A stretch of 64,000 nucleotides of DNA, taken from positions 40,664,141-40,728,140 of the forward strand of contig CM055095.1 in NCBI GenBank assembly GCA_029204225.1. Reading direction: 5' to 3'. The position numbers were made by a program, and so were the translations under genes. This document shows positions 1 to 64,000 of this stretch, piece after piece (the first letter of the stretch is position 1; every line of letters begins with the position of its first letter). The notes below the pieces were generated by a model. The model searched no databases and had not been told where the DNA came from. It worked only from the letters and a program-made list of their open reading frames with translations. The stretch comes from Diphasiastrum complanatum. Its lineage: Eukaryota > Streptophyta > Lycopodiopsida > Lycopodiales > Lycopodiaceae.

Positions 1-465
1 CAGATCCAACAATTAGCAAAACACAATAAAAGCATGAGAGATGGAGGAAAAGTGATAGAGAGCAAGGACATTCATAAATCCATTTCACAAGAGATCCAAT
101 CTACTTTATTGAAATGAAGATATGAACATGTGTAGCAAACTCGAGTTGGTCCCTTTTCATATTAGAGAGGAGGACCCTGGCCTCTGAATCTTATTGGTCC
201 ATTTTTGCCTCCCTAACTATTCATTTTTAAAAAAGAGCGGGAACCCATTCAAATTGGAGGGAAACCCAACTTTATTCACTAACTTGACATTTAGGCCCTG
301 CGACATTAAAAGTCCTGCAAAAAGGCCTAAATTTCTTTTATTAACTTTCTAATTATTCAAATCTCTATGTGATCATCGGGTTGGACTTACACACACAGGG
401 TGCCAAATCCCTCTCACTTATTAACTAGGGTTAGGTTTGCCTTGGGATCTGCAAACCCTCCAACA
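1..465 (-). repeat. Partial LTR, second copy of the LTR at 37680-38355
   Basis: This stretch matches 37891-38355 almost base for base in the same orientation and ends in the same CTCCAACA. Read on the minus strand it starts TGTTGGAGGG, a normal LTR start. The window edge cuts off its other end. It joins copia gag sequence at 466, so it lies where the gag should continue into protease. It is either an LTR brought there by deletion or a separate insertion. No coding potential is seen. Confidence 0.7.
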
Positions 466-1343
466 ATGCGCTTTGATCTTGGACCATGAATGAGTCTTCG
501 TTCACTTTGTCCTGGGAAGATGATGAGACTGTGTTTGCTTGTTGATCAGGTTGCTTGGCTGCGTTCTTCGCTTGGAGAATTTGGCAATCCTTGATCTCAT
601 GGTTATTGCGCTTGCAATACCTGCAAAATATCTTCTTCTTCGACTGTGGATCTGATGATTGTGCTTGACTTTGAGTTGGCTTTTAATTCGTTGCAGCCTT
701 CTTGGAGCTTTTCTGCTTCTGTTGCTTAGAGCCTTTGTTGACATATAGAGCCTGAGAGGAGGAAGTAGACGAAGTGTCTTGACTTGAGTCTATTGTCTTC
801 TTGCAGCAACATAGTGATAACTCTAGTAAGAGTTAAATCTGAGTGTGTCGATATGATCATCACCCAGTTCTCATATGTAGAGGGCAAGCTTGAAAGCAAT
901 GTCATAATTGCGTCTTGATCGTCTATGACTGATCCGACGACGACCATCTATTGCAAGAGATTCTTAAACTGGTTAATGTGACTCTGAAGAGAATCACCAA
1001 TAGACATCTTGAAGGGGAAGAATTTCCTTTGTAGATGTAGCTTAGTAGTTACGTCCCTCACGTCATATAGTGAGTTCAGGATGTCCCAAACGTCTCTTGA
1101 CGTTTTAGCTTCAGCTATGTGTCCAATATGTGTATATGATATATTGAGGATAATAAGCGCAAAAGCTTCACCATCCTTCGATTTCCACTTTGAGTTGTCG
1201 TCTTCAGGTTTTATTTTTGTACCTGTAACAACATCCCATAACTCGTTGGCGATTAGCAAGGTCTTCATCTTAAATTTTCACAAATGATAATTGGATCCAT
1301 TCAGCTTGTCTGCAATGAGACCAACTTTACTTTGAGAATCCAT
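466..1343 (-). pseudogene. Copia family B gag, decayed
   Basis: On the minus strand the start codon at 1343 opens a typical Ty1/copia gag: an N-terminal segment ending in a Leu just before the Trp position of the usual xLWK box, the central DVWDILNSLYDV-type helix near 1110, a second piece at 726-947 and a CCHC zinc knuckle (CRYCKRNNHEIKDC) near 620-580. The codon after the Leu is TGA where sister copies have TGG, and several frameshifts separate the pieces. Gag would form the nucleocapsid of the retrotransposon particle. The closest sisters in the window are 19792-20185 and 59305-60096. It is non-functional. Confidence 0.8.
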
Positions 1344-1579
1344 CTGGAACTTAGTCTGTCGATTGTATCGATGATGCTAAGATGTAGTAATGCCAACAAC
1401 TAGAAATCAATTTTCTGATACTGAAAAGATAAAAGAAACTGAAGAATATGATATCAATTTGATATCACAAAAGATATCAAGTATTAGAGCTTTCACTATG
1501 ATATCGAAATAGTATTCGGTCGTGAAGAAGATTCAACACTTTGATATCATGTAGGTATACTATGATACCATGATATAAT

Positions 1580-1591
1580 GCTCTGATACCA
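1580..1591 (-). other. Copia primer-binding site
   Basis: The reverse complement reads TGGTATCAGAGC, the usual plant copia primer site complementary to the 3' end of initiator tRNA-Met. It touches the LTR end at 1592 and precedes gag by about 240 bp of leader. This fixes the orientation (minus) and the LTR boundary. Confidence 0.85.
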
Positions 1592-2789
1592 TGTCAGGAA
1601 TATGATAGATAATAGTAGCGAAAACTTCCTATTTCAAGTGCATGACTACGCCTATAAAAAATTGAACAAATCAGTAGTGATGGAATTACGTTCAATCTTT
1701 AGCAAGTGACTTTGAAATTGCTAGATACTAAGTGATTATGTAGCCAAACTTGAAGTATTGAATTCTCAAACAATTTCTATCAGTTACAAAAAGCAATACA
1801 GAGATGCATGCATTCTGCATATACTTAATGCAATAAGAAGATAATATTGATTCAGAAAAATAAAATCAGATGCTAATGAGTGCAAGACAATAGGATAGAA
1901 ACCGCGCACTCTAAGCTATCTCTGAGTAACTGAGAATAAGTCTGATAATAAGCAGCTATGTTGATAAGCAATAGCACAATAGCAACTCTAAAGTAGATCT
2001 CTATAGGACTGTCTAGAATGCTCAAGAGAGTTCAAGCTTGAAAGCTTGATAGAGAGCTAACTACAATACTTGCTGATTGATTAACTTCTTGACTTGAACT
2101 TGAAAACTGTATGAATATGGACAACTATTTATACTAAGCAATTAGGTCGTCAATTGTGATTGCCAGTTGGCTGGTGTCCGCTGACATTCATCGGGTTCCT
2201 TGTCATTGATTGTTGATAAGCGGTGGAAATTGGTCGTAAATAGTCTATTTGCATAAATGAACCAAACTGTCACTTCTGCAAAAATGAACCAAAACAGCCA
2301 AAGGCGAAGGTGTCACAAAAGGCGACAATATCGGCATTTTGTGAAAAAACCTGATATACCTAGCAACAACTCCTACTTTAATCTACAGGACATTGGTAAA
2401 CATCACTGTAGTGTCCTTAAAACTCATTTAGAATTGCCCCACACATTGCCAAAGTCATTTTCTTAACATTTGAGCACTTTTGAGAAAGCGAAAAATGCGA
2501 CTCTGCATATTTGCTCGCAAATCCTAACAAGCAAAAAATGCAAAAAAGGCGACATTGCATTTTTCCACGAGATTCCTGACAGGTGATGGTTTCACAAAAA
2601 ATGCGAAAAAGACGAAGTGAGAGAAAATGTGACACTATTGTCAAACTCCGTGTATTTCTGCAGACTATGTAAAAACACTTGTAAAACTGCAGACTATGTA
2701 AAGACACGGGAAAATCCGCAGAACTGGATAAACAATGGATGAAGATTAACACCGATTAGTCGATTAGTAAGAAGGAGAATAATCCAACA
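1592..2789 (-). repeat. 5' LTR of copia family B (1.2 kb)
   Basis: The boundaries are TGTTGGATTATTC at 2789 and TTCCTGACA next to the primer-binding site at 1591, so TG...CA ends in minus orientation. The first 140 bp match the LTR starts at 7002 and 58531. The LTR contains the hairpin-rich block at about 2260-2640 (repeats of GCGAAAAATGCGAC type). It would carry the promoter and terminator of the element; the partner 3' LTR is not in the window. Confidence 0.8.
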
Positions 2790-4009
2790 ATTTAAAGGGC
2801 TTAAACTTAGCCTCAAATAATTAGATCTCATGACACTCAGCCAAATCTAATTGATGGCAGCAAACATATTTTGATGCTTTTCCTAGAACTAGCACTAAAA
2901 AACTCATCAAGATGACATAGAATGCAATTTTTTGGATCTTGTGAATAATGAAGATTAAATGCTTGTACAGAGGTGCCCACATGTGTAGGAAGTTTAGCTA
3001 CTGACCCTCACCAAGTTTGGATCCCAAATCTTCAACCTAAGACTTGATTTGAAAACAAGATCTTGATCTAGAAAAGCAACATTGGATCCCACAATCAAGA
3101 GCAATCAAAACTATTGATCAAACATGGACTTATGACCCCACACGTGCGTGGTATGGCCTCCAATACAACCTATTATTAGAGATTAAGTGTAATCAAATTT
3201 AGATACCAAAGCATTCACAAAAATTCAAGACAAATGTGTAGAAATGTCAAGATTGCCAATTTGCTCCAAAAATTCTATCTCCTCCATGATGGATTGTGTG
3301 TACAATAGGGCTCTTCTCCTCTCAAGTTAGGTGAAAATCCAGCATGCAATAAGGAAGATGATTGATGTTTAGGGGTTGAATATTAAAGGAGTTCAGATTG
3401 ATGGGGGTGCAAGAGTAAACATTATTAAGACATGTTTAATAAAAATGAGACTTGTGCAAGTCTCATTTTTATTCTAGTCCTTCGAAAAACATTAAGTATA
3501 GATAGTTTTATACTAGTTTTTAGTTTACAAATGCATGCAAAACTGGTGCATTATTGTGTGTGTGTGTGTGTGTGTCTCCAAATAAATTTTTATGAAAGAA
3601 TTGTTTTCTTGTATCGCTTATTGTGGTCTTGAGAAGTTTGTTTTTTCTTACTCCATTTATTGTTAAAAAATAAATCATAAATTTTATGACAATTTTTTAT
3701 CCATGTATAAAATGTTTGTTTTCGAGATTACTCTCGAAATATAATTCAAGTTTAATGAAAATAATAATACAAAATTCTTATCTCTAAATAGCAAATAACG
3801 TAATTGATAGAATTTTTTTTCATGGAGGATTGATTGTGTAAATCCTTGAAATAACATAGATTTGACTCATGTATTAAAAGAACATATCCACAACACTTTG
3901 CATGTAAAAATTGGAATTTTTATTTTAAAACTATAATATTGTACATTGCACAAAACACAAATCATTTGTGAAGCTCATATGAATAAGATATCAAATTTGA
4001 AATAGCTGG
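2790..4009. other. Non-coding stretch with (GT)10
   Basis: No open frame with recognisable similarity is present. A (GT)10 tract lies at about 3555-3575. The rest is AT-rich and probably decayed repeat, but I cannot assign it to a family. Confidence 0.5.
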
Positions 4010-4535
<526 letters not shown>

Positions 4536-5373
4536 TGGGCCTTGACAACTTCTAGCTCAAGATTGATGAAACTTTTTCACTTAGATGGATCAAAATGCAT
4601 GGTAACCTTAGGTAGGCTCTGATACCATGTTGAATTTCACACGTGTGGATTGTCCACTACATGTACTTGTGATCTCCCAAGGTGTGTAGATGCACCAAGA
4701 TCAAGACTAGATTGAGATTCAAGATCTATCTTTGATTCTATGGCAAAAACACACTACTACATGCATTCAATCACTTCCAACTCTCATTCACACGTGTGGG
4801 AAATATTCAAAAAATAATCTAAGTAAAAACAAGCTGCTCTCCTCGAGTAGAGAGAGAAAAAACATCATGAGCTCTTGGGTAGAGAGAGAAAGCTAGAAAT
4901 TCAATAACTCACAAAATCCATGAAATCACCAAATCAATTAGATCCAAAATGAGGAGTACAATGATACTAGTAGATCCACGAGCTACCACTATGCTTACCT
5001 ATGATTGGACCATACTTTGTCACCTCTTGATCCTATTGGACCATTGATCCATGCACCTCTTAATTCTATTGGACTATATTCAAGCACACCTCAATTTCCT
5101 ATTGGACCTCACAAGGTTCCACCTCTAAATCCTATTGGACCTCTTGGAATTCATCAAACAAAAGCTTTACACTTGTCTACACTCTAATTGGCACGTGTTT
5201 AGCCTCTTACTCTATTTTGGTTCAATAGTGGCATTACAAGTGAAAATGCATAATTTGCCATCTATGCCAAATTTATTCCTATCAACATCCTACACCTAGA
5301 TGCTTGATGTAAAAAACATAAGACCCCTATATCTAACATAGATAATCTTTTTCAATTTTTCACAGACAATGCT
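4536..5373 (-). mobile_element. Copia A LTR flanked by internal sequence on both sides
   Basis: On the minus strand the order is: 3' internal end (5373-5288, matching 34636-34725), full LTR (5287-4628, 660 bp, TGTTGA...TTCAACA), primer-binding site (4627-4616, TGGTATCAGAGC), then about 80 bp of 5' leader to 4536. The LTR matches 34726-35387 with few differences. A lone LTR or a normal terminal LTR would not have both the 3' tail and the 5' leader attached. This is the junction expected of tandem elements or of an integrated one-LTR circle. The repeated ATTGGACC phrases inside the LTR make a spurious 60-codon frame. Confidence 0.8.
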
Positions 5374-5830
5374 ATCTTCCTTTTTCGCATTTTTGCGAAA
5401 AATGAGACATTGTCCCTAAAATGGCTTGGAAAGGTCTAGACCCTTAGAAAAAGGGACACTTACCCTTAGAAAAGCGACGTTTTAGAACAAATTTTTATCT
5501 TAAAGTCGGCTTTTTTGCCCTTCAACTTTTTTGCCCTTCGAGAAAAGCGACACCTGCCCTTAGAAAAAGGGACATTGTCCTACTGTAGCATTTCTCGCCT
5601 CCTTAGAAAAAGGGGCACTGCCCTTAGAAAATATTTTTGCCATACTGTCGCATTTTTTTCCTTTCGGGAAAAAGCGATACTGTCTTTAAAATGCCTTAAA
5701 ATCATTTTCAGACCTACCTTCGCGTTTTTCTCCTCATTATCCTTTTTCGGGAAAAAGGAAAGGTGCCCTTGAAAAGCAAAGGTGTCTACAAAAACAAAAG
5801 GTGACACTCCCCTAAGAACTTAAAAGAGTC
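5374..5830. repeat. Array of short hairpins
   Basis: The stretch contains repeated phrases of the form CCCTTAGAAAAAGGG (near 5449, 5554 and 5602, partly diverged), and TTTTTCGCA-TTTT-TGCGAAAAA at 5382-5403, each able to fold on itself. The same GCGAAAAATGCGACA vocabulary recurs inside the LTR at 2260-2640. Two short opposing frames cover it, but both follow the repeats and are not believed. Confidence 0.6.
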
Positions 5831-6440
5831 TTCAAACAAAAGCGAAGGCCTGCAGCGTGACGGCACAAGCGCAGTAGGCAGAAGATGGATGATTCACAGA
5901 GGACAACAATAGAAAACTGGAATCAGTTTCGATTAAGGCTAATGCATTTCTTTTGATTAGATCTTCTAACTTAATCAGTCCCCTGGATTGATCACATAAA
6001 GAGATCAACGAAGGATGCAGAACATGCAGAAGACACACACAATCACGGACAGAATATAGACAGACAGTCTGAGATAGCTCTGGAGTGAGTTTACAGATTA
6101 GCAGTAGCTAGTCATACTATTTGCGAGAAGAGAACATCTCTCTCGCGTCACCGCGCTGATATGAAACAATACTCAAGATTTGTATTGTAAATTCAGTTCA
6201 GATATAGAAGCCATTTTCTCAATGTTCTGTTCAATGATGTGTATGATCTGTAATACTTGAATGCATGCTATCAGTAGATAAATTTCTGTTGTTGTTTTAT
6301 TCAACATTATCTGATGCTTACAAGTTTGAATTTTACAACAGATCTACAGTAGCAAATATGAGGCCTAGAAGAGAATTAGACCGCAGTGAGAAGCGGTAGC
6401 TACTCCTGCTAAGTCGGCTCTATTCAGCCTTTCATTCCGC
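5831..6440. other. Non-coding stretch before RNase H fragment
   Basis: No gene is recognised. The segment ends its distinct part with TTTTACAACA at 6340, compatible with an LTR end, but no primer-binding site follows. It is probably a remnant of an LTR whose start lies in the hairpin array. Confidence 0.35.
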
Positions 6441-6454
6441 ATCAGTGATCTCTG

Positions 6455-6994
6455 AACATGATTGCCATCACTAGGCATTCGGGTTGGAGAACTGCGGACG
6501 GACTCAGTTTCCATCATTACACAAATGCATGTTGGGCAGGAGATGTAGACACTCGTAAATCCACTTTCGGATTTACATTCTTCCTCAACAATGGTCCAAT
6601 TTCTTGGAACAGTCACAAGCAATCTTCGATAGCTCTATCTTTCATTGAATCGGAGTATATCGCAGCCTCTCAAGCTACAAAGGAAGCAATTTGGTTGAGG
6701 AACTTACTCTCAGATATCGGTCTGAATCAATATGCTCCGACGACATTATTTTGTGGTAATCAAAGTGCCATTGCTTTATCAACCAACCTTAAATTTCATT
6801 CTAGGAGTAAGCACATTGAATTGAAGTATCATTTCGTCAGAAGCAAAGTTCTCAACGAAGAGGTCAGATTGCAGTACTATAGAACACAAGATATGACATC
6901 AAATATTTTTACCAAAGCATTAAGTTTGGATACACACAGAAGATTTTGTGTAGAACTAAGTTTAAAGGTCAAGGCATTCAAGGATTCATATTAA
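6455..6994 (+). pseudogene. Copia RNase H domain (3' end of pol)
   Basis: The 178-codon frame carries the copia RNase H signature: a Tyr-Thr-Asn-Ala-Cys-Trp-Ala-Gly box (usually TDADWAG; the metal-binding Asp residues are Asn and Cys here), SFIESEYIAASQATKEAIWLRNLL, CGNQSAIALS, and HSRSKHIELKYHFVR. It stops at 6994 directly before a polypurine tract. The upstream pol is missing. The changed acidic box suggests a dead enzyme. Confidence 0.85.
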
Positions 6995-7137
6995 GGGGGA
7001 GTGTTAATTTATTCTGCTTCTTACTAATCGACTAATCGATTTTAATCTTCATCCATTGTTTATTCAGTTCTGCGGATTTTCCCATGTCTTTACACAGTCT
7101 GAAGTTTTACAAGTGTTTTTACACAGTCTGCAGAAAT
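6992..7137 (+). repeat. Polypurine tract and start of copia B 3' LTR
   Basis: TTAAGGGGGAG at 6991-7001 is a standard plus-strand primer tract, followed at 7002 by TGTTAATTTATTC. The next 130 bp match the LTR starts at 2789 (minus) and 58531 (plus). The LTR is cut at about 7137, where copia A-type LTR-end sequence takes over. Confidence 0.75.
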
Positions 7138-7139
7138 AG

Positions 7140-7987
7140 ATCAAAGTGCATTAGCTTGACTTAGGAGATCATTCACACACATTAGGGCATTTCCACATGT
7201 GTGAAATTTCACATGGTATCAGAGCCTACCTAAGTGTTTGATGCTTGTTTCATCCAAAGTTTCAAAAACTTCATGAAAATCAAAATCTAGAGAGCCATGC
7301 TATCTCAAGCAAATTTGGATCAAAAGGGTCCATCATAAGGATTGAATCATTTCTGATATTGTACGAATTTTCCTGCTCATACATGTGTGAAGGACATCCC
7401 AATTCAATTTGGTGGTTCTCTTCCATGTTTGATCCAAATCTAGAGCTTGATAGCTAGTTTCAAAGCTGTTTGAGTCTAGTTTCTGTAGCAATTGACTTCA
7501 TGGTGATTGGATCTCCCAATAAAAAGTTAGAGTCAATTGAATCAAGGTGGGTAGGGCACCCAACCTGGTTGGACACTTTTATTTTTGACTCTATCATGCT
7601 TGTTTGATAAAAATCTCAATTCTAGGCTTGCCAATCACATTTTCATGAGATCTAGTCAACATTTTGAGGCCTACGCTTGCCAATTCTAGGCTTGCCAATC
7701 ACATTTTCTTGGGATCTCGTCAACATTTTGAGGTCATAGCCACTTTCTTTCATACAATTGCCTTGTATTTGAGTGATTTGTGGATTCTTGTAGTGTTTCA
7801 CACGTGCCAAAGATAGCTTGACCCAAACTTAGCCCATACTTCATCAGTTGATGTGAGATTAATCTAGATCAAGAGAGATTGGAAAAGCTAGTGAGGTCCA
7901 TCTCACACTTTGTTGCAAGATCTTGCATAGGAGTTGGTAGTACACCATTATTGGATCTTATAGAGAGAGAGAGAGAGCACTGAGAGA
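7140..7987 (+). mobile_element. Copia A-like LTR end, primer site and leader
   Basis: An LTR tail ending GTGAAATTTCACA (7213) is followed by the primer-binding site TGGTATCAGAGC at 7214-7225 and about 760 bp of leader that aligns with 29990-30600. The leader has a tandem duplication of about 63 bp (7619-7681 and 7682-7735). At about 7975 a short GA tract marks the joint with a family B-type gag remnant. Confidence 0.65.
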
Positions 7988-9950
7988 TGGCAAAGCATTT
8001 GCCACGATCACCCTCAATATCAAGGATACTTAGATCAACCACATACGTGCTGCTCAGACTGCTATGGATGCATGGGACATCCTAGCAACCCTCTACAATA
8101 TCGGGGATGTAACTTCCAAGTTACACATGTGAAAAAACAGTCAGAGTTAAATTCCAAAGAGGTGAAGTCAAGTTGTTATTTAATGTTCTCCACGTTCCAA
8201 ATCTGACCAAGAATCTGCTCTCAATAAAAATCACCGATTCAGGTTGGAGGGTCGAATTCGATACAGATGGCTGCACAATTCTTGACAAATTCTGGAAGGT
8301 TCTAGTGTTCGAAAGAAAAAGTGGCTATCTCTACAAACTCAGCCACTGCTACTCTTCTAACAATCAAGCGAATCAACTGATATGTTGGTCTAGTACAAGA
8401 TCTACCTTATGTCAACAAGCCAACTTCTCCATGCAAAAGCTGTATTGTCAACAAGCATGCTAGAAGTCCTTTCAGTTCTGACTGGGTTCATACTTCCAAA
8501 GGCTTGCTTGGCCTTGTACATAGCGACATTTGTGGCCTGATGTAGACTGCTTCCACAGGGGGAGCTCTCTATTTCCTAACCTTCATCGACGACTTCTCTC
8601 AAAGGATTGCTACTCACTTTATGAAGAACAAATCCGAAGTGTTCAAGTTCTTCAAGCAGTTCAAGGCATCTGCAGAAAACCAGACCTAGAGCAAGATCAA
8701 GGTTCTATGCACAAATGGAGGGGGAGAGTACATCTCCACAGAATTCAAGGAGTTTTGCAAGGCCAACGAGATACATCAGCAATTCACAACCAGCCACTCA
8801 CCTCAGTCCAATGGTGTAGTAGAAAGGAAGAATCGGACACTCATCGAAAGTGCCAAGAGCATGATGGCTCATGCCTCTCTTCCAAAGAATTTCTGGACAG
8901 AAGCTATTACTATAGCTACCTACTTGCAGAATTGATCCATCACCAAGGCCCTGAATGGCAAGACATCTTATGAGGTGTGGACAGGATCAAAACCATCACT
9001 CAAGCATATTCAAGTGTTTAGATGCATTGCCTACACTCAGATCCTTGCTGATCTAAGAAAGAAACTGGACGACACTAGCAGGAAGTCGATTTTCATCGGC
9101 TATTCCACAGACGACAGAGCATACAAGCTCTACAATCTGGATACCCAGAAGGCATTCACCAGTAGAGATGTCATTTTTGTGGAAGACCAGTTCATTGATC
9201 ACGAGGAAAAAGTTGTGAAAAATTTTGATCCAGGGATTCAACTATAGAAAAGAGACACTGACTCCGACAATGAGTCAGAACCTCAACGAGTTAACACACA
9301 TCAGAGGACCGAAACTCAACCCAGAAGGTCAAACAAGTCCAGATAGCCTCCATCCAGATTTATGGATGATTCGGCCTGCTACTTCGTGTAGGAACCAACA
9401 ACTATTATTGAGGCAATGTCTACTCCTGATGTTGACCAGTGGAAGGCAACGATTGGCACCGAATTTGATTCGTTGATAAAGAATCAAACATGGATAGTAC
9501 CAAAGCTGACAGAGGACCTAAAACCAATTCCATGGAAAAGGACATTCAAAGTGAAGTATGATGCTGAAGGAAGGCTAAATCGCTACAAGGCCAGGCTAGT
9601 CGCCAAAGGCTACTCCCAGATTTTAGATCTGGACTATTCAAAAACCTTTAGCCCAGTTGTTAAACATGCTTCCATCCACCTACTTCTCTCCTTTGCAGTC
9701 GCAGCAGATCTTGAATTCCACCAGATGGATGTCCCGGCCGCTTTCCTCAATGGAACCATCAAAGAGAAAATCTATATGTCGCAGCCAGAGGGATACGAAC
9801 TCAAGGGCATGCAACATCACCTTGTATGCAAAATCCACAAGGCTCTCTATGGGCTAAAATAGTCACCCAGAGCCTGGTTCCAGAAAATCAACACATTTTT
9901 GATTGAGAATGGTTTTATCCCAAAATCGACAGACTCGACCTACAATCCTC
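7988..9950 (+). pseudogene. Copia family B-like gag-pol remnant
   Basis: Pieces appear in order: gag helix (DAWDILATLYNIGDV, 8065-8110), the protease-to-integrase joint (LHVPNLTKNLLS, 8173-8463), integrase core 8500-8970 (FIDDFSQR, GGGEYIST, then SPQSNGVVERKNRTLIES; these are in a frame other than the longest open one), the integrase C-terminal part 8975-9247 (GYSTDDRAYKLY, SRDVIFVEDQF) and reverse transcriptase 9416-9942 (KARLVAKGYSQ, FHQMDVPAAFLNG, HKALYGLK followed by an amber stop). Sequence breaks off before the YVDD box. Several stops and frameshifts make it inactive. Confidence 0.85.
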
Positions 9951-10231
9951 CAGAATGTAGTCAGGCACTACTGATCTACGTTTATAAAATTAACGCAGCA
10001 TTCTTTCAACCAGGGTGCAAAATTCAAATGAACAAGAAAAACTCAGACATACAAAATAACAGCATATGCATTTGCATTCGAGATCATATGCAACAAGAAA
10101 ATAGTCTATATTGATTTTTTTTCTCTGATTTCTTCAAGAACTGCATGCAAATCCACGCAGTGCGTTGGCGTGAGAGAAAACGCTTCTCTTACGGATGTAT
10201 GTCTCACTTACTAGCGGACTCTTGAATCTCT

Positions 10232-10717
10232 ATGGATCCTACCAATGACATTGCTTTTACTAACCTTTGTGAAAATTCGTGATCAAGCATTGATGAGACC
10301 TTGTTGGATCTAGATCAAATGTTTGAGAGGGAGTATTTCCGGAGGTTCAGGTCTGAAGATATTCATATCTTTGATGATCAAGAGAAAGGCAAGCAAATGG
10401 AAGCGACTCACTTTGCTCTACTCACACATTTTGGAGAATCTTCTTGTGTAGATGATGCTATGCAAGTGGATAATGGTTCTCATAGTTTTCATACTAGAAA
10501 ATCAAGTAATGGATTTGGAAAACAAAGTTTGTTCAATGACTTTGATGGTCAAGAGGAAGATCAAGAGGTTGGTCTCAAAGGGCTTCAACAACACAAAAGG
10601 AAAGGTGGCAATTTGGAGCTAGTCAAGAGGTGGATGCTGATTTTTCTACATTGGCAGGATTGTTGGTTTGGTCCTTTTGTAACCAAAGATCAAGGACATG
10701 GATTGGATCTTGAATGA
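10232..10717 (+). CDS. Unrecognised acidic ORF, probably decayed
   Basis: A start codon at 10232 opens a frame with one TGA at 10280-10282, after which it stays open for about 145 codons to 10717. The product is acidic and hydrophilic with no motif I recognise, no signal peptide and no membrane segment. It sits just after the copia pol remnant. It may be a coding part of a non-autonomous retroelement. I would not call it a host gene. Confidence 0.25.
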
Positions 10718-10722
10718 TCTGA

Positions 10723-13700
10723 AATTATTCACACCTTTTTGGGATCGTTAAAAGATACAATCCTCCAAAAAAAGACCACAACCAAAATACAAAAAACTAA
10801 TCAAGAAGACTAGAGAGAATTGAGAGTTATATCTCATATAGACATTCTTATAATATCAAGCTATTTCTTTCTTTCTTCAACAGAGCTTTGAATGGTAGAA
10901 TCAATCTTATACTTTCATCCTTGCTAGTTGATCGGTTTATGCAAATCTCCACACTCTAGATCCTATGACATATTCATCATACTCTCCTTGACCTAGATGT
11001 CTAGCCACCACATCAAGGGTCCATTCACCCACTTAGAAGAGCCTATATTTGGACTACTCCTTGAATTTGTGCATGACATCCTTATACAATTTGTGTATGA
11101 CATCCTTATACAATAGCCATGCTTACCTTTTCTATATTCTTCCAATTTTATCTAATCATTGGAAATTCCATTTTAAAGTTAAAATTCTAACTCTTGAAAA
11201 TCATCATAAATCAATCAAATAGCACATCTTCCCATTCACAATAGTAGCTCAAAGACAAGCTTTGGATTTAATGGAAACCAAATAAAACATCTCATCATTT
11301 ATGACGGTATCATGAAAAATAATAAGTTTCATGATGGTGAAATTACATAGGTAGATGAAAGAATATTGAAATATCAACATATAAAAAGAAAATTTGAACA
11401 TTAAGCACATTCAAAAGAAACATTAAACATTTAGAATGTTGGAAGATATTGTTTTTTTTACATGGGTGACTAACATTGGTAGTTTATTAGGTGAATATGC
11501 TATTAAGACAATTTTTTTTTCATTTTCCAAGTCTCTTTGGTAGCACACATTACATAGTGGGATTTGTAAAATGATTTGGTCTCTGATGCAGTTATAGATA
11601 TTATCTCACACAAGGATGTTGGATACTATTAGATAAAATTCATTCATTAATTTGCACATTATTGTAAAAAAATCTATGGAAAAAGTTGACAAGAAAAATA
11701 CGAGGTCGATGACTTATAAAGGTTTCCATTCCAAACTAGATAAAAATATATCTACAACCATCCCACATATTATCTTCTTTTAGGTTATGATTGTGAACAA
11801 AAGAGATGTACCTTTTTGTTGACTTCTTCTATATTGAAACTTTTACATTAGTAACTCTCACATGAATTTCCTAATATCCAAAGCACAATGGATGAGAACC
11901 TAGCTAGGTGACTTGCCCATCTGGATTTGAGTTCTTGCATTCACGTTAGCACAAGTTGTTTTTTGAAGGTTGGAAGGTTGTTCTTCCAAGAACTACATCT
12001 GTAGAAAATACCCTTTAGGGCCTATTGTTGGAACCTCATGTGAAGATTGTTTGTCAAGTCTTGTCACTAGAACCATTTGCAAAGGCATCCCTTAGTATGA
12101 TTATTAATGTTATCATGCTTCATGAGTAGTTCTTTGTTGTATTGCCCACAGAAATTTTCAATGTATTGGGCCGTAGTGTTTGTTTAATATAGCTCCTAGA
12201 AATACCTAATATGTGTTTTGGAGATAAATTTACAAAAGCAGTGTACACTTGTAAATAGTTCTAGTCATAAGTAGTAAAGAAAAGAATGTTTTACAAGCAA
12301 GGCACTTCCCTTCATGATGATAATGCAAATATACTATGCATTTTGATGAGATTTATTTTTTTGTAATCTAGCAACGATTCCAAAGAGTAAGTCTCACCAA
12401 TAACGTTATAGTCATGAAAAATGATGAAATAGTGATAACAACATGTTAAGTTCTTTCTTCATTTGTCATAAGAGATTTGATTTCTATGTATCTTTTGTGA
12501 GGCCTTATGACATCATCACTTCAACCAACTATGCTAAAATGCGTGATCTATTTCTTATCTTGTCCATTTTCTTAGCCTTTGAGATTGATCTTCTTTTGCA
12601 TGTTGTCTTTTAGAAGCCATAAATCAACAAGCTACTATTTCAATAAACAACATTGTTAAGAATATATATATATATATATATATAATACATCAATTTTGCA
12701 TCAATCGTCATGAAAATTTACACATCAAGATTTCATTATTGTTGGAAAAAATTTCTTGAGTTTATGTTGAGATAGGTTACTTGAGAGAGCATGAATCTAT
12801 ACCTAATATCCATGTTACTCAAGAATACTAAAATGCTAAAATACATGTTAGAGTTTTTTCCCCTTTCATTCAAGGCCATGTAAACAATAAATCACTATAA
12901 TTGTGAAACCACCCCTTGTCTTCTCTGAGAATTTATATGTACATCTTACTTGTTCATCCAATACATTTAATTTTCTTGTTGGTACCAAGTGTGCAATTAG
13001 AAGGTGGCACAATAATCACAAAGATTCTTTGTATAAGCTCAAAATTATATTTTTCACAACTATGAGTACCATTATAATTTATACTTGGTAGATAGAACTA
13101 TATTTATCCTCTTGGAACTATGTTACTTTTATTGTTGGTGCATTAGCAACTACTTCTTTTTTTATGGGGAAAAGGCTAAGCAATTGACTTTCTCTTTATT
13201 AACCTTTCAAAAAGACCTACATTGCACATGTCAATATTAGATAAAAGAAAATCATGTACAATTTGGTGTCCCAACAACATGGACCCAGTCCATTATCATT
13301 CATTTCCAAATCTTCACATGGTTACTTTGCTACCATAATTATGTAGGTCCAATCATCATTCAAAAGATATGTTCATTTTTTAGTGTACCAAATCTTGTAG
13401 TATTCACTGTTCTTAATTATTTTTTAGCTTCAATGTGTTGCTCTAGTTTCAAAGTACATAGTTACCTTTTTTAGTGAGGAAAATAATCCAACTTTTTTTA
13501 ATATATCAAGCTTTCTAAACATGACATCATGATACAAACTCACAATTTCCAATATATTGACTTGGTTTCTTGTGATAGATTGCTTTGGGAGAAGAATATT
13601 GGGTCTATTTTATTTAACATGTGTGGTGCATTGAAGAAAAGGAAGAGAAATGCTATCATTACTAAGATTCGATCATAGTAATTTCTCAAAATTTTCACCA

Positions 13701-14340
13701 ACAGTTTTTTTTTTGAACTTAAAACAACTATAAAAGCTTCACAAGAAATTATATCTCATATCATGTATAAAATGTCTGAGAAAATGTAAGTGCAATGATT
13801 TCATTGACATATTTTGTTGATTAAATAGTTCATTGTTGCAATATTTTCCAAGCTCACTTTGAGCAAGAGGAACTCTAGCAATGGAAGAAAAATGTCTTGT
13901 ATTGTAGTTTGTGGATGAATTGAGAAGCTAGCACATGTTCACATCACTATCGTTACAATCCAAAGAATTTTCTTGAGATGCAATCCAACACGTGTAATAG
14001 GATTCTCTCGATAATCTTTAGAGAGGTCTCCCACCACCATAGATCATACCAAAAGCCAATAGCAATTGTAGAATCAAGACCTCTAGTGAAAATTGAAAGC
14101 ATTGATGACACCACTCTAGAATCACATATCTACTGAGAGTGAGCAATCTCAAAAGTCTACAAAGTAACCAAACAAGCCATTGGACAGTTAATGAGTTGGG
14201 ACCTTACATTTCAACCTAATGCCAATCAACTAGAAAAGCGTGGTCGAGTTCATAAATAAGACAAATAGCTAATTCATAAGATTACCATTGTAAATTTAGA
14301 CACTATAGTTCGTGCATTGTACTCGAATGCCAAAAGCACA
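10723..14340. other. 3.6 kb without recognisable genes
   Basis: AT-rich sequence with stops in all frames. It contains an (AT)12 tract at about 12662-12685. The texture (long T runs, scattered CATGACATCAT-like phrases) fits an old, heavily mutated retroelement, but no motif survives that proves it. Confidence 0.4.
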
Positions 14341-15718
14341 AAAATTAATTGGCAAACTAGGGCTCAATGGGCCCAAGTATTAATTGGAACTTGAACTAAT
14401 AAAACATGATTTAAATCCAAAACAATGTTTTCATGTAATTTTAGTACATCAATGTTTATCAACGCATTAGAATATCCATCGTAAGCTTTGTAGGCCCAAA
14501 AGGATCTATTAGCCTTATGAACAAGGCGGTTCCCTCTTTAGGCCCTTCAAAGTAATTAATAAGCATAATAGGTCAATAAGGGCCCAACGTAGTCTAAATA
14601 ACTCTTAACAAGGGCTAACTATCCCTCAAGATAGTTAAGTTTAGTTAAGTGAGAGCATTGTCTATAACTAGGCAAGAGACAACAACCTTGGGATCTTTTG
14701 GCTCATTTGCAAATGAGAGCTTCTTGCTTCCTCCTTGTGTATGTGAGCCATAGGGATCTCCATTGCTAGGTCTCATGTGCCCTATCCAAATGATCAATGC
14801 TCCATTTCCAATGATTGTACTCTTTATTCCATTACTAATGTGATTTCATTGTGATCTCCATGTTTCTAGCTTTCTATTGATATGCTATCTTGATTGTTTT
14901 GTTCTCTTCTTGCTATTAGCTTTACTATCATTGTAATTGCTATTAGTTTGGGATTTGGCACATGACATTTTTTGGTATTAGAGCATAGATCCTAAATTCA
15001 TGATGATTCTATGTGAATTTCATTAGATTTGATAAGTTTATTGCCTTTGTAGCTTTTTTTTACTAATTTCTAACTTTAAAATCAGGTCTGCTCAAATCAA
15101 TTTCATTTTTCATTTCTAATTTGATTCCATAGTTTGTAGAGCTTTGTCTTAGCTTTCATTTGCACCAATTTGCAAGGCATTTGGATTTATTGCACTTTTT
15201 CCAAAAGCTATCAAAATAGGTGACTAGAATTTTCACTTCAATTGATTTTAAATTTTCAAATTTGATTTGAGTTTTAGTCTCAAGTTTCTATACATCGGAT
15301 TTTAGAGCATTGTCTTAGCTTTAATCTGGTCCGTATGGCAGGTCATTTGAATTAGTATTCAAAAAGTTATGACAAAGCTTGATTTGTAGCTCTAGTTTTG
15401 TTAGTTTTTTTTCTTCAAAATTTTTAGACCTGTTATGTTGTAGATTTGACCTATCAAATCACCTTCAATCATTGATTTGATTCTATTGGCTGATAGAGCT
15501 TGTTATTAGCTTCTCAGAGGTACTGAGTTTGTGTGATTTAGATCAATATTAAGAAAGTTATGATCAAATTAGTGGAGATGGATCAATTTTGAAAACAATT
15601 TGTTGGATTTTTCCAAGTGAGAGAGAAGCTACTTCAAATTTTTAGCTCTGAAGTTAAGTTTCCTTTGTAAATTTTTTTTGACATTCTTTAGTTTGAAGTT
15701 TATAAAAAAACAAAGAAA
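14341..15718 (+). repeat. Probable LTR end and leader of an old retroelement
   Basis: At 14973-14985 lies TGGTATTAGAGCA, a one-base variant of the copia primer-binding site, shortly after GGGATTTGGCACA (a possible LTR end at about 14962). Upstream, 14341-14960 is gene-free and has LTR-like character. Downstream to 15718 is AT-rich leader without an open frame. The gap of about 10 bp between LTR end and primer site weakens the call. Confidence 0.4.
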
Positions 15719-15776
15719 GCTAACCCTACCTTAACCATAAGGCCCTAACCCTAACCATATAAAACCCTAAACCTAA
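15719..15776. repeat. Degenerate telomere-like CCCTAA motif cluster
   Basis: CCCTAACCCTAA and CCCTAAACC occur within 60 bp. This is too short and irregular for an interstitial telomere. It could be a cluster of telo-boxes, which in plants sit in promoters of translation-related and cell-cycle genes. No such gene follows intact. Confidence 0.45.
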
Positions 15777-15988
15777 ATGCGCCCACGCACTCAGCACCTC
15801 CTCGGCTCGGTCGAAATCTCTTCTGCGCCTCCTAAAGCTCGGTCCACTTTCCACTCCTCGGCTCGGTCAGTTCATTCACTCCCGGCTACCTTTTTTTTCT
15901 GTTGTAACAAAGGTCGTTAATTGGGAGTATAGATATTCTCTCCCGGCTACCTCGAAAGTCTGTTGTAACAATGGCCGTTAATTGGGAA
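15777..15988. repeat. CTCGGCTCGGTC repeats and a duplicated TGTTGTAACAA segment
   Basis: GC-richer sequence with three CTCGGCTCGGTC-like phrases is followed by an imperfect direct repeat: about 15884-15925 and 15940-15988 share the sequence from CCCGGCTACCT through CTGTTGTAACAA to TTAATTGGGA. A related phrase family reappears at 16862-17090 and 38990-39230. Confidence 0.5.
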
Positions 15989-16060
15989 AATATATCCAGG
16001 CGCAACTGATCATATTTTAGTTCCAATTCTTGAATCTGCTCACTAAAATCCATTTCAATC

Positions 16061-16447
16061 TTATTCTCTAAGATCCACCAGAGGTCTTTCGAAGGGAAGT
16101 GTGACGGGCTTTGGTTTGATGAGAATGTCTCTTCTATAACCTTTCCAAAGAACCTTTCCAACCTCCTTTGGAGATAAGACCACTGCACCATTGGGGACCC
16201 CATTCACTGCGAACTTGCTCATGAGATTAGCTCCTTGGTATTCGTGGATGTTAAGACGACGCAGCTGCTGGTGCAGTGCTGGGTGGCGCAGAGCAGAGTA
16301 AATCATGTCAGGATTGTCAGATGATAATAGAGAGGACCTAGCAGCGCGGCTGGCTACCCGGCTTGCGACTCGCTCGATTGATTCAGTTCGACCAAGACCA
16401 TAAGCACCACCATAAACTTTTGATGCACTGCCTATGAACGACGCTCC
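16061..16447 (-). pseudogene. Fragment of mitochondrial succinate-CoA ligase beta subunit
   Basis: The minus-strand frame carries HQQLRRLNIHEYQGANLMSKF near 16265-16200, followed by a VPNG turn. This matches the start of the mature beta subunit of ADP-forming succinyl-CoA synthetase in plants (RxLNIHEYQGAxLMxKxGVxVPxG), whose ATP-grasp domain begins here. The usual ATP-grasp continuation (VVKSQILAGGRGLG) is absent; similarity fades after about codon 45 past the LNIHEYQG motif and the frame ends at 16061. Upstream there is an Arg/Ser/Ala-rich presequence-like stretch with no in-frame start after the preceding stop. The enzyme makes ATP in the TCA cycle in mitochondria; this copy is an exon-sized fragment, not a gene. 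Confidence 0.65.
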
Positions 16448-16535
16448 ATTTCAGACTTCCAGATCCGGATACCACTTGTGAACCTGATGGTTGTTAGGCA
16501 AGACAACCTCAAGAAGAATCAAGCGAAGAAATGAA

Positions 16536-16739
16536 AGCTCCATGTTTCGCTCACTAGCGGCATCAACAGCACTTCGGAATTCAGAAGAAACAGCAGCGGC
16601 TTCTTTGAATTATATACTTCTTCATCAACAAGGCGGTTTTCAACAAAGCAAATTCTTCAAAAGCGTCAGACAACAATCGCAGTATGCCCTCGCCAGCAGC
16701 ACTGTTTCAAAAGCTGACTATCACCTATGGCTTTGATCT
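16536..16739 (+). CDS. Possible mitochondrial presequence fragment, unrecognised
   Basis: From a start codon at about 16539 the frame encodes a basic, Ser/Ala/Gln-rich segment beginning MFRSLAAST, with few acidic residues, like a mitochondrial targeting peptide. It ends after about 65 codons. The rest of the protein is missing. It sits head-to-head with the succinate-CoA ligase fragment. I do not know its parent gene. Both pieces together suggest capture of gene starts by a mobile element. Confidence 0.3.
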
Positions 16740-16861
16740 GAGATACGAGCAATCTCGTCTTCCTTTCCTTCCGTCCTGCAATTCCGCTGAATGTATACTG
16801 ACAATTCCAAATCCATCGCGACTGTCTTCTTCTTTGACTACACTCCCTACTCGGTCACCCT

Positions 16862-17090
16862 CCCTCTCTCACTAACACTCGGTCCAACTCCCCCTCTCTC
16901 TCCCATTCCACTTGGTCGAGATTGCATCCCTTCACCCGGTTGAGATTTTTCTCTCTCTACGACTCCCTCCTCTCACCTGGTCGAGACCTTTCTCTCTCTT
17001 GGCTATCCATGGACTTGGTCGAGACCTCTCTCTCTCTACTCGATCGAGATCTTTCTATCTCTTCCCTACGTCCCGGCTCGGTCTAGATCT
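16862..17090 (+). repeat. Imperfect tandem repeat with GGTCGAGA core and CTCTCTC spacer
   Basis: About six to seven copies of a 30-36 bp phrase (for example ACTTGGTCGAGA, then CTTTCTCTCTC) run through this block. The inverse phrase (TCTCGACCGAG) recurs at 38990-39230. No coding meaning is visible. Confidence 0.55.
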
Positions 17091-18069
17091 AGGAAAAAAA
17101 ATTGTAAATTTTAAAAATTCTCAAAGTTCCTTGAATTCTTCCACGAGCACCCAACTGCACCATAGAAGCAGTCGCAAGAAAAAAAAAATTGCCATAAATT
17201 TTAAATTCTTTCATGGTTCTTTTACAAGCATAAAAATGTTTCATAGATTCAAAATGGTTTTTAGAATCCAATTTGTAAAAAATTTTAAATACCCCATTTT
17301 CTAAGTTGAATGCAACTCATTTATCTTCTCTGTCTTTGAACTGCTATAACTTCCTAGTGTGAGCTCGGATTTCAATGAAGTAAAAACTAAAAGTGATCAT
17401 AACGATGAGCCTGACACTGTTAAGTTATTAAAATTTTGTAACTATTGCTTTTCAATTTTTTTTTTGAAGACCCCTTTTTACCCTCAGTCAAATTTCCTTG
17501 TATTTTATTTGCTTATTTTAAAATCTTCATATCGTCTCCGTCTGAACTCAGAATTGAATACTGTAAAAAGCAAAAGTGCTAAGTTTCATACGACCTACAA
17601 GTTTTTGCCTTTCAGTTTCACTCATCATAGAACTCTGAGTTTTAAGTGTGTGGAGAAAAGAGCATTTAAGCCATTTATCGAAGTCCATTGCACATAAACT
17701 TCAGCTCAGTATACCATAACCTACAAGTCCTTCAATTGTCAAGATGGATTTGTATTTTGTTTTTGAATACATAGATGATGCTGACTCTGAATACGAAGAT
17801 CAATCTGACTATGATTTTGAAGATCAGTATTATGAGCACAGCGATGATGAATCCAATCAGTGCGAACAAGTGTCATATGGAGACTATCTGGAACATGAGA
17901 GTCATTAGATTGAGGGTATATCATAGGTTGATTAAGATTTCACTATTCTATGTGTCGATTTGCTTGGTATAAGTGCTAGAAGAGAATTGAGAAGTTTTAT
18001 ATCTTTGTGATTTCCTTTTGAAAATATTTGTTGTTGTTCAAAGGAGTGCTTTGTGCATCAGGTCATTGC
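17091..18069. other. Non-coding stretch
   Basis: Short frames here (for example 17359-17697) show no motif and strong A/T bias. Nothing supportable is seen apart from the lead-in to the copia gag at 18073. Confidence 0.4.
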
Positions 18070-18072
18070 TAC

Positions 18073-18650
18073 ATGGCTACATCAAGTGGATTCATATTGG
18101 AAGCCAATCATAGGCTTACCTCAAATAACTATCGATTGTGGAAAGTGAGGATGGAATCACTTCTTGAGATGAATGATGTTTTGGATATTGTTGTAGGTTT
18201 GGAGGAGAGACCAGCAACACAACAAGATCAAATGAGGTATGACAAGAGGACCATAAGGGCTATACACATGATAAAAATGAATGTTACGAATGATCTTCTC
18301 AAGGAAGTTGGTAAGAGTACTTCATCAAAGGATGTTTGGGATTCATTAGAGAAGCTTTATGAATCCAAGTCTACTTCTAGAGTGTTGACTCTAAGAAGGA
18401 AAATCTTTTTTTTGTTTGCAAAAGAGTGAAGAAAGTCCAAATGCTTTTATTTTGAGAGTTAAAGGTTTGAATGATGAGTTAGCTTGCATTGATGAGAGCA
18501 TTATGGAAGGAGACCTTGTTCAAGTTATTCTTAATGGATTGTTGGATGCTCATGCTAACATTGTTCAAAGTCTTTCCATTTAAAATACTTTGCCAAGTTT
18601 TATTAACCTTCAAAAGATCTTGATCAATGAAAATTATAGGCTTCAAGCAA
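18073..18650 (+). pseudogene. Copia family A gag fragment
   Basis: The frame starts MATSSGFI and carries the copia gag boxes SNNYRLWKVRMES, DVWDSLEKLYESKSTSRVL and, after a one-base frameshift near 18420, LVQVILNGL. It aligns with 30621-31200. Here the codon for Arg in YRLWK is CGA, while the copy at 30681 has TGA, so this fragment shows the ancestral state. The zinc knuckle and pol are missing. Confidence 0.85.
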
Positions 18651-19048
18651 GAGGTGGATATCTCTTCTCCCTTTCACTAAGAAAACCATGGAGTGATCAC
18701 TAAGATCTGTAGGTAGGATTTCTTTCATTGTTCACCTCCCTTGAGAAGACCAACCTCCTGAGGAGAAGATCTAGAGCCAAGAACACCTAGATAAGCACTG
18801 ATAAATGAAACCAAGAAAAGACCAAAAAGAGAGATAGCATCCGAGATGAACGTCACACCAATCTAGGCTATTCCACGATTTGATTCGAAGCTAAGACTGA
18901 CAACCTTAGCAAGCCTAGATCCCCACTCCTATTTCATAACTTAGTCCTCTCCCTATTGGATCGAAACCCGATACTACACGACAAAACCCCTTCTTTGCCC
19001 AATAGATCTGACCGATTAGGGAGGCATGGAAAGAGTCCAACATTTTTT

Positions 19049-19066
19049 TGGTGCTGTTGCCGGGGA
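19049..19066 (+). other. Orphan gypsy-type primer-binding site
   Basis: TGGTGCTGTTGCCGGGGA differs by two transitions from the TGGCGCCGTTGCCGGGGA primer site common in Athila/Tat gypsy elements. No gypsy coding sequence follows directly; copia B LTR sequence takes over within about 50 bp. Sequence 18651-19048 may therefore be a gypsy LTR remnant. Confidence 0.5.
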
Positions 19067-19089
19067 GACGGTGCTAAGCAGTCCACGCT

Positions 19090-19636
19090 TTGTGAAGCAC
19101 GCGGTTTTGTCCGCTATTGTCTTGTACTCACCAGCATTATTGACCTGTATATTTTGTTATATTTAATCTGATAACAGCTCTACTTGTTCTACATTCAGAT
19201 TTGTGTCAATATTGCTATGCTTTTCTACATTTTGTCTGACTCTTTTATTGCTCAATCTAGTAGCCTGTTCTTAGAGAATTATTATTAGTCTAGCTATTCA
19301 CGACTAATATTTAGTATTGCCTTTCGCGACTGATTATCAGTCAAGCTCAGTCTAGCTCTTTGCAAATTGTTCGCGACAAATTATCTTTTTGATATTTTGT
19401 TGCTTCATGTTTGGCTACGTAATCAGCCAGAACGTAATTTCAATCACTAACATTCTGTTCGTGTCTGATAGGGATAGTCATGCTTAGGGAAAGAGTGAGA
19501 TAGCTTATTCCATTGCGCACAAACACTTTTCGTTCGAGTTTGTTTCTTTTTTTAGTTTCGAGTTCGCTTCTTTTTGTGTTCATTTCCTTTCGAGCTATTT
19601 TAGTTTCTCACACTCACACACCCTCTTTCTCCAACA
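19090..19636 (+). repeat. Copia B LTR, 5' truncated
   Basis: The block shares with 59090-59290 the phrases TTCGCGACTRATTAT, TTTGGCTACGTAATCA and GGGATAGTCATGC, and ends CTCCAACA at 19636. The primer-binding site follows at once. The LTR start is missing. Confidence 0.7.
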
Positions 19637-20185
19637 TGGTATCAAAGCTATTTTCTATAACCTGATAAGCTTCCACAGTAACAAGACTCTACTAGCCGAT
19701 AGAGTAATTGTCTTCTTGTTCTGTAATCCAATATTAGATTTTCATACTTAGGTCACTAATAGTTTTCCTATCACCTAGATTAATCTTTCACATGGATTCC
19801 CAAGGGAAAGCCAGTCCTATCATGAACAAGCTTGATGGAGCCAATTACCATCTGTGGAAATTTAAGATAAAAATTGTACTAATGGCTAAATAATTGTATG
19901 ACGTTGTTACAGATGCAGAAGGGGAACCTGAAGCTGACGACGCAACAATCAATGGATGGAAGCTGAAAGATGAAAAGGCTTTTGCGTTGATCATCCTCGA
20001 CATTTTGGATACCCAGATCGTCCATGTATCCGAGGCCCAAACATCGAAAGAAGTCTGGGACATCTTGAGCACACTATACGAAGTGCGAGATATAGCTTCC
20101 AAACTACATCTCAGGAAGAAATTTTACTCCCTCAAGATGGCGAATGGTGATTCCCTGCAGAATCACATCAACCAACTCAACTTTG
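19637..20185 (+). pseudogene. Copia B primer site, leader and gag start
   Basis: The primer-binding site TGGTATCAAAGC is at 19637-19648. The gag start codon is at 19792 (MDSQGKASPI), followed by GANYHLWKFKIK, an ochre stop at about 19890, then DVWDILSTLYEVRDIASKLHL. The frame is lost at 20185, where unrelated minus-strand copia A sequence begins. It pairs with the gag at 466-1343. Confidence 0.8.
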
Positions 20186-20189
20186 AGGC

Positions 20190-21880
<1,691 letters not shown>

Positions 21881-23000
21881 AATTATTGCAGTCTCTCATC
21901 CTATTTAAGCACCGTAAAGATGAAGTTTTTTTTTTTAAATAATTGTTCATTCAGAACATATTCATAGGGCGAAGCATTTTGAAAAAGCCGATATCGATTT
22001 TACACGAGAGAACAAGTGCTTTAGAGGAAAAGATCAAATAGGCACGCGTTGATTAAATACTCTAGTACGACGAATCGGATATCGGATCAGCGCGTCCATC
22101 CAAAAAAAAAAATTCAACTTGGACTATGCACGTTGATTCGCTTCAACGTTGGAATGTTGCGTTCCAATATATTTTTAGTGCGTCTCAGATATCGGATCAG
22201 CGTCTCTGGGAGAAGAAAGTGATTTTTCCCTTGGACTGCATGCGTCCAATCGTTATTGCAATTTTTTTTTTTTTGAAAATTGTCAAAATTATTTAACGAC
22301 ATTATGCATGATCAAAGCTTGATTTAGTAGAGTCTTCATACTGTCCAAAGCTAGGAAGAACATATCGAGTCAAGCTCTGATCATTCATATACCTTCCAAT
22401 ATCAGTTCAGCGTGCGAGAATAGCTCCTCTGGTTTAAACGTGCAGTATATGCGTGTCGATTCCCTATTGGATGAAATAATGGCGTTTGAAATTTTTCGAA
22501 TTATAATGATTGGATGTCAAAAAAGGTTGGACATTTATAGCATAATCTTGTCATTTTATGAAATTAATTGTAGATGTGACCATACTTTTGTAGAAATTAA
22601 GCCATATCAACTAATCATTGTCATGACTGATGTATCTTTAATTGGATTTGATTGACAAGCCTCTGAATATCTCAAAGTAATCATCAATGTAATCGAAGCC
22701 TCAGAATTTCAAAAGACCACTTATGCAATGATTTCAATGCACTATATATACAAATGGACGATGCTCAAATTTTTTGCTTGAAGTTCTTATCGTTCTCTAC
22801 TTCCATGCGATATCGATTCAACGCGCCCGAAGCAGCCTACCTACATTCCGCTTTTACTCGCGCGCACCGTATCAATTTGGTCTGAGTTTAGATATCGGTT
22901 CGACGCGCTCGACCTGACTTCTGATCTTGAGTTCTCCTTCATCGCGTTGATATGATATTGGATAATAATGACACAGACTAAGCAAACAACATGAATCCAC
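21881..23000. repeat. Field of a 20-bp motif in alternating orientation
   Basis: The motif GATATCGGWTCARCGCGYCC occurs forward near 21989 (partial), 22078, 22188, 22399, 22809 and 22891, and reversed near 22041, 22158, 22451, 22862 and 22942. Spacing is irregular. No gene is seen apart from these; the H3-like gene begins right after. Confidence 0.6.
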
Positions 23001-23074
23001 CTTGGTGGAATCCCAATCACAGGAGGGCGTCAGGGTAATCCACAACCACTGCCTCGTCCACCACCACCTCCTCC

Positions 23075-25043
23075 TAGGCCAAGGGGCAGATGAAGGACCC
23101 TCCCTAACTGAAGGATATTCGGAAGCTACAGAAGACCAATAATCTTCTGATTCCGAAAGCTCACATACAGAGATCCATCAGACAGGTTACAAGAAGTCTA
23201 TCTGCAGATGTGAGATGGACTGTAACGGCAATTGAGACGCTGCACACTGCATATGAGGATTTCCAAGTGAAATTTTTTTCAGATACTATTGTTGCAGCTG
23301 TCCATGCCAAGAGGGTGACCATCATGCCCAAGGATTTCAACATTGTGTTCAGGCTATTGGACACATATGATAAATTTGCAGAGTACTTTAGACCAGCTCT
23401 TTCGTCTCCTCCAAAACAAGATGCGGAAAAAAGAAAACGAAAGCAATCTCAACCATCCCGGCTTGTTTTTCGAGTACAGAGCGGGAGTGTTTCAAAGAAG
23501 AGGAGGTCTCGTGACCCTCTTGATAAAGCGAGGGATTTTTCAAAGCCATCTCCTCTACATGTGATTCTAACTGCTGCACAGTCTCCTTCTTCTCCTCCTA
23601 GAACTCCATCTCCGTCTTCTCCTACTAAATCTTCCTCTCCTAATAAATCTCCTCCTCCTTCAAAATCTCAGTCTCCTCCTACCCTCACAAATATTAGTTC
23701 CCCACCTCCTATTCTAGAAAATGATTTAGATGATTTTGTAAATGTAAAGGTAGAATCAATTTTAAATGACAATTCTTTTACTGGTTTATCTATATTACTT
23801 CCTCCACCCCCTACACTTGCCTTTGTAAATACTCCTCAATATGCACAATATGACCGATATCTTAAATCTTTAGGTCCTCTATACAGTTTTAACATGCCGA
23901 AAACTAATGCTGATCTTCCTCTTTCTAAATTAGATACAGGTGAATTAGAAAGTAGGATAAAATGCTAGGGAACAATGTAGGAGGGGGTCAATTCAGTACT
24001 GGATGGAGTTTTTCCAAACCCCACTGTCTATAGATGTAGCATTGTTTCTATTTCAATTCATGGCTGTATTTGATTTCCCTTATTTCAAAAGTCTGCATGA
24101 TGATATGCTCCAATACGTTAGACTGGGGACTCCAATTCTCATGCTCCCATACATAACAAAGTAAGTAAATTTCTATCAGATTTCATTAAGTTGAATTTTT
24201 TATATGAATTTTGATCACATTCATTTTCATAAATTTATTGTTTTTTGCAGTGATCATTGGAGCTTATATGTGTTGTGCTTATATGTCAATGATGAGGGAG
24301 TGTGTAATCCAGTTTGTTTAAAAATGAACTCTATTACACACACACACACACAAAATTGCAAGGAGCCATATCCAGAAAATACTGGAACTCTTTCCAGTAC
24401 CACATGCAAAAGCATATACGAAACTGAAATTTGTTGATGCAAAGGTAAAAAAATTTCAATATCAGTCCGACGTGCCCTTGTAGTTATTGCTTGGTTTTTT
24501 TATATATTGTGCACGCGCTGATCTGATATTCAAACAATATTTTTTGGATATCGGTTAAACACGCACTTGTTTCCGTTGTAGATTTTATTATAACCTCTTG
24601 CGCGTTGATCCAATATTACATAGTGTTAAAATTTGGTTACTAACTTTCGTTTATATTGGATACCGCAGTCCTCCCAGCAGGTTGATTCTGTCAGCTGTGG
24701 TTGGTATACGATATGCAATGCCAAACACTTTTTCAATTGGCTTGCACTACAAGATGGACTTCCCAATCTAGAAGTAGTAATCTTAGATTAATAACATTTA
24801 ATTATGTTTTTATTTTTTTTCATAATCACATTCCTATAACTAATCTTTGATTAATAACATTTAACTGTGTTTTTGTTTTTTTAGTTTAAATGCCCAAAAG
24901 TCTCCCCAATGGAGATAATGCACTTCAGGCAGGAGACCATAAGGCTTGTGATCGAAAATTCAAATCCACTTGCAATGGCAGCGTATTCTCCACCCACGCT
25001 ATTTCCAACTGGAGAAATGGATGTAGAGATCATAGAAAGTTGA
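23075..25043 (+). pseudogene. Decayed gene: histone H3-like fold joined to a Ulp1/C48 cysteine protease
   Basis: Exon 1 (to 24160) first encodes an H3-like histone fold from 23108: DIRKLQKTNNLLIPK aligns with H3 EIRKYQKSTELLIRK, then QRSIRQV, the alpha-2 helix AIETLHTAYEDFQV, and HAKRVTIMPKD at 23303-23335, identical to H3. Next come a basic KRKRKQ/KKRRSR segment and a Ser/Pro-rich linker (23570-23720). After a one-base frameshift near 23960 a C48 protease follows; exon 2 (24251-24444) has the catalytic His in NDHWSLYVL, exon 3 (24669-24773) has QQVDSVSCGWY with the catalytic Gln and Cys, and exon 4 (24885-25043) ends it. All three introns are GT-AG. Stops at 23075 and 23105 and a (CA)n expansion in exon 2 break the frame. 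Upstream, PRPPPPPPRPRGR (about 23047-23090, another frame) may be the old N-terminal tail. Confidence 0.7.
24459..24617. repeat. Same 20-bp motif, four alternating copies inside the protease intron
   Basis: Forward at 24459, reverse at 24511, forward at 24547, reverse at 24600. Neighbouring copies could pair into stem-loops. They lie wholly within the intron between exons 2 and 3 of the H3-like/protease gene, linking this repeat to the gene on both its sides. Confidence 0.65.
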
Positions 25044-25491
25044 TATTGATAAAAAGTAGGTCTCCCTTGATGTGGATGAGACACACGTACAATTTTTTTT
25101 TTTTTATATTTACATTTTTTTGTGGTTGTTCTTACGTGTTTGTTTTCCTGTTATTAATTCAGGTTATTATTCATTCATCTTCAATTTTTATGATTTTCCT
25201 ACATGCTCGTTTTTCATAGCCTTGGTCTGCCTTGTCTTTACCATGGTTTTTTTTTGATAAGTTCAGAAAAAATGATCTGATCGAGCCTTTGCCACAGCCA
25301 ATCCAAACATGTGACATAAGTTCACTTAGATTTTTTGCGACAAAGCTTTGATCAGATCATCTTCTGAACATATCCAAATATGCCAAGACAAGGACAATAC
25401 AGACCAAGGCAAACCAAAAATACAACCGATATATCTGAGACTTCAACAAGGGCAACCATCGATTCAATATATGATTGTAGTGGTCACTGGA

Positions 25492-25618
25492 GTTCAAGTG
25501 ACCGAAGATCTCCCCAATGGAAATAATGCATTTCCTGCAAGAGACAATAAATCTTGTTATCAAAAACTCGTATTATCCAGTTGCAATTACATTGTGTTCT
25601 GCACCATGGAAATGGAGA
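25492..25618 (+). pseudogene. Second copy of the last exon of the H3-like/protease gene
   Basis: KISPMEIMHFLQETINLVIKNS aligns with exon 4 (KVSPMEIMHFRQETIRLVIENS), with TGC changed to TGA at the position of the Cys near the exon start. No catalytic exon is found upstream of it, so it is an orphan duplicate of the 3' end. Confidence 0.7.
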
Positions 25619-25869
25619 TCATAGAAATGAAAGAGCCTCATAGAAAAAATGATTCATATATTTTCAAAAATGATGTATACAAAAAATTGTATTAGATAAT
25701 ACAAAATTCCATTATTCATAATCTATGGATCTTCAATTTTGATGGATGTTCCAATGTCTTTGCATTTTATATGCTCTTCCTGCTTTACTCTTACATGCAC
25801 AAGAGAAATTGTTTTAGTTAATATATTTTTTGAAATTGATTCACTTAGAAATAGAAAAAAAAAAAAATT

Positions 25870-26160
25870 TCATATGGCATAACGTACCTTTACACCATTC
25901 AATCGAAATTGATAGTACTGAGATACATCAAATTGCAACATGTCTAGTTTTGATTGAATGTGATTGAGACACCAATCTTTCTCAACCACAACCATGGCAA
26001 GAATGTTGTCATTTCTTTTCACTGTTATCTGAAGTTGCTCTTGAGGGTTTATACCAAAATCTTGATCAAGTGGCTTCCAAATATTTTTGCATTTAATCCA
26101 TCTTCTATAATACAGCAGCAAAGTGACCATTTGTTTTTCGATGTGATATCTAAATTTCAT
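25870..26160 (-). CDS. Unrecognised 96-codon ORF facing the H3-like/protease gene
   Basis: The frame encodes LQITVKRNDNILAMVVVEKDW, then CLNHIQSKLDML and YYQFRLNGVKV. The order of two strands, a helix and a strand with a turn before the last strand is reminiscent of a ubiquitin-like beta-grasp, but no Gly-Gly end is seen and I do not recognise the family. It converges on the H3-like/protease gene. Further exons may lie upstream at 26200-26340. A chance open frame cannot be excluded. Confidence 0.3.
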   Translation of the reverse strand: MKFRYHIEKQMVTLLLYYRRWIKCKNIWKPLDQDFGINPQEQLQITVKRNDNILAMVVVEKDWCLNHIQSKLDMLQFDVSQYYQFRLNGVKVRYAI

Positions 26161-26812
26161 TGATGAGTAACATACTCTGCGGTCAACTTGCTGATTTTGT
26201 TTTGTATCTCATCCATCATCCAGCAACTCGACAATTATTTCAGCACTGAAGTCCTTACAAATAAACATTGTTTTCGTTCTCCGAACATTGCATTTGAAAA
26301 AAAAATCAACAAAAATAGTAAAAGGTAGATACCAACTTAATCTATCATTCTTTGATCCAGTGCTACATTTTAGCTAGGATCCTACAAGAAGATTTTGTAA
26401 ATGCCTTGAGTAGGTGTTTTACTCGAAGAATAAGAGGATTTCTTATCCATGGATTCATGCATGAATGAAAGACTAATTAGATGTCCCCTTCAATTATTGA
26501 TGCACTTTTGAAATTGAGATTTTTAGTCTTTTTCTCATGCATGAATGTTGATGAAGCATATGTTCGTCAAACATATGCTTGAGTTCTAGACTATGCACCA
26601 TTCCATTGATAGTATACTTACTAAATCAAAATAGAGTTTCAATGGCTTGGCTTTCAACAAACGCGGTTCATCAAAAAGTTTGCTATACGTCACGGGATAG
26701 GAGCTATTCATACAATTGTTGTATGATTGTCTAATATTTAATAAAAAATCTCTCATGTATCTCCAAACGATTGTTTAGATTGATGCATTGAAAAGTTATT
26801 CGAAGCTTTTGA

Positions 26813-26947
<135 letters not shown>

Positions 26948-27438
26948 AATCTTTCTCTCATTTATGAATCTTGACGAACAGTGTTCGTCAAAACTGGTGA
27001 TTAATTTATTGTTCTTTTACTAAACCATTTAAAGTATATTTGGTAAATCATAAAGGAGTTTCCTTATCTTGAATTTTGACAAACATCGTTTGTCACGAAC
27101 CATGCTTGAACTAAAAATCCCTTCAAACAGCCTCGTAAACACCTACGGCAGGTGTAACTAAAAAGGGTAGGATTTGTTAAGAATAGCCTCTCATATGTAC
27201 CCAGGCCAGTTGTGTTATTCAGATTGGAGTTTCGCTTGTCTTGATTTTGAACAAACACGATTCATCAAGAACCATGCTTAAACTCAAGACCTCATGATGC
27301 AGCCTTTTAAAGTCAATACTTATATCAAGTGTACCCACAATTGTTGTCAAATATGCTAAGAAAGTCTCTCATATATCTCCAAGCCAAATGATAAACTCAA
27401 AATCATAGTAAAAACATTCTTAGATTTTGACATTGTGA

Positions 27439-27633
<195 letters not shown>

Positions 27634-28350
27634 TTTCTCTCATCCATGAATCTTGACAAACAGTGTTTGCCAAGTCCTGTGCTTAAGCTTTATACTAACC
27701 CATTGAAATAAAATTCCTAAGCCATAAAAGAGTTTTGTCGTCTTTAATTTTGACAAACGTTGTTCGTCAAGAATTATATTTTAACTCAAAAGTGTACAAT
27801 TTGCTAAGGAAAGGCTCTCATATATGTCCAAGCCAATTGTGTAGTTTTAACTTTCCGAGAAAACGTTTTTAGCTTCCGATAAACTAAGAGAAATATTTGG
27901 TCTATCTCTAATTCATAAATGTTGACAAACAATGTTCGTCAAGACCTATGCTTCAGTTGTAGATGTTCTAGTAGCCAATTAGAAGTGTATTTGCTAGATT
28001 GCAAAGCAGTTTATCATCATTACATCAAACTAAAATTTGTTGTCAAGAAAATTTGCTGAAAATGGTTTTTAGTATTTCTTTCATTTATATTTTGACGAAC
28101 AGTGTTCGTCAAGATCTGTGCGTAGGCTTCAGGAAATTTGAAAATACACCTGAAGGAGTTTTCTTGTCACAAGTTTGGCAACAATGTTCATCAATAACTA
28201 TGCCAATATACACCTACTCTACCTATGTGAAGTCTATGGAAAGAGTTTGTGAAAAAAAAAAACTTATATCTGCGCAAATCAAGTGTTTAATCCAATTGGT
28301 AAGACAAATATCTTACATTGTAAACTCTTGAAACGATGTTTTTCAAGATC

Positions 28351-28800
28351 TGATCGTGACATATACGAAGTTTGTGAGAGTGTATTTATTAGCATATTTA
28401 GTAGCGTGTTAAAAATGTCATGTTCATCATATCTATTAACCATAAATAGGAATACGACAAAAGTTTCTCTATTACAGCTAAATAGTTTCATTTCTATACA
28501 TAATCTATATAGCAGACTATTACATGGAATAAAAAAATTCCTATAGAACATTCTTTCTATAATTGAATTACAATGGTATTAAAAAATTTATACAAAAATA
28601 GAGCATTATTTTCTTAGAAATTTTAAATATTTGACCAGAATTTGTGTAGTAGGCCATAGATTTCAACAAGCTAATTTTGAAAAGATAAATGAATATGATC
28701 AAGACCAGTAGATGCTGAAAAATTAGTAGAGGAAAGACCAACACCACAAACTAATCTGATTTTCACCTAACAATGATTCATCGAAATGCGTTCCGAACAA
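28351..28800. other. Non-coding spacer of the inverted repeat
   Basis: AT-rich; overlapping short frames on both strands at 28279-28551 cancel each other and show no motif. Nothing supportable. Confidence 0.4.
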
Positions 28801-28806
28801 AGCAAC

Positions 28807-29965
<1,159 letters not shown>

Positions 29966-30620
29966 GCTATCTTATTCAATCTTGGATTAACAGATATCAA
30001 AAGGACATTGATTGGGTCTGATTTGGTACTGTACGGAAGCAGGTGCTCAGACACGTGTGAGGAACATCCAATTCAGTTTGGAAGTTCTCTCTCATGCTTG
30101 ATCCATTTATCTTGCTTGATAGCTTGTTTTGAAGCTATTTTTGTCTAGTTTTTTATGCAATTAGTTTCATTCCATTTGGTTGAGCCAACCAGAAGTTATA
30201 AGCTTTTGAAGAGGGTTAGGTAGGGCACCTGGACCTGGGTGGACACATTTGGTTTGGTCAAGAGATTGCTTGGTTGATCCAAAATTACAGTTCTATGCTT
30301 GCCAATCTCATCTATATGTGATCTAGGCATTGTTTTGAGATCTTAGCCATTTTGTTTCATGCAATATCATTGTATTTGAGTCAAATTTGGTTTCTTAGAG
30401 TACTTCACATGTGCTAAGAGTGTTTGATCCTAACTTTTCCTATACTCCATCATTTGATGTGAAATAGATCTTGTTTTAGAGAGATTTGAGTAGCTAGTGA
30501 GAATCAATTCACAAATAGTTGCAAGATCTTTCATAGGAGGAGATAATACTCTCTTATTGGATCCTATTGAGAGTGTGTAGCAACATTTATTGTTCATCAT
30601 TTGAGTTTTCTTCACTTCAA

Positions 30621-31757
30621 ATGTCTTCAATGGGTTCATCCTTGTTGGAATCAAGTGAAAGATTGACCACTTCAAACTATTGAATTTGGAAAATGAGGAT
30701 GGAGTCCATCTTGATCCTTCAAGACGTAATGGACATAGTTCTTGGCCTTGAAGAAGAACCACAAGTTCTTCAAGAGGTTCAAAAATACAAAAAGAGAGTT
30801 AGGATGGCTCTCCACTACATTAAGATGAATGTCTCAAATGAGATATTGAGGGAGATAGGTACTTGTACAACAACCAAAGAAGCTTGGGATTGTCTCAAGA
30901 CTATCTATGAGGCTAAGAATACCTCTAGGCTTCTCACTCTTAGGAATCAAATCTTTCAAAGTACTCAAAAGAGTGATGAGAGTGCATCTAGTTATGTTTT
31001 GAGAGTAAAAGATATTCATAGAGAACTTGCTTGTATTGGTGATTCCATCAATCAAAATGAGCTAGTTCAAGTCATTCTCAATGGCTTGAGAAGTGAATTT
31101 GATAACCTTGTCCAATCCTATGCCATTAAGGAGGAGCTACCAAGTTTGGAGGCTCTCCAAAGTGTACTAATTTCGGAAGAATCAAGACAAGAGTACAAGC
31201 TCTTGAGGATGGACAAGCTTTCTCTCACTCATAATGATGGCAAAGCTCTCTTTGCCAAGGATAAGCACAAAGGGAGGAGCAAGAACCAACATCAACAATC
31301 CTCAAGCAAGGACAAAGTCAAATCCAAAGACAAAGATGAGGAGGAAGATGATTCCTCTAATGCTTCATCATCCAAGCACAAGAAGAAGAAGATCAAGTGC
31401 TTTTATTGTGGCAAGAAAGGCCATCATGCCACCAATTGCTTCAAGAAGAAGAATCAACTCAAGCAAGCCAACATTACCAATGAGAAGGAAGACACTATTG
31501 CTAGTGATGGAGAGGGATCTCTTATGGTCTCTAGTTTCTCATCTACTCCTTTCAACAAGGACGGTCTATGGTATATTGATAGTGGAGCCTCTTCACATAT
31601 GTGTAGCTCCAAGGACTCTTTCTCTTCTATTGCACCTTATGATGGAGTCAAGAAATCAATATACACTGCAAATGATTTTGAATGTCCTATTGAAGGCATA
31701 GGGAACATTCCCTTGAAGCTTGCATCCTCTAAAGTTCTTGAAGCTTGCATCCTCTAA
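30621..31757 (+). pseudogene. Copia A gag-protease ORF with one nonsense codon
   Basis: The start codon at 30621 is in frame with the long frame from 30684; codon 21 is TGA (30681-30683) where the sister at 18.1 kb has CGA. The gag domain includes TTKEAWDCLKTIYEAKNTSRLL and LVQVILNGL, a Lys-rich segment, the zinc knuckle CFYCGKKGHHATNC near 31400-31440, and the protease active site WYIDSGASSHMCSS near 31570-31605. The frame ends at 31757 because 25 bp (CTTGAAGCTTGCATCCTCTA with AAGTT) are duplicated in tandem at 31711-31760. Confidence 0.85.
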
Positions 31758-32919
31758 AGTTCTTTCTCTCTCTAAAGTTCTTTATGTACCTAAGCTTACC
31801 AAGAATCTTATTAGTGTTGGCCAATTGCTTGATAATGGCCTTGATGTAAAATTCAATGTTGATACTTGCACTATCAAGAAGAATGATGAGATACTTGCAT
31901 TAGGATCTAGATTTGGTGGCATCTATAAACTAGATCCAAATGAGTATGTGAATGCTTGTAATGTTGCTCTTGTGAACAATCTCTCTATGGAGGAATTATG
32001 GCATAGGAGGTTGGGACATCCCAACTACAAATCCATGCTCTCTATGATCAAAGAAGCCAAAGCTATTGGCTTGCCAAAGTCACTCTCCAAGAAGATCAAG
32101 CCTTGTGAGGCTTGTGCTATTGCTAAATCTCACAAAAAGCCATTTACAAGATCTTCTATCAAAAGCAAGCATCCTTTGGAGTTAATCCACTCGGATGTGC
32201 ATTTCTCATCAACTACAAGCAAGGGAGGAGCCACTTGTTTTGTTACTTTCATTGATGATTACACAAGATTCACTTGGATATATCTTCTTGCTTCTAAATC
32301 TATGGTGTTTGATCATTTCCTTATTTTCAAAGCTTATGTAGAGAAGCAATTCTCATTCAAGATTAAAGCTCTTAGAAGTGATGGAGGTGGTGAATATATC
32401 TCCAATAAATCTCAAGATTTTTGTGAGCTTGAAGGCATTAAAAGAGAGTTTTCTTGTGCCTACTCTCCATCTCAAAATGGAGTGGCCGAGAGAAAGAATA
32501 GATCTCTATGTGAATGTGCAAAATCTATGAAAATTGAGGCATCTTTGCCCAAAGATTTTTGGGGAGAAGCCATTAATTGTGCAAATTATCTTTGCAATAG
32601 GCTCCCACATATAGCTCTTGGAGGAAAGTCACCATATGAAATCTTATTTTTAAGAAAGCCTAAGGTTGATCACCTTAGAGTTTTTGGATGCTTATGCTTT
32701 GTCCATATTCCCTTGGAAACAAGGAAGAAGGAAGATCCTAGTGCATGCAAAGGGATCATGGTTGGATACTCATCCACCAAGAAGGCCTATAGAGTCTTTA
32801 TACTCTCTACTTCTCAAGTTATTGAAAGTAGAGATGTTGTCTTTCATGAAGATCAACACTCATCTTTTGAAGAGGCTGAGATCAAGAAATCTATGGATGC
32901 ATCATCAATTATATCTTGA
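31720..32919 (+). pseudogene. Copia A integrase ORF
   Basis: A 399-codon frame. It opens with the protease-to-integrase joint (VLYVPKLTKNLISVGQLL), then the zinc-binding domain (LWHRRLGHPNYKSM ... CEACAIAK) and the catalytic core: HSDVHFSS with the first Asp, FIDDYTRFTW with the second, GGGEYISN with the Glu, then SPSQNGVAERKNRSLCE, WGEAINCANYLCNRLP and the C-terminal GYSSTKKAYRVF and SRDVVFHEDQH. All DDE and HHCC residues appear present. A frame change near 32900 separates it from the reverse transcriptase. Integrase inserts the cDNA into the host chromosome. Confidence 0.9.
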
Positions 32920-34027
32920 AGACAATCATGATGTAATGGGGTCGAGATTTGAAGAAGACTCTCCTCGAATTTTCTCACCAAGAAGATCCATGAGAGATAG
33001 ATCCGAGCCTAAGAGGCTCTCATATGTTGACAAAGGCAAACAAGTGGATCTTGATTCCACTAATTATGTTTTTTATGTCTCTCATGAAGAGCCAAAGAAT
33101 GTACAAGAGGCGCTCAATACCAAGGAGTGGTATGATGCCATGAAGCAAGAGTATGATGCATTGATCACCAACAATACTTGGGAGCTTGTGGATCCTCCAT
33201 CCAACAAGCATGTGATTGGTTGCAAGTGGGTATTTCGGATCAAGTTCAATCATGATGGCACCATCAACAAGCATAAAGCAAGATTATGTGCCAAAGGATT
33301 TGCTCAAATCCATGGTCTTGATTATGAGGAGACCTTTGCACCCGTTGCAAAGATGGTGACAATAAGAATTCTTATTTCTCTTGCTTGTTTTTTCAAGTGG
33401 AAGGTGTTCCAAATAGATGTATCCAATGCTTTTCTAAATGGTTATCTTGAGGAGGAGATCTATATGGAACAACCTCAAGGATTCATCAAGGATGAGTCCA
33501 AAGTGTGCTTGCTCTTCAAAAGTCTTTATGGACTCAAGCAAGCACCAAGATCATGGTATTCAAGACTTAATTCTTTTCTTATCTCACTAGGATTTACTCT
33601 TAGTGACTATGATCCTTCCATGTATCTAAAGTTTGTTGATAGCAATATTGTCATTCTTCTAATTTATGTTGATGACATTATTCTTTGTGGAAGTTGTATC
33701 AAGCTAGTTGATGAAACCAAGCTAGCACTTGGATGTGAGTTTAAAATGCAAGATCTAGGAGAGATGCATTACATCCTAGGCCTAGAAATTGATTTTTATG
33801 AAAATCATGTCTTTATATGCCAATCTAGATATGCTCACTCTATGTTGAAAAAATTCCATATGGAAAATTCTAAGAGCATAGATACTCCAATGGAGCAAAT
33901 TGTAAAAGATCCTAATAAAGGTGATGAAAGATCCTTTGAGGACATCACACTTTTTAGGAGTCTTGTAGGCTCCTTGATTTGGCTTACCATTACTAGGCCC
34001 GATCTAAGTTTTGTGTGCACAAATTGA
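32900..34027 (+). pseudogene. Copia A reverse transcriptase ORF
   Basis: The believable part of the frame starts around 32910; earlier codons are a shadow of integrase. Boxes in order: EWYDAMKQEYDALITNNTWELV, GCKWVFRIKFNHDG, KARLCAKGFAQ, FQIDVSNAFLNG, YLEEEIYMEQPQGF, SLYGLKQAPRSWY, the catalytic LIYVDDIILCG near 33665, GEMHYILGLEI, TPMEQIVKDPNKGDERSFEDI and GSLIWLTITRPDLSF. It copies element RNA into DNA. A frameshift at about 34020 breaks the link to RNase H. Confidence 0.9.
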
Positions 34028-34641
34028 GTCAATTTATGCAAGATCCTAAGATCCATCATTGGAAGATGGCCAAGAGGATTCTAAGATATGTATCTTCATC
34101 TTGTGATTATGGTCTACTCTATAAAAGTGAAGATCTATCCATTATTGGCTACTCGGATTCGGACTTTGCAAGTGACAAGATGGATCGAAAGTCTATTAGT
34201 GCATACACTATCTTTCTTGGAGGCAATCTAATATCTTGGCTTTCCAAAAAGCAAGATACTATATCTCTCTCTTCATGTGAGGCCAAGTACAAAGCACTCA
34301 CTACAACTACCAAAGAAGTGCTTTGGATCAAGAGGTTATTAATGGAGCTAAAGTGCATCAAGGAGGATGATCTACCAATGATCAAGTGTGATAACATCTA
34401 GGCCCAAGCTCTTGCCAATAATCTCATATTTCATGCAAGAAGCAAGCACATAGAAGTGGCACACCATTTTGTGAGAGAAAAGCTTATTGGAGGAGAAATC
34501 TATTTGGAGCATGTCAACTTGTCCTCTTGTATTGCCGATCTACTCACCAAGCCTTTGAGCAAACGTGCTTTCATCAAGCATAGATCTGATCTTGGAGTTA
34601 TATCAAGCTCAATGCTCAAATCTTCATCGATAATTTTTTAG
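34015..34641 (+). pseudogene. Copia A RNase H
   Basis: The frame includes AKRILRYVSSSCDYGLLY, GYSDSDFASDKMDRKSISAY, SSCEAKYKAL and, after an amber stop at about 34399, HARSKHIEVAHHFVREKL and IADLLTKPLS. It aligns with 6455-6994. The metal-binding Asp/Glu residues look present, unlike the copy at 6.5 kb. It ends at 34641, about 85 bp before the LTR. Confidence 0.85.
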
Positions 34642-34725
34642 CATTGTCTATGAAGAATTGAAAAAGATTATCTATGTTAGATATAGGGGTCTTATGTTTT
34701 TTACATCAAGCATCTAGGTGTAGGA

Positions 34726-35387
34726 TGTTGATAGGAATAAATTTGGCATAGATGGCAAATTATGCATTTCCACTTGTAATGCCACTATTGAGCCAAAATA
34801 GAGTAAGAGGCTAAACATGTGCCAATTAGAGTGTAGACAAGTGTAAAGCTTTTGTTTGATGAATTCCAAGAGGTCCAATAGGATTTAGAGGTGGAACCTT
34901 GTGAGGTCCAATAGAAAATTGAGGTGTGCTTGAATATAGTCCAATAGAATTAAGAGGTGCATGGATCAATGGTCCAATAGGATCAAGAGGTGACAAAGTA
35001 TGGTCCAATCATAGTTAAGCATAGTGGTAGCTCGTGGATCTACTAGTATCATTGTACTCCTCATTTTGGATCTAATTGATTTGGTGATTTCATGGATTTT
35101 GTGAGTTATTGAATTTCTAGCTTTCTCTCTCTACCCGAGCGCTCATGATGTTTTTTCTCTCTCTACCCGAGGAGAGCAGCTTGTTTTTACTTAGATTATT
35201 TTTTTTTAATACTTCCCACACGTGTGAGTGAGAGTTGGAAGTGATTGAATGCATGTAGTAGTGTGTTTTTGCCATAGAATCAAAGATAGATCTTGAATCT
35301 CAATCTAGTCTTGATCTTGGTGCATCTACACACCTTAGGAGATCACAAGTACATGTAGTGGACAATCCACACGTGTGAAATTCAACA
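34726..35387 (+). repeat. 3' LTR of copia A (662 bp)
   Basis: The ends form a 6-bp inverted repeat (TGTTGA ... TCAACA). It is matched over its whole length by the inverted copy at 4628-5287. It carries an internal series of AGTCCAATAGAATT / GGTCCAATAGGATC phrases (about 34875-35010). CACACGTGTG (a G-box-like palindrome) occurs twice near its end. Confidence 0.85.
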
Positions 35388-37640
35388 TTGTCTTGGCCTC
35401 TTTTATCAAATCAGTACTGTTGCTGAAAAGCAATGTATCATCCACGTATAAAGTGATAATGATAAAAGACTGCTACACTACTTTGAAGTAAACATTTGAA
35501 TCTGAAGAGCTAGGTGTGTAGCCGTGATCAATAAGGAAAGTATTGATCCTTTGAAACCATGCTCGAGCAGATTGCTTCAAGCCATAAAGTGCCTTATGGA
35601 GTTTACACACATGATTATGTTTACTCTTGATATTATAACCTTCGGGTTGCACCATGTAAATATCTTCTTCGATAACTCCATCGAGATATGTTGTCTGTAC
35701 ATCCATTTGATGTATTTCCAAATCTGCTACAGCGGCAAATGATAGCAAAAGTCGAATAGAAGAATGCTTGATTACTGGACTGAAAGTTTTAGTGTAATCG
35801 ACGTTGTATACCTGAGAAAATCCTCTGGCAACAAGTCATGCTTTTCTTCTGTTGATGCTTCCATCTGCATTGTACTTGACTTTGAGAATCCATTTGCAAT
35901 CAACTGCGTTTCTGTTGGCAGGTAATTCGACAATTGTCCATGTCTGGTTCTTGATAAGAGATGAATACTCTTTATCCATAGCTTCTTTCCAGAGATCTGA
36001 ATCAGGTTGACTGAGTGCCTTTTGGACAGACGTCGGTTCCTAAACAAGGTAGGCTGCAGACTCATCGATATACCGGTTAGGTGGTTTGCTAGTTCTTGAA
36101 GATCTTCTAGGTAATAGAGGAAGTTGATCATCATACTGTAGTTGCTGACCTACAACATCATCATCATCTGATCCGCCATTGATTTGTTGTTCGTCAAAAA
36201 TAGAAGAGCTTGGACCTTCATTGAGAATAGTCAACTGAGGAACTAGGAAGTTCAATGCATCAGGCGCATCTGATAGGTCGGCTACATAGGGACTGCCCTT
36301 TTCTTTGAGGTCTTGAAACTGATCTTCAATGAAGATGACATCTCGGCTAGTGAATATCTTTGACTCGATGGGATCGAACAACTTGTAGGCTTGATCTGAA
36401 GTAGTGTAGCTGATGAAAACACATTTGATACTTTGAAAGTCGAGCTTTTTCCTGAGATCAGGAGGTATCTGTGCAAAAGCAGTACATCCAAAGACTCTTA
36501 AGTTTGATAAAGAAGGTTTGGTACATGTCCAAAGTTTGAATGGTGTTTTGTCTGAGAGACCTTTAGTAGGACATCTATTCTGAATATAGGTAGTTGAAAT
36601 AGCTTCAGCCCAGAAGGACTTCGGAAGTGTCGCATGTATAACATGCACTTTCCCGATTCAACTAAGGTTTTGTTCTTTCTCTTAGAAAGACCATTTGACT
36701 GAGGCGAATAGGAGGTGATGTATTGTTGTTCAATGTCATTGTTAAGGCAATACTCCTTAAATTTGGTGGAGATGTATTCTCCCTCATTATCTGACCTCAG
36801 TGCTTTGATTCGTTTGCCAATTTGATTCTCAGCATGCTCTTTGAATTGTCCGAATTTGATGAAAGCCTCTGAAATTTGTTTAATAAAATAAACAACTGTT
36901 CTTTTGGAGAATTCGTCAATAAAGGTAATGAAATATTTTGCATCTAGAAATGAAGGAGTTTGCATAGGTCCACATATATCTGTATGAACAACATCTAACA
37001 GACCTTTTGCTGCATGCTTATGGTTTGATCTAAAAGGAATCCTAGCCTGCTTTCCAAAGATGCAGCTATGATAGACAGGGAGATCAACCTTACCAGAAGG
37101 ATAGTCGAGATCACGAACCATGGATTGTCTGGACATGTTCAAAATAGATGCATGATTCAAGTGTCCTAAGCAATGATGCCATAGTAATGCTTTATTGAAT
37201 AGAACAGAGGTTTTCAAGGCTTGACTAGACTCAAAATAACAGTGTGCCAATCTATATAAGTAACTTTGTCTCTTGCCGAGTGCAAGGATCTTATTACTCC
37301 TATCAATAATTTTGCATTGATCAGTTTCAAATTCTACCTTATGACCTAAATCTGTAATTCTACTTATTGATAACAGATTTGTAGAGAGTTTAGGAACATA
37401 TAAGACCTTTGATAGTAATTTGAATTGATCATGCTGGAATTGCAATCTTACAGTATCTTCACCTTCAATAGTGTGAGTACTATTGTCACCAAGATGAACA
37501 AATTTTTTCATGATGTAAGGCATGTAGGAGTTGAGGATCTCACGTTGATTGGTCATGTATTGCGTTGCTCCAGAATCAAGAAACCATGAATCATCCAAAA
37601 ATGTGTGTAGTGGGTTTCTTTCCTTGCCTATCCTCAACCC
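35388..37640 (-). pseudogene. Copia family B protease-integrase-RT, cut by copia A
   Basis: On the minus strand: protease box WFLDSGATQYMTNQ near 37590-37550; LYVPKLSTNLLSISRI; integrase zinc domain LWHHCLGHLNHASIL and SCIFGKQ (an upstream Cys is Tyr here but Cys in the sister at 60.0 kb); core HTDICGPM, FIDEFSKRTVV (second Asp of the usual DD pair is Glu), EGEYISTKF, YSPQSNGLSKRKN. After a frame change, WAEAISTTYIQNRCP, then RT pieces QMDVQTTYLDG, HKALYGLKQSARAWF and LYVDDTLLFS. Coding stops at 35388, where the copia A LTR begins. Gag and LTR are not attached; 37640-37680 leads to an LTR. Confidence 0.9.
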
Positions 37641-37679
37641 AAGATCTAATCAATCTAGCATTGAGGAGATGAAGTTAGT

Positions 37680-38355
37680 TGTCACGCGTGGATTCGTTCC
37701 CATGAGAGCGATATCATAGTTCAGATTTCAACATGAATGGAAGATTCACATCTAACTCTACCATCCACTAACCCTAAGCATTAACACTACATCCATTAGC
37801 ACCTAGATCCACAATGAAGATAGCTTACTCTTTCTCTCTCTCCCTTTCTCTCTCATAAAAAGTATAAAAACATGCAATCTTAATAACAATCAGATCCAAC
37901 AATTAGCAAAACACAATAAAAAAATGAGAGATGGAGGAAAAGTGATAGAGAGCAAGGACATTTGTAAATCCATTTCACAAGAGATCCAATCTGCTTTATT
38001 GAAATGAAGATATGAACATGTGTAGCAAACTCGAGTTGGTCTCTTTTTATAGTAGAGAGGAGGACCCTGGCCTCTGAAGCCTATTGGTCCGTTTTTGCCT
38101 CCCTAACTGTTCAAATTTTAAAAAGAGTGGGAACTCGTTCAAATTGGAGGAAAACCCAACTTTATTCTCTAACTTGACATTTAGGCCCCATGACATTAAA
38201 AGTCCCGCAAAAAGGCCTAAAGTCCTTTTATTAACTTTCTAATTAATCAGATCTCTATGTGATCATCAGGTTGGATTTACACACGCAGGGTGCCAAATCC
38301 CTTTCACTTATTAACTAGCGTTAGGATTGCCTTGGGATCTACAAACCCTCCAACA
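37680..38355 (-). repeat. LTR of about 676 bp, second family
   Basis: The ends are TGTCACGCG at 37680 and CTCCAACA at 38355; read on the minus strand TGTTGGAGGG...GTGACA. Its last 465 bp are repeated at 1-465. No target duplication is evident around it, and no internal region of a matching element is next to it, so it is solo-like or deletion-derived. Confidence 0.65.
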
Positions 38356-38369
38356 ATATCCTCCACCAA

Positions 38370-38930
38370 AACTGGTGGCGGTCCCATGACACCTACGAAA
38401 TGAAGTTACTATGGGCTTTTATTTGCTTCACGTCAAATCTTTATTAAATGATACTGCACCTTCTCCATGAAATCGAGTCGAGTAGTGTTGAAATCTAGAT
38501 TGTGCGACAAAAAACAATGGTGGGCTCCGACGATCCACTTTTTGGCTAATGAGTGTATAGCATTTAAAATCTTTGGGCATATCATGCTGGACTACATCTG
38601 CTTGTTCTTTGTCAAAAGGACTTGTCTAGGATCTTCATATAGCCTTCTTAGTAGGAATTGATCATGGAGGTGATGACTTCTAAGAGGATAAACTCTTCTT
38701 CGAAGGTGAAGACTTCCTAGACGATGATGTCTTGGTAGAACTCTGACTTGTAGAATCATCCTTGACTTTTCCTTTGCCTTTATCTAGTAAGGGTGGCACA
38801 TTCTTTGAATCAATCTTTTGAGGAGGATTTTCCCATTTCAGGACCGTATTATAATGTTGCTTGGCTTGTTTCTTGATCTATGTGAGAACGTTGCGATTAA
38901 ACATGAGGTCCAAAACATGCTATTTACATT
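38370..38930 (-). pseudogene. Decayed ORF with Lys/Ser-rich segment, unrecognised
   Basis: On the minus strand one segment (about 38900-38690) encodes NTVLKWENPPQKIDSKNVPPL then a KGKGKVKDDSTSQSSTKTSSSRKSSPSKKS run. Stops interrupt the rest. The low-complexity basic tail resembles the linker of unknown retroelement ORFs. No family is recognised. Confidence 0.3.
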
Positions 38931-38984
38931 AGCTCAATTGTGACTCAACTCAAAACTTTTTCCAACTTTTTTTTCTAATAGCTT

Positions 38985-39240
38985 CAGAAGTCGACCAAAC
39001 CAAGTCCTATGCTTCCAGTCTCGATCGAGCCGAGTCTCAGTCCTTGTGTTAGATCTCGACCGAGTCCTCTGCTTCCAGTCTTGACCGAGCCGAGTCTCAG
39101 TCCTTGTGTCGAACGAGTCCTCTACTCCTAGTCTCAACCGAGCCAAGCTTCAGATCCTTCAGTTTGATCTCGACCGAGAGCCTCAGTCATCTGCTTCCAG
39201 CCTCAACCGAGCCAACCCTCATACCTTTGTATCCTCTATG
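38985..39240. repeat. Tandem repeat with TCTCGACCGAG core
   Basis: Four to five imperfect copies of a unit of about 60 bp: CTTCCAGTCTCGACCGAG, then CCGAGTCTCAGTCCTTGTGT. The core is the inverse of the phrase at 16862-17090. A 70-codon minus frame over it (RTETRLDRDW) only reflects the repeats. Confidence 0.6.
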
Positions 39241-39279
39241 GATCGAGCTGAGTCTACAACAGAACGATCAATATAACAA

Positions 39280-40260
39280 AACATGTCATCACATAACTCT
39301 TCCGGTTCTGATGATCCTGATTTCGAAAAAATTGTGATAAGCATGGGCACTCTCGATATCCCTGAGATGAACACTTGGTACTAGGAAGCACATCAGTTCT
39401 TGAAACAAATCGAGTTCCAGTTCCCTCCTATGACTAGATATCAGAGCCCATCCATCCTGCATATTGCTTATGTCTCTTACAACCACAATGACAGATCTTT
39501 TCGATTTATATTACCTCCTAACGTGACCATGATTTATATCATCCCTATTGTTGGAGCTGAACTCCACACTTTTGGCTTCCCTAGAGGACCAAACATGGTC
39601 AGTAGAACACTCCAAAAGATAGAATCCACAACATACTACAAGTTCATAGATCCTTCAGTGGATAAGTGGAAGAACAAAGATGGCTACCACGTTGACGCAA
39701 TCAATGATAAACCCTTAGTTGCTGCATGTGCCTATCTGAAAAAGTACACACAACATTACAGGTCCAAGATTCTGTGTATCCCGATGATGCTCTTTCACAT
39801 GATGGCAGATTCCAGGCTACATAGTCAGAACTTATGACTCGGCTCAATTTGCTTCAAACTACCTTCATGAATGTTTCAAGAACAAACAACCCTCCACTCT
39901 ACTAAGCTATCTTCTGACGGATGTTACACTGCAGCAGCTGAGCCATCGACCAAAGATCCGAGACCTGTTGATGCTAGCTGATAAAGCTTGGGAGTCTCCA
40001 GCAGCTCCAACCAAGAAGACAAAGTCTCTATCCCAACATACGGCCACAGACCCAACACAAGCAGCTTCTTAGAAGAGGAAGAGCTCCTCCTCTCAACAAG
40101 GGCCAACTATAAAGCATCAGAAGACTGGCCTAACAAAGCTGCCACTAATAATGACACCCACGTCCTCTGCATCATAGACGAGGGATCCTTCTGCTCACAA
40201 AGAAGACGACACCACCCTGGCCCAACAACCACATACACGCGAAGCCAGGAAAAGAATTAA
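39280..40260 (+). pseudogene. Unrecognised decayed ORF, about 300 codons in pieces
   Basis: The frame reads through MGTLDIPEMNTWY, a stop at 39381, QFLKQIEFQFPPM and a globular part to 39836. After a frame change near 39815 it continues GYIVRTYDSAQFASNYLHECF, LLTDVTLQQLSHRPKIRDLL and a Lys/Ser/Thr-rich tail. Position between two copia remnants and the basic tail suggest a gag-like or other mobile-element ORF. No known motif is visible. Confidence 0.35.
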
Positions 40261-40689
40261 AATGCAAGCGAGGCGACAAGCTGAACATCAGATGAAACAG
40301 AGTCTAACGGGACAGAGTTAGAAGGAAAACAACTTGTACGAAAATCCAGAGCCAAGAAAGCGGCCTCACAATCTCCATCTAGGTCAGATGGCTCACAAGC
40401 AACAAGCTCCTCACAACACACATGACATCCCAACAGGAGTCCTCACCAGCTCATGTCGTGGATACTACAGTCACATCCATAGCTGTTGACACATCAGTTG
40501 TGGACTCCCGAGTCATTCCACGAGATTTAGTTGCAACTCCACTGCCCACCACCTTGTTGTTCGCAAAGCTCCTTGCTAGTATTTATTGACTTTTCTTCAG
40601 TCTCATCCACCCAGGGCCAAAGTGCTTCTCCTCTTAGATTAAGCAAAGTCTTCACCTTCCATGCTAGGTATTTTGAACCATCTACATGA

Positions 40690-42093
40690 AGTACTATGCA
40701 AATCTTTGATTAAATCCTAATAGTGCCATTGGTGGAATCACACCCTTTGAAGCTTTGTATAGCAAAAAGCCAAATCTAAAAGATTTGAAAGTTTTTGGAT
40801 GTATTTGTTATGTCCACATTCCTTTAGAAGTAAGAAAGAAAGAAGATGCTACTTCATTTAAATTCATTTTTTTGGTTATAGTGAATGTAGCAAGGGATAT
40901 AGGATTTATGATACTATCTCTAAGAAAGTTAAAGTAAGTAGAGATGTTCTCTTTGATGAATCTCACAATGATAAAGTGAATGAGAGCTCATCTAACTCTC
41001 ATGTTGTCAAAGATCTTGAAAAGATCGAGGAAGAGCTTCAAGATGATGAATACTTTGAGGATCTATCTCAATATCCGAGAAGGCCAAGTAGATATCTACA
41101 AGGCACAAGGCCAAGCCATCAAGGCTCACCTATATTGAGAAGGGCAAGCAAAGGGGTGATTATCATCTTATCACTTCCTACACTTTCTTGACTACTATGC
41201 TTGAAGAACCATCTTGTTTTGAAGATGCTATTAAGTCACAATGAAAGATGCTATGCAAGTTGAGTTTGATGCACTAATGGAAAATCAAACTTGGGACTTG
41301 TAAATCTTTCACATGGAAAGAAGCCACTTTCTTGTAAGTGGATTTATAGATTGAAGTACAATCAAGATGGATCCATTATTAAGTACAAAGCAAGGATTGT
41401 AGCAAAAGGTTTCTTGCAAAATAATGGCATAGATTATGATGAACCCTTTTCTCCTGTTGCTAAGCTTGTCACCATAAGATTGATCATTTGTCTTGCTATT
41501 TCTTTCAAATCGGAGCTTTTCCACCTTGATGTGACTAATGCTTGCCTAAATGGATTCTTGGAAGAAGAGATCTACATTTTTCAACCCGAGGGCTTCATCA
41601 AGGAAGGGGATGAAGACAAAGTTTGCTTCTTGAAGAAGTCTTTATGGACTCAAGCAAGCACCTAGAGCTCTAGGTTGCATCACTATCTCTATTCTATTGG
41701 TTTTGTGATAAGCTCTTATGAGCCTTCATTGTATGTCAAATGCAATGATGGCAAGATCATTATTTTGGTTTTGTGTGTTGATGACATTATTTTCACAGGT
41801 AATGATCTTAAGGGCATAAGAGATGTCAAGATGGCATTGTCTAGTGAATACAAGATGGTAGATCTAGGACTTCTTAAGTTCAGACTTGGTATAGAAGTCT
41901 CTAGAAGCAATGATTTTACTTTCATTTGTTAATCAAAGTATGCTACTTACATCTTAGAAAAGTTTGGAATGAAAGATTGTAAAGAAATTGAAACTCCTAT
42001 GGAGCAAGTTGTGAAAGTTTCTATTGATGGTGATGAAACATCCTTTGAGGACATCACACTCAATAGAAAACTTATTGGCTCCTTGATCTATTT
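40690..42093 (+). pseudogene. Copia family E integrase end and reverse transcriptase, interrupted by copia D
   Basis: Integrase C-terminal part: GGITPFEALYSKKPNLKDLKVFGCICYVHIPLEVRKKED (40730-40850) and VSRDVLFDESH (40935-40970). RT: KPLSCKWIYRLKYNQDGS, KARIVAKGFLQ, FHLDVTNACLNGFLEEEIY, CVDDIIFTGND (41775-41805, the YVDD box reads CVDD), ETPMEQVV, SFEDITLNRKLIGSLIYF. The sequence stops inside the GSLIY box at 42093, where TGTTGGAAAT of the copia D LTR starts. It is related to family A but distinct. Confidence 0.85.
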
Positions 42094-42430
42094 TGTTGGA
42101 AATGGTGAACTCATGCAACCATTCCCTGGCATTTCCCAAAGTGACCGACAAAGCAGCCATTCTCAAAAGGGCCGACATATCAGCACTCGTTGACATATCA
42201 AACCCCCTACCAAAAGTTGAAGTGCCAAAAAAGATTATCGAGCATGGCCGACATATCGACCTCCCAACGACGGGCATCCGATTCATTGGAAAGGTAAGTC
42301 AGATGATGAGGACATCTGGGAGAAAGAAGACCGGTTTTTTTTTGCCACGTGGATGTCAAATTTCGACGGCTTGGCCATGTGGACTTCGGATTTGAATCGT
42401 TTCTTACATAAATGAAGAAATCCTCATGTA

Positions 42431-43707
42431 GATTGAAGACTGTGAGTGTAGCCATGAAGCGTGGAGAAGGCTAAAGCATAAGTACGAAGTGAGCACTGCC
42501 GCATCAATGATGCACCTACACAATTAGCTACAAAGATTGCGATGGGATGGCAATTACTTGGATCAGCATATTGAGAAGATCAAAATGATCTTCGCTCAAC
42601 TATCAGCATCTGGACAGGAGCATCAGATCCCAATGCCACAGCAGCTAATGTACTTCATGAAATCTCTACCTTCTTCTTATCAGCCTCTGCGGATGCTTAT
42701 CCTAAGCTTACTAAAGATAAAATTCGACAGAGCAGTCAGCCTTGTTGCAGATGAAAGACTGATGAGAGATGAAGGAGAGACAAGCAACGACCAGGAGAAG
42801 GCCCTTTTTAGAAAGGGAAAGAAGAAATACAAAAACAAGCCCAGATTTGACAAGGCTCAATCAAGGCCATCGACAAGAGGCAACAACAACAACAAAGACA
42901 CTTCTTCTTGTGATCACTATAACAAACCGGGACACTCAGCCGACAGATGATAGTTCAACCTGACAATCCCTTTCATGCACTGCAAGAAGAAAGGTCATTC
43001 AGCATATGAATACCGATACAACCCAAAGCGGAAGAACAAAGGAGAAAAAGCAAATGTTGCAGAGTCATCAAAGGATGCAGATAAGGGCAACAATGCAAAG
43101 GATGCAGATAAGGGCAACAATGTATTCACAATCATTGATGAAGCATCAACAAGCTACACTGAGCATGACTATCATATAGTCATCGACTCATGATCTACGT
43201 CATACATAACCTGCAAAAAAAATGTCTTGATCAATTTCAAGACACTCCACAATGCAAGAGCAATGATACTAGGTGATGGAAGTAGACACGATGTGGAAGG
43301 CATCGGGACTCTACATCTATGTACATTGTCCGGATATACAAAACTGCAAGGAGCACTTTATGTGCCAACGCTCAGAAGAGACTTGCTCTCTGTGTCGAGG
43401 ATCGTCGATCTTGGTGCATGGGTCCTGTTTGACGGGAACGTATGCCGAATAATCGAGCAAAAATCAAGCAAGTTGCTGACTGTCGGATCAAGACAAGAAA
43501 ATCTTTACCAAACGGAGATCATTAGCAGACATGATAGCATATTAAATGCATCAAAAAATGAAGATCATCTCTGGCACAGAAGAATGTATCTTCAAAATAT
43601 GAGAAGTTTGTACGACATGAGCAGAAAAGAGATTGTCACAGGTCTGAAAATAACAAGACCTGACACCAACTTTTGTGAAGCCTGTCAGAAAGGCAAACAA
43701 CATTGAA
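42431..43707 (+). pseudogene. Copia D gag and protease
   Basis: Gag spans 42431-42950 (HEAWRRLKHKYEVS, DQHIEKIKMIFAQL, MYFMKSLPSSYQPL). The knuckle region has two partly broken CCHC motifs: CDHYNKPGHS, then HCKKKGHSAYEY at 42978-43013. A 27-bp tandem duplication (KDADKGNNA twice, 43071-43124) extends the linker. In the protease the DSG box reads DS followed by a TGA at 43192. YVPTLRRDLLSVSRI marks the joint to integrase, followed by LWHRRMYLQNMRSLYDMS and CEACQKGKQH. Stops make the polyprotein discontinuous. Confidence 0.8.
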
Positions 43708-45110
43708 GTCCATGTGTGCATGAAGGAAGAAGAGCCAAGGACATTCTTGAGTTCATTCACTCATATGTGTGCAGACCGATGAAAGTCAACTCACTCTCAA
43801 GATCGTGACACTTCGTCACTTTCATTGATGATTGTAGCCGGATGACAACAATATATTACATAAAAAATCAGAAGTGTTTGATGCCTTCAAGAAGTTCGTG
43901 GCATTTGCTGAAAGACACACCTCCAAGAAAGTGCAAATTATCAGGTCCGACAGTGGAGGTGAATACAAAAGCAAGGAGTTCTCAAACTTTTGCCAAGAAC
44001 AAGGAATCGAGCATCAATTCACACCTGCTTATACACCACAGTACAATGGTGTAGCAGAAAGAAAAAATAGGATGCTTGTCGAAGGAGCCAGATGCATGAT
44101 GGCACAGGCTCAGTTTCAAGCCAATTTTGGGCGGAGACAATTGCTGTAGCTGTGTACCTGTAGAACAGATCGACAACGACAACTCTAGAAGACAAAACGT
44201 CGTATGAAATGTGGACAGGTGAAAAGCCCGATCTATCGTATGTACGTGTGTTCGGATGTGCAACATATATGCACATACCAAAAGAAAAAAGGAGTAAGTT
44301 GGACGAAAAGTCTGAGCTGACAATCATGGTTGGATACTCGAACGGATCACAAATCTACCGACTCTAGAACCCAACCTGAAAGAAAGTGGTGTTGAGCAGA
44401 GATGTGAGGTTTGATGAGTCGACCTTTCTTGAAACCAAGGAAGCTAAGGGTTATGAAATCTTCACACTGCTGCCAATTCATGAGGGCGATCAAAGACAGA
44501 CATCGACACAGAATGTCGAGCCACAAACTCCAGAGCAGGAAGGTGAAGACCAACTAGATGAAGAAGACAAAAAAGACAAAACAGACCAGCAGTGACAAGT
44601 CGGACCAAGGAGGTCAACAAGAATGAGAATACAGCCTAAACGATACATCGACAACCTGTAGTGGAGTGAAGATACAAATGTCAAATATTGCAGCTTTATT
44701 GAAGAGCCAACAATATATCGAGAGGTTGTCCAGGGTCCAGAAGGAGAATCTTGGAAGCAAGCAATGTCGGAGGTGATGGAATCGATGAGGTTGAATCAAG
44801 CATGGACACTTGAGCCACTACCCGAAGGAAAGAAGACTGCCGACTGCAAATGGGTATACAAAAGAAAGATAAGGTCAGATGAAAATGTCGGACGCTACAA
44901 AGCCAGACTTGTCGCCAAGGGCGACACATAGAGGTATGGTGTTGATTATTTTGACACATATTCACCAATGGTCAAAATGGCGAGCATTCGACTATTTCTC
45001 ATCTATGCAACAAAATACGATCTGGAAGTGCATCAGATCGATATCAAACAACCTTTCTCCATGGAGAATGATTTACTCCTACAACACTCGACTGTAATGT
45101 ATACATTAAA
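43707..45110 (+). pseudogene. Copia D integrase and first half of reverse transcriptase
   Basis: Integrase core: FVTFIDDCSRMTTIYYIKN (43815-43865), a frameshift, RSDSGGEYKSKEFSNF and TPQYNGVAERKNRMLVEGAR. Then GEKPDLSYVRVFGCATYMHIPKE (44220-44285) and VLSRDVRFDE. RT starts with ESWKQAMSEVMESM (44745), CKWVYKRKI, YKARLVAKGDT followed by an amber stop, and FDTYSPMVKMASIRLFL. The FLNG region is frame-shifted and lost near 45050. The first integrase Asp region (HSYVCRPM) has Tyr in place of Asp. Confidence 0.8.
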
Positions 45111-46090
45111 AGTATAGAAGTAAGTTTGTGATTCTGACAATCTTTGTAGATGACTCTTTAATGATAGGAAATTGTCTGACATTAATCAACAATACAAAGA
45201 GTCAAATATCTGCAAGCTATGAAATCACAGATTTAGGAGAAGCGATGAAATGTCTGGGGCTGAAAATCAAAATAGATTGAACAAGAAAGCTCATGCACCT
45301 GAATCAATCAAAGTATGTAGAAAAAATATTGAAGCAGTACCAAACGTTTGACTACAAAGAAAAAGCCACACCAATGATAGCTAGAGCCAGATTGTTGAAG
45401 CAAGACTATCCAAGGACAGAAGAAGAAAGACATAAGATGGAAGGTATACAATACCAAAACCTGATTGGTAGTCGGATGTACCTTACAATATGTACCATAC
45501 CCGACTTGGCCTTCTCTGTCTATCCATTGAGTCAATTCTCTTCTAACCCTGGCATGGCACATTGGGTAATGGCAAAATGCATATTGCAATATCTAAATGG
45601 CACTCAAAATATGGGATTGACCTACAAAGTCGAAGAAGAATTCAAGCTGCAACACTATAGTGATGCAAGTTGGGTGAGCTGCAAAGATGACAACAAGTCT
45701 GTAACAAGTGGCTGTTCGATTGCATGCTGAGCAACAATAAATTGGATCTGCAAGAAGCAGACACTGGTAGCTCAATCCTCTTGCGAAGCCGAATATGTGG
45801 TAGCATCAAAGATGGCAAATGAGGTTATATGGTTGCAGATGATGCTAGAAGCAAGTGGCATATAACATAGAGAAGCATGCACCATGATGATGGATTCTCA
45901 AAGTGCCATATATCTAGCCCAAGATCCAATCTTCCATTCGAAGACCAAGCGCATACCTATGAAGTACCATCATAATCGAGACCTGATCTCAAAAGGAGAG
46001 CTCTTGTTAAATACATAAAATCAGAAGACATGATTGCAGACCTGTTGACCAAGCCGCTGGACAAACCACTATTTATAAAACACAGAAAAT
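45110..46090 (+). pseudogene. Copia D second half of RT and RNase H
   Basis: RT resumes with VILTIFVDDSLMIGN at 45130-45175 (catalytic VDD), YEITDLGEAMKCLGLKI, then QSKYVEKILKQYQ and YQNLIGSRMYLTICTIPDLAF. RNase H: YSDASWVSCKDDNKSVTSG (45655-45715), SSCEAEYVVAS, DSQSAIYLAQDPIFHSKTKR and IADLLTKPLDKPLF. At least three stops interrupt it. It ends about 35 bp before the polypurine tract at 46131-46139. Confidence 0.8.
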
Positions 46091-46600
46091 CAATGGAAAT
46101 TGGATAAACGAAAAGAAGGTTGCATCGTTCAAGAGGGAGTGTTGGAAATGGTGAACTCATGCAACCATTCCCTATCCCAAAGTGACCGACAAAGCAGGCA
46201 TTCTCGAAAGGGCCGACATATCAGCACTCGCCGACATATTGGACCCCCTACCAAAAGTTGAAGTGCCGAAAAAGATTATCGAGCATGGCCAACATATTGA
46301 CCTCCCAACGACGGGTGTAAAGCTATCAAGCTGCCACGCTCGTCCACCAAAAGGCAACGTTACTAGAGAGACAATTAACTAGAAATTTAGCATTAAGTTG
46401 TTTTGTAATTCTCCTAAAAGCTATCTTGTAAACTCCACATAGTGGATAACATAAAAATATAGATTAAACACACAAAAAAGCGTGAGAGTACATGTGTGCA
46501 GACAAAGAATAGAGCTGTGCATGAAAGTCTGCCAACGAACAGATTACACCAACCAAGGGGAGCATCAGTTCGCCAACGAGCGAGATACTGAATGATTCAT

Positions 46601-48889
46601 TCTGATGAATATAAAGTGTTTCTCAACTACTTTAAAACTCTAATGTGTAGGGAATTAAAAAGTGGGCAACATCCAATAGAGCCAAACGCCTCATTCTCCA
46701 ATATAAATTGTGGCTCAATGTACTTAATTTTCATTCTCAATCAAAGAAAGATGGAGAGTATCATTTTGGCAATTGAATGAATTTGCTTCTTATTTCACTC
46801 CATTTCTCATGTTATTGTTATTTGAAAATTGTTACAATTTGTATTTGTTGCATCATTTATGTATGAGAGAGAATTTCATTTGTGAATTGAGTAGGGTTTC
46901 ACTGAAAGCTTGCATTACATCTTGAAAACAAACATTCCTCCCTTGGAAATGAACTACCACATGATAGGATAAGAAAAGGTACCTTGTTATCCTATTTGCA
47001 TTGCTATTGTTATTGCTAGAAAATAGAATTTGAATGTAGTGTGTAAATGCATGGTAAATTTCGATTTTTGCATCTTGTCTATGAACAAGGATTTGGTAGG
47101 CCAATAACACCTAGAGTCCTCTCATTCTAGCATTTGATAGATAGAGAAATAAAAACATTAACAAACTAGTAACATAAAGCCAAAGAGAGCATCCTACTTG
47201 CTTACTTACATTTACAACATACTTATTCTCAGGACCAAATTAGCTAGTATTTTTCAAAATTAAACCATGTAATTTAGTGCTTGGACCAAAATGAACAAAA
47301 TCTTTTTTTGTTTTAATTCCCAATACCAAACATAAAATGTTAAGTTATTGAGCAATGACTTGCCAAAAAGAGACCTAATTTCCATTGCAAAATCCCTAGC
47401 ACAGCTAAACAAAATGATTTGTCCTCATTCAAGCTAGAGTTTCTGCTCATCAATCAAGATCAAGTTTAACAAGGTGTAGTCCAATACATGCAACAATGCA
47501 ACAGCCTTGGCTTATCACAAAACATCAACCACCCATGGTTGCCTAGACTATAGCTTAAATACAACTATACAATAAATTACCATTTACCTGAAGTAGTTTG
47601 TCCATGCATGCATAGCATCAAGCTCTTATAACACTTCCCATATATAACATTGAAGTAGTCTTTCCACATAGAGCTCTCAAAATTTGCTTGATAACTCTCA
47701 ATGTGTAAATTTGTTTGGGACCATTTCTTTTCTGCAAAAAACTTGGAGCACAGCAGCTTCTAATAACAAAATATTAAGCAAAGCATCACAAAACATCTGA
47801 ATCAATAAAATTTCCACTCTTGTAGATGCTCTTCTTGAAGAAAAGATGATTATTATCTTAGCAAAGTCATGTCTTGCCTGTCATTTATTTTAACCTTTTA
47901 CTTTTGCTAATGTGACGGAGTTTTTGTTATGTACAACATTTACTGAGTTGCTGTCATAGTGATGGTTTAAAACACATTTGAAGTGGCTCGTGTGAAAATT
48001 TCTCCCATATGGTTGATTGCAACCCTTGTTTCTACTCTTCTACCTGTGCTGCTGCAGAATGGTTGACTCGTCACTTCAATCATTCAATAAACGTAAAAAT
48101 GTCAAAAGAGCTGGGCACATTCACCAACCATGCTAGTGAAAACTTTTGAACACTTCCATCTCTATTCTGCAGGATATATGCCCATATTTGGCATCAACCA
48201 GGCGGATCAGCAATACACATGATTATTTTAGTGATTGTTTACAAATCTGACTGTTATAAGGAACAGATTACTTTACTTAGAAAGATGAGGCTTACTAAGG
48301 ATATGGTATGCCTGTTTGATTGTTTAGAAAAGCCGCCTGTTTAGACTTGTAACAAGCCTCCTGCGGATTCTGAATGCTGTTTTTAATTGCATTGTGCAAT
48401 CAGCAGCACAAGCCGAAATCACTGGCACATAAATCCTCCAAGATCAGAAATATGATTAAGAACGTCTGTCTACATTAGCCTTCATAAAACTAAATTCAAA
48501 TTCTATTCACTCCACTTATAAACCCATAGTTCTACATGCAGAAACAGATTCGGGACTTTCTTTTATATCAGGGAGAAGAAGTCCATATAATTAAATCCGT
48601 GTGATAGATGCTCGATCAACAGGTGTTGCTTTTGATGGTTTGGCCCCATGCTCATAAAAACAATTAGCATCAATCAAATTAGTGCATTTGCACTAAATAA
48701 AGAGTTACAGCATCATACACTTTAAAGTTTTACTTGATTCACATGGTTCCAAAGATATGAAAAGCATAACTGTATGTATATTTATAACCGTGTAAAAGCT
48801 GTCAAGATTATAGGGCCTAAACGGTCATTAGGATGGAAGCGGCATCATAACTTATAGCTCATATTTGCTAGTTGAGCTGTCTTCTCTAA
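46601..48889. other. 3' flank of the ACD11-like gene, no gene seen
   Basis: AT-rich sequence without a frame that shows any motif. The part next to 48890 should hold the 3' untranslated region of the minus-strand ACD11-like gene; I found no clear polyadenylation signal. The texture is less repeated than elsewhere in the window. Confidence 0.4.
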
Positions 48890-51800
48890 CTACAGATCAA
48901 GATTAATCCTTCTTGCTATGAACATTGCATTTATGAAATCAGTGATTGGTGTTGCAGCCCGTATATATACTTGCATTTGAGCCCCTGCGGACGTTTCTGC
49001 AACTCCACAATTGTCCAATAACATTAGAAAATAAAAGAAAGCTCAAAAAGAACTACTGAATGTCCAATTTTTCTAGCAAATAGGCATGGTAGAATGTATA
49101 CATGTCATCTATAATAGTACCTATTAATAACAAAACAGATGTGCAACCCTTCACTATAGATGGCCATCCACAATGCGTTGGATAATGTGATCCAATATAG
49201 ACTTGAGGTCTAACAATCACAAACGTGCATGTGTAAGGAAACTGGAATGAGATAATATCCACTAAAAATAAGATTGCTCCCTAATTATGATTTGCAGCAG
49301 CTCAACTCTACTTCTTTACGGGAGAGAAATGAATTCTGAAAAAGTCCCACCCATAGACAGGAATTCTCACCGTCATTCTTTGGGATAAGATGGCATAGTC
49401 TGTACCTTCACTGAACTGCTATATTTGCAAGTATCATTAACTGACTCTCCATTGATTAGTATTCTTTTCAGCATACAGCAATAGACTGTTTATATTTTAG
49501 AATTTGAAGATGGGATCACAAAGAATGGAGGGCCAACATAAAGTATGTCAGGAAGGTTATGCAAAACTATCCATTTCCAAAGTAATCCTTTTCTCAGCAC
49601 TTGTAGACTTTCTTTGGCACCTCTCCAATGCAAAATGCATCTATATCAGTTTGTGTGCCAAAGTAAATTTGGCAGAACTTAATTGGAGATCTTGAAAGTG
49701 AAAGAGTAATACAATAACACCTTCAAGGCGAATGGACCCGTCATGTAGAGATTGTAGAGTTCTAGATATCTAAAAAAATACCAATTTGTGCTCATTCAAT
49801 GATCCTTTTGACGTCCAAAACTCAAAAATTTGCTACAAAATCAGTCATGCAAGGTAGTACCAACATCAAATGTTCTAAATTAAGAAGCTTAGTCTTTGGT
49901 TTCTTTCCACCGTGTTGCTTAAAGACCTGCACCAAAGGTCACGGATCAAGCCATAAGTGGCATGTGCTTTTAAAAAAATTTAGTGATCTAAAAAAAGGTT
50001 AAGAACGTTACTTGTTTGATCCATTATTATATACAACTGAAACACATCAACTCTTTCAGAAGAGCATTTTGTGTCAAATTGCCTCATCCTTGAAATTCAA
50101 AGGATTCCTGGTAATAGATACAATCTAACAAATATTGCAATCAAACTTCAAAGTGTGTCACCTAAGTCCATTTTGTTTTTAAAAATTCCAATAGATTCCA
50201 ACCACTATTTGAAGATATAGAAGATAAGAATCTCTTGATGGTGGTTTGTAAAAAAGGGCCTCCATGTACTGTGACAAAAACCTGGCAAATTCCTGTCTGA
50301 TTTTATGGCATGGTGATGTGTATGTTTAAAGTCTTGATGCTAACATGTTGCACCAAACAATACATATTCAAACTTGACTTAAGCTTACTTTCTTAAATGG
50401 AAAACTATGTCTGCTTTGTGGATATCGAGTAAAACTTACCCTCCTCATGGATCTTCCTCAGAAAATGGCCTTTTGAAGGGAGCGTATACATTCCTGCTGT
50501 CACCGCTTTCCGGATTGCCCAAGTATGATATGGTGCAAATACCTCTTCATATGCCTTGGAAGCACATTCCCTCAGAGATAAGTGCCTACAAAATTTCTCA
50601 GTAAAGATTAAGATATAAAGAAAAAAAATCCTTATTCAAGATCTTTTCCCTATCTCTTTATTATAACTGTTTACAATGTCAGCTTAATCCATTGCCAAAC
50701 AATAGTGGAAGAGCAAAGAAAAAAGCTATGAGAGAGAAGATAGTTGACAGCAGCCTTCTTCCCATGTAGAGAAAAAGACTCGAACAAAAACAGAAAGGTC
50801 TTCTAATATTTACAAAGTGCGAATATTTACATTTTCAGCCAAACAACTCGTAGAAAAATGGTTGAAATTTATGTGTTAAAGTGTGCACTATGCATTTTTG
50901 TGGACAAGGAAAGGCAAGTTCGAAAGGGAGGTACACTTTGTACTTCATTTGCTGAGTTTTGTAATGAATTCCCTTTGAATTCTAAAGTATGGAATGAAAG
51001 GTGGTTGTCATATCTACTTACTCTTGAGTGTGCTAGAAGTAAGCATGACATTATAAGTTGAAAGATTTTGACTTCATTTTCAAAGAGAAATATTGTGAAT
51101 CTTGTATGAGAGTAAGTGAATCATCCTTGAAGGACACTTATATCCGTACAAGAGTATTTGGCCTCATTAGTGTAAAGTTCAACAAGTATGTAATGCAAAT
51201 TGCTAGTGGTAAGCAATTGTGGACTAGTCAATTGTGGACTAGTAAAATTGGCATAAATAATCTTGGTGATTGCTTTGTTGACTTGAAAGATCATATTGAG
51301 AAGGAGAACATTCAGGTTTGGAGACTTGAAAACAAAGTCCTTGAGAGTCTTGAAGAAGATCATGGTTTGGATCCATGTTTTCATCATCAACACCAAGAGG
51401 GAGTGAGCATGATGAAGAAAAAAGACATCAAGGAGCCTGAGAAGGATCAATATGAAGGTTTGGGTAAAGAAAAAGGAGCAGCAAGGAAGTTTATCCACAT
51501 CTCCCTTTACTCAACTTATTTTGTGTTTGATAGAAAACTTGTCATGTATTTAACAATGTCCTTTGATGATGCTAGTATGAACATTGTTTTTCATCCTATA
51601 TCTTATAATAATGAAATAGTGATCATTACTATTTTGATTGGAGTTTCAAATATGTATTCAAAGGCCTCATCTTGTGATCCATTCACTCTTGAATTTCAAA
51701 GTAATGAAGACCTTCATTGAAAGGATGCCAAGTTGGAGTTCATTGTTTTGGTGGATAAAATCAAGATTGTGATATCTCAAGCTTTAGTTATATGTACTTC

Positions 51801-54800
51801 ATACAAAAGTTGGATCTTATGGAAAGCTGTTGTTTTTCATGTTTCTTTTAAAGAGGAGACTCACATTTTGCAGCCCAAGGTGATCATTCAACAACCTACC
51901 AAAGACAAAGCTTGGATCTTGAGACAACCTTTATGGAGCTCTCACTACATTTGACAACTTGGAGCTCAAATTATGTTCTTATTGTAATGAGTGATCATAC
52001 TCACTACATACATCAAGAACCTGTTAATTATGTTGTCTTTATGCATGTAATTATTATTGATCCAAGATAGTCTCATCTAGCTAGATTGTGAGGAGTATTG
52101 AAATTTCACAATTCTAGCTTGACCATTTTTGGTCACATGCATTGTAATTGGCAAGAAGGCCATGTAACTAGATGCCACACGTGCCAAATCACATAGGATG
52201 TTTTCCAAAGACTTCATTCCTCATATTACATTGTGATAGCATCTTTGAAATGAGGCCAAAGTGTGCTTAGATAAGCTAGAGAAATCTAGGAGCTAGAAAT
52301 AGCATGTTTTACATTGTTTTTGGATCTTGAAATCTTGACCCCATAGGGTGGATCCAATGACCTATTAGATTAGATGTTAGGGTTAGGTTATGATAAGTAC
52401 AGAGATGCCCTAAAACGTTCAGATCCAAGCTTGAAATGTATAAATGTATGATGGGATCTCCATCCAAATATGAAGAAAAATCAAGTTTTTCCACTTCTAT
52501 CAACATTGTCTTTTGGTAGCAAGTTCTAGCTATTGGATGTGAGTGATTTTATGCATAATTACTTTCTTTGGAAGGTACTGAAGTTGATTACAGGTCTGAG
52601 AAGCTTGTTGTACTTTACTTTAGTGTATTTGACCAAACCTACATTTTTATTGTGGAGTTAAATGCCAAATTAGCTAGTTTTGGTAACTAGTCTTGACTCT
52701 AGCTCATAGTTTGGATCTAGATCTTTGATTTGTGCATCCTCCATCACTTTTAGGATTGATTGGAATTGAATTTGCTGTAAAAAAATTTCATAGCAAACAT
52801 ATCACACAAACTTTGAGCCAAGCATGCATCCCAAGAATGTCATGTAATAGTAAAACAAAATGGCTTAAATGGTGCAAAATTGCAAACATACACGAGCTAT
52901 TTGTGCAGACCATGAAGTTGCAATATATGACTCGAGATATAGGTAGATCCCCATATAACCATATGACAGAAAAAATACCACATAGAACTAGCAATTAGTC
53001 AACTCAAAGTATCCCAATAGGAAAAGCCAATTGTAATTCTAGTGAGAACCAAAAGGGTTATGTAGAAGCAGCAACAATGGCCCAATATATACAACTAAAT
53101 TCAAATGCAACCATGAGACCAAGACTTCCATACAATTATGGAAGTAGAGCCCTCCATGGCAATGCAAATCCGTAGTAGCCTAGATCATGCGTAGAGAGAG
53201 AAAGCTTTAAATGGAACTGGCAGGTACAAGTTACCGTGTCACTGTTTCAATGATCATCCTAGGATCAAGTAATTATGGCACAAATCCGAAAGATGGTACA
53301 AAAGTTGGTGATAATAAAGGAACCTTAATAAGGGTAAGCATAGAAACAAAAGATATACGAAAAGAAGGTAAAGAAATTGTAATAAAAGAGAGATTGCAAT
53401 CACAAGAAAAGGCTGAAAATAGTGTGCTTAACTCTCTTCTAAATATACCTATAAATGTTTTGTCAATACATGTGACCCATCTTGATACACACATGCTTGT
53501 GCCAAAATTGACTTTCTCATCAATTGTCTAATCTAGATATATTTGAGATTTGTTTGAAAGTACCTCTGCATGTTTCAATTGTCTATACTTGTCCCTCATC
53601 CATCTATACATGTCCCTTATATGTTTTTACATGTCGCTCATCATATAGTAGCAGTGCCTTGTCATAAATATATCGATTTCTCTCATGTGTATGTGCATGC
53701 CTCTTGTGAAAATATACCTATCTATTAATTGAATATACATGCACCCATTATCTACTAGATGTATCTCCCCAAATCTATTTCATTTGAAGACACTTGTGAC
53801 TCTTTGTATAAAGCTCTACAATTGTCTCTCTATGCCTATACCACAATTGTTTGTATATTTTCATCATCTTTCAATACCTATCGCTCAAGAGAGAGATATT
53901 GTGCCCTACAGCCCATGCATGTCCACCTCTCATATATGTACATGTCTTGTCTAAAGACTTTGCGTGCTTGTCTCTTACATGAAAAAACCAAACTCCTGTC
54001 TAGAAATACATCTCTCAACAGCAAATGCACAATACCACATCAAACAACTAAATGGACGAGTAGGCACTAGAAAGTTGTGAATATAGTAGAGACATGACTT
54101 AACAACCTTTCCATGCATACTCTTATTATCAAATCCTAATCCAAGGATCCCTATTAGTCAAATGTCTCATGCTAGTCTTCTAGTTTGAGTTCATTCAATT
54201 TTTGCAATACCAAGTCTCAAAAATTCTTCGAAATTCCAAGCTCACAGCACTAGATCTTGCTAATTTACCTCAACAAGGACTGATTTGATTAAAATGATTA
54301 CTATAGAAATGGACTAAGAAACGAGTGTTCCGATTCACCCATAGGCTTCTATCAATTATAATAAAGTCACCTTGCCTCTTTCTTTCCAATTGAGGTCATC
54401 TGACATTAATAAATTTTAAGAGGTTTTATGATACTAGCAAAACTCTTATCGAAAGGATAATAGGGTTCACATCGTAGTACCATCCTTGGATTATATTGCC
54501 AGCAAATCCACCAGTGGATTGCTACCAACTGACTTTCAGTCAAAATACTGCCTAGGACATGAATTCCATGGATTCCGAGATATCATGACTCTAATCCTAG
54601 GATGCCCATTCTGCCATCCCTAAAACACAAGTACAACTATGTCGAGCCATTATTCACATGGAAGATACATGGCTCACTAGTTAAACGTGTTTCGATGAGA
54701 TATAGAGCAAACGACAAGATACCAAGCAAACTTAAATAACCATTTTTTACCCTACTTATTACATACTTGAACGCTTAAGTTCATAATGATGGATACCTTT

Positions 54801-57769
54801 GACGGCCATCCCTGAAACACAAGTACAACTCTGTCGAGCCATTATTCAAATGGAAGACACACTGCTCACTAGTTCAACGTGTTTCGATGAGATACAGAGC
54901 AAACAACAGAATACCAAGCAAACTTAAATAACCATTTTTTTACCTTGCTTACTACATACTAGAATGCTTACGTTCATAACGATAAATACCTTTGATGACT
55001 AATCAGTAGCAAAGGAACTACAATGATATAACAATTTGCTCTATTTGGTCATCTTGTAAATAGCTCAACAGGAATGTCTGTTACGGTTTATTAGACAAAT
55101 GCAAAATTTGCTAGTACAATGATTCAATAAAACCAAAAAACTATCAAATTTCGATACTATATTATGATGCATTACATGGTCTAATTGATTTCGAAATGCA
55201 AAAGTACCAAAAATACAACTACCCAAAAAGTGGAGTGGATGACTTTGTTAGCTCAATTGTCCATTATTATCAATTGGGATAGAATTCAAACCATCCTTGC
55301 AACAAGTGCCTAGTTTTAGCAAGTAAATGCATACGAAACCTCAAGACAAGACGAATAGGGCAAAGATCACCCAACCTTGCCCAAAACCCAAGAGCCGCTA
55401 TAAGTTCCCAATCCAACAAGTTACAATAAGATGACTTGCACTCAAGGACTTAAAAGTAATTACCGGAGCCCTCAGCCAATAATTAAAGTATTGGCTCACA
55501 GATCAACATAGGCCCTCATAAATGTGTTATAATTATGTCTCTAAACACACCCTAGATAAGGTCAAACCAGTATCTTTTTTTCATACTAGGACCATAAAAG
55601 TGAGACTAAAGCTAGAAAACTAAAAATCTAAATGACCACTAAAGGAGGAGTTGGCATAAGTCAAAAGTTGTGCTAAAATAGGTACAATATTGCAATTACA
55701 AAGAGTGTGTTAATGATATAAGTGACCATCAATAGGAAACAGACCCAACGAGGAATAAATGATGGACACAAAACTTTTTGATGTACTTTGAACATTTATT
55801 CTAAGCATTAAAGGAGAAGGTCAAAGTGGTCATGTGCCATAATGGAGAGTGCAAAAACAAAGGCAAGGTCAACATGAGAGAGCATTTACAAAACTTCTTT
55901 TTGGAGACAATTATTTGAAACAAAGTTATTCAAAAATAAATATAGCCTTGAACTATCTCTTCATAAATCTTCTATGTAAGCAAGTACTATCAAAACTAAT
56001 GATAAAGGTGGCCAATGATGAACACGATACTAGTGATGCCAAATCAAACACACAATCAATATAAATAGCATTTGTTTCAAAGTCAATTTTTCATCGAAGT
56101 TTAAGTGACTGAGAGCAAGACCAACAACCAAAATAGACTTGAGCTAATCGCAGGCTAACTAATATGTAGAAAAAAAATATATATGTAGAATGTTAATGTA
56201 GAAGTGTAATAAAAGGAGAGGCCATTGTGGCAATAGAGCACGAAGATGTAGCTAGACCCAATAACAAAAATTGTTACCATCAATAAGTGCATTCTTCCAA
56301 GATATGGATGGATTTGACTTTAGAGGAGTTGACTCTAAAAGCACCTACTCTAATTCAACACAAAAACCCCAAGGAACTCAAACTAAAAACTTGTCAAGAA
56401 AATTATACTCGAATCAATAGACCGGCTGATTACCTTGATTCTAGAATGTTGTTAAACAACACTTTCACCATGTCAGCTCCCCGCTTCACATAAAATACAC
56501 TTCTAATATGACGATCAATAGTAGTTGGAGAACCATAGTGCACGCCGTTATCAAATAAACTTTGCAGTGTTTCATGCTGTTTTGAAGCCTCCAAGAGATC
56601 TTCGACCTATGGAAGCATCCATTGCACATTGAATGAGCAAAAACTTGCAAGGAAGCGAAAGTAGTTTTGAGCAAACGTCAACAGAGTAGCAGGAAAAAAC
56701 TTATTTCACTGGCTAACTTATGCTTTTTATTGTCCACATGTCGAAAACATAATTACCATAAGAAACGAAAAGGAATGCCGTTGCAAACATGCAAACGTTG
56801 TTTGAACTATTTGACAAAAAATCCTCGCATATACACGAAAGAGTAGAATAGAGTAGATAATGAGAGCTGTTGAACTATTATGGTAAACTTAGTCGCACAC
56901 ATGGAAGAGTAGAATGGAATACATAATGCGGGTTGTTGAATTACTATGGCAAAAACTGGCCGCATAAACATGGAAGAGTACATTTGAGTGCATCATAATG
57001 CAAGCTGTTGCAGTGTTATGGCAAAATAGCATGGAATAGACTAACATTACTATGGCAAAAATTAGTCGCATACTCAAGGAAGAATATAATGGAATACATA
57101 ATGCGATCTATTGAGTTATTATGGCAAATAATAGTCGCGTATAAAATGCGAACTGTTGAATTATTATGGCTAAAAGTAGCTCCATGCAAATAGAAGAGTA
57201 GAATAGAGTACAAAATGCGAGTCGCTAAATCATAATGAAAAACTAGTCGCATACACATGGAAGATTAGAATAGAGTTCATGATGCTAGCTGGTGAATTAT
57301 CATGGACAAATATAGTCGCATACAATACACATGGTTGAGGATAAAGAACATAATGCGATCTGCTAAATTATTAAGGCTATAAGTAGTCGCATACAAATGG
57401 AAGAGTACTAGCATACAGTAACTAATGCGAGCCATTGAATCATTATAGCAAAAAAATGGAGGACTAGAAGAGTACGTAATGCAAGCTGTAGATATATATG
57501 GAGAAGATTAGTAGCATACTTTTGAAAGAGTATAACAGAGCAGATAATTCAAGAAATTTGCTCGCCTTGGAAACGTAGTCTTGTTCTGCGAATTTGAAGG
57601 CGATACCGAGGCGGCCGAGCAAGACCGAAATCCTGCTGCAAGCTTCTATCAGCGAGTCCAACCTCAGATCTACATTTCCTGTCTGCTCGAATTCACGCGC
57701 CAGTTTATCGAATGCTTCTGCCAAGGATCGTAAGGGACGATCTTTGCTGCTACATGGCGCCATCGCCAC
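48890..57769 (-). CDS. ACD11-like: ACD11-like glycolipid-transfer-fold protein, 4 exons, 209 aa
   Basis: Exons on the minus strand: 57769-57566 (residues 1-68), 56606-56434 (69-125), 50585-50440 (127-174) and 48996-48890 (176-209, stop TAG); codons 126 and 175 are split. The joined frame has no stop. Motifs follow Arabidopsis ACD11 (206 aa) throughout: LGRLGIAFKFAEQDYVSK, VEDLLEAS, YVKRGADMVKVLF, YEEVFAPYHTWAIRKAV, GMYTLPSK and a C-terminal AQMQVYIRAATPITDFINAMF. ACD11 moves ceramide-1-phosphate between membranes and its loss triggers cell death. The head-group Asp (residue 64), Lys 68, one Arg (103) and His 146 are conserved; a second family Arg appears as Tyr 107. Intron 1 (959 bp) has a GC donor (AAG|GCGAGC), introns 2 (5.8 kb) and 3 (1.4 kb) are GT-AG. 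The start codon follows a CT-rich leader. No sign of decay. Confidence 0.88.
50858..51952 (+). pseudogene. Unrecognised ORFs inside intron 2 of the ACD11-like gene
   Basis: Three frames in a row (50858-51061, 51058-51720, 51733-51954), antisense to the host gene, give a hydrophilic protein in pieces. The middle 220-codon frame has an 18-bp duplication (QLWTSQLWTSK) and a charged segment (MMKKKDIKEPEKDQYEGLGKEKG). About 50 bp after the last piece, CTAGATTGTGAGGAGTAT precedes TGAAATTTCACA, like a polypurine tract and LTR start. It may be the coding part of a retroelement lacking known motifs. No function can be assigned. Confidence 0.3.
51955..54612. other. Intron 2 sequence, possible LTR at its left
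   Basis: TGAAATTTCACAATTC at about 52099 could be the start of an LTR belonging to the ORFs just upstream; no matching end was identified. From about 53570 to 53960 the words ACATGTCYCTCAT and CATGTC recur as a faint short repeat. No gene. Confidence 0.35.
54613..54997. repeat. 192-bp tandem duplication in intron 2
   Basis: 54613-54804 is repeated at 54805-54997, both beginning GCCATCCCT and ending TTTGAYG. The copies differ at roughly one base in ten, so the duplication is not recent. Confidence 0.85.
55000..56433. other. Intron 2, no further features
   Basis: AT-rich intron sequence with short frames only. Nothing supportable is seen up to exon 2. Confidence 0.4.
56823..57520. repeat. Degenerate minisatellite (about 70-bp unit) in ACD11-like intron 1
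   Basis: Some nine to ten copies of a unit reading roughly AGTCGCATACACATGGAAGA, GTAGAATAGAGTACATAATG, CGAGCTGTTGAATTATTATG and GCAAAAACT follow one another, with length changes and substitutions. They fill most of the 959-bp intron, which begins with the GC donor at 57565. Confidence 0.85.
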
Positions 57770-58020
57770 CCTACTCTCTCCTCGATTCTGTTACTTGCTC
57801 TTTCTCGCTCTCTCTCTCTCCCCCGTCTCGCATAGAGCTCGAGCAATTATAGCCCGCCACCGTTGGATGTTTCGTATTTTGCCACGTGTCCGACATCGAA
57901 TAGGGTCTTGATTCCAACACAGGTGGCGTTCAAGCGGGCGGGGTAAAGTTGAGTTGTTGCTGTAGTGGAGGGAAGAAAGAGTTCAATTTTTGACAAGACC
58001 AAATGTACACGTGTCGCGCA
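57770..58020 (-). promoter_or_regulatory. Upstream region of the ACD11-like gene with two G-boxes
   Basis: CACGTG occurs at 57883-57888 (in GCCACGTGTC) and at 58008-58013 (in TACACGTGTC), about 115 and 240 bp before the start codon. Both have the ACGTGTC context of ABA-responsive elements. A CT-rich tract at 57775-57825 would lie in the 5' leader, as in many plant genes. No clear TATA box was found. Confidence 0.5.
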
Positions 58021-58395
58021 TTAGCCGAAAAGGCAAAGTGGCAATACCATTGTTTTTATTTTCTAATATTCAATGAAGATTTGATTCCTCAACTTATGTT
58101 GAATAATAACTCCTTTTTGGCCCTTAAAAGTTAGGAATCTTTTGGGCTTGGAGCAAGAATGGTGGACACTCGAAAGGGACCATGCATTGGTGATCGAGAG
58201 TGCCTCTAAACATTTTCACGGGCTCAATTGAGCAAGCTAGGGTTGGTAGCAAAAATGGCAAACTAAAGTTAGTCTCATGACATAGGAGCAAAATTCATTT
58301 TCTTCGTAACAGTTGAGAGGTACAAATACATGCCGCTCAACCAATGTCTTTTGGCCACATTGCCATGGCTACAATGCATAGCAAATCTCGAAGTT
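58021..58395. other. Intergenic, no gene seen
   Basis: No feature can be supported between the upstream region of the ACD11-like gene and the copia remnant at 58396. Confidence 0.4.
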
Positions 58396-58530
58396 GTTAC
58401 AAGCTACCTGCGACCTAAAATGTAAAAAGACATCTATATGCTACAACCTAAAGGATACATTCTCGAAGGTATGAAGCATCATGTTTGTAAACTCCATAAA
58501 GCACTTTATGGCTTGAAGCAATCAACTGTT
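58396..58530 (+). pseudogene. Copia RT remnant
   Basis: The frame reads DIYMLQPKGYILEGMKHHVC and HKALYGLKQS, the RT segment before the catalytic box, and includes a TAA just upstream. It ends exactly where the LTR starts at 58531, so the copia B LTR is inserted in, or recombined with, this RT. Confidence 0.8.
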
Positions 58531-59304
58531 GAATTATTCTCCTTCTTACTAACCGACTAATTGGTTTTAATCCTCATCTGTGGCTATTTTAGTTCATTTC
58601 TACAGAACTACAGTTTTGGTTCATTTATGCAGACAAACTGTTTACGACCAATTTTCACCGCTTATCAGCAATCAATTTTTGAGAAGGAACTAACTGGATG
58701 GATGCCAGCGGACACCAACCAACTGGCGATCGCATTTGACGACCTATTGCTTGGTATATATAGTTGTTCATATTCATACAGTTTCATCAAATTATCAGAA
58801 GAAACATTTGAATAGTTAGCTCTCTCTCTCTCTCTCTCAAGCCTACGAGCTTGAACACTCTTGGCATTTAGCTCACTTCTTAGAGTTATTTTAGAGATTG
58901 CTATTGCGCTACTGCTTATCGGCATTGTGCTTAATTCAGACTTTTCATTTTAGCCGCTTAGAGATAGCATAGAGTACACGGCCTCAATTTGCAACTTATT
59001 GTACTCATTTACTTCTGTTTCATTTCCATACTGAATCAGTACTATCTTTTATTGTGTTCAGCTTTGTCTCAGAATGTATGCATTTCTGTAGTTCTTCGCG
59101 ACTAATTATTTGTCTTGTAATTCGCAACTAATTATTTGTCTAGCGTTTCACGACAAATTATTTGTCTGATAATTCAATGCGTAATTGTTTGGCTACGTAA
59201 TCACTGTAGTGATGTTGATTTCAAAGTTAGTTACTATAACATCGAACGTGATTTCTATCACTATTGTTTTGTTCGAAATTGATAGGCGTAGTCATGCATT
59301 GTGA
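58531..59304 (+). repeat. Copia B LTR, 3' truncated
   Basis: It starts TGTTGAATTATTCTCC and matches 2789-1592 and 7002-7137 at its start. A TATATATAG box at about 58756 with a following CT tract (58818-58836) may be its promoter. Three 21-bp repeats TTCGCGACTAATTATTTGTCT lie at 59094, 59121 and 59147. At about 59304 it passes directly into gag without primer site, leader or gag start, so a deletion joins them. Confidence 0.75.
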
Positions 59305-60096
59305 AAGTCAACAAAGCCTCTAAGCGACAAAAGTAGAAAAGCTCCAAGAAGGCTACAACGAATCAAAAACAGACTCAAAGTCAAGAACAATCATCAGATC
59401 CACAGTCGAAGAAGAAGATGTTTTGTAGGTATTGCAAGCGCAATAACCATGAGATCAAGGATTGCCAAATTCTCCAAGCGAAGAATGCAGCCAAGCAACA
59501 TGATCAACAAGCAAACATAGTTTCATCATCTAGAGCAACTCAACAAATGACCAATCAATGTGGCATCTTCAACTCCTACACACTTTACAGCACAAAGAAA
59601 TTTGCTCATCAAGGTGACAATAGTACTCACACTATTGAAGGTGAAGGTATTGTAAGATTGCGATTCCAGCATGATCAATTCAAATTACTATCAAAGCTTT
59701 TATATGTTCCTAAACTCTCTACAAATCTGTTATCAGTAAGTAGAATTACAAATTTAGGTCATAAGGTAGAATTCGAATCTGATCAATGCAAAATTATTGA
59801 TAGGAGTAATAAGATCCTTGCACTCGGCAAGAGGCAGGGTTACTTATATAGATCGGCACATTGTTATTCTGAGTCTAGTCAAGTCTTGAAAATATTTGTT
59901 CTAGTCAATAAACCATTACTATGGCATCATCGCTTAGGACACTTGAATTATGCATATGTTTTGAACATGTCCAGACAATCCATGATTCTCGATCTCAACT
60001 ATCCTTCTGGTAAGGTCGATCTCCCTATTTGTCATAACTGCATCTTTGGAAACCAGGCTAGGATTCCTTTTAGATCAAACCATAGGCATGCAGCGC
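59305..60096 (+). pseudogene. Copia B gag end, protease and integrase start
   Basis: After a Lys-rich segment comes the zinc knuckle CRYCKRNNHEIKDC at 59421-59462. The DSGAT active site of the protease has been deleted (the frame jumps from SSS to ATQQMTN), but the frame stays open through LYVPKLSTNLLSVSRI, LWHHRLGHLNYAYVL and CHNCIFGNQARIPFRSNHRHAA, where it stops matching at 60096 because the tandem repeat begins. The sister at 37.0-37.6 kb continues beyond this point. Confidence 0.85.
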
Positions 60097-62047
60097 GGTC
60101 CATTATGGAACTACTATTGAGACCCAATTGCACTCTACATCAGCAGGATACCCTATAACATTGCCACAACTTAACAGAGTAGAACTATTATAAACCACTG
60201 TCCATACAATGATTACAACAAGACTTATGCAAAGTATTAAACAACCATGCTCAAACCACATGTTGATATAAGAGTCCTAGCTAAAGCACAGTACACAACA
60301 CCCACATATTAGTCACTTAAGAGGTCTTAGACAAGGTAAAATCTTCTTGCTTCCTGCAACTAACATGGAAACTAAATACAAGAGACTTATAATAACTCGT
60401 CTCTCACCCTTCGTCTTCTGAACATACTACTACTTAACCAGTGTGATATCCAAAATCCTCCAATTCGGCCTCCAATGTCCTATTTATGTTCCTGTGAAGA
60501 TACCGCAATCCAGTATCACAATCCTTCGTAATGACCATAAGTGGTCATTTCGGTTTCTCATTCCAGACCGCAATCGCCAATTCTATGGCTATTTATGGTC
60601 TGTTCGACTTCCCGTCAAATGTGACCTAACCTATCTTACTTTACAGCGACATTTCCTACTTCATTCATCTAACTAACTGTGCACATGTACTTTGTAATAC
60701 CCATGACTCGAATAATTACAATTACGATTTACAACTTTCAAATACCATTACATTTCCAATTACAAAACAATGGGTACATTGGCCCTTTGTCCTAACACAC
60801 AACGGAACCAAAAAGGTGTTAGGGGTGTGTCTTTATCCCTTAACTACCTGGCCCTGCTTACGACAACGAAACCCCTAAATTAACATTAATGAACCTCTAA
60901 GATCCTCTCCTAGCGTTAGCTGCCATTTAAGCAATTGTAAACCCAATCTCACATACCAGAGCCTAACTCAATAACTTTCACGGTCCATTATGGAACTACT
61001 ATTGAGACCCGATTGCACTCTACATCAGCAGGTTACCCTACAACATTGCCACAGCTTAACAGAGTAGAACTATTATAAACCACTATCCATACAATGATTA
61101 CAACAATATTTATGCAAATTATTAAACAACCATGCTCAAACCACATGTTGATATAACGTCTCAACAATCAATTACAAGAGTCCTAGCTAAAGCATAGTAC
61201 ACATCGCCCACATATTAGTCACTTAAGAGGTCTTAGACAAGGTAAAATCTTCTTGCTGCCTACAACTAACATGGAAACTAGATACAAGAGACTTATAATA
61301 ACTCGGCTCTCGCCCTTCGTCTTCTGAACATACTACTACTTAACCAATGTGATATCCAAAAGCCCCCAATCCGGCCTCCAATGTCCTATTTATGTTCCTA
61401 TGAAGATACCACAATCTAGTATCACAATCCTTTGTAATGACCATAAGTGGGCATTTCAGTTTCTCGTTCAAAACCTCAATCGCCAATTCTACGGTTATTT
61501 ACGGTTTGTTCGATTTTCTGTTGAATGTGACCTAACCTATTATCCTACTTTACAGCAATGTTTCCTACTTCATTCATCTAACTAATTGTGCACATGTTCT
61601 TTGTAATAACCATGACTCGAATAATTACAATTACAATTTACAACTTTCAAATACAATTACATTTCCAATTACAAAGTAATGGCTACGTTGGGCAAAAAAT
61701 AATGGCTACATTGGCCCTTTGGCCTAACACACAACGGAACCAAAAAGGTGTTAGGGGTGTGTTTATATCCCTTAACTACCTGGCCCTGCTTACGACAACG
61801 GAACCCCTAAATTAACATTAATGAATCTCTAAGATCCTCTCCTAGTGTTAGCTACCATTTAAGCAATTGTAAAATCAATCCCACATACCAGAGCCTAATT
61901 GAATAACATTCACGGTCCATTATGGAACTACTATTGAGACCCGATTGCACTCTACATCAGCAGGATATCCTACAGCATTGCCACAGATTAACAGAGTAGA
62001 ACTATTATAAACCACTTTCCATACAATGATTACAACAAGTTTTATGC
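60097..62047. repeat. 0.9-kb tandem repeat, 2.15 copies
   Basis: Units begin GGTCCATTATGGAACTACTA at 60097, 60982 and 61914; the third copy stops at about 62047. Units 1 and 2 differ by scattered substitutions and by short insertions (ACGTCTCAACAATCAATTAC near 61158; ATGGCTACGTTGGGCAAAAA near 61679). Each contains a 77-78 codon frame (60443-60676 and 61349-61585) with the same stop. The left end interrupts copia B integrase. The nature of the unit is unknown; tandem LTRs of an absent element are one option. Confidence 0.85.
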
Positions 62048-62309
62048 AAGTGTAGGTCCTATAAAGTAGGGATGACCACCAAATAGACATGACCAACTCT
62101 CTTGACTTGACCTAACCTACATTAGGATGGGTTTCCCATGTGGCATCATGGCCTCACATGTGTGGGACCCACTTGTGTACACAATTTACACTATTCTACA
62201 TGGTTTTTTATCAAGCTAGATTTGCCAATTTTTGGCAATTCTTCACACTCCTCCTCAAATTTAGCTTGATCTATTTACAACTCTCTTGATAGATCAATGA
62301 AAGCTTTTA
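62048..62309. other. Possible LTR remnant of copia F
   Basis: CATGTGTGGGACCC and a 17-bp palindrome TTGCCAATTTTTGGCAA (62223-62239) are seen. Its position downstream of the minus-strand copia F pol fits a 3' LTR, but boundaries could not be set. Confidence 0.35.
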
Positions 62310-62520
62310 GACGTGTCTAAAAAATCCAGCTACAAAGAAGGAACTTTTGAGACTCCAATAGAGAATGATGTCCATGAAGGATCTTTCACCACCTCTTAGA
62401 GGATCCCTTACAAGATGTTCCATAAATGTGTCTATATACATGTAGCACACTTCAAAACTAAACATCATGCCAAGCCATAGATTCCAAGGCATTTTGTGCA
62501 CTTGAAGATACATCAATTAA
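62310..62520 (-). pseudogene. Copia F reverse transcriptase end fragment
   Basis: MEHLVRDPLRGGERSFMDII aligns with MEQIVKDPNKGDERSFEDIT of copia A (33890-33950). Most of the RT between this piece and 62607 is deleted. Confidence 0.7.
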
Positions 62521-62606
62521 AATATTAAGTGCATAAATAATGTTGCCAAAGACAACTTGTCTTGCTTGATCCATATGATTGAGCCTAGATGGCTCCATCT
62601 TGATAC

Positions 62607-63488
62607 TCAAGGTTCTTCTTGGAGTCCTCGGGTCTTAGCTTGCTCCTCCACTTGACTTGACTCCAAAACATCAATGAATTGAATAATGTGTTGATCCAAA
62701 GGTGCTTCTTCAAGTTTACAAATCTTCCACTCTTGAAAGATCACATTTCCACCATTGACAAATTCTTTGGTTGAAAACAAGTAGATTCTACAATCTCTAC
62801 TTGAAGAGCAAAACACTACCATTATTCCTATCATTGAAATAGGATAATCTTTGGTCCTTACATTGGAATGATCATGCACAAAGCATGTGGACACAAAGAT
62901 TTCCAAAGCAAATGATGTTTCATCTTTTATGACTCTATTCAAACTATTACAAAAGTAGTTATCCAATGAAATTGCCTTATCAACAACAAATGTAGATTTC
63001 AAAGCATCCCATTTCATTGTCTTGTCATACAAAGTAATAAACACCATGGATCTTAAAGGTAAGAAACAAGTCACCTCATGTCTACTAATAATTTCCAAAA
63101 AGTATTCAAAGATAGTAGACTCTCCAATGCTCACCACCCTTGCAAGATGTACACTTGAATGGACAATTTGCATGCAATTTGATGACTCGGCCATTGTCAT
63201 TGAGGACTCCCTTGGAACTCTCATGCTTTGAGGCTGATCCTCAATATCTTCCTCCTTTTGATGCTCCTCCTCAATGCAAGCAAGATCACACTTTGCCAAG
63301 ATCTCCTTTTGAGTGATCTCCTCATTTGCCAAGCTCATTCTTTCAAAAGCAACACTAGCTTCCAACTTAAACAATCTTCCATGCTTAAATCCCTTTGCAA
63401 TGCAAACATCATTCTTCAAGATGAAACAAACATCATGCTTAAAGTGGACATCCAAACCACTTTCTAAGAGTAAACCAACACTAAGCAT
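62607..63488 (-). pseudogene. Copia F integrase-derived ORF, open but without catalytic residues
   Basis: The frame is open for 293 codons. It starts with MLSVGLLLESGLDVHF (the protease-to-integrase joint) and ends with RIYLFSTKEFVNGGNVIFQE, the usual integrase C-terminal part. In between, the zinc domain HHCC residues are missing, HSSVHLARV stands where HSDV is usual, IISRHEVTCF where DDYTRxTW is usual, and the GGEY segment is not found. It is unusual for an integrase to lose its active site and still have no stop codon. A substitute reading is a repurposed ORF; chance is also possible. Confidence 0.6.
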
Positions 63489-63500
63489 ATTCTTGGTGAT

Positions 63501-64000
63501 TTATGGTACATAAAGGACATTTTCTAGATCCATGCATTTTGAGGATTCTAGACACAAAGAGATGGTGCCAACACCATCTATCCTACACTCTTCATCATTT
63601 GCAGTAAAGACAAACTTTTTAGCAGCATTGAAAGAGTGTAAGGTTGAGAAAAAGTCCTTTTCACAAGACATGTGAGAGCTAGCCCCACTGTCGATCCACC
63701 AATTGTCTCTTGAATTGCTATTGCTTGTTGGTGAGGATGTAGATGCCATCAAGAATACATCTACTTCATCCTCCTCCTCCTTTGCAAGGTTTCCTTGTTT
63801 GTCCTCCTCCACTTGTGCTCTTAGCCTCTTGTAGCATTCAGATGCATAATGCCCCTTCCTTCCACAAAAGAAGCATTTTTGCTTTGACTTGTCCTTTGAG
63901 CTTGATGCATCATCCTCTTCTTTGGCCTCCTTTGGATGCTTCTTCTTTCCATTGGTCTTCTTTTTGCCCTTGAATGAGAAATTGGCTTTCTCATCACCAT
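63501..64000 (-). pseudogene. Copia F gag end and protease, runs off the window
   Basis: Lys-rich segment, CCHC knuckle CFFCGRKGHYASEC near 63875-63830, acidic linker EEEDEVDVF, then protease WWIDSGASSHMSCEKD near 63700-63650 and LENVLYVP. A TAA at 63501 separates it from the integrase-derived frame by 13 bp. All protease active-site residues are present. It is closest to the zinc-knuckle fragment at 20.2-20.6 kb. Confidence 0.85.

Follow-up and report, generated by a model that had tools for sequence, protein, structure and literature searches.

The 64,000 nt of Diphasiastrum complanatum DNA analyzed here, referred to as the window, contain at positions 23,075 to 25,043 a histone H3-like frame followed by exons of a Ulp1/C48-type cysteine protease. 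This raises the question of whether the two parts form one gene and to what kind of genetic unit such a gene belongs. An undescribed mobile element, an integrated virus, and two fused host genes that then decayed had been offered as origins in the initial annotation. The locus was compared with its relatives in the 1.74 Gb assembly holding the window, which fall into three branches (F1, F2, and F3, the last including the window). The following features were assigned:

21862..26373, + strand: recognisable F3 element copy (blastn to siblings from 21862; tblastn with F1 gene 4 to 26373)
22031..22958, no strand: upstream noncoding cluster of ATATCGGWTCARCGCG and variants in both orientations (motif matching)
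22968..23107, + strand: N-tail remnant and proline-rich stretch (MTQTKQT...), from frame reading; siblings mostly have MARTKQT(A/T)RG..GG
23108..23356, + strand: H3-like core, alpha-N to alpha-3 (PF00125; ungapped to H3 in the PDB)
23357..23968, + strand: basic Ser/Pro-rich linker to the protease; the frame changes near 23968, unbroken in sibling L048
23961..24160, + strand: first protease part, donor AAA/GTAAGT (best 150 of 1162 genome candidates scored)
24251..24444, + strand: protease exon with the catalytic His (NDHW) and the Asn of KMNS; a (CA)n repeat shifts the frame inside
24459..24616, no strand: motif cluster within the second intron, at the same place in siblings
24669..24773, + strand: protease exon with Gln and Cys (SSQQVDSVSCGWY), from exon borders, PDB match, and alignment
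24885..25043, + strand: last exon, stop at 25041-25043
25885..26373, - strand: gene 4, C-terminal and middle parts (tblastn with F1 gene 4: 42% and 52% identity, E 5e-25 and 2e-14)
29164..29361, + strand: N-terminal piece of gene 4, displaced and inverted (tblastn 47%, E 1.5e-21)

The frame 23108-23968 matches the histone profile PF00125 with an E-value of 1.8e-18 and passes the Pfam cut-off. Its 83 H3 residues align to solved H3 chains in the PDB without gaps (best E 3.1e-16), and both results bear out the H3 fold that had been proposed. An AlphaFold model of the H3 part from the single sequence was uninformative (pLDDT 44.7), and the fold assignment therefore rests on sequence. The stretch HAKRVTIMPKD is indeed the same as in H3 at the host loci compared. 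Loop 1, which is longer in CENH3, has the canonical H3 length in the F3 branch, judged from the window aligned to solved H3s, as had been described, so that the longer CENH3-type loop is not found in F3; in F1 it is one residue longer than in F3. The core begins at 23108, which is not the start of the gene, as an H3-like N-tail begins upstream at 22968. Between tail and core lie two in-frame TGA codons (22992, 23091) as well as a frame change, and a stop codon stands where a tryptophan is expected at H3 position 47 (see below). With the two TGA codons and the frame changes before the core, near 23968, and in a CA repeat of the protease part, the copy in the window is broken.

All four protease exons of the window (23961-24160, 24251-24444, 24669-24773, and 24885-25043) have GT-AG borders, and the downstream ones contain DHW, KMNS, QQVDS, and SCGW. 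Taken alone, the protease of the window is weak, with PF02902 at 0.12, under the Pfam cut-off, and SENP8 as best solved match (0.0013, PDB); that of sibling L048 is also under the cut-off (0.066), and the single frame of L048, which lacks the later exons, gave no C48 match in Pfam. The assignment to Ulp1/C48 nevertheless held through the F1 relatives, which were found above the PF02902 cut-off. A profile of four protease sequences matches solved SENP7 (1.5e-4), Ulp2, SENP2, and SENP8. The catalytic set of C48 enzymes is a His-Asp-Cys triad plus a Gln. The four F1 and F3 sequences aligned all have the His, Asn, Gln, and Cys, the Asn standing in place of the C48 Asp, and because of this exchange protease activity is uncertain. 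The likeness to SENP8, SENP7, and Ulp2, which are the best solved matches and share the His, Gln, and Cys, thus differs at the Asp position. A (CA)n microsatellite lies at 24336-24353 inside the F3 protease coding exon and leaves the halves of the window's second protease exon in different frames. Its length varies among F3 copies (the window, L048, L050, and L051), shifting the frame, and L049 is in frame across it.

Searching the assembly with PF00125 gave 6325 first-look candidates, and the best 150 scored yielded 153 matches. Thirteen of the 153 are at the level of host H3 (163.7-165 bits); the rest are H3-like and score mostly about 95-110 bits, and among them long open frames are frequent, as are internal stops. 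The 83 residues of the window gave 6271 candidates (best 150 scored: 86-100% identical) and the first protease part 1162 (best 150 scored: 73-100% identity); such first-look candidates are not confirmed copies, and copy counts from the best-scored subsets are lower bounds. The loci read comprise 20 H3-like places, 16 siblings of the window (L036-L051), the flanks L031-L034 and L052, and twelve 60-nt end pieces. They are partly non-independent, since L036/L037, L038/L039, L041/L045, L015/L027, and L017/L018 look nearly identical.

Branch F1 consists of five loci (L016, L021, L023, L029, and L030), F2 of 15 loci, L011 among them, and F3 of the window with L036-L051. F1 and F3 proteins show 30-33% identity, aligned over the whole length. 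The F2 protein starts with MARTKQTAR, followed by a long low-complexity insert, the H3 core, and the H3-like end RRLRRERN. F2 loci (L011, L012, L022, and others) are abundant, begin their H3 with MARTKQTARDPR..., and have proline and glutamine runs between tail and core. C48 queries matched none of the 17 F2 loci searched, of which the F1 H3 query matched 15. A tryptophan at H3 position 47 is found in 35 of 36 loci and a proline at position 63 in 33 of 36, in all three branches (numbering by eye), and with these two residues in common the H3 parts of F1, F2, and F3 are likely to have one origin.

In F1 and F3 the H3 gene is continuous with the Ulp1/C48 protease. All five F1 copies have a single frame of 327-337 codons running from MD(R/K)RKQTRRD through the H3 core into the first protease part, and the F3 locus L048 has an uninterrupted frame of 417 codons with H3 tail, core, linker, and first protease part. 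A search for intact copies in the same genome, suggested at the outset, therefore returned relatives with an unbroken H3-to-protease frame, namely L048 and the five F1 loci. The spliced translations, for which a profile check had also been proposed, passed the curated cut-offs for both domains in two F1 proteins, L023 (PF00125 1e-27, PF02902 1.1e-10) and L029 (PF00125 8.7e-27, PF02902 5.8e-10). When the best 150 H3 places are set against the best 150 protease places, 27 pairs lie on the same strand 827-961 bp apart, compared with 0.06 expected, several of these pairs looking like duplicate contigs; pairs on opposite strands number zero. That the element and the H3-protease fusion are real is near certain.

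The unit to which the gene belongs is best seen in F1. Two bounded F1 elements were delimited, C7:71809545-71818225 (8681 bp) and C2:20439105-20448409 (9305 bp, L031/L029). The ends of the C2 copy are inverted repeats with 83.7% identity over 43 nt, and a 30-nt F1 end pattern with up to 3 mismatches has 2563 matches in the genome, against none for the reversed control. A related end (CATTAGGGCCC...) is found in eight F2 copies, together with one 3′ end. The F2 boundary was taken from the end common to these eight copies; a boundary derived from L011 was rejected, as that copy is truncated. The true ends of the F3 copy in the window were not found, nor were inverted repeats seen for F3, and the 5′ limit at 21862 is partly dictated by short sibling loci.

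The C2 copy is inserted in what we read, from gag and zinc-knuckle frames on either side, as a Copia-like element. Its flanks, when joined, give 300 nt, which match at 40 other places, 36 of them over exactly 300 bp (95-98%), the empty-site match being judged by the span of the joined flanks. Since the joined flanks occur intact elsewhere, the insertion seems to have been precise and without target duplication. Inverted repeats in the absence of a target-site duplication, as in this copy, are unusual for a cut-and-paste transposon; zero-duplication relatives of Harbinger are mentioned in the excerpts of PMC12730594. Among eight end pairs, one has a 3-bp match and the others show no target-site duplication, six of the eight being facing ends within 12 kb that possibly do not all belong to one insertion. 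For the L023 site no empty relative was found in the genome.

The F1 element encodes, in this order, a transposase-like gene (+), gene 2 (-), the H3-protease gene (+), and gene 4 (-). F2 has homologues of the transposase-like gene and gene 4, plus one covering part of gene 2, and their order is related to that in F1. None of the three further F1 genes has a Pfam match above the cut-off in the frames scanned. The transposase-like protein, with 9844 candidates in the genome (best 150 scored), has neither a Pfam match above the cut-off nor a meaningful PDB match, and its role is therefore deduced from conservation and abundance; by our reading it may carry D, D, and E-like residues and a CxxC motif. 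We infer that one of the three further genes is a transposase, which is unclassified. In the window, tblastn with the F1 proteins gave no match to this gene. Gene 4 encodes a conserved protein, with copies at L029:7600-7992 (-), L026 6894-7247 (-), and window 29164-29361. Its N-terminal part, which we took to look BAH-like, has instead a TnsA-like family as best Pfam match in F1 (0.003, under the cut-off), and the PDB search gave no useful match. Among the proposed origins, the undescribed mobile element is singled out by numerous copies scattered over the genome, inverted repeats, the precise C2 insertion, and neighboring genes common to branches. The family is a large set of inverted-repeat DNA transposons, and the window contains a decayed F3 copy of it.

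The tail of the H3 part differs from that of the host in a consistent way. Host H3 begins with MARTKQTARKSTGG (MARTKQTARKS) at 10 of 10 host loci. In the element, all 37 tails read have K4 (F3: 17 with the window; F2: 15; F1: 5), a count partly built in, since the pattern of the first tail table demanded KQT, whereas K9 is found in none of the 37, residue 9 being D, G, V, or I. Four loci overlooked by the KQT pattern (L015, L019, L027, and L040) were read separately and likewise keep K4 and lack K9. Judged by eye, the K27 region is not recognisable in F1 and F3 tails and the other tail lysines are mostly gone there. In F2 an earlier in-frame start gives MSEEMARTKQT, so that the tail may not be exposed, its free end being hidden. 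Compared with canonical H3, the element protein thus shares the core, alpha-N, and the tail start ARTKQT, but has W47 and P63, no K9, and, in F1 and F3, a loss of most other tail lysines and a fused protease.

Selection on the gene was estimated among F1 and F3 copies, which were chosen by protein or profile similarity, so that dN is biased downward. When L016 is compared with each of the other F1 copies, dN/dS is 0.11-0.17 for the H3 domain and 0.26-0.33 for the frame. Within the remaining four copies, the six pairs give 0.5-1.4 for the frame and 0.3-1.7 for the H3 domain, so that selection is visible only in the deeper comparisons. The pooled pN/pS of F3 is 0.25 (120 pairs). Our reading is that active lineages keep the H3-protease gene under constraint, whereas it drifts in copies that are dead.

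Furthermore, the gene is accompanied by short noncoding motifs, whose patterns were picked after viewing the sequence. The window has 9-11 occurrences of ATATCGGWTCARCGCG and its variants, all between 22031 and 24616, compared with 0.36-0.44 expected in 64 kb. Each of the 16 F3 siblings has the motif, both ahead of the H3 frame and within the second intron, and exon 1 lacks it. It often forms an inverted pair 53 bp apart, and deletions in L043 and L046 move the intron copies nearer. In the whole genome there are 1511 exact occurrences and none of the control. F1 has its own version, ATATCG(C/G)ACYTRTGCG, which occurs six to nine times in each of the five copies, upstream of the H3 frame, in inverted pairs 55 bp apart that recur at about 91 bp; with 20 shuffles of each copy the maximum was 2 matches. 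Neither the F1 nor the F3 pattern was found in 17 F2 loci. Loose cross matches (0-3 of the F1 pattern per F3 locus, 0-1 of the F3 pattern per F1 locus) show that the two motifs are akin and not fully separate. They are likely to be an address for the element's own proteins. In F2, tandem near-perfect palindromes (CCAGGGCGCGACCAGGGCCCGTTTGACC...) lie just downstream of the H3 frame on the reverse strand of L022 (5040-5176), and L011 and L014 have self-repeats similar to this array.

As for the function of the gene, the best explanation, which we regard as evenly balanced between right and wrong, is that the window carries a decayed F3 copy of a family of transposons with terminal inverted repeats in which the H3-protease gene serves against silencing. 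The H3 part would pair with H4 and enter or compete with nucleosomes at the element. As its tail keeps K4 and lacks K9, the main plant silencing mark could not be written on it, and the K9-less tails suggest a way for the elements to escape silencing. The C48 part, held in place, would strip SUMO or a related modifier from local silencing proteins or histones, and the branch-specific paired motifs outside exon 1 would guide the element's own proteins. This mechanism of a K9-less H3 with a SUMO-protease-like domain may hold with a chance slightly short of even. A bolder form, which is tentative and rather doubtful, would be transposons with their own histone, in which K9-less H3 at family-specific motifs together with a deSUMOylase-like enzyme makes silencing-proof nucleosomes and the address changes as branches diverge. 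Several points weigh against anti-silencing: F2 is abundant without a protease, its MSEEMARTKQT start would hide the free end of the tail, the loss of K9 could be drift in a tail retained for another reason, and the motifs could be sites of the transposase or of transcription factors.

Other roles were weighed against the same evidence. It is unlikely that the H3-protease works as a structural or targeting component of transposition, in which the H3 fold would steer integration or pack the complex and the protease would process element proteins. The position of the gene inside the element, the motifs close by, and the conserved core would fit such a part, and C48-like enzymes mature viral proteins; yet the K4 tail is retained, though DNA binding would need the core alone, the abundant F2 shows no protease in the 17 loci searched, and the closest solved proteases are of SENP/Ulp types. 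Still less probable is a passenger without function, an ancestral element having transduplicated a host H3 (and a C48 domain) so that copies hitch-hike. Many copies are broken and close F1 pairs are near-neutral, as such a passenger would have it, and the excerpts consulted report that plant transposons commonly capture genes, Ulp1 included (PMC13317346), and that Culex Helentrons hold broken histone gene fragments (PMC4067079). Against this stand the long open frames, the constraint in deeper comparisons, the active-site residues invariant in four aligned sequences, and an H3 core that has W47 and P63 in nearly all copies of three diverged branches.

An integrated virus, or an element of viral descent, as the source of the histone and an adenain-like protease is disfavoured and would be very surprising. 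Histone genes are known from some large DNA viruses and genes for C48-like proteases from some mobile elements, and the viral names among the Pfam matches under the cut-off, Adeno_E3 (0.12) and Tenui_N (0.045), are at chance level. Two IMG/VR scans with the putative transposase and the H3-protease as queries, in which short peptide patterns were sought first, returned no relatives. The bounded F1 copies are just 8.7 and 9.3 kb long with four genes, no other frame scanned is above the Pfam cut-off, viral families included, and neither capsid, polymerase, nor packaging genes were found above it in the F1 and F2 frames scanned, which speaks against the viral origin considered initially. Giant viruses encode histones, as histone doublets, and resemble the present case in that a histone is encoded by a mobile agent; here, in contrast, no viral relative was found and a single H3 is fused to a protease. 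The proposal of two fused host genes that decayed was right about the decay of the window copy and wrong as the main reading, since the fusion is unbroken in L048 and F1.

The anti-silencing reading has its closest precedent in Arabidopsis VANDAL elements. According to the excerpts of PMC5735166 and PMC13317346, their VANC protein removes methylation from related elements via short, often tandem noncoding motifs, and some VANDALs carry a Ulp1-bearing KIU form, the function of the Ulp1 being described as unknown (PMC13317346). The layout of the H3-protease is inferred to resemble this VANC/KIU precedent, which would argue for anti-silencing by analogy. Common to the VANDAL MULEs with VANC and the KIU/Kaonashi form, known from Arabidopsis and other plants, and to the present family are a plant DNA transposon with a Ulp1/C48 accessory gene and short noncoding motifs or tandem repeats that vary between related elements, as far as the excerpts show (PMC13317346, PMC5735166). 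In contrast to VANDAL and KIU, H3 precedes the protease here and inverted repeats are present. Pfam scans set the family apart further, with no MURA, VANC, or MuDR match in the frames scanned, and there is no duplication at the single empty site tested. A captured chromatin or DNA-modification gene, read as counter-silencing, is also described for fungal transposons such as Kyakuja and Plavaka in the excerpts of PMC12730594; their cargo is different (TET/JBP), and they make 2-8 bp duplications, whereas none was found at the site tested. Transposons with histone sequence have a precedent in the Culex Helentron, a rolling-circle element described in the excerpts of PMC4067079 with broken H4 and H1/H5-type fragments in eight copies. 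The present H3 gene differs in its long open frames, its three branches, and its fusion to a protease in two of them. Searches of the open-licence literature turned up neither a DNA transposon whose gene set includes an open histone gene nor a fusion of H3 with a SUMO-type protease.

If the anti-silencing reading is true, the family offers a natural experiment on which H3 lysines matter for transposon silencing, since in three diverged branches every copy read retains K4 and is devoid of K9. A candidate role would also follow for the recurrent Ulp1 domain of plant transposons, which according to the excerpts of PMC13317346 has no known function. Should the reading with an own histone be true, a transposon would rewrite its own chromatin by supplying a histone.

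Finally, the surroundings of the F3 copy contain further repeats. The displaced gene 4 piece is flanked by a 494-bp inverted duplication (95%), rich in AG repeats, at 27138-27631 and 29471-29964. A frame of the reverse transcriptase RNase H type lies at 21032-21652 and a Copia-type gag at 19894-20199, and Rfam and tRNA scans of the 64 kb window were empty. At its end, positions 63870-64000 hold a fragment of a Copia-like element of the same kind as the F1 insertion target.
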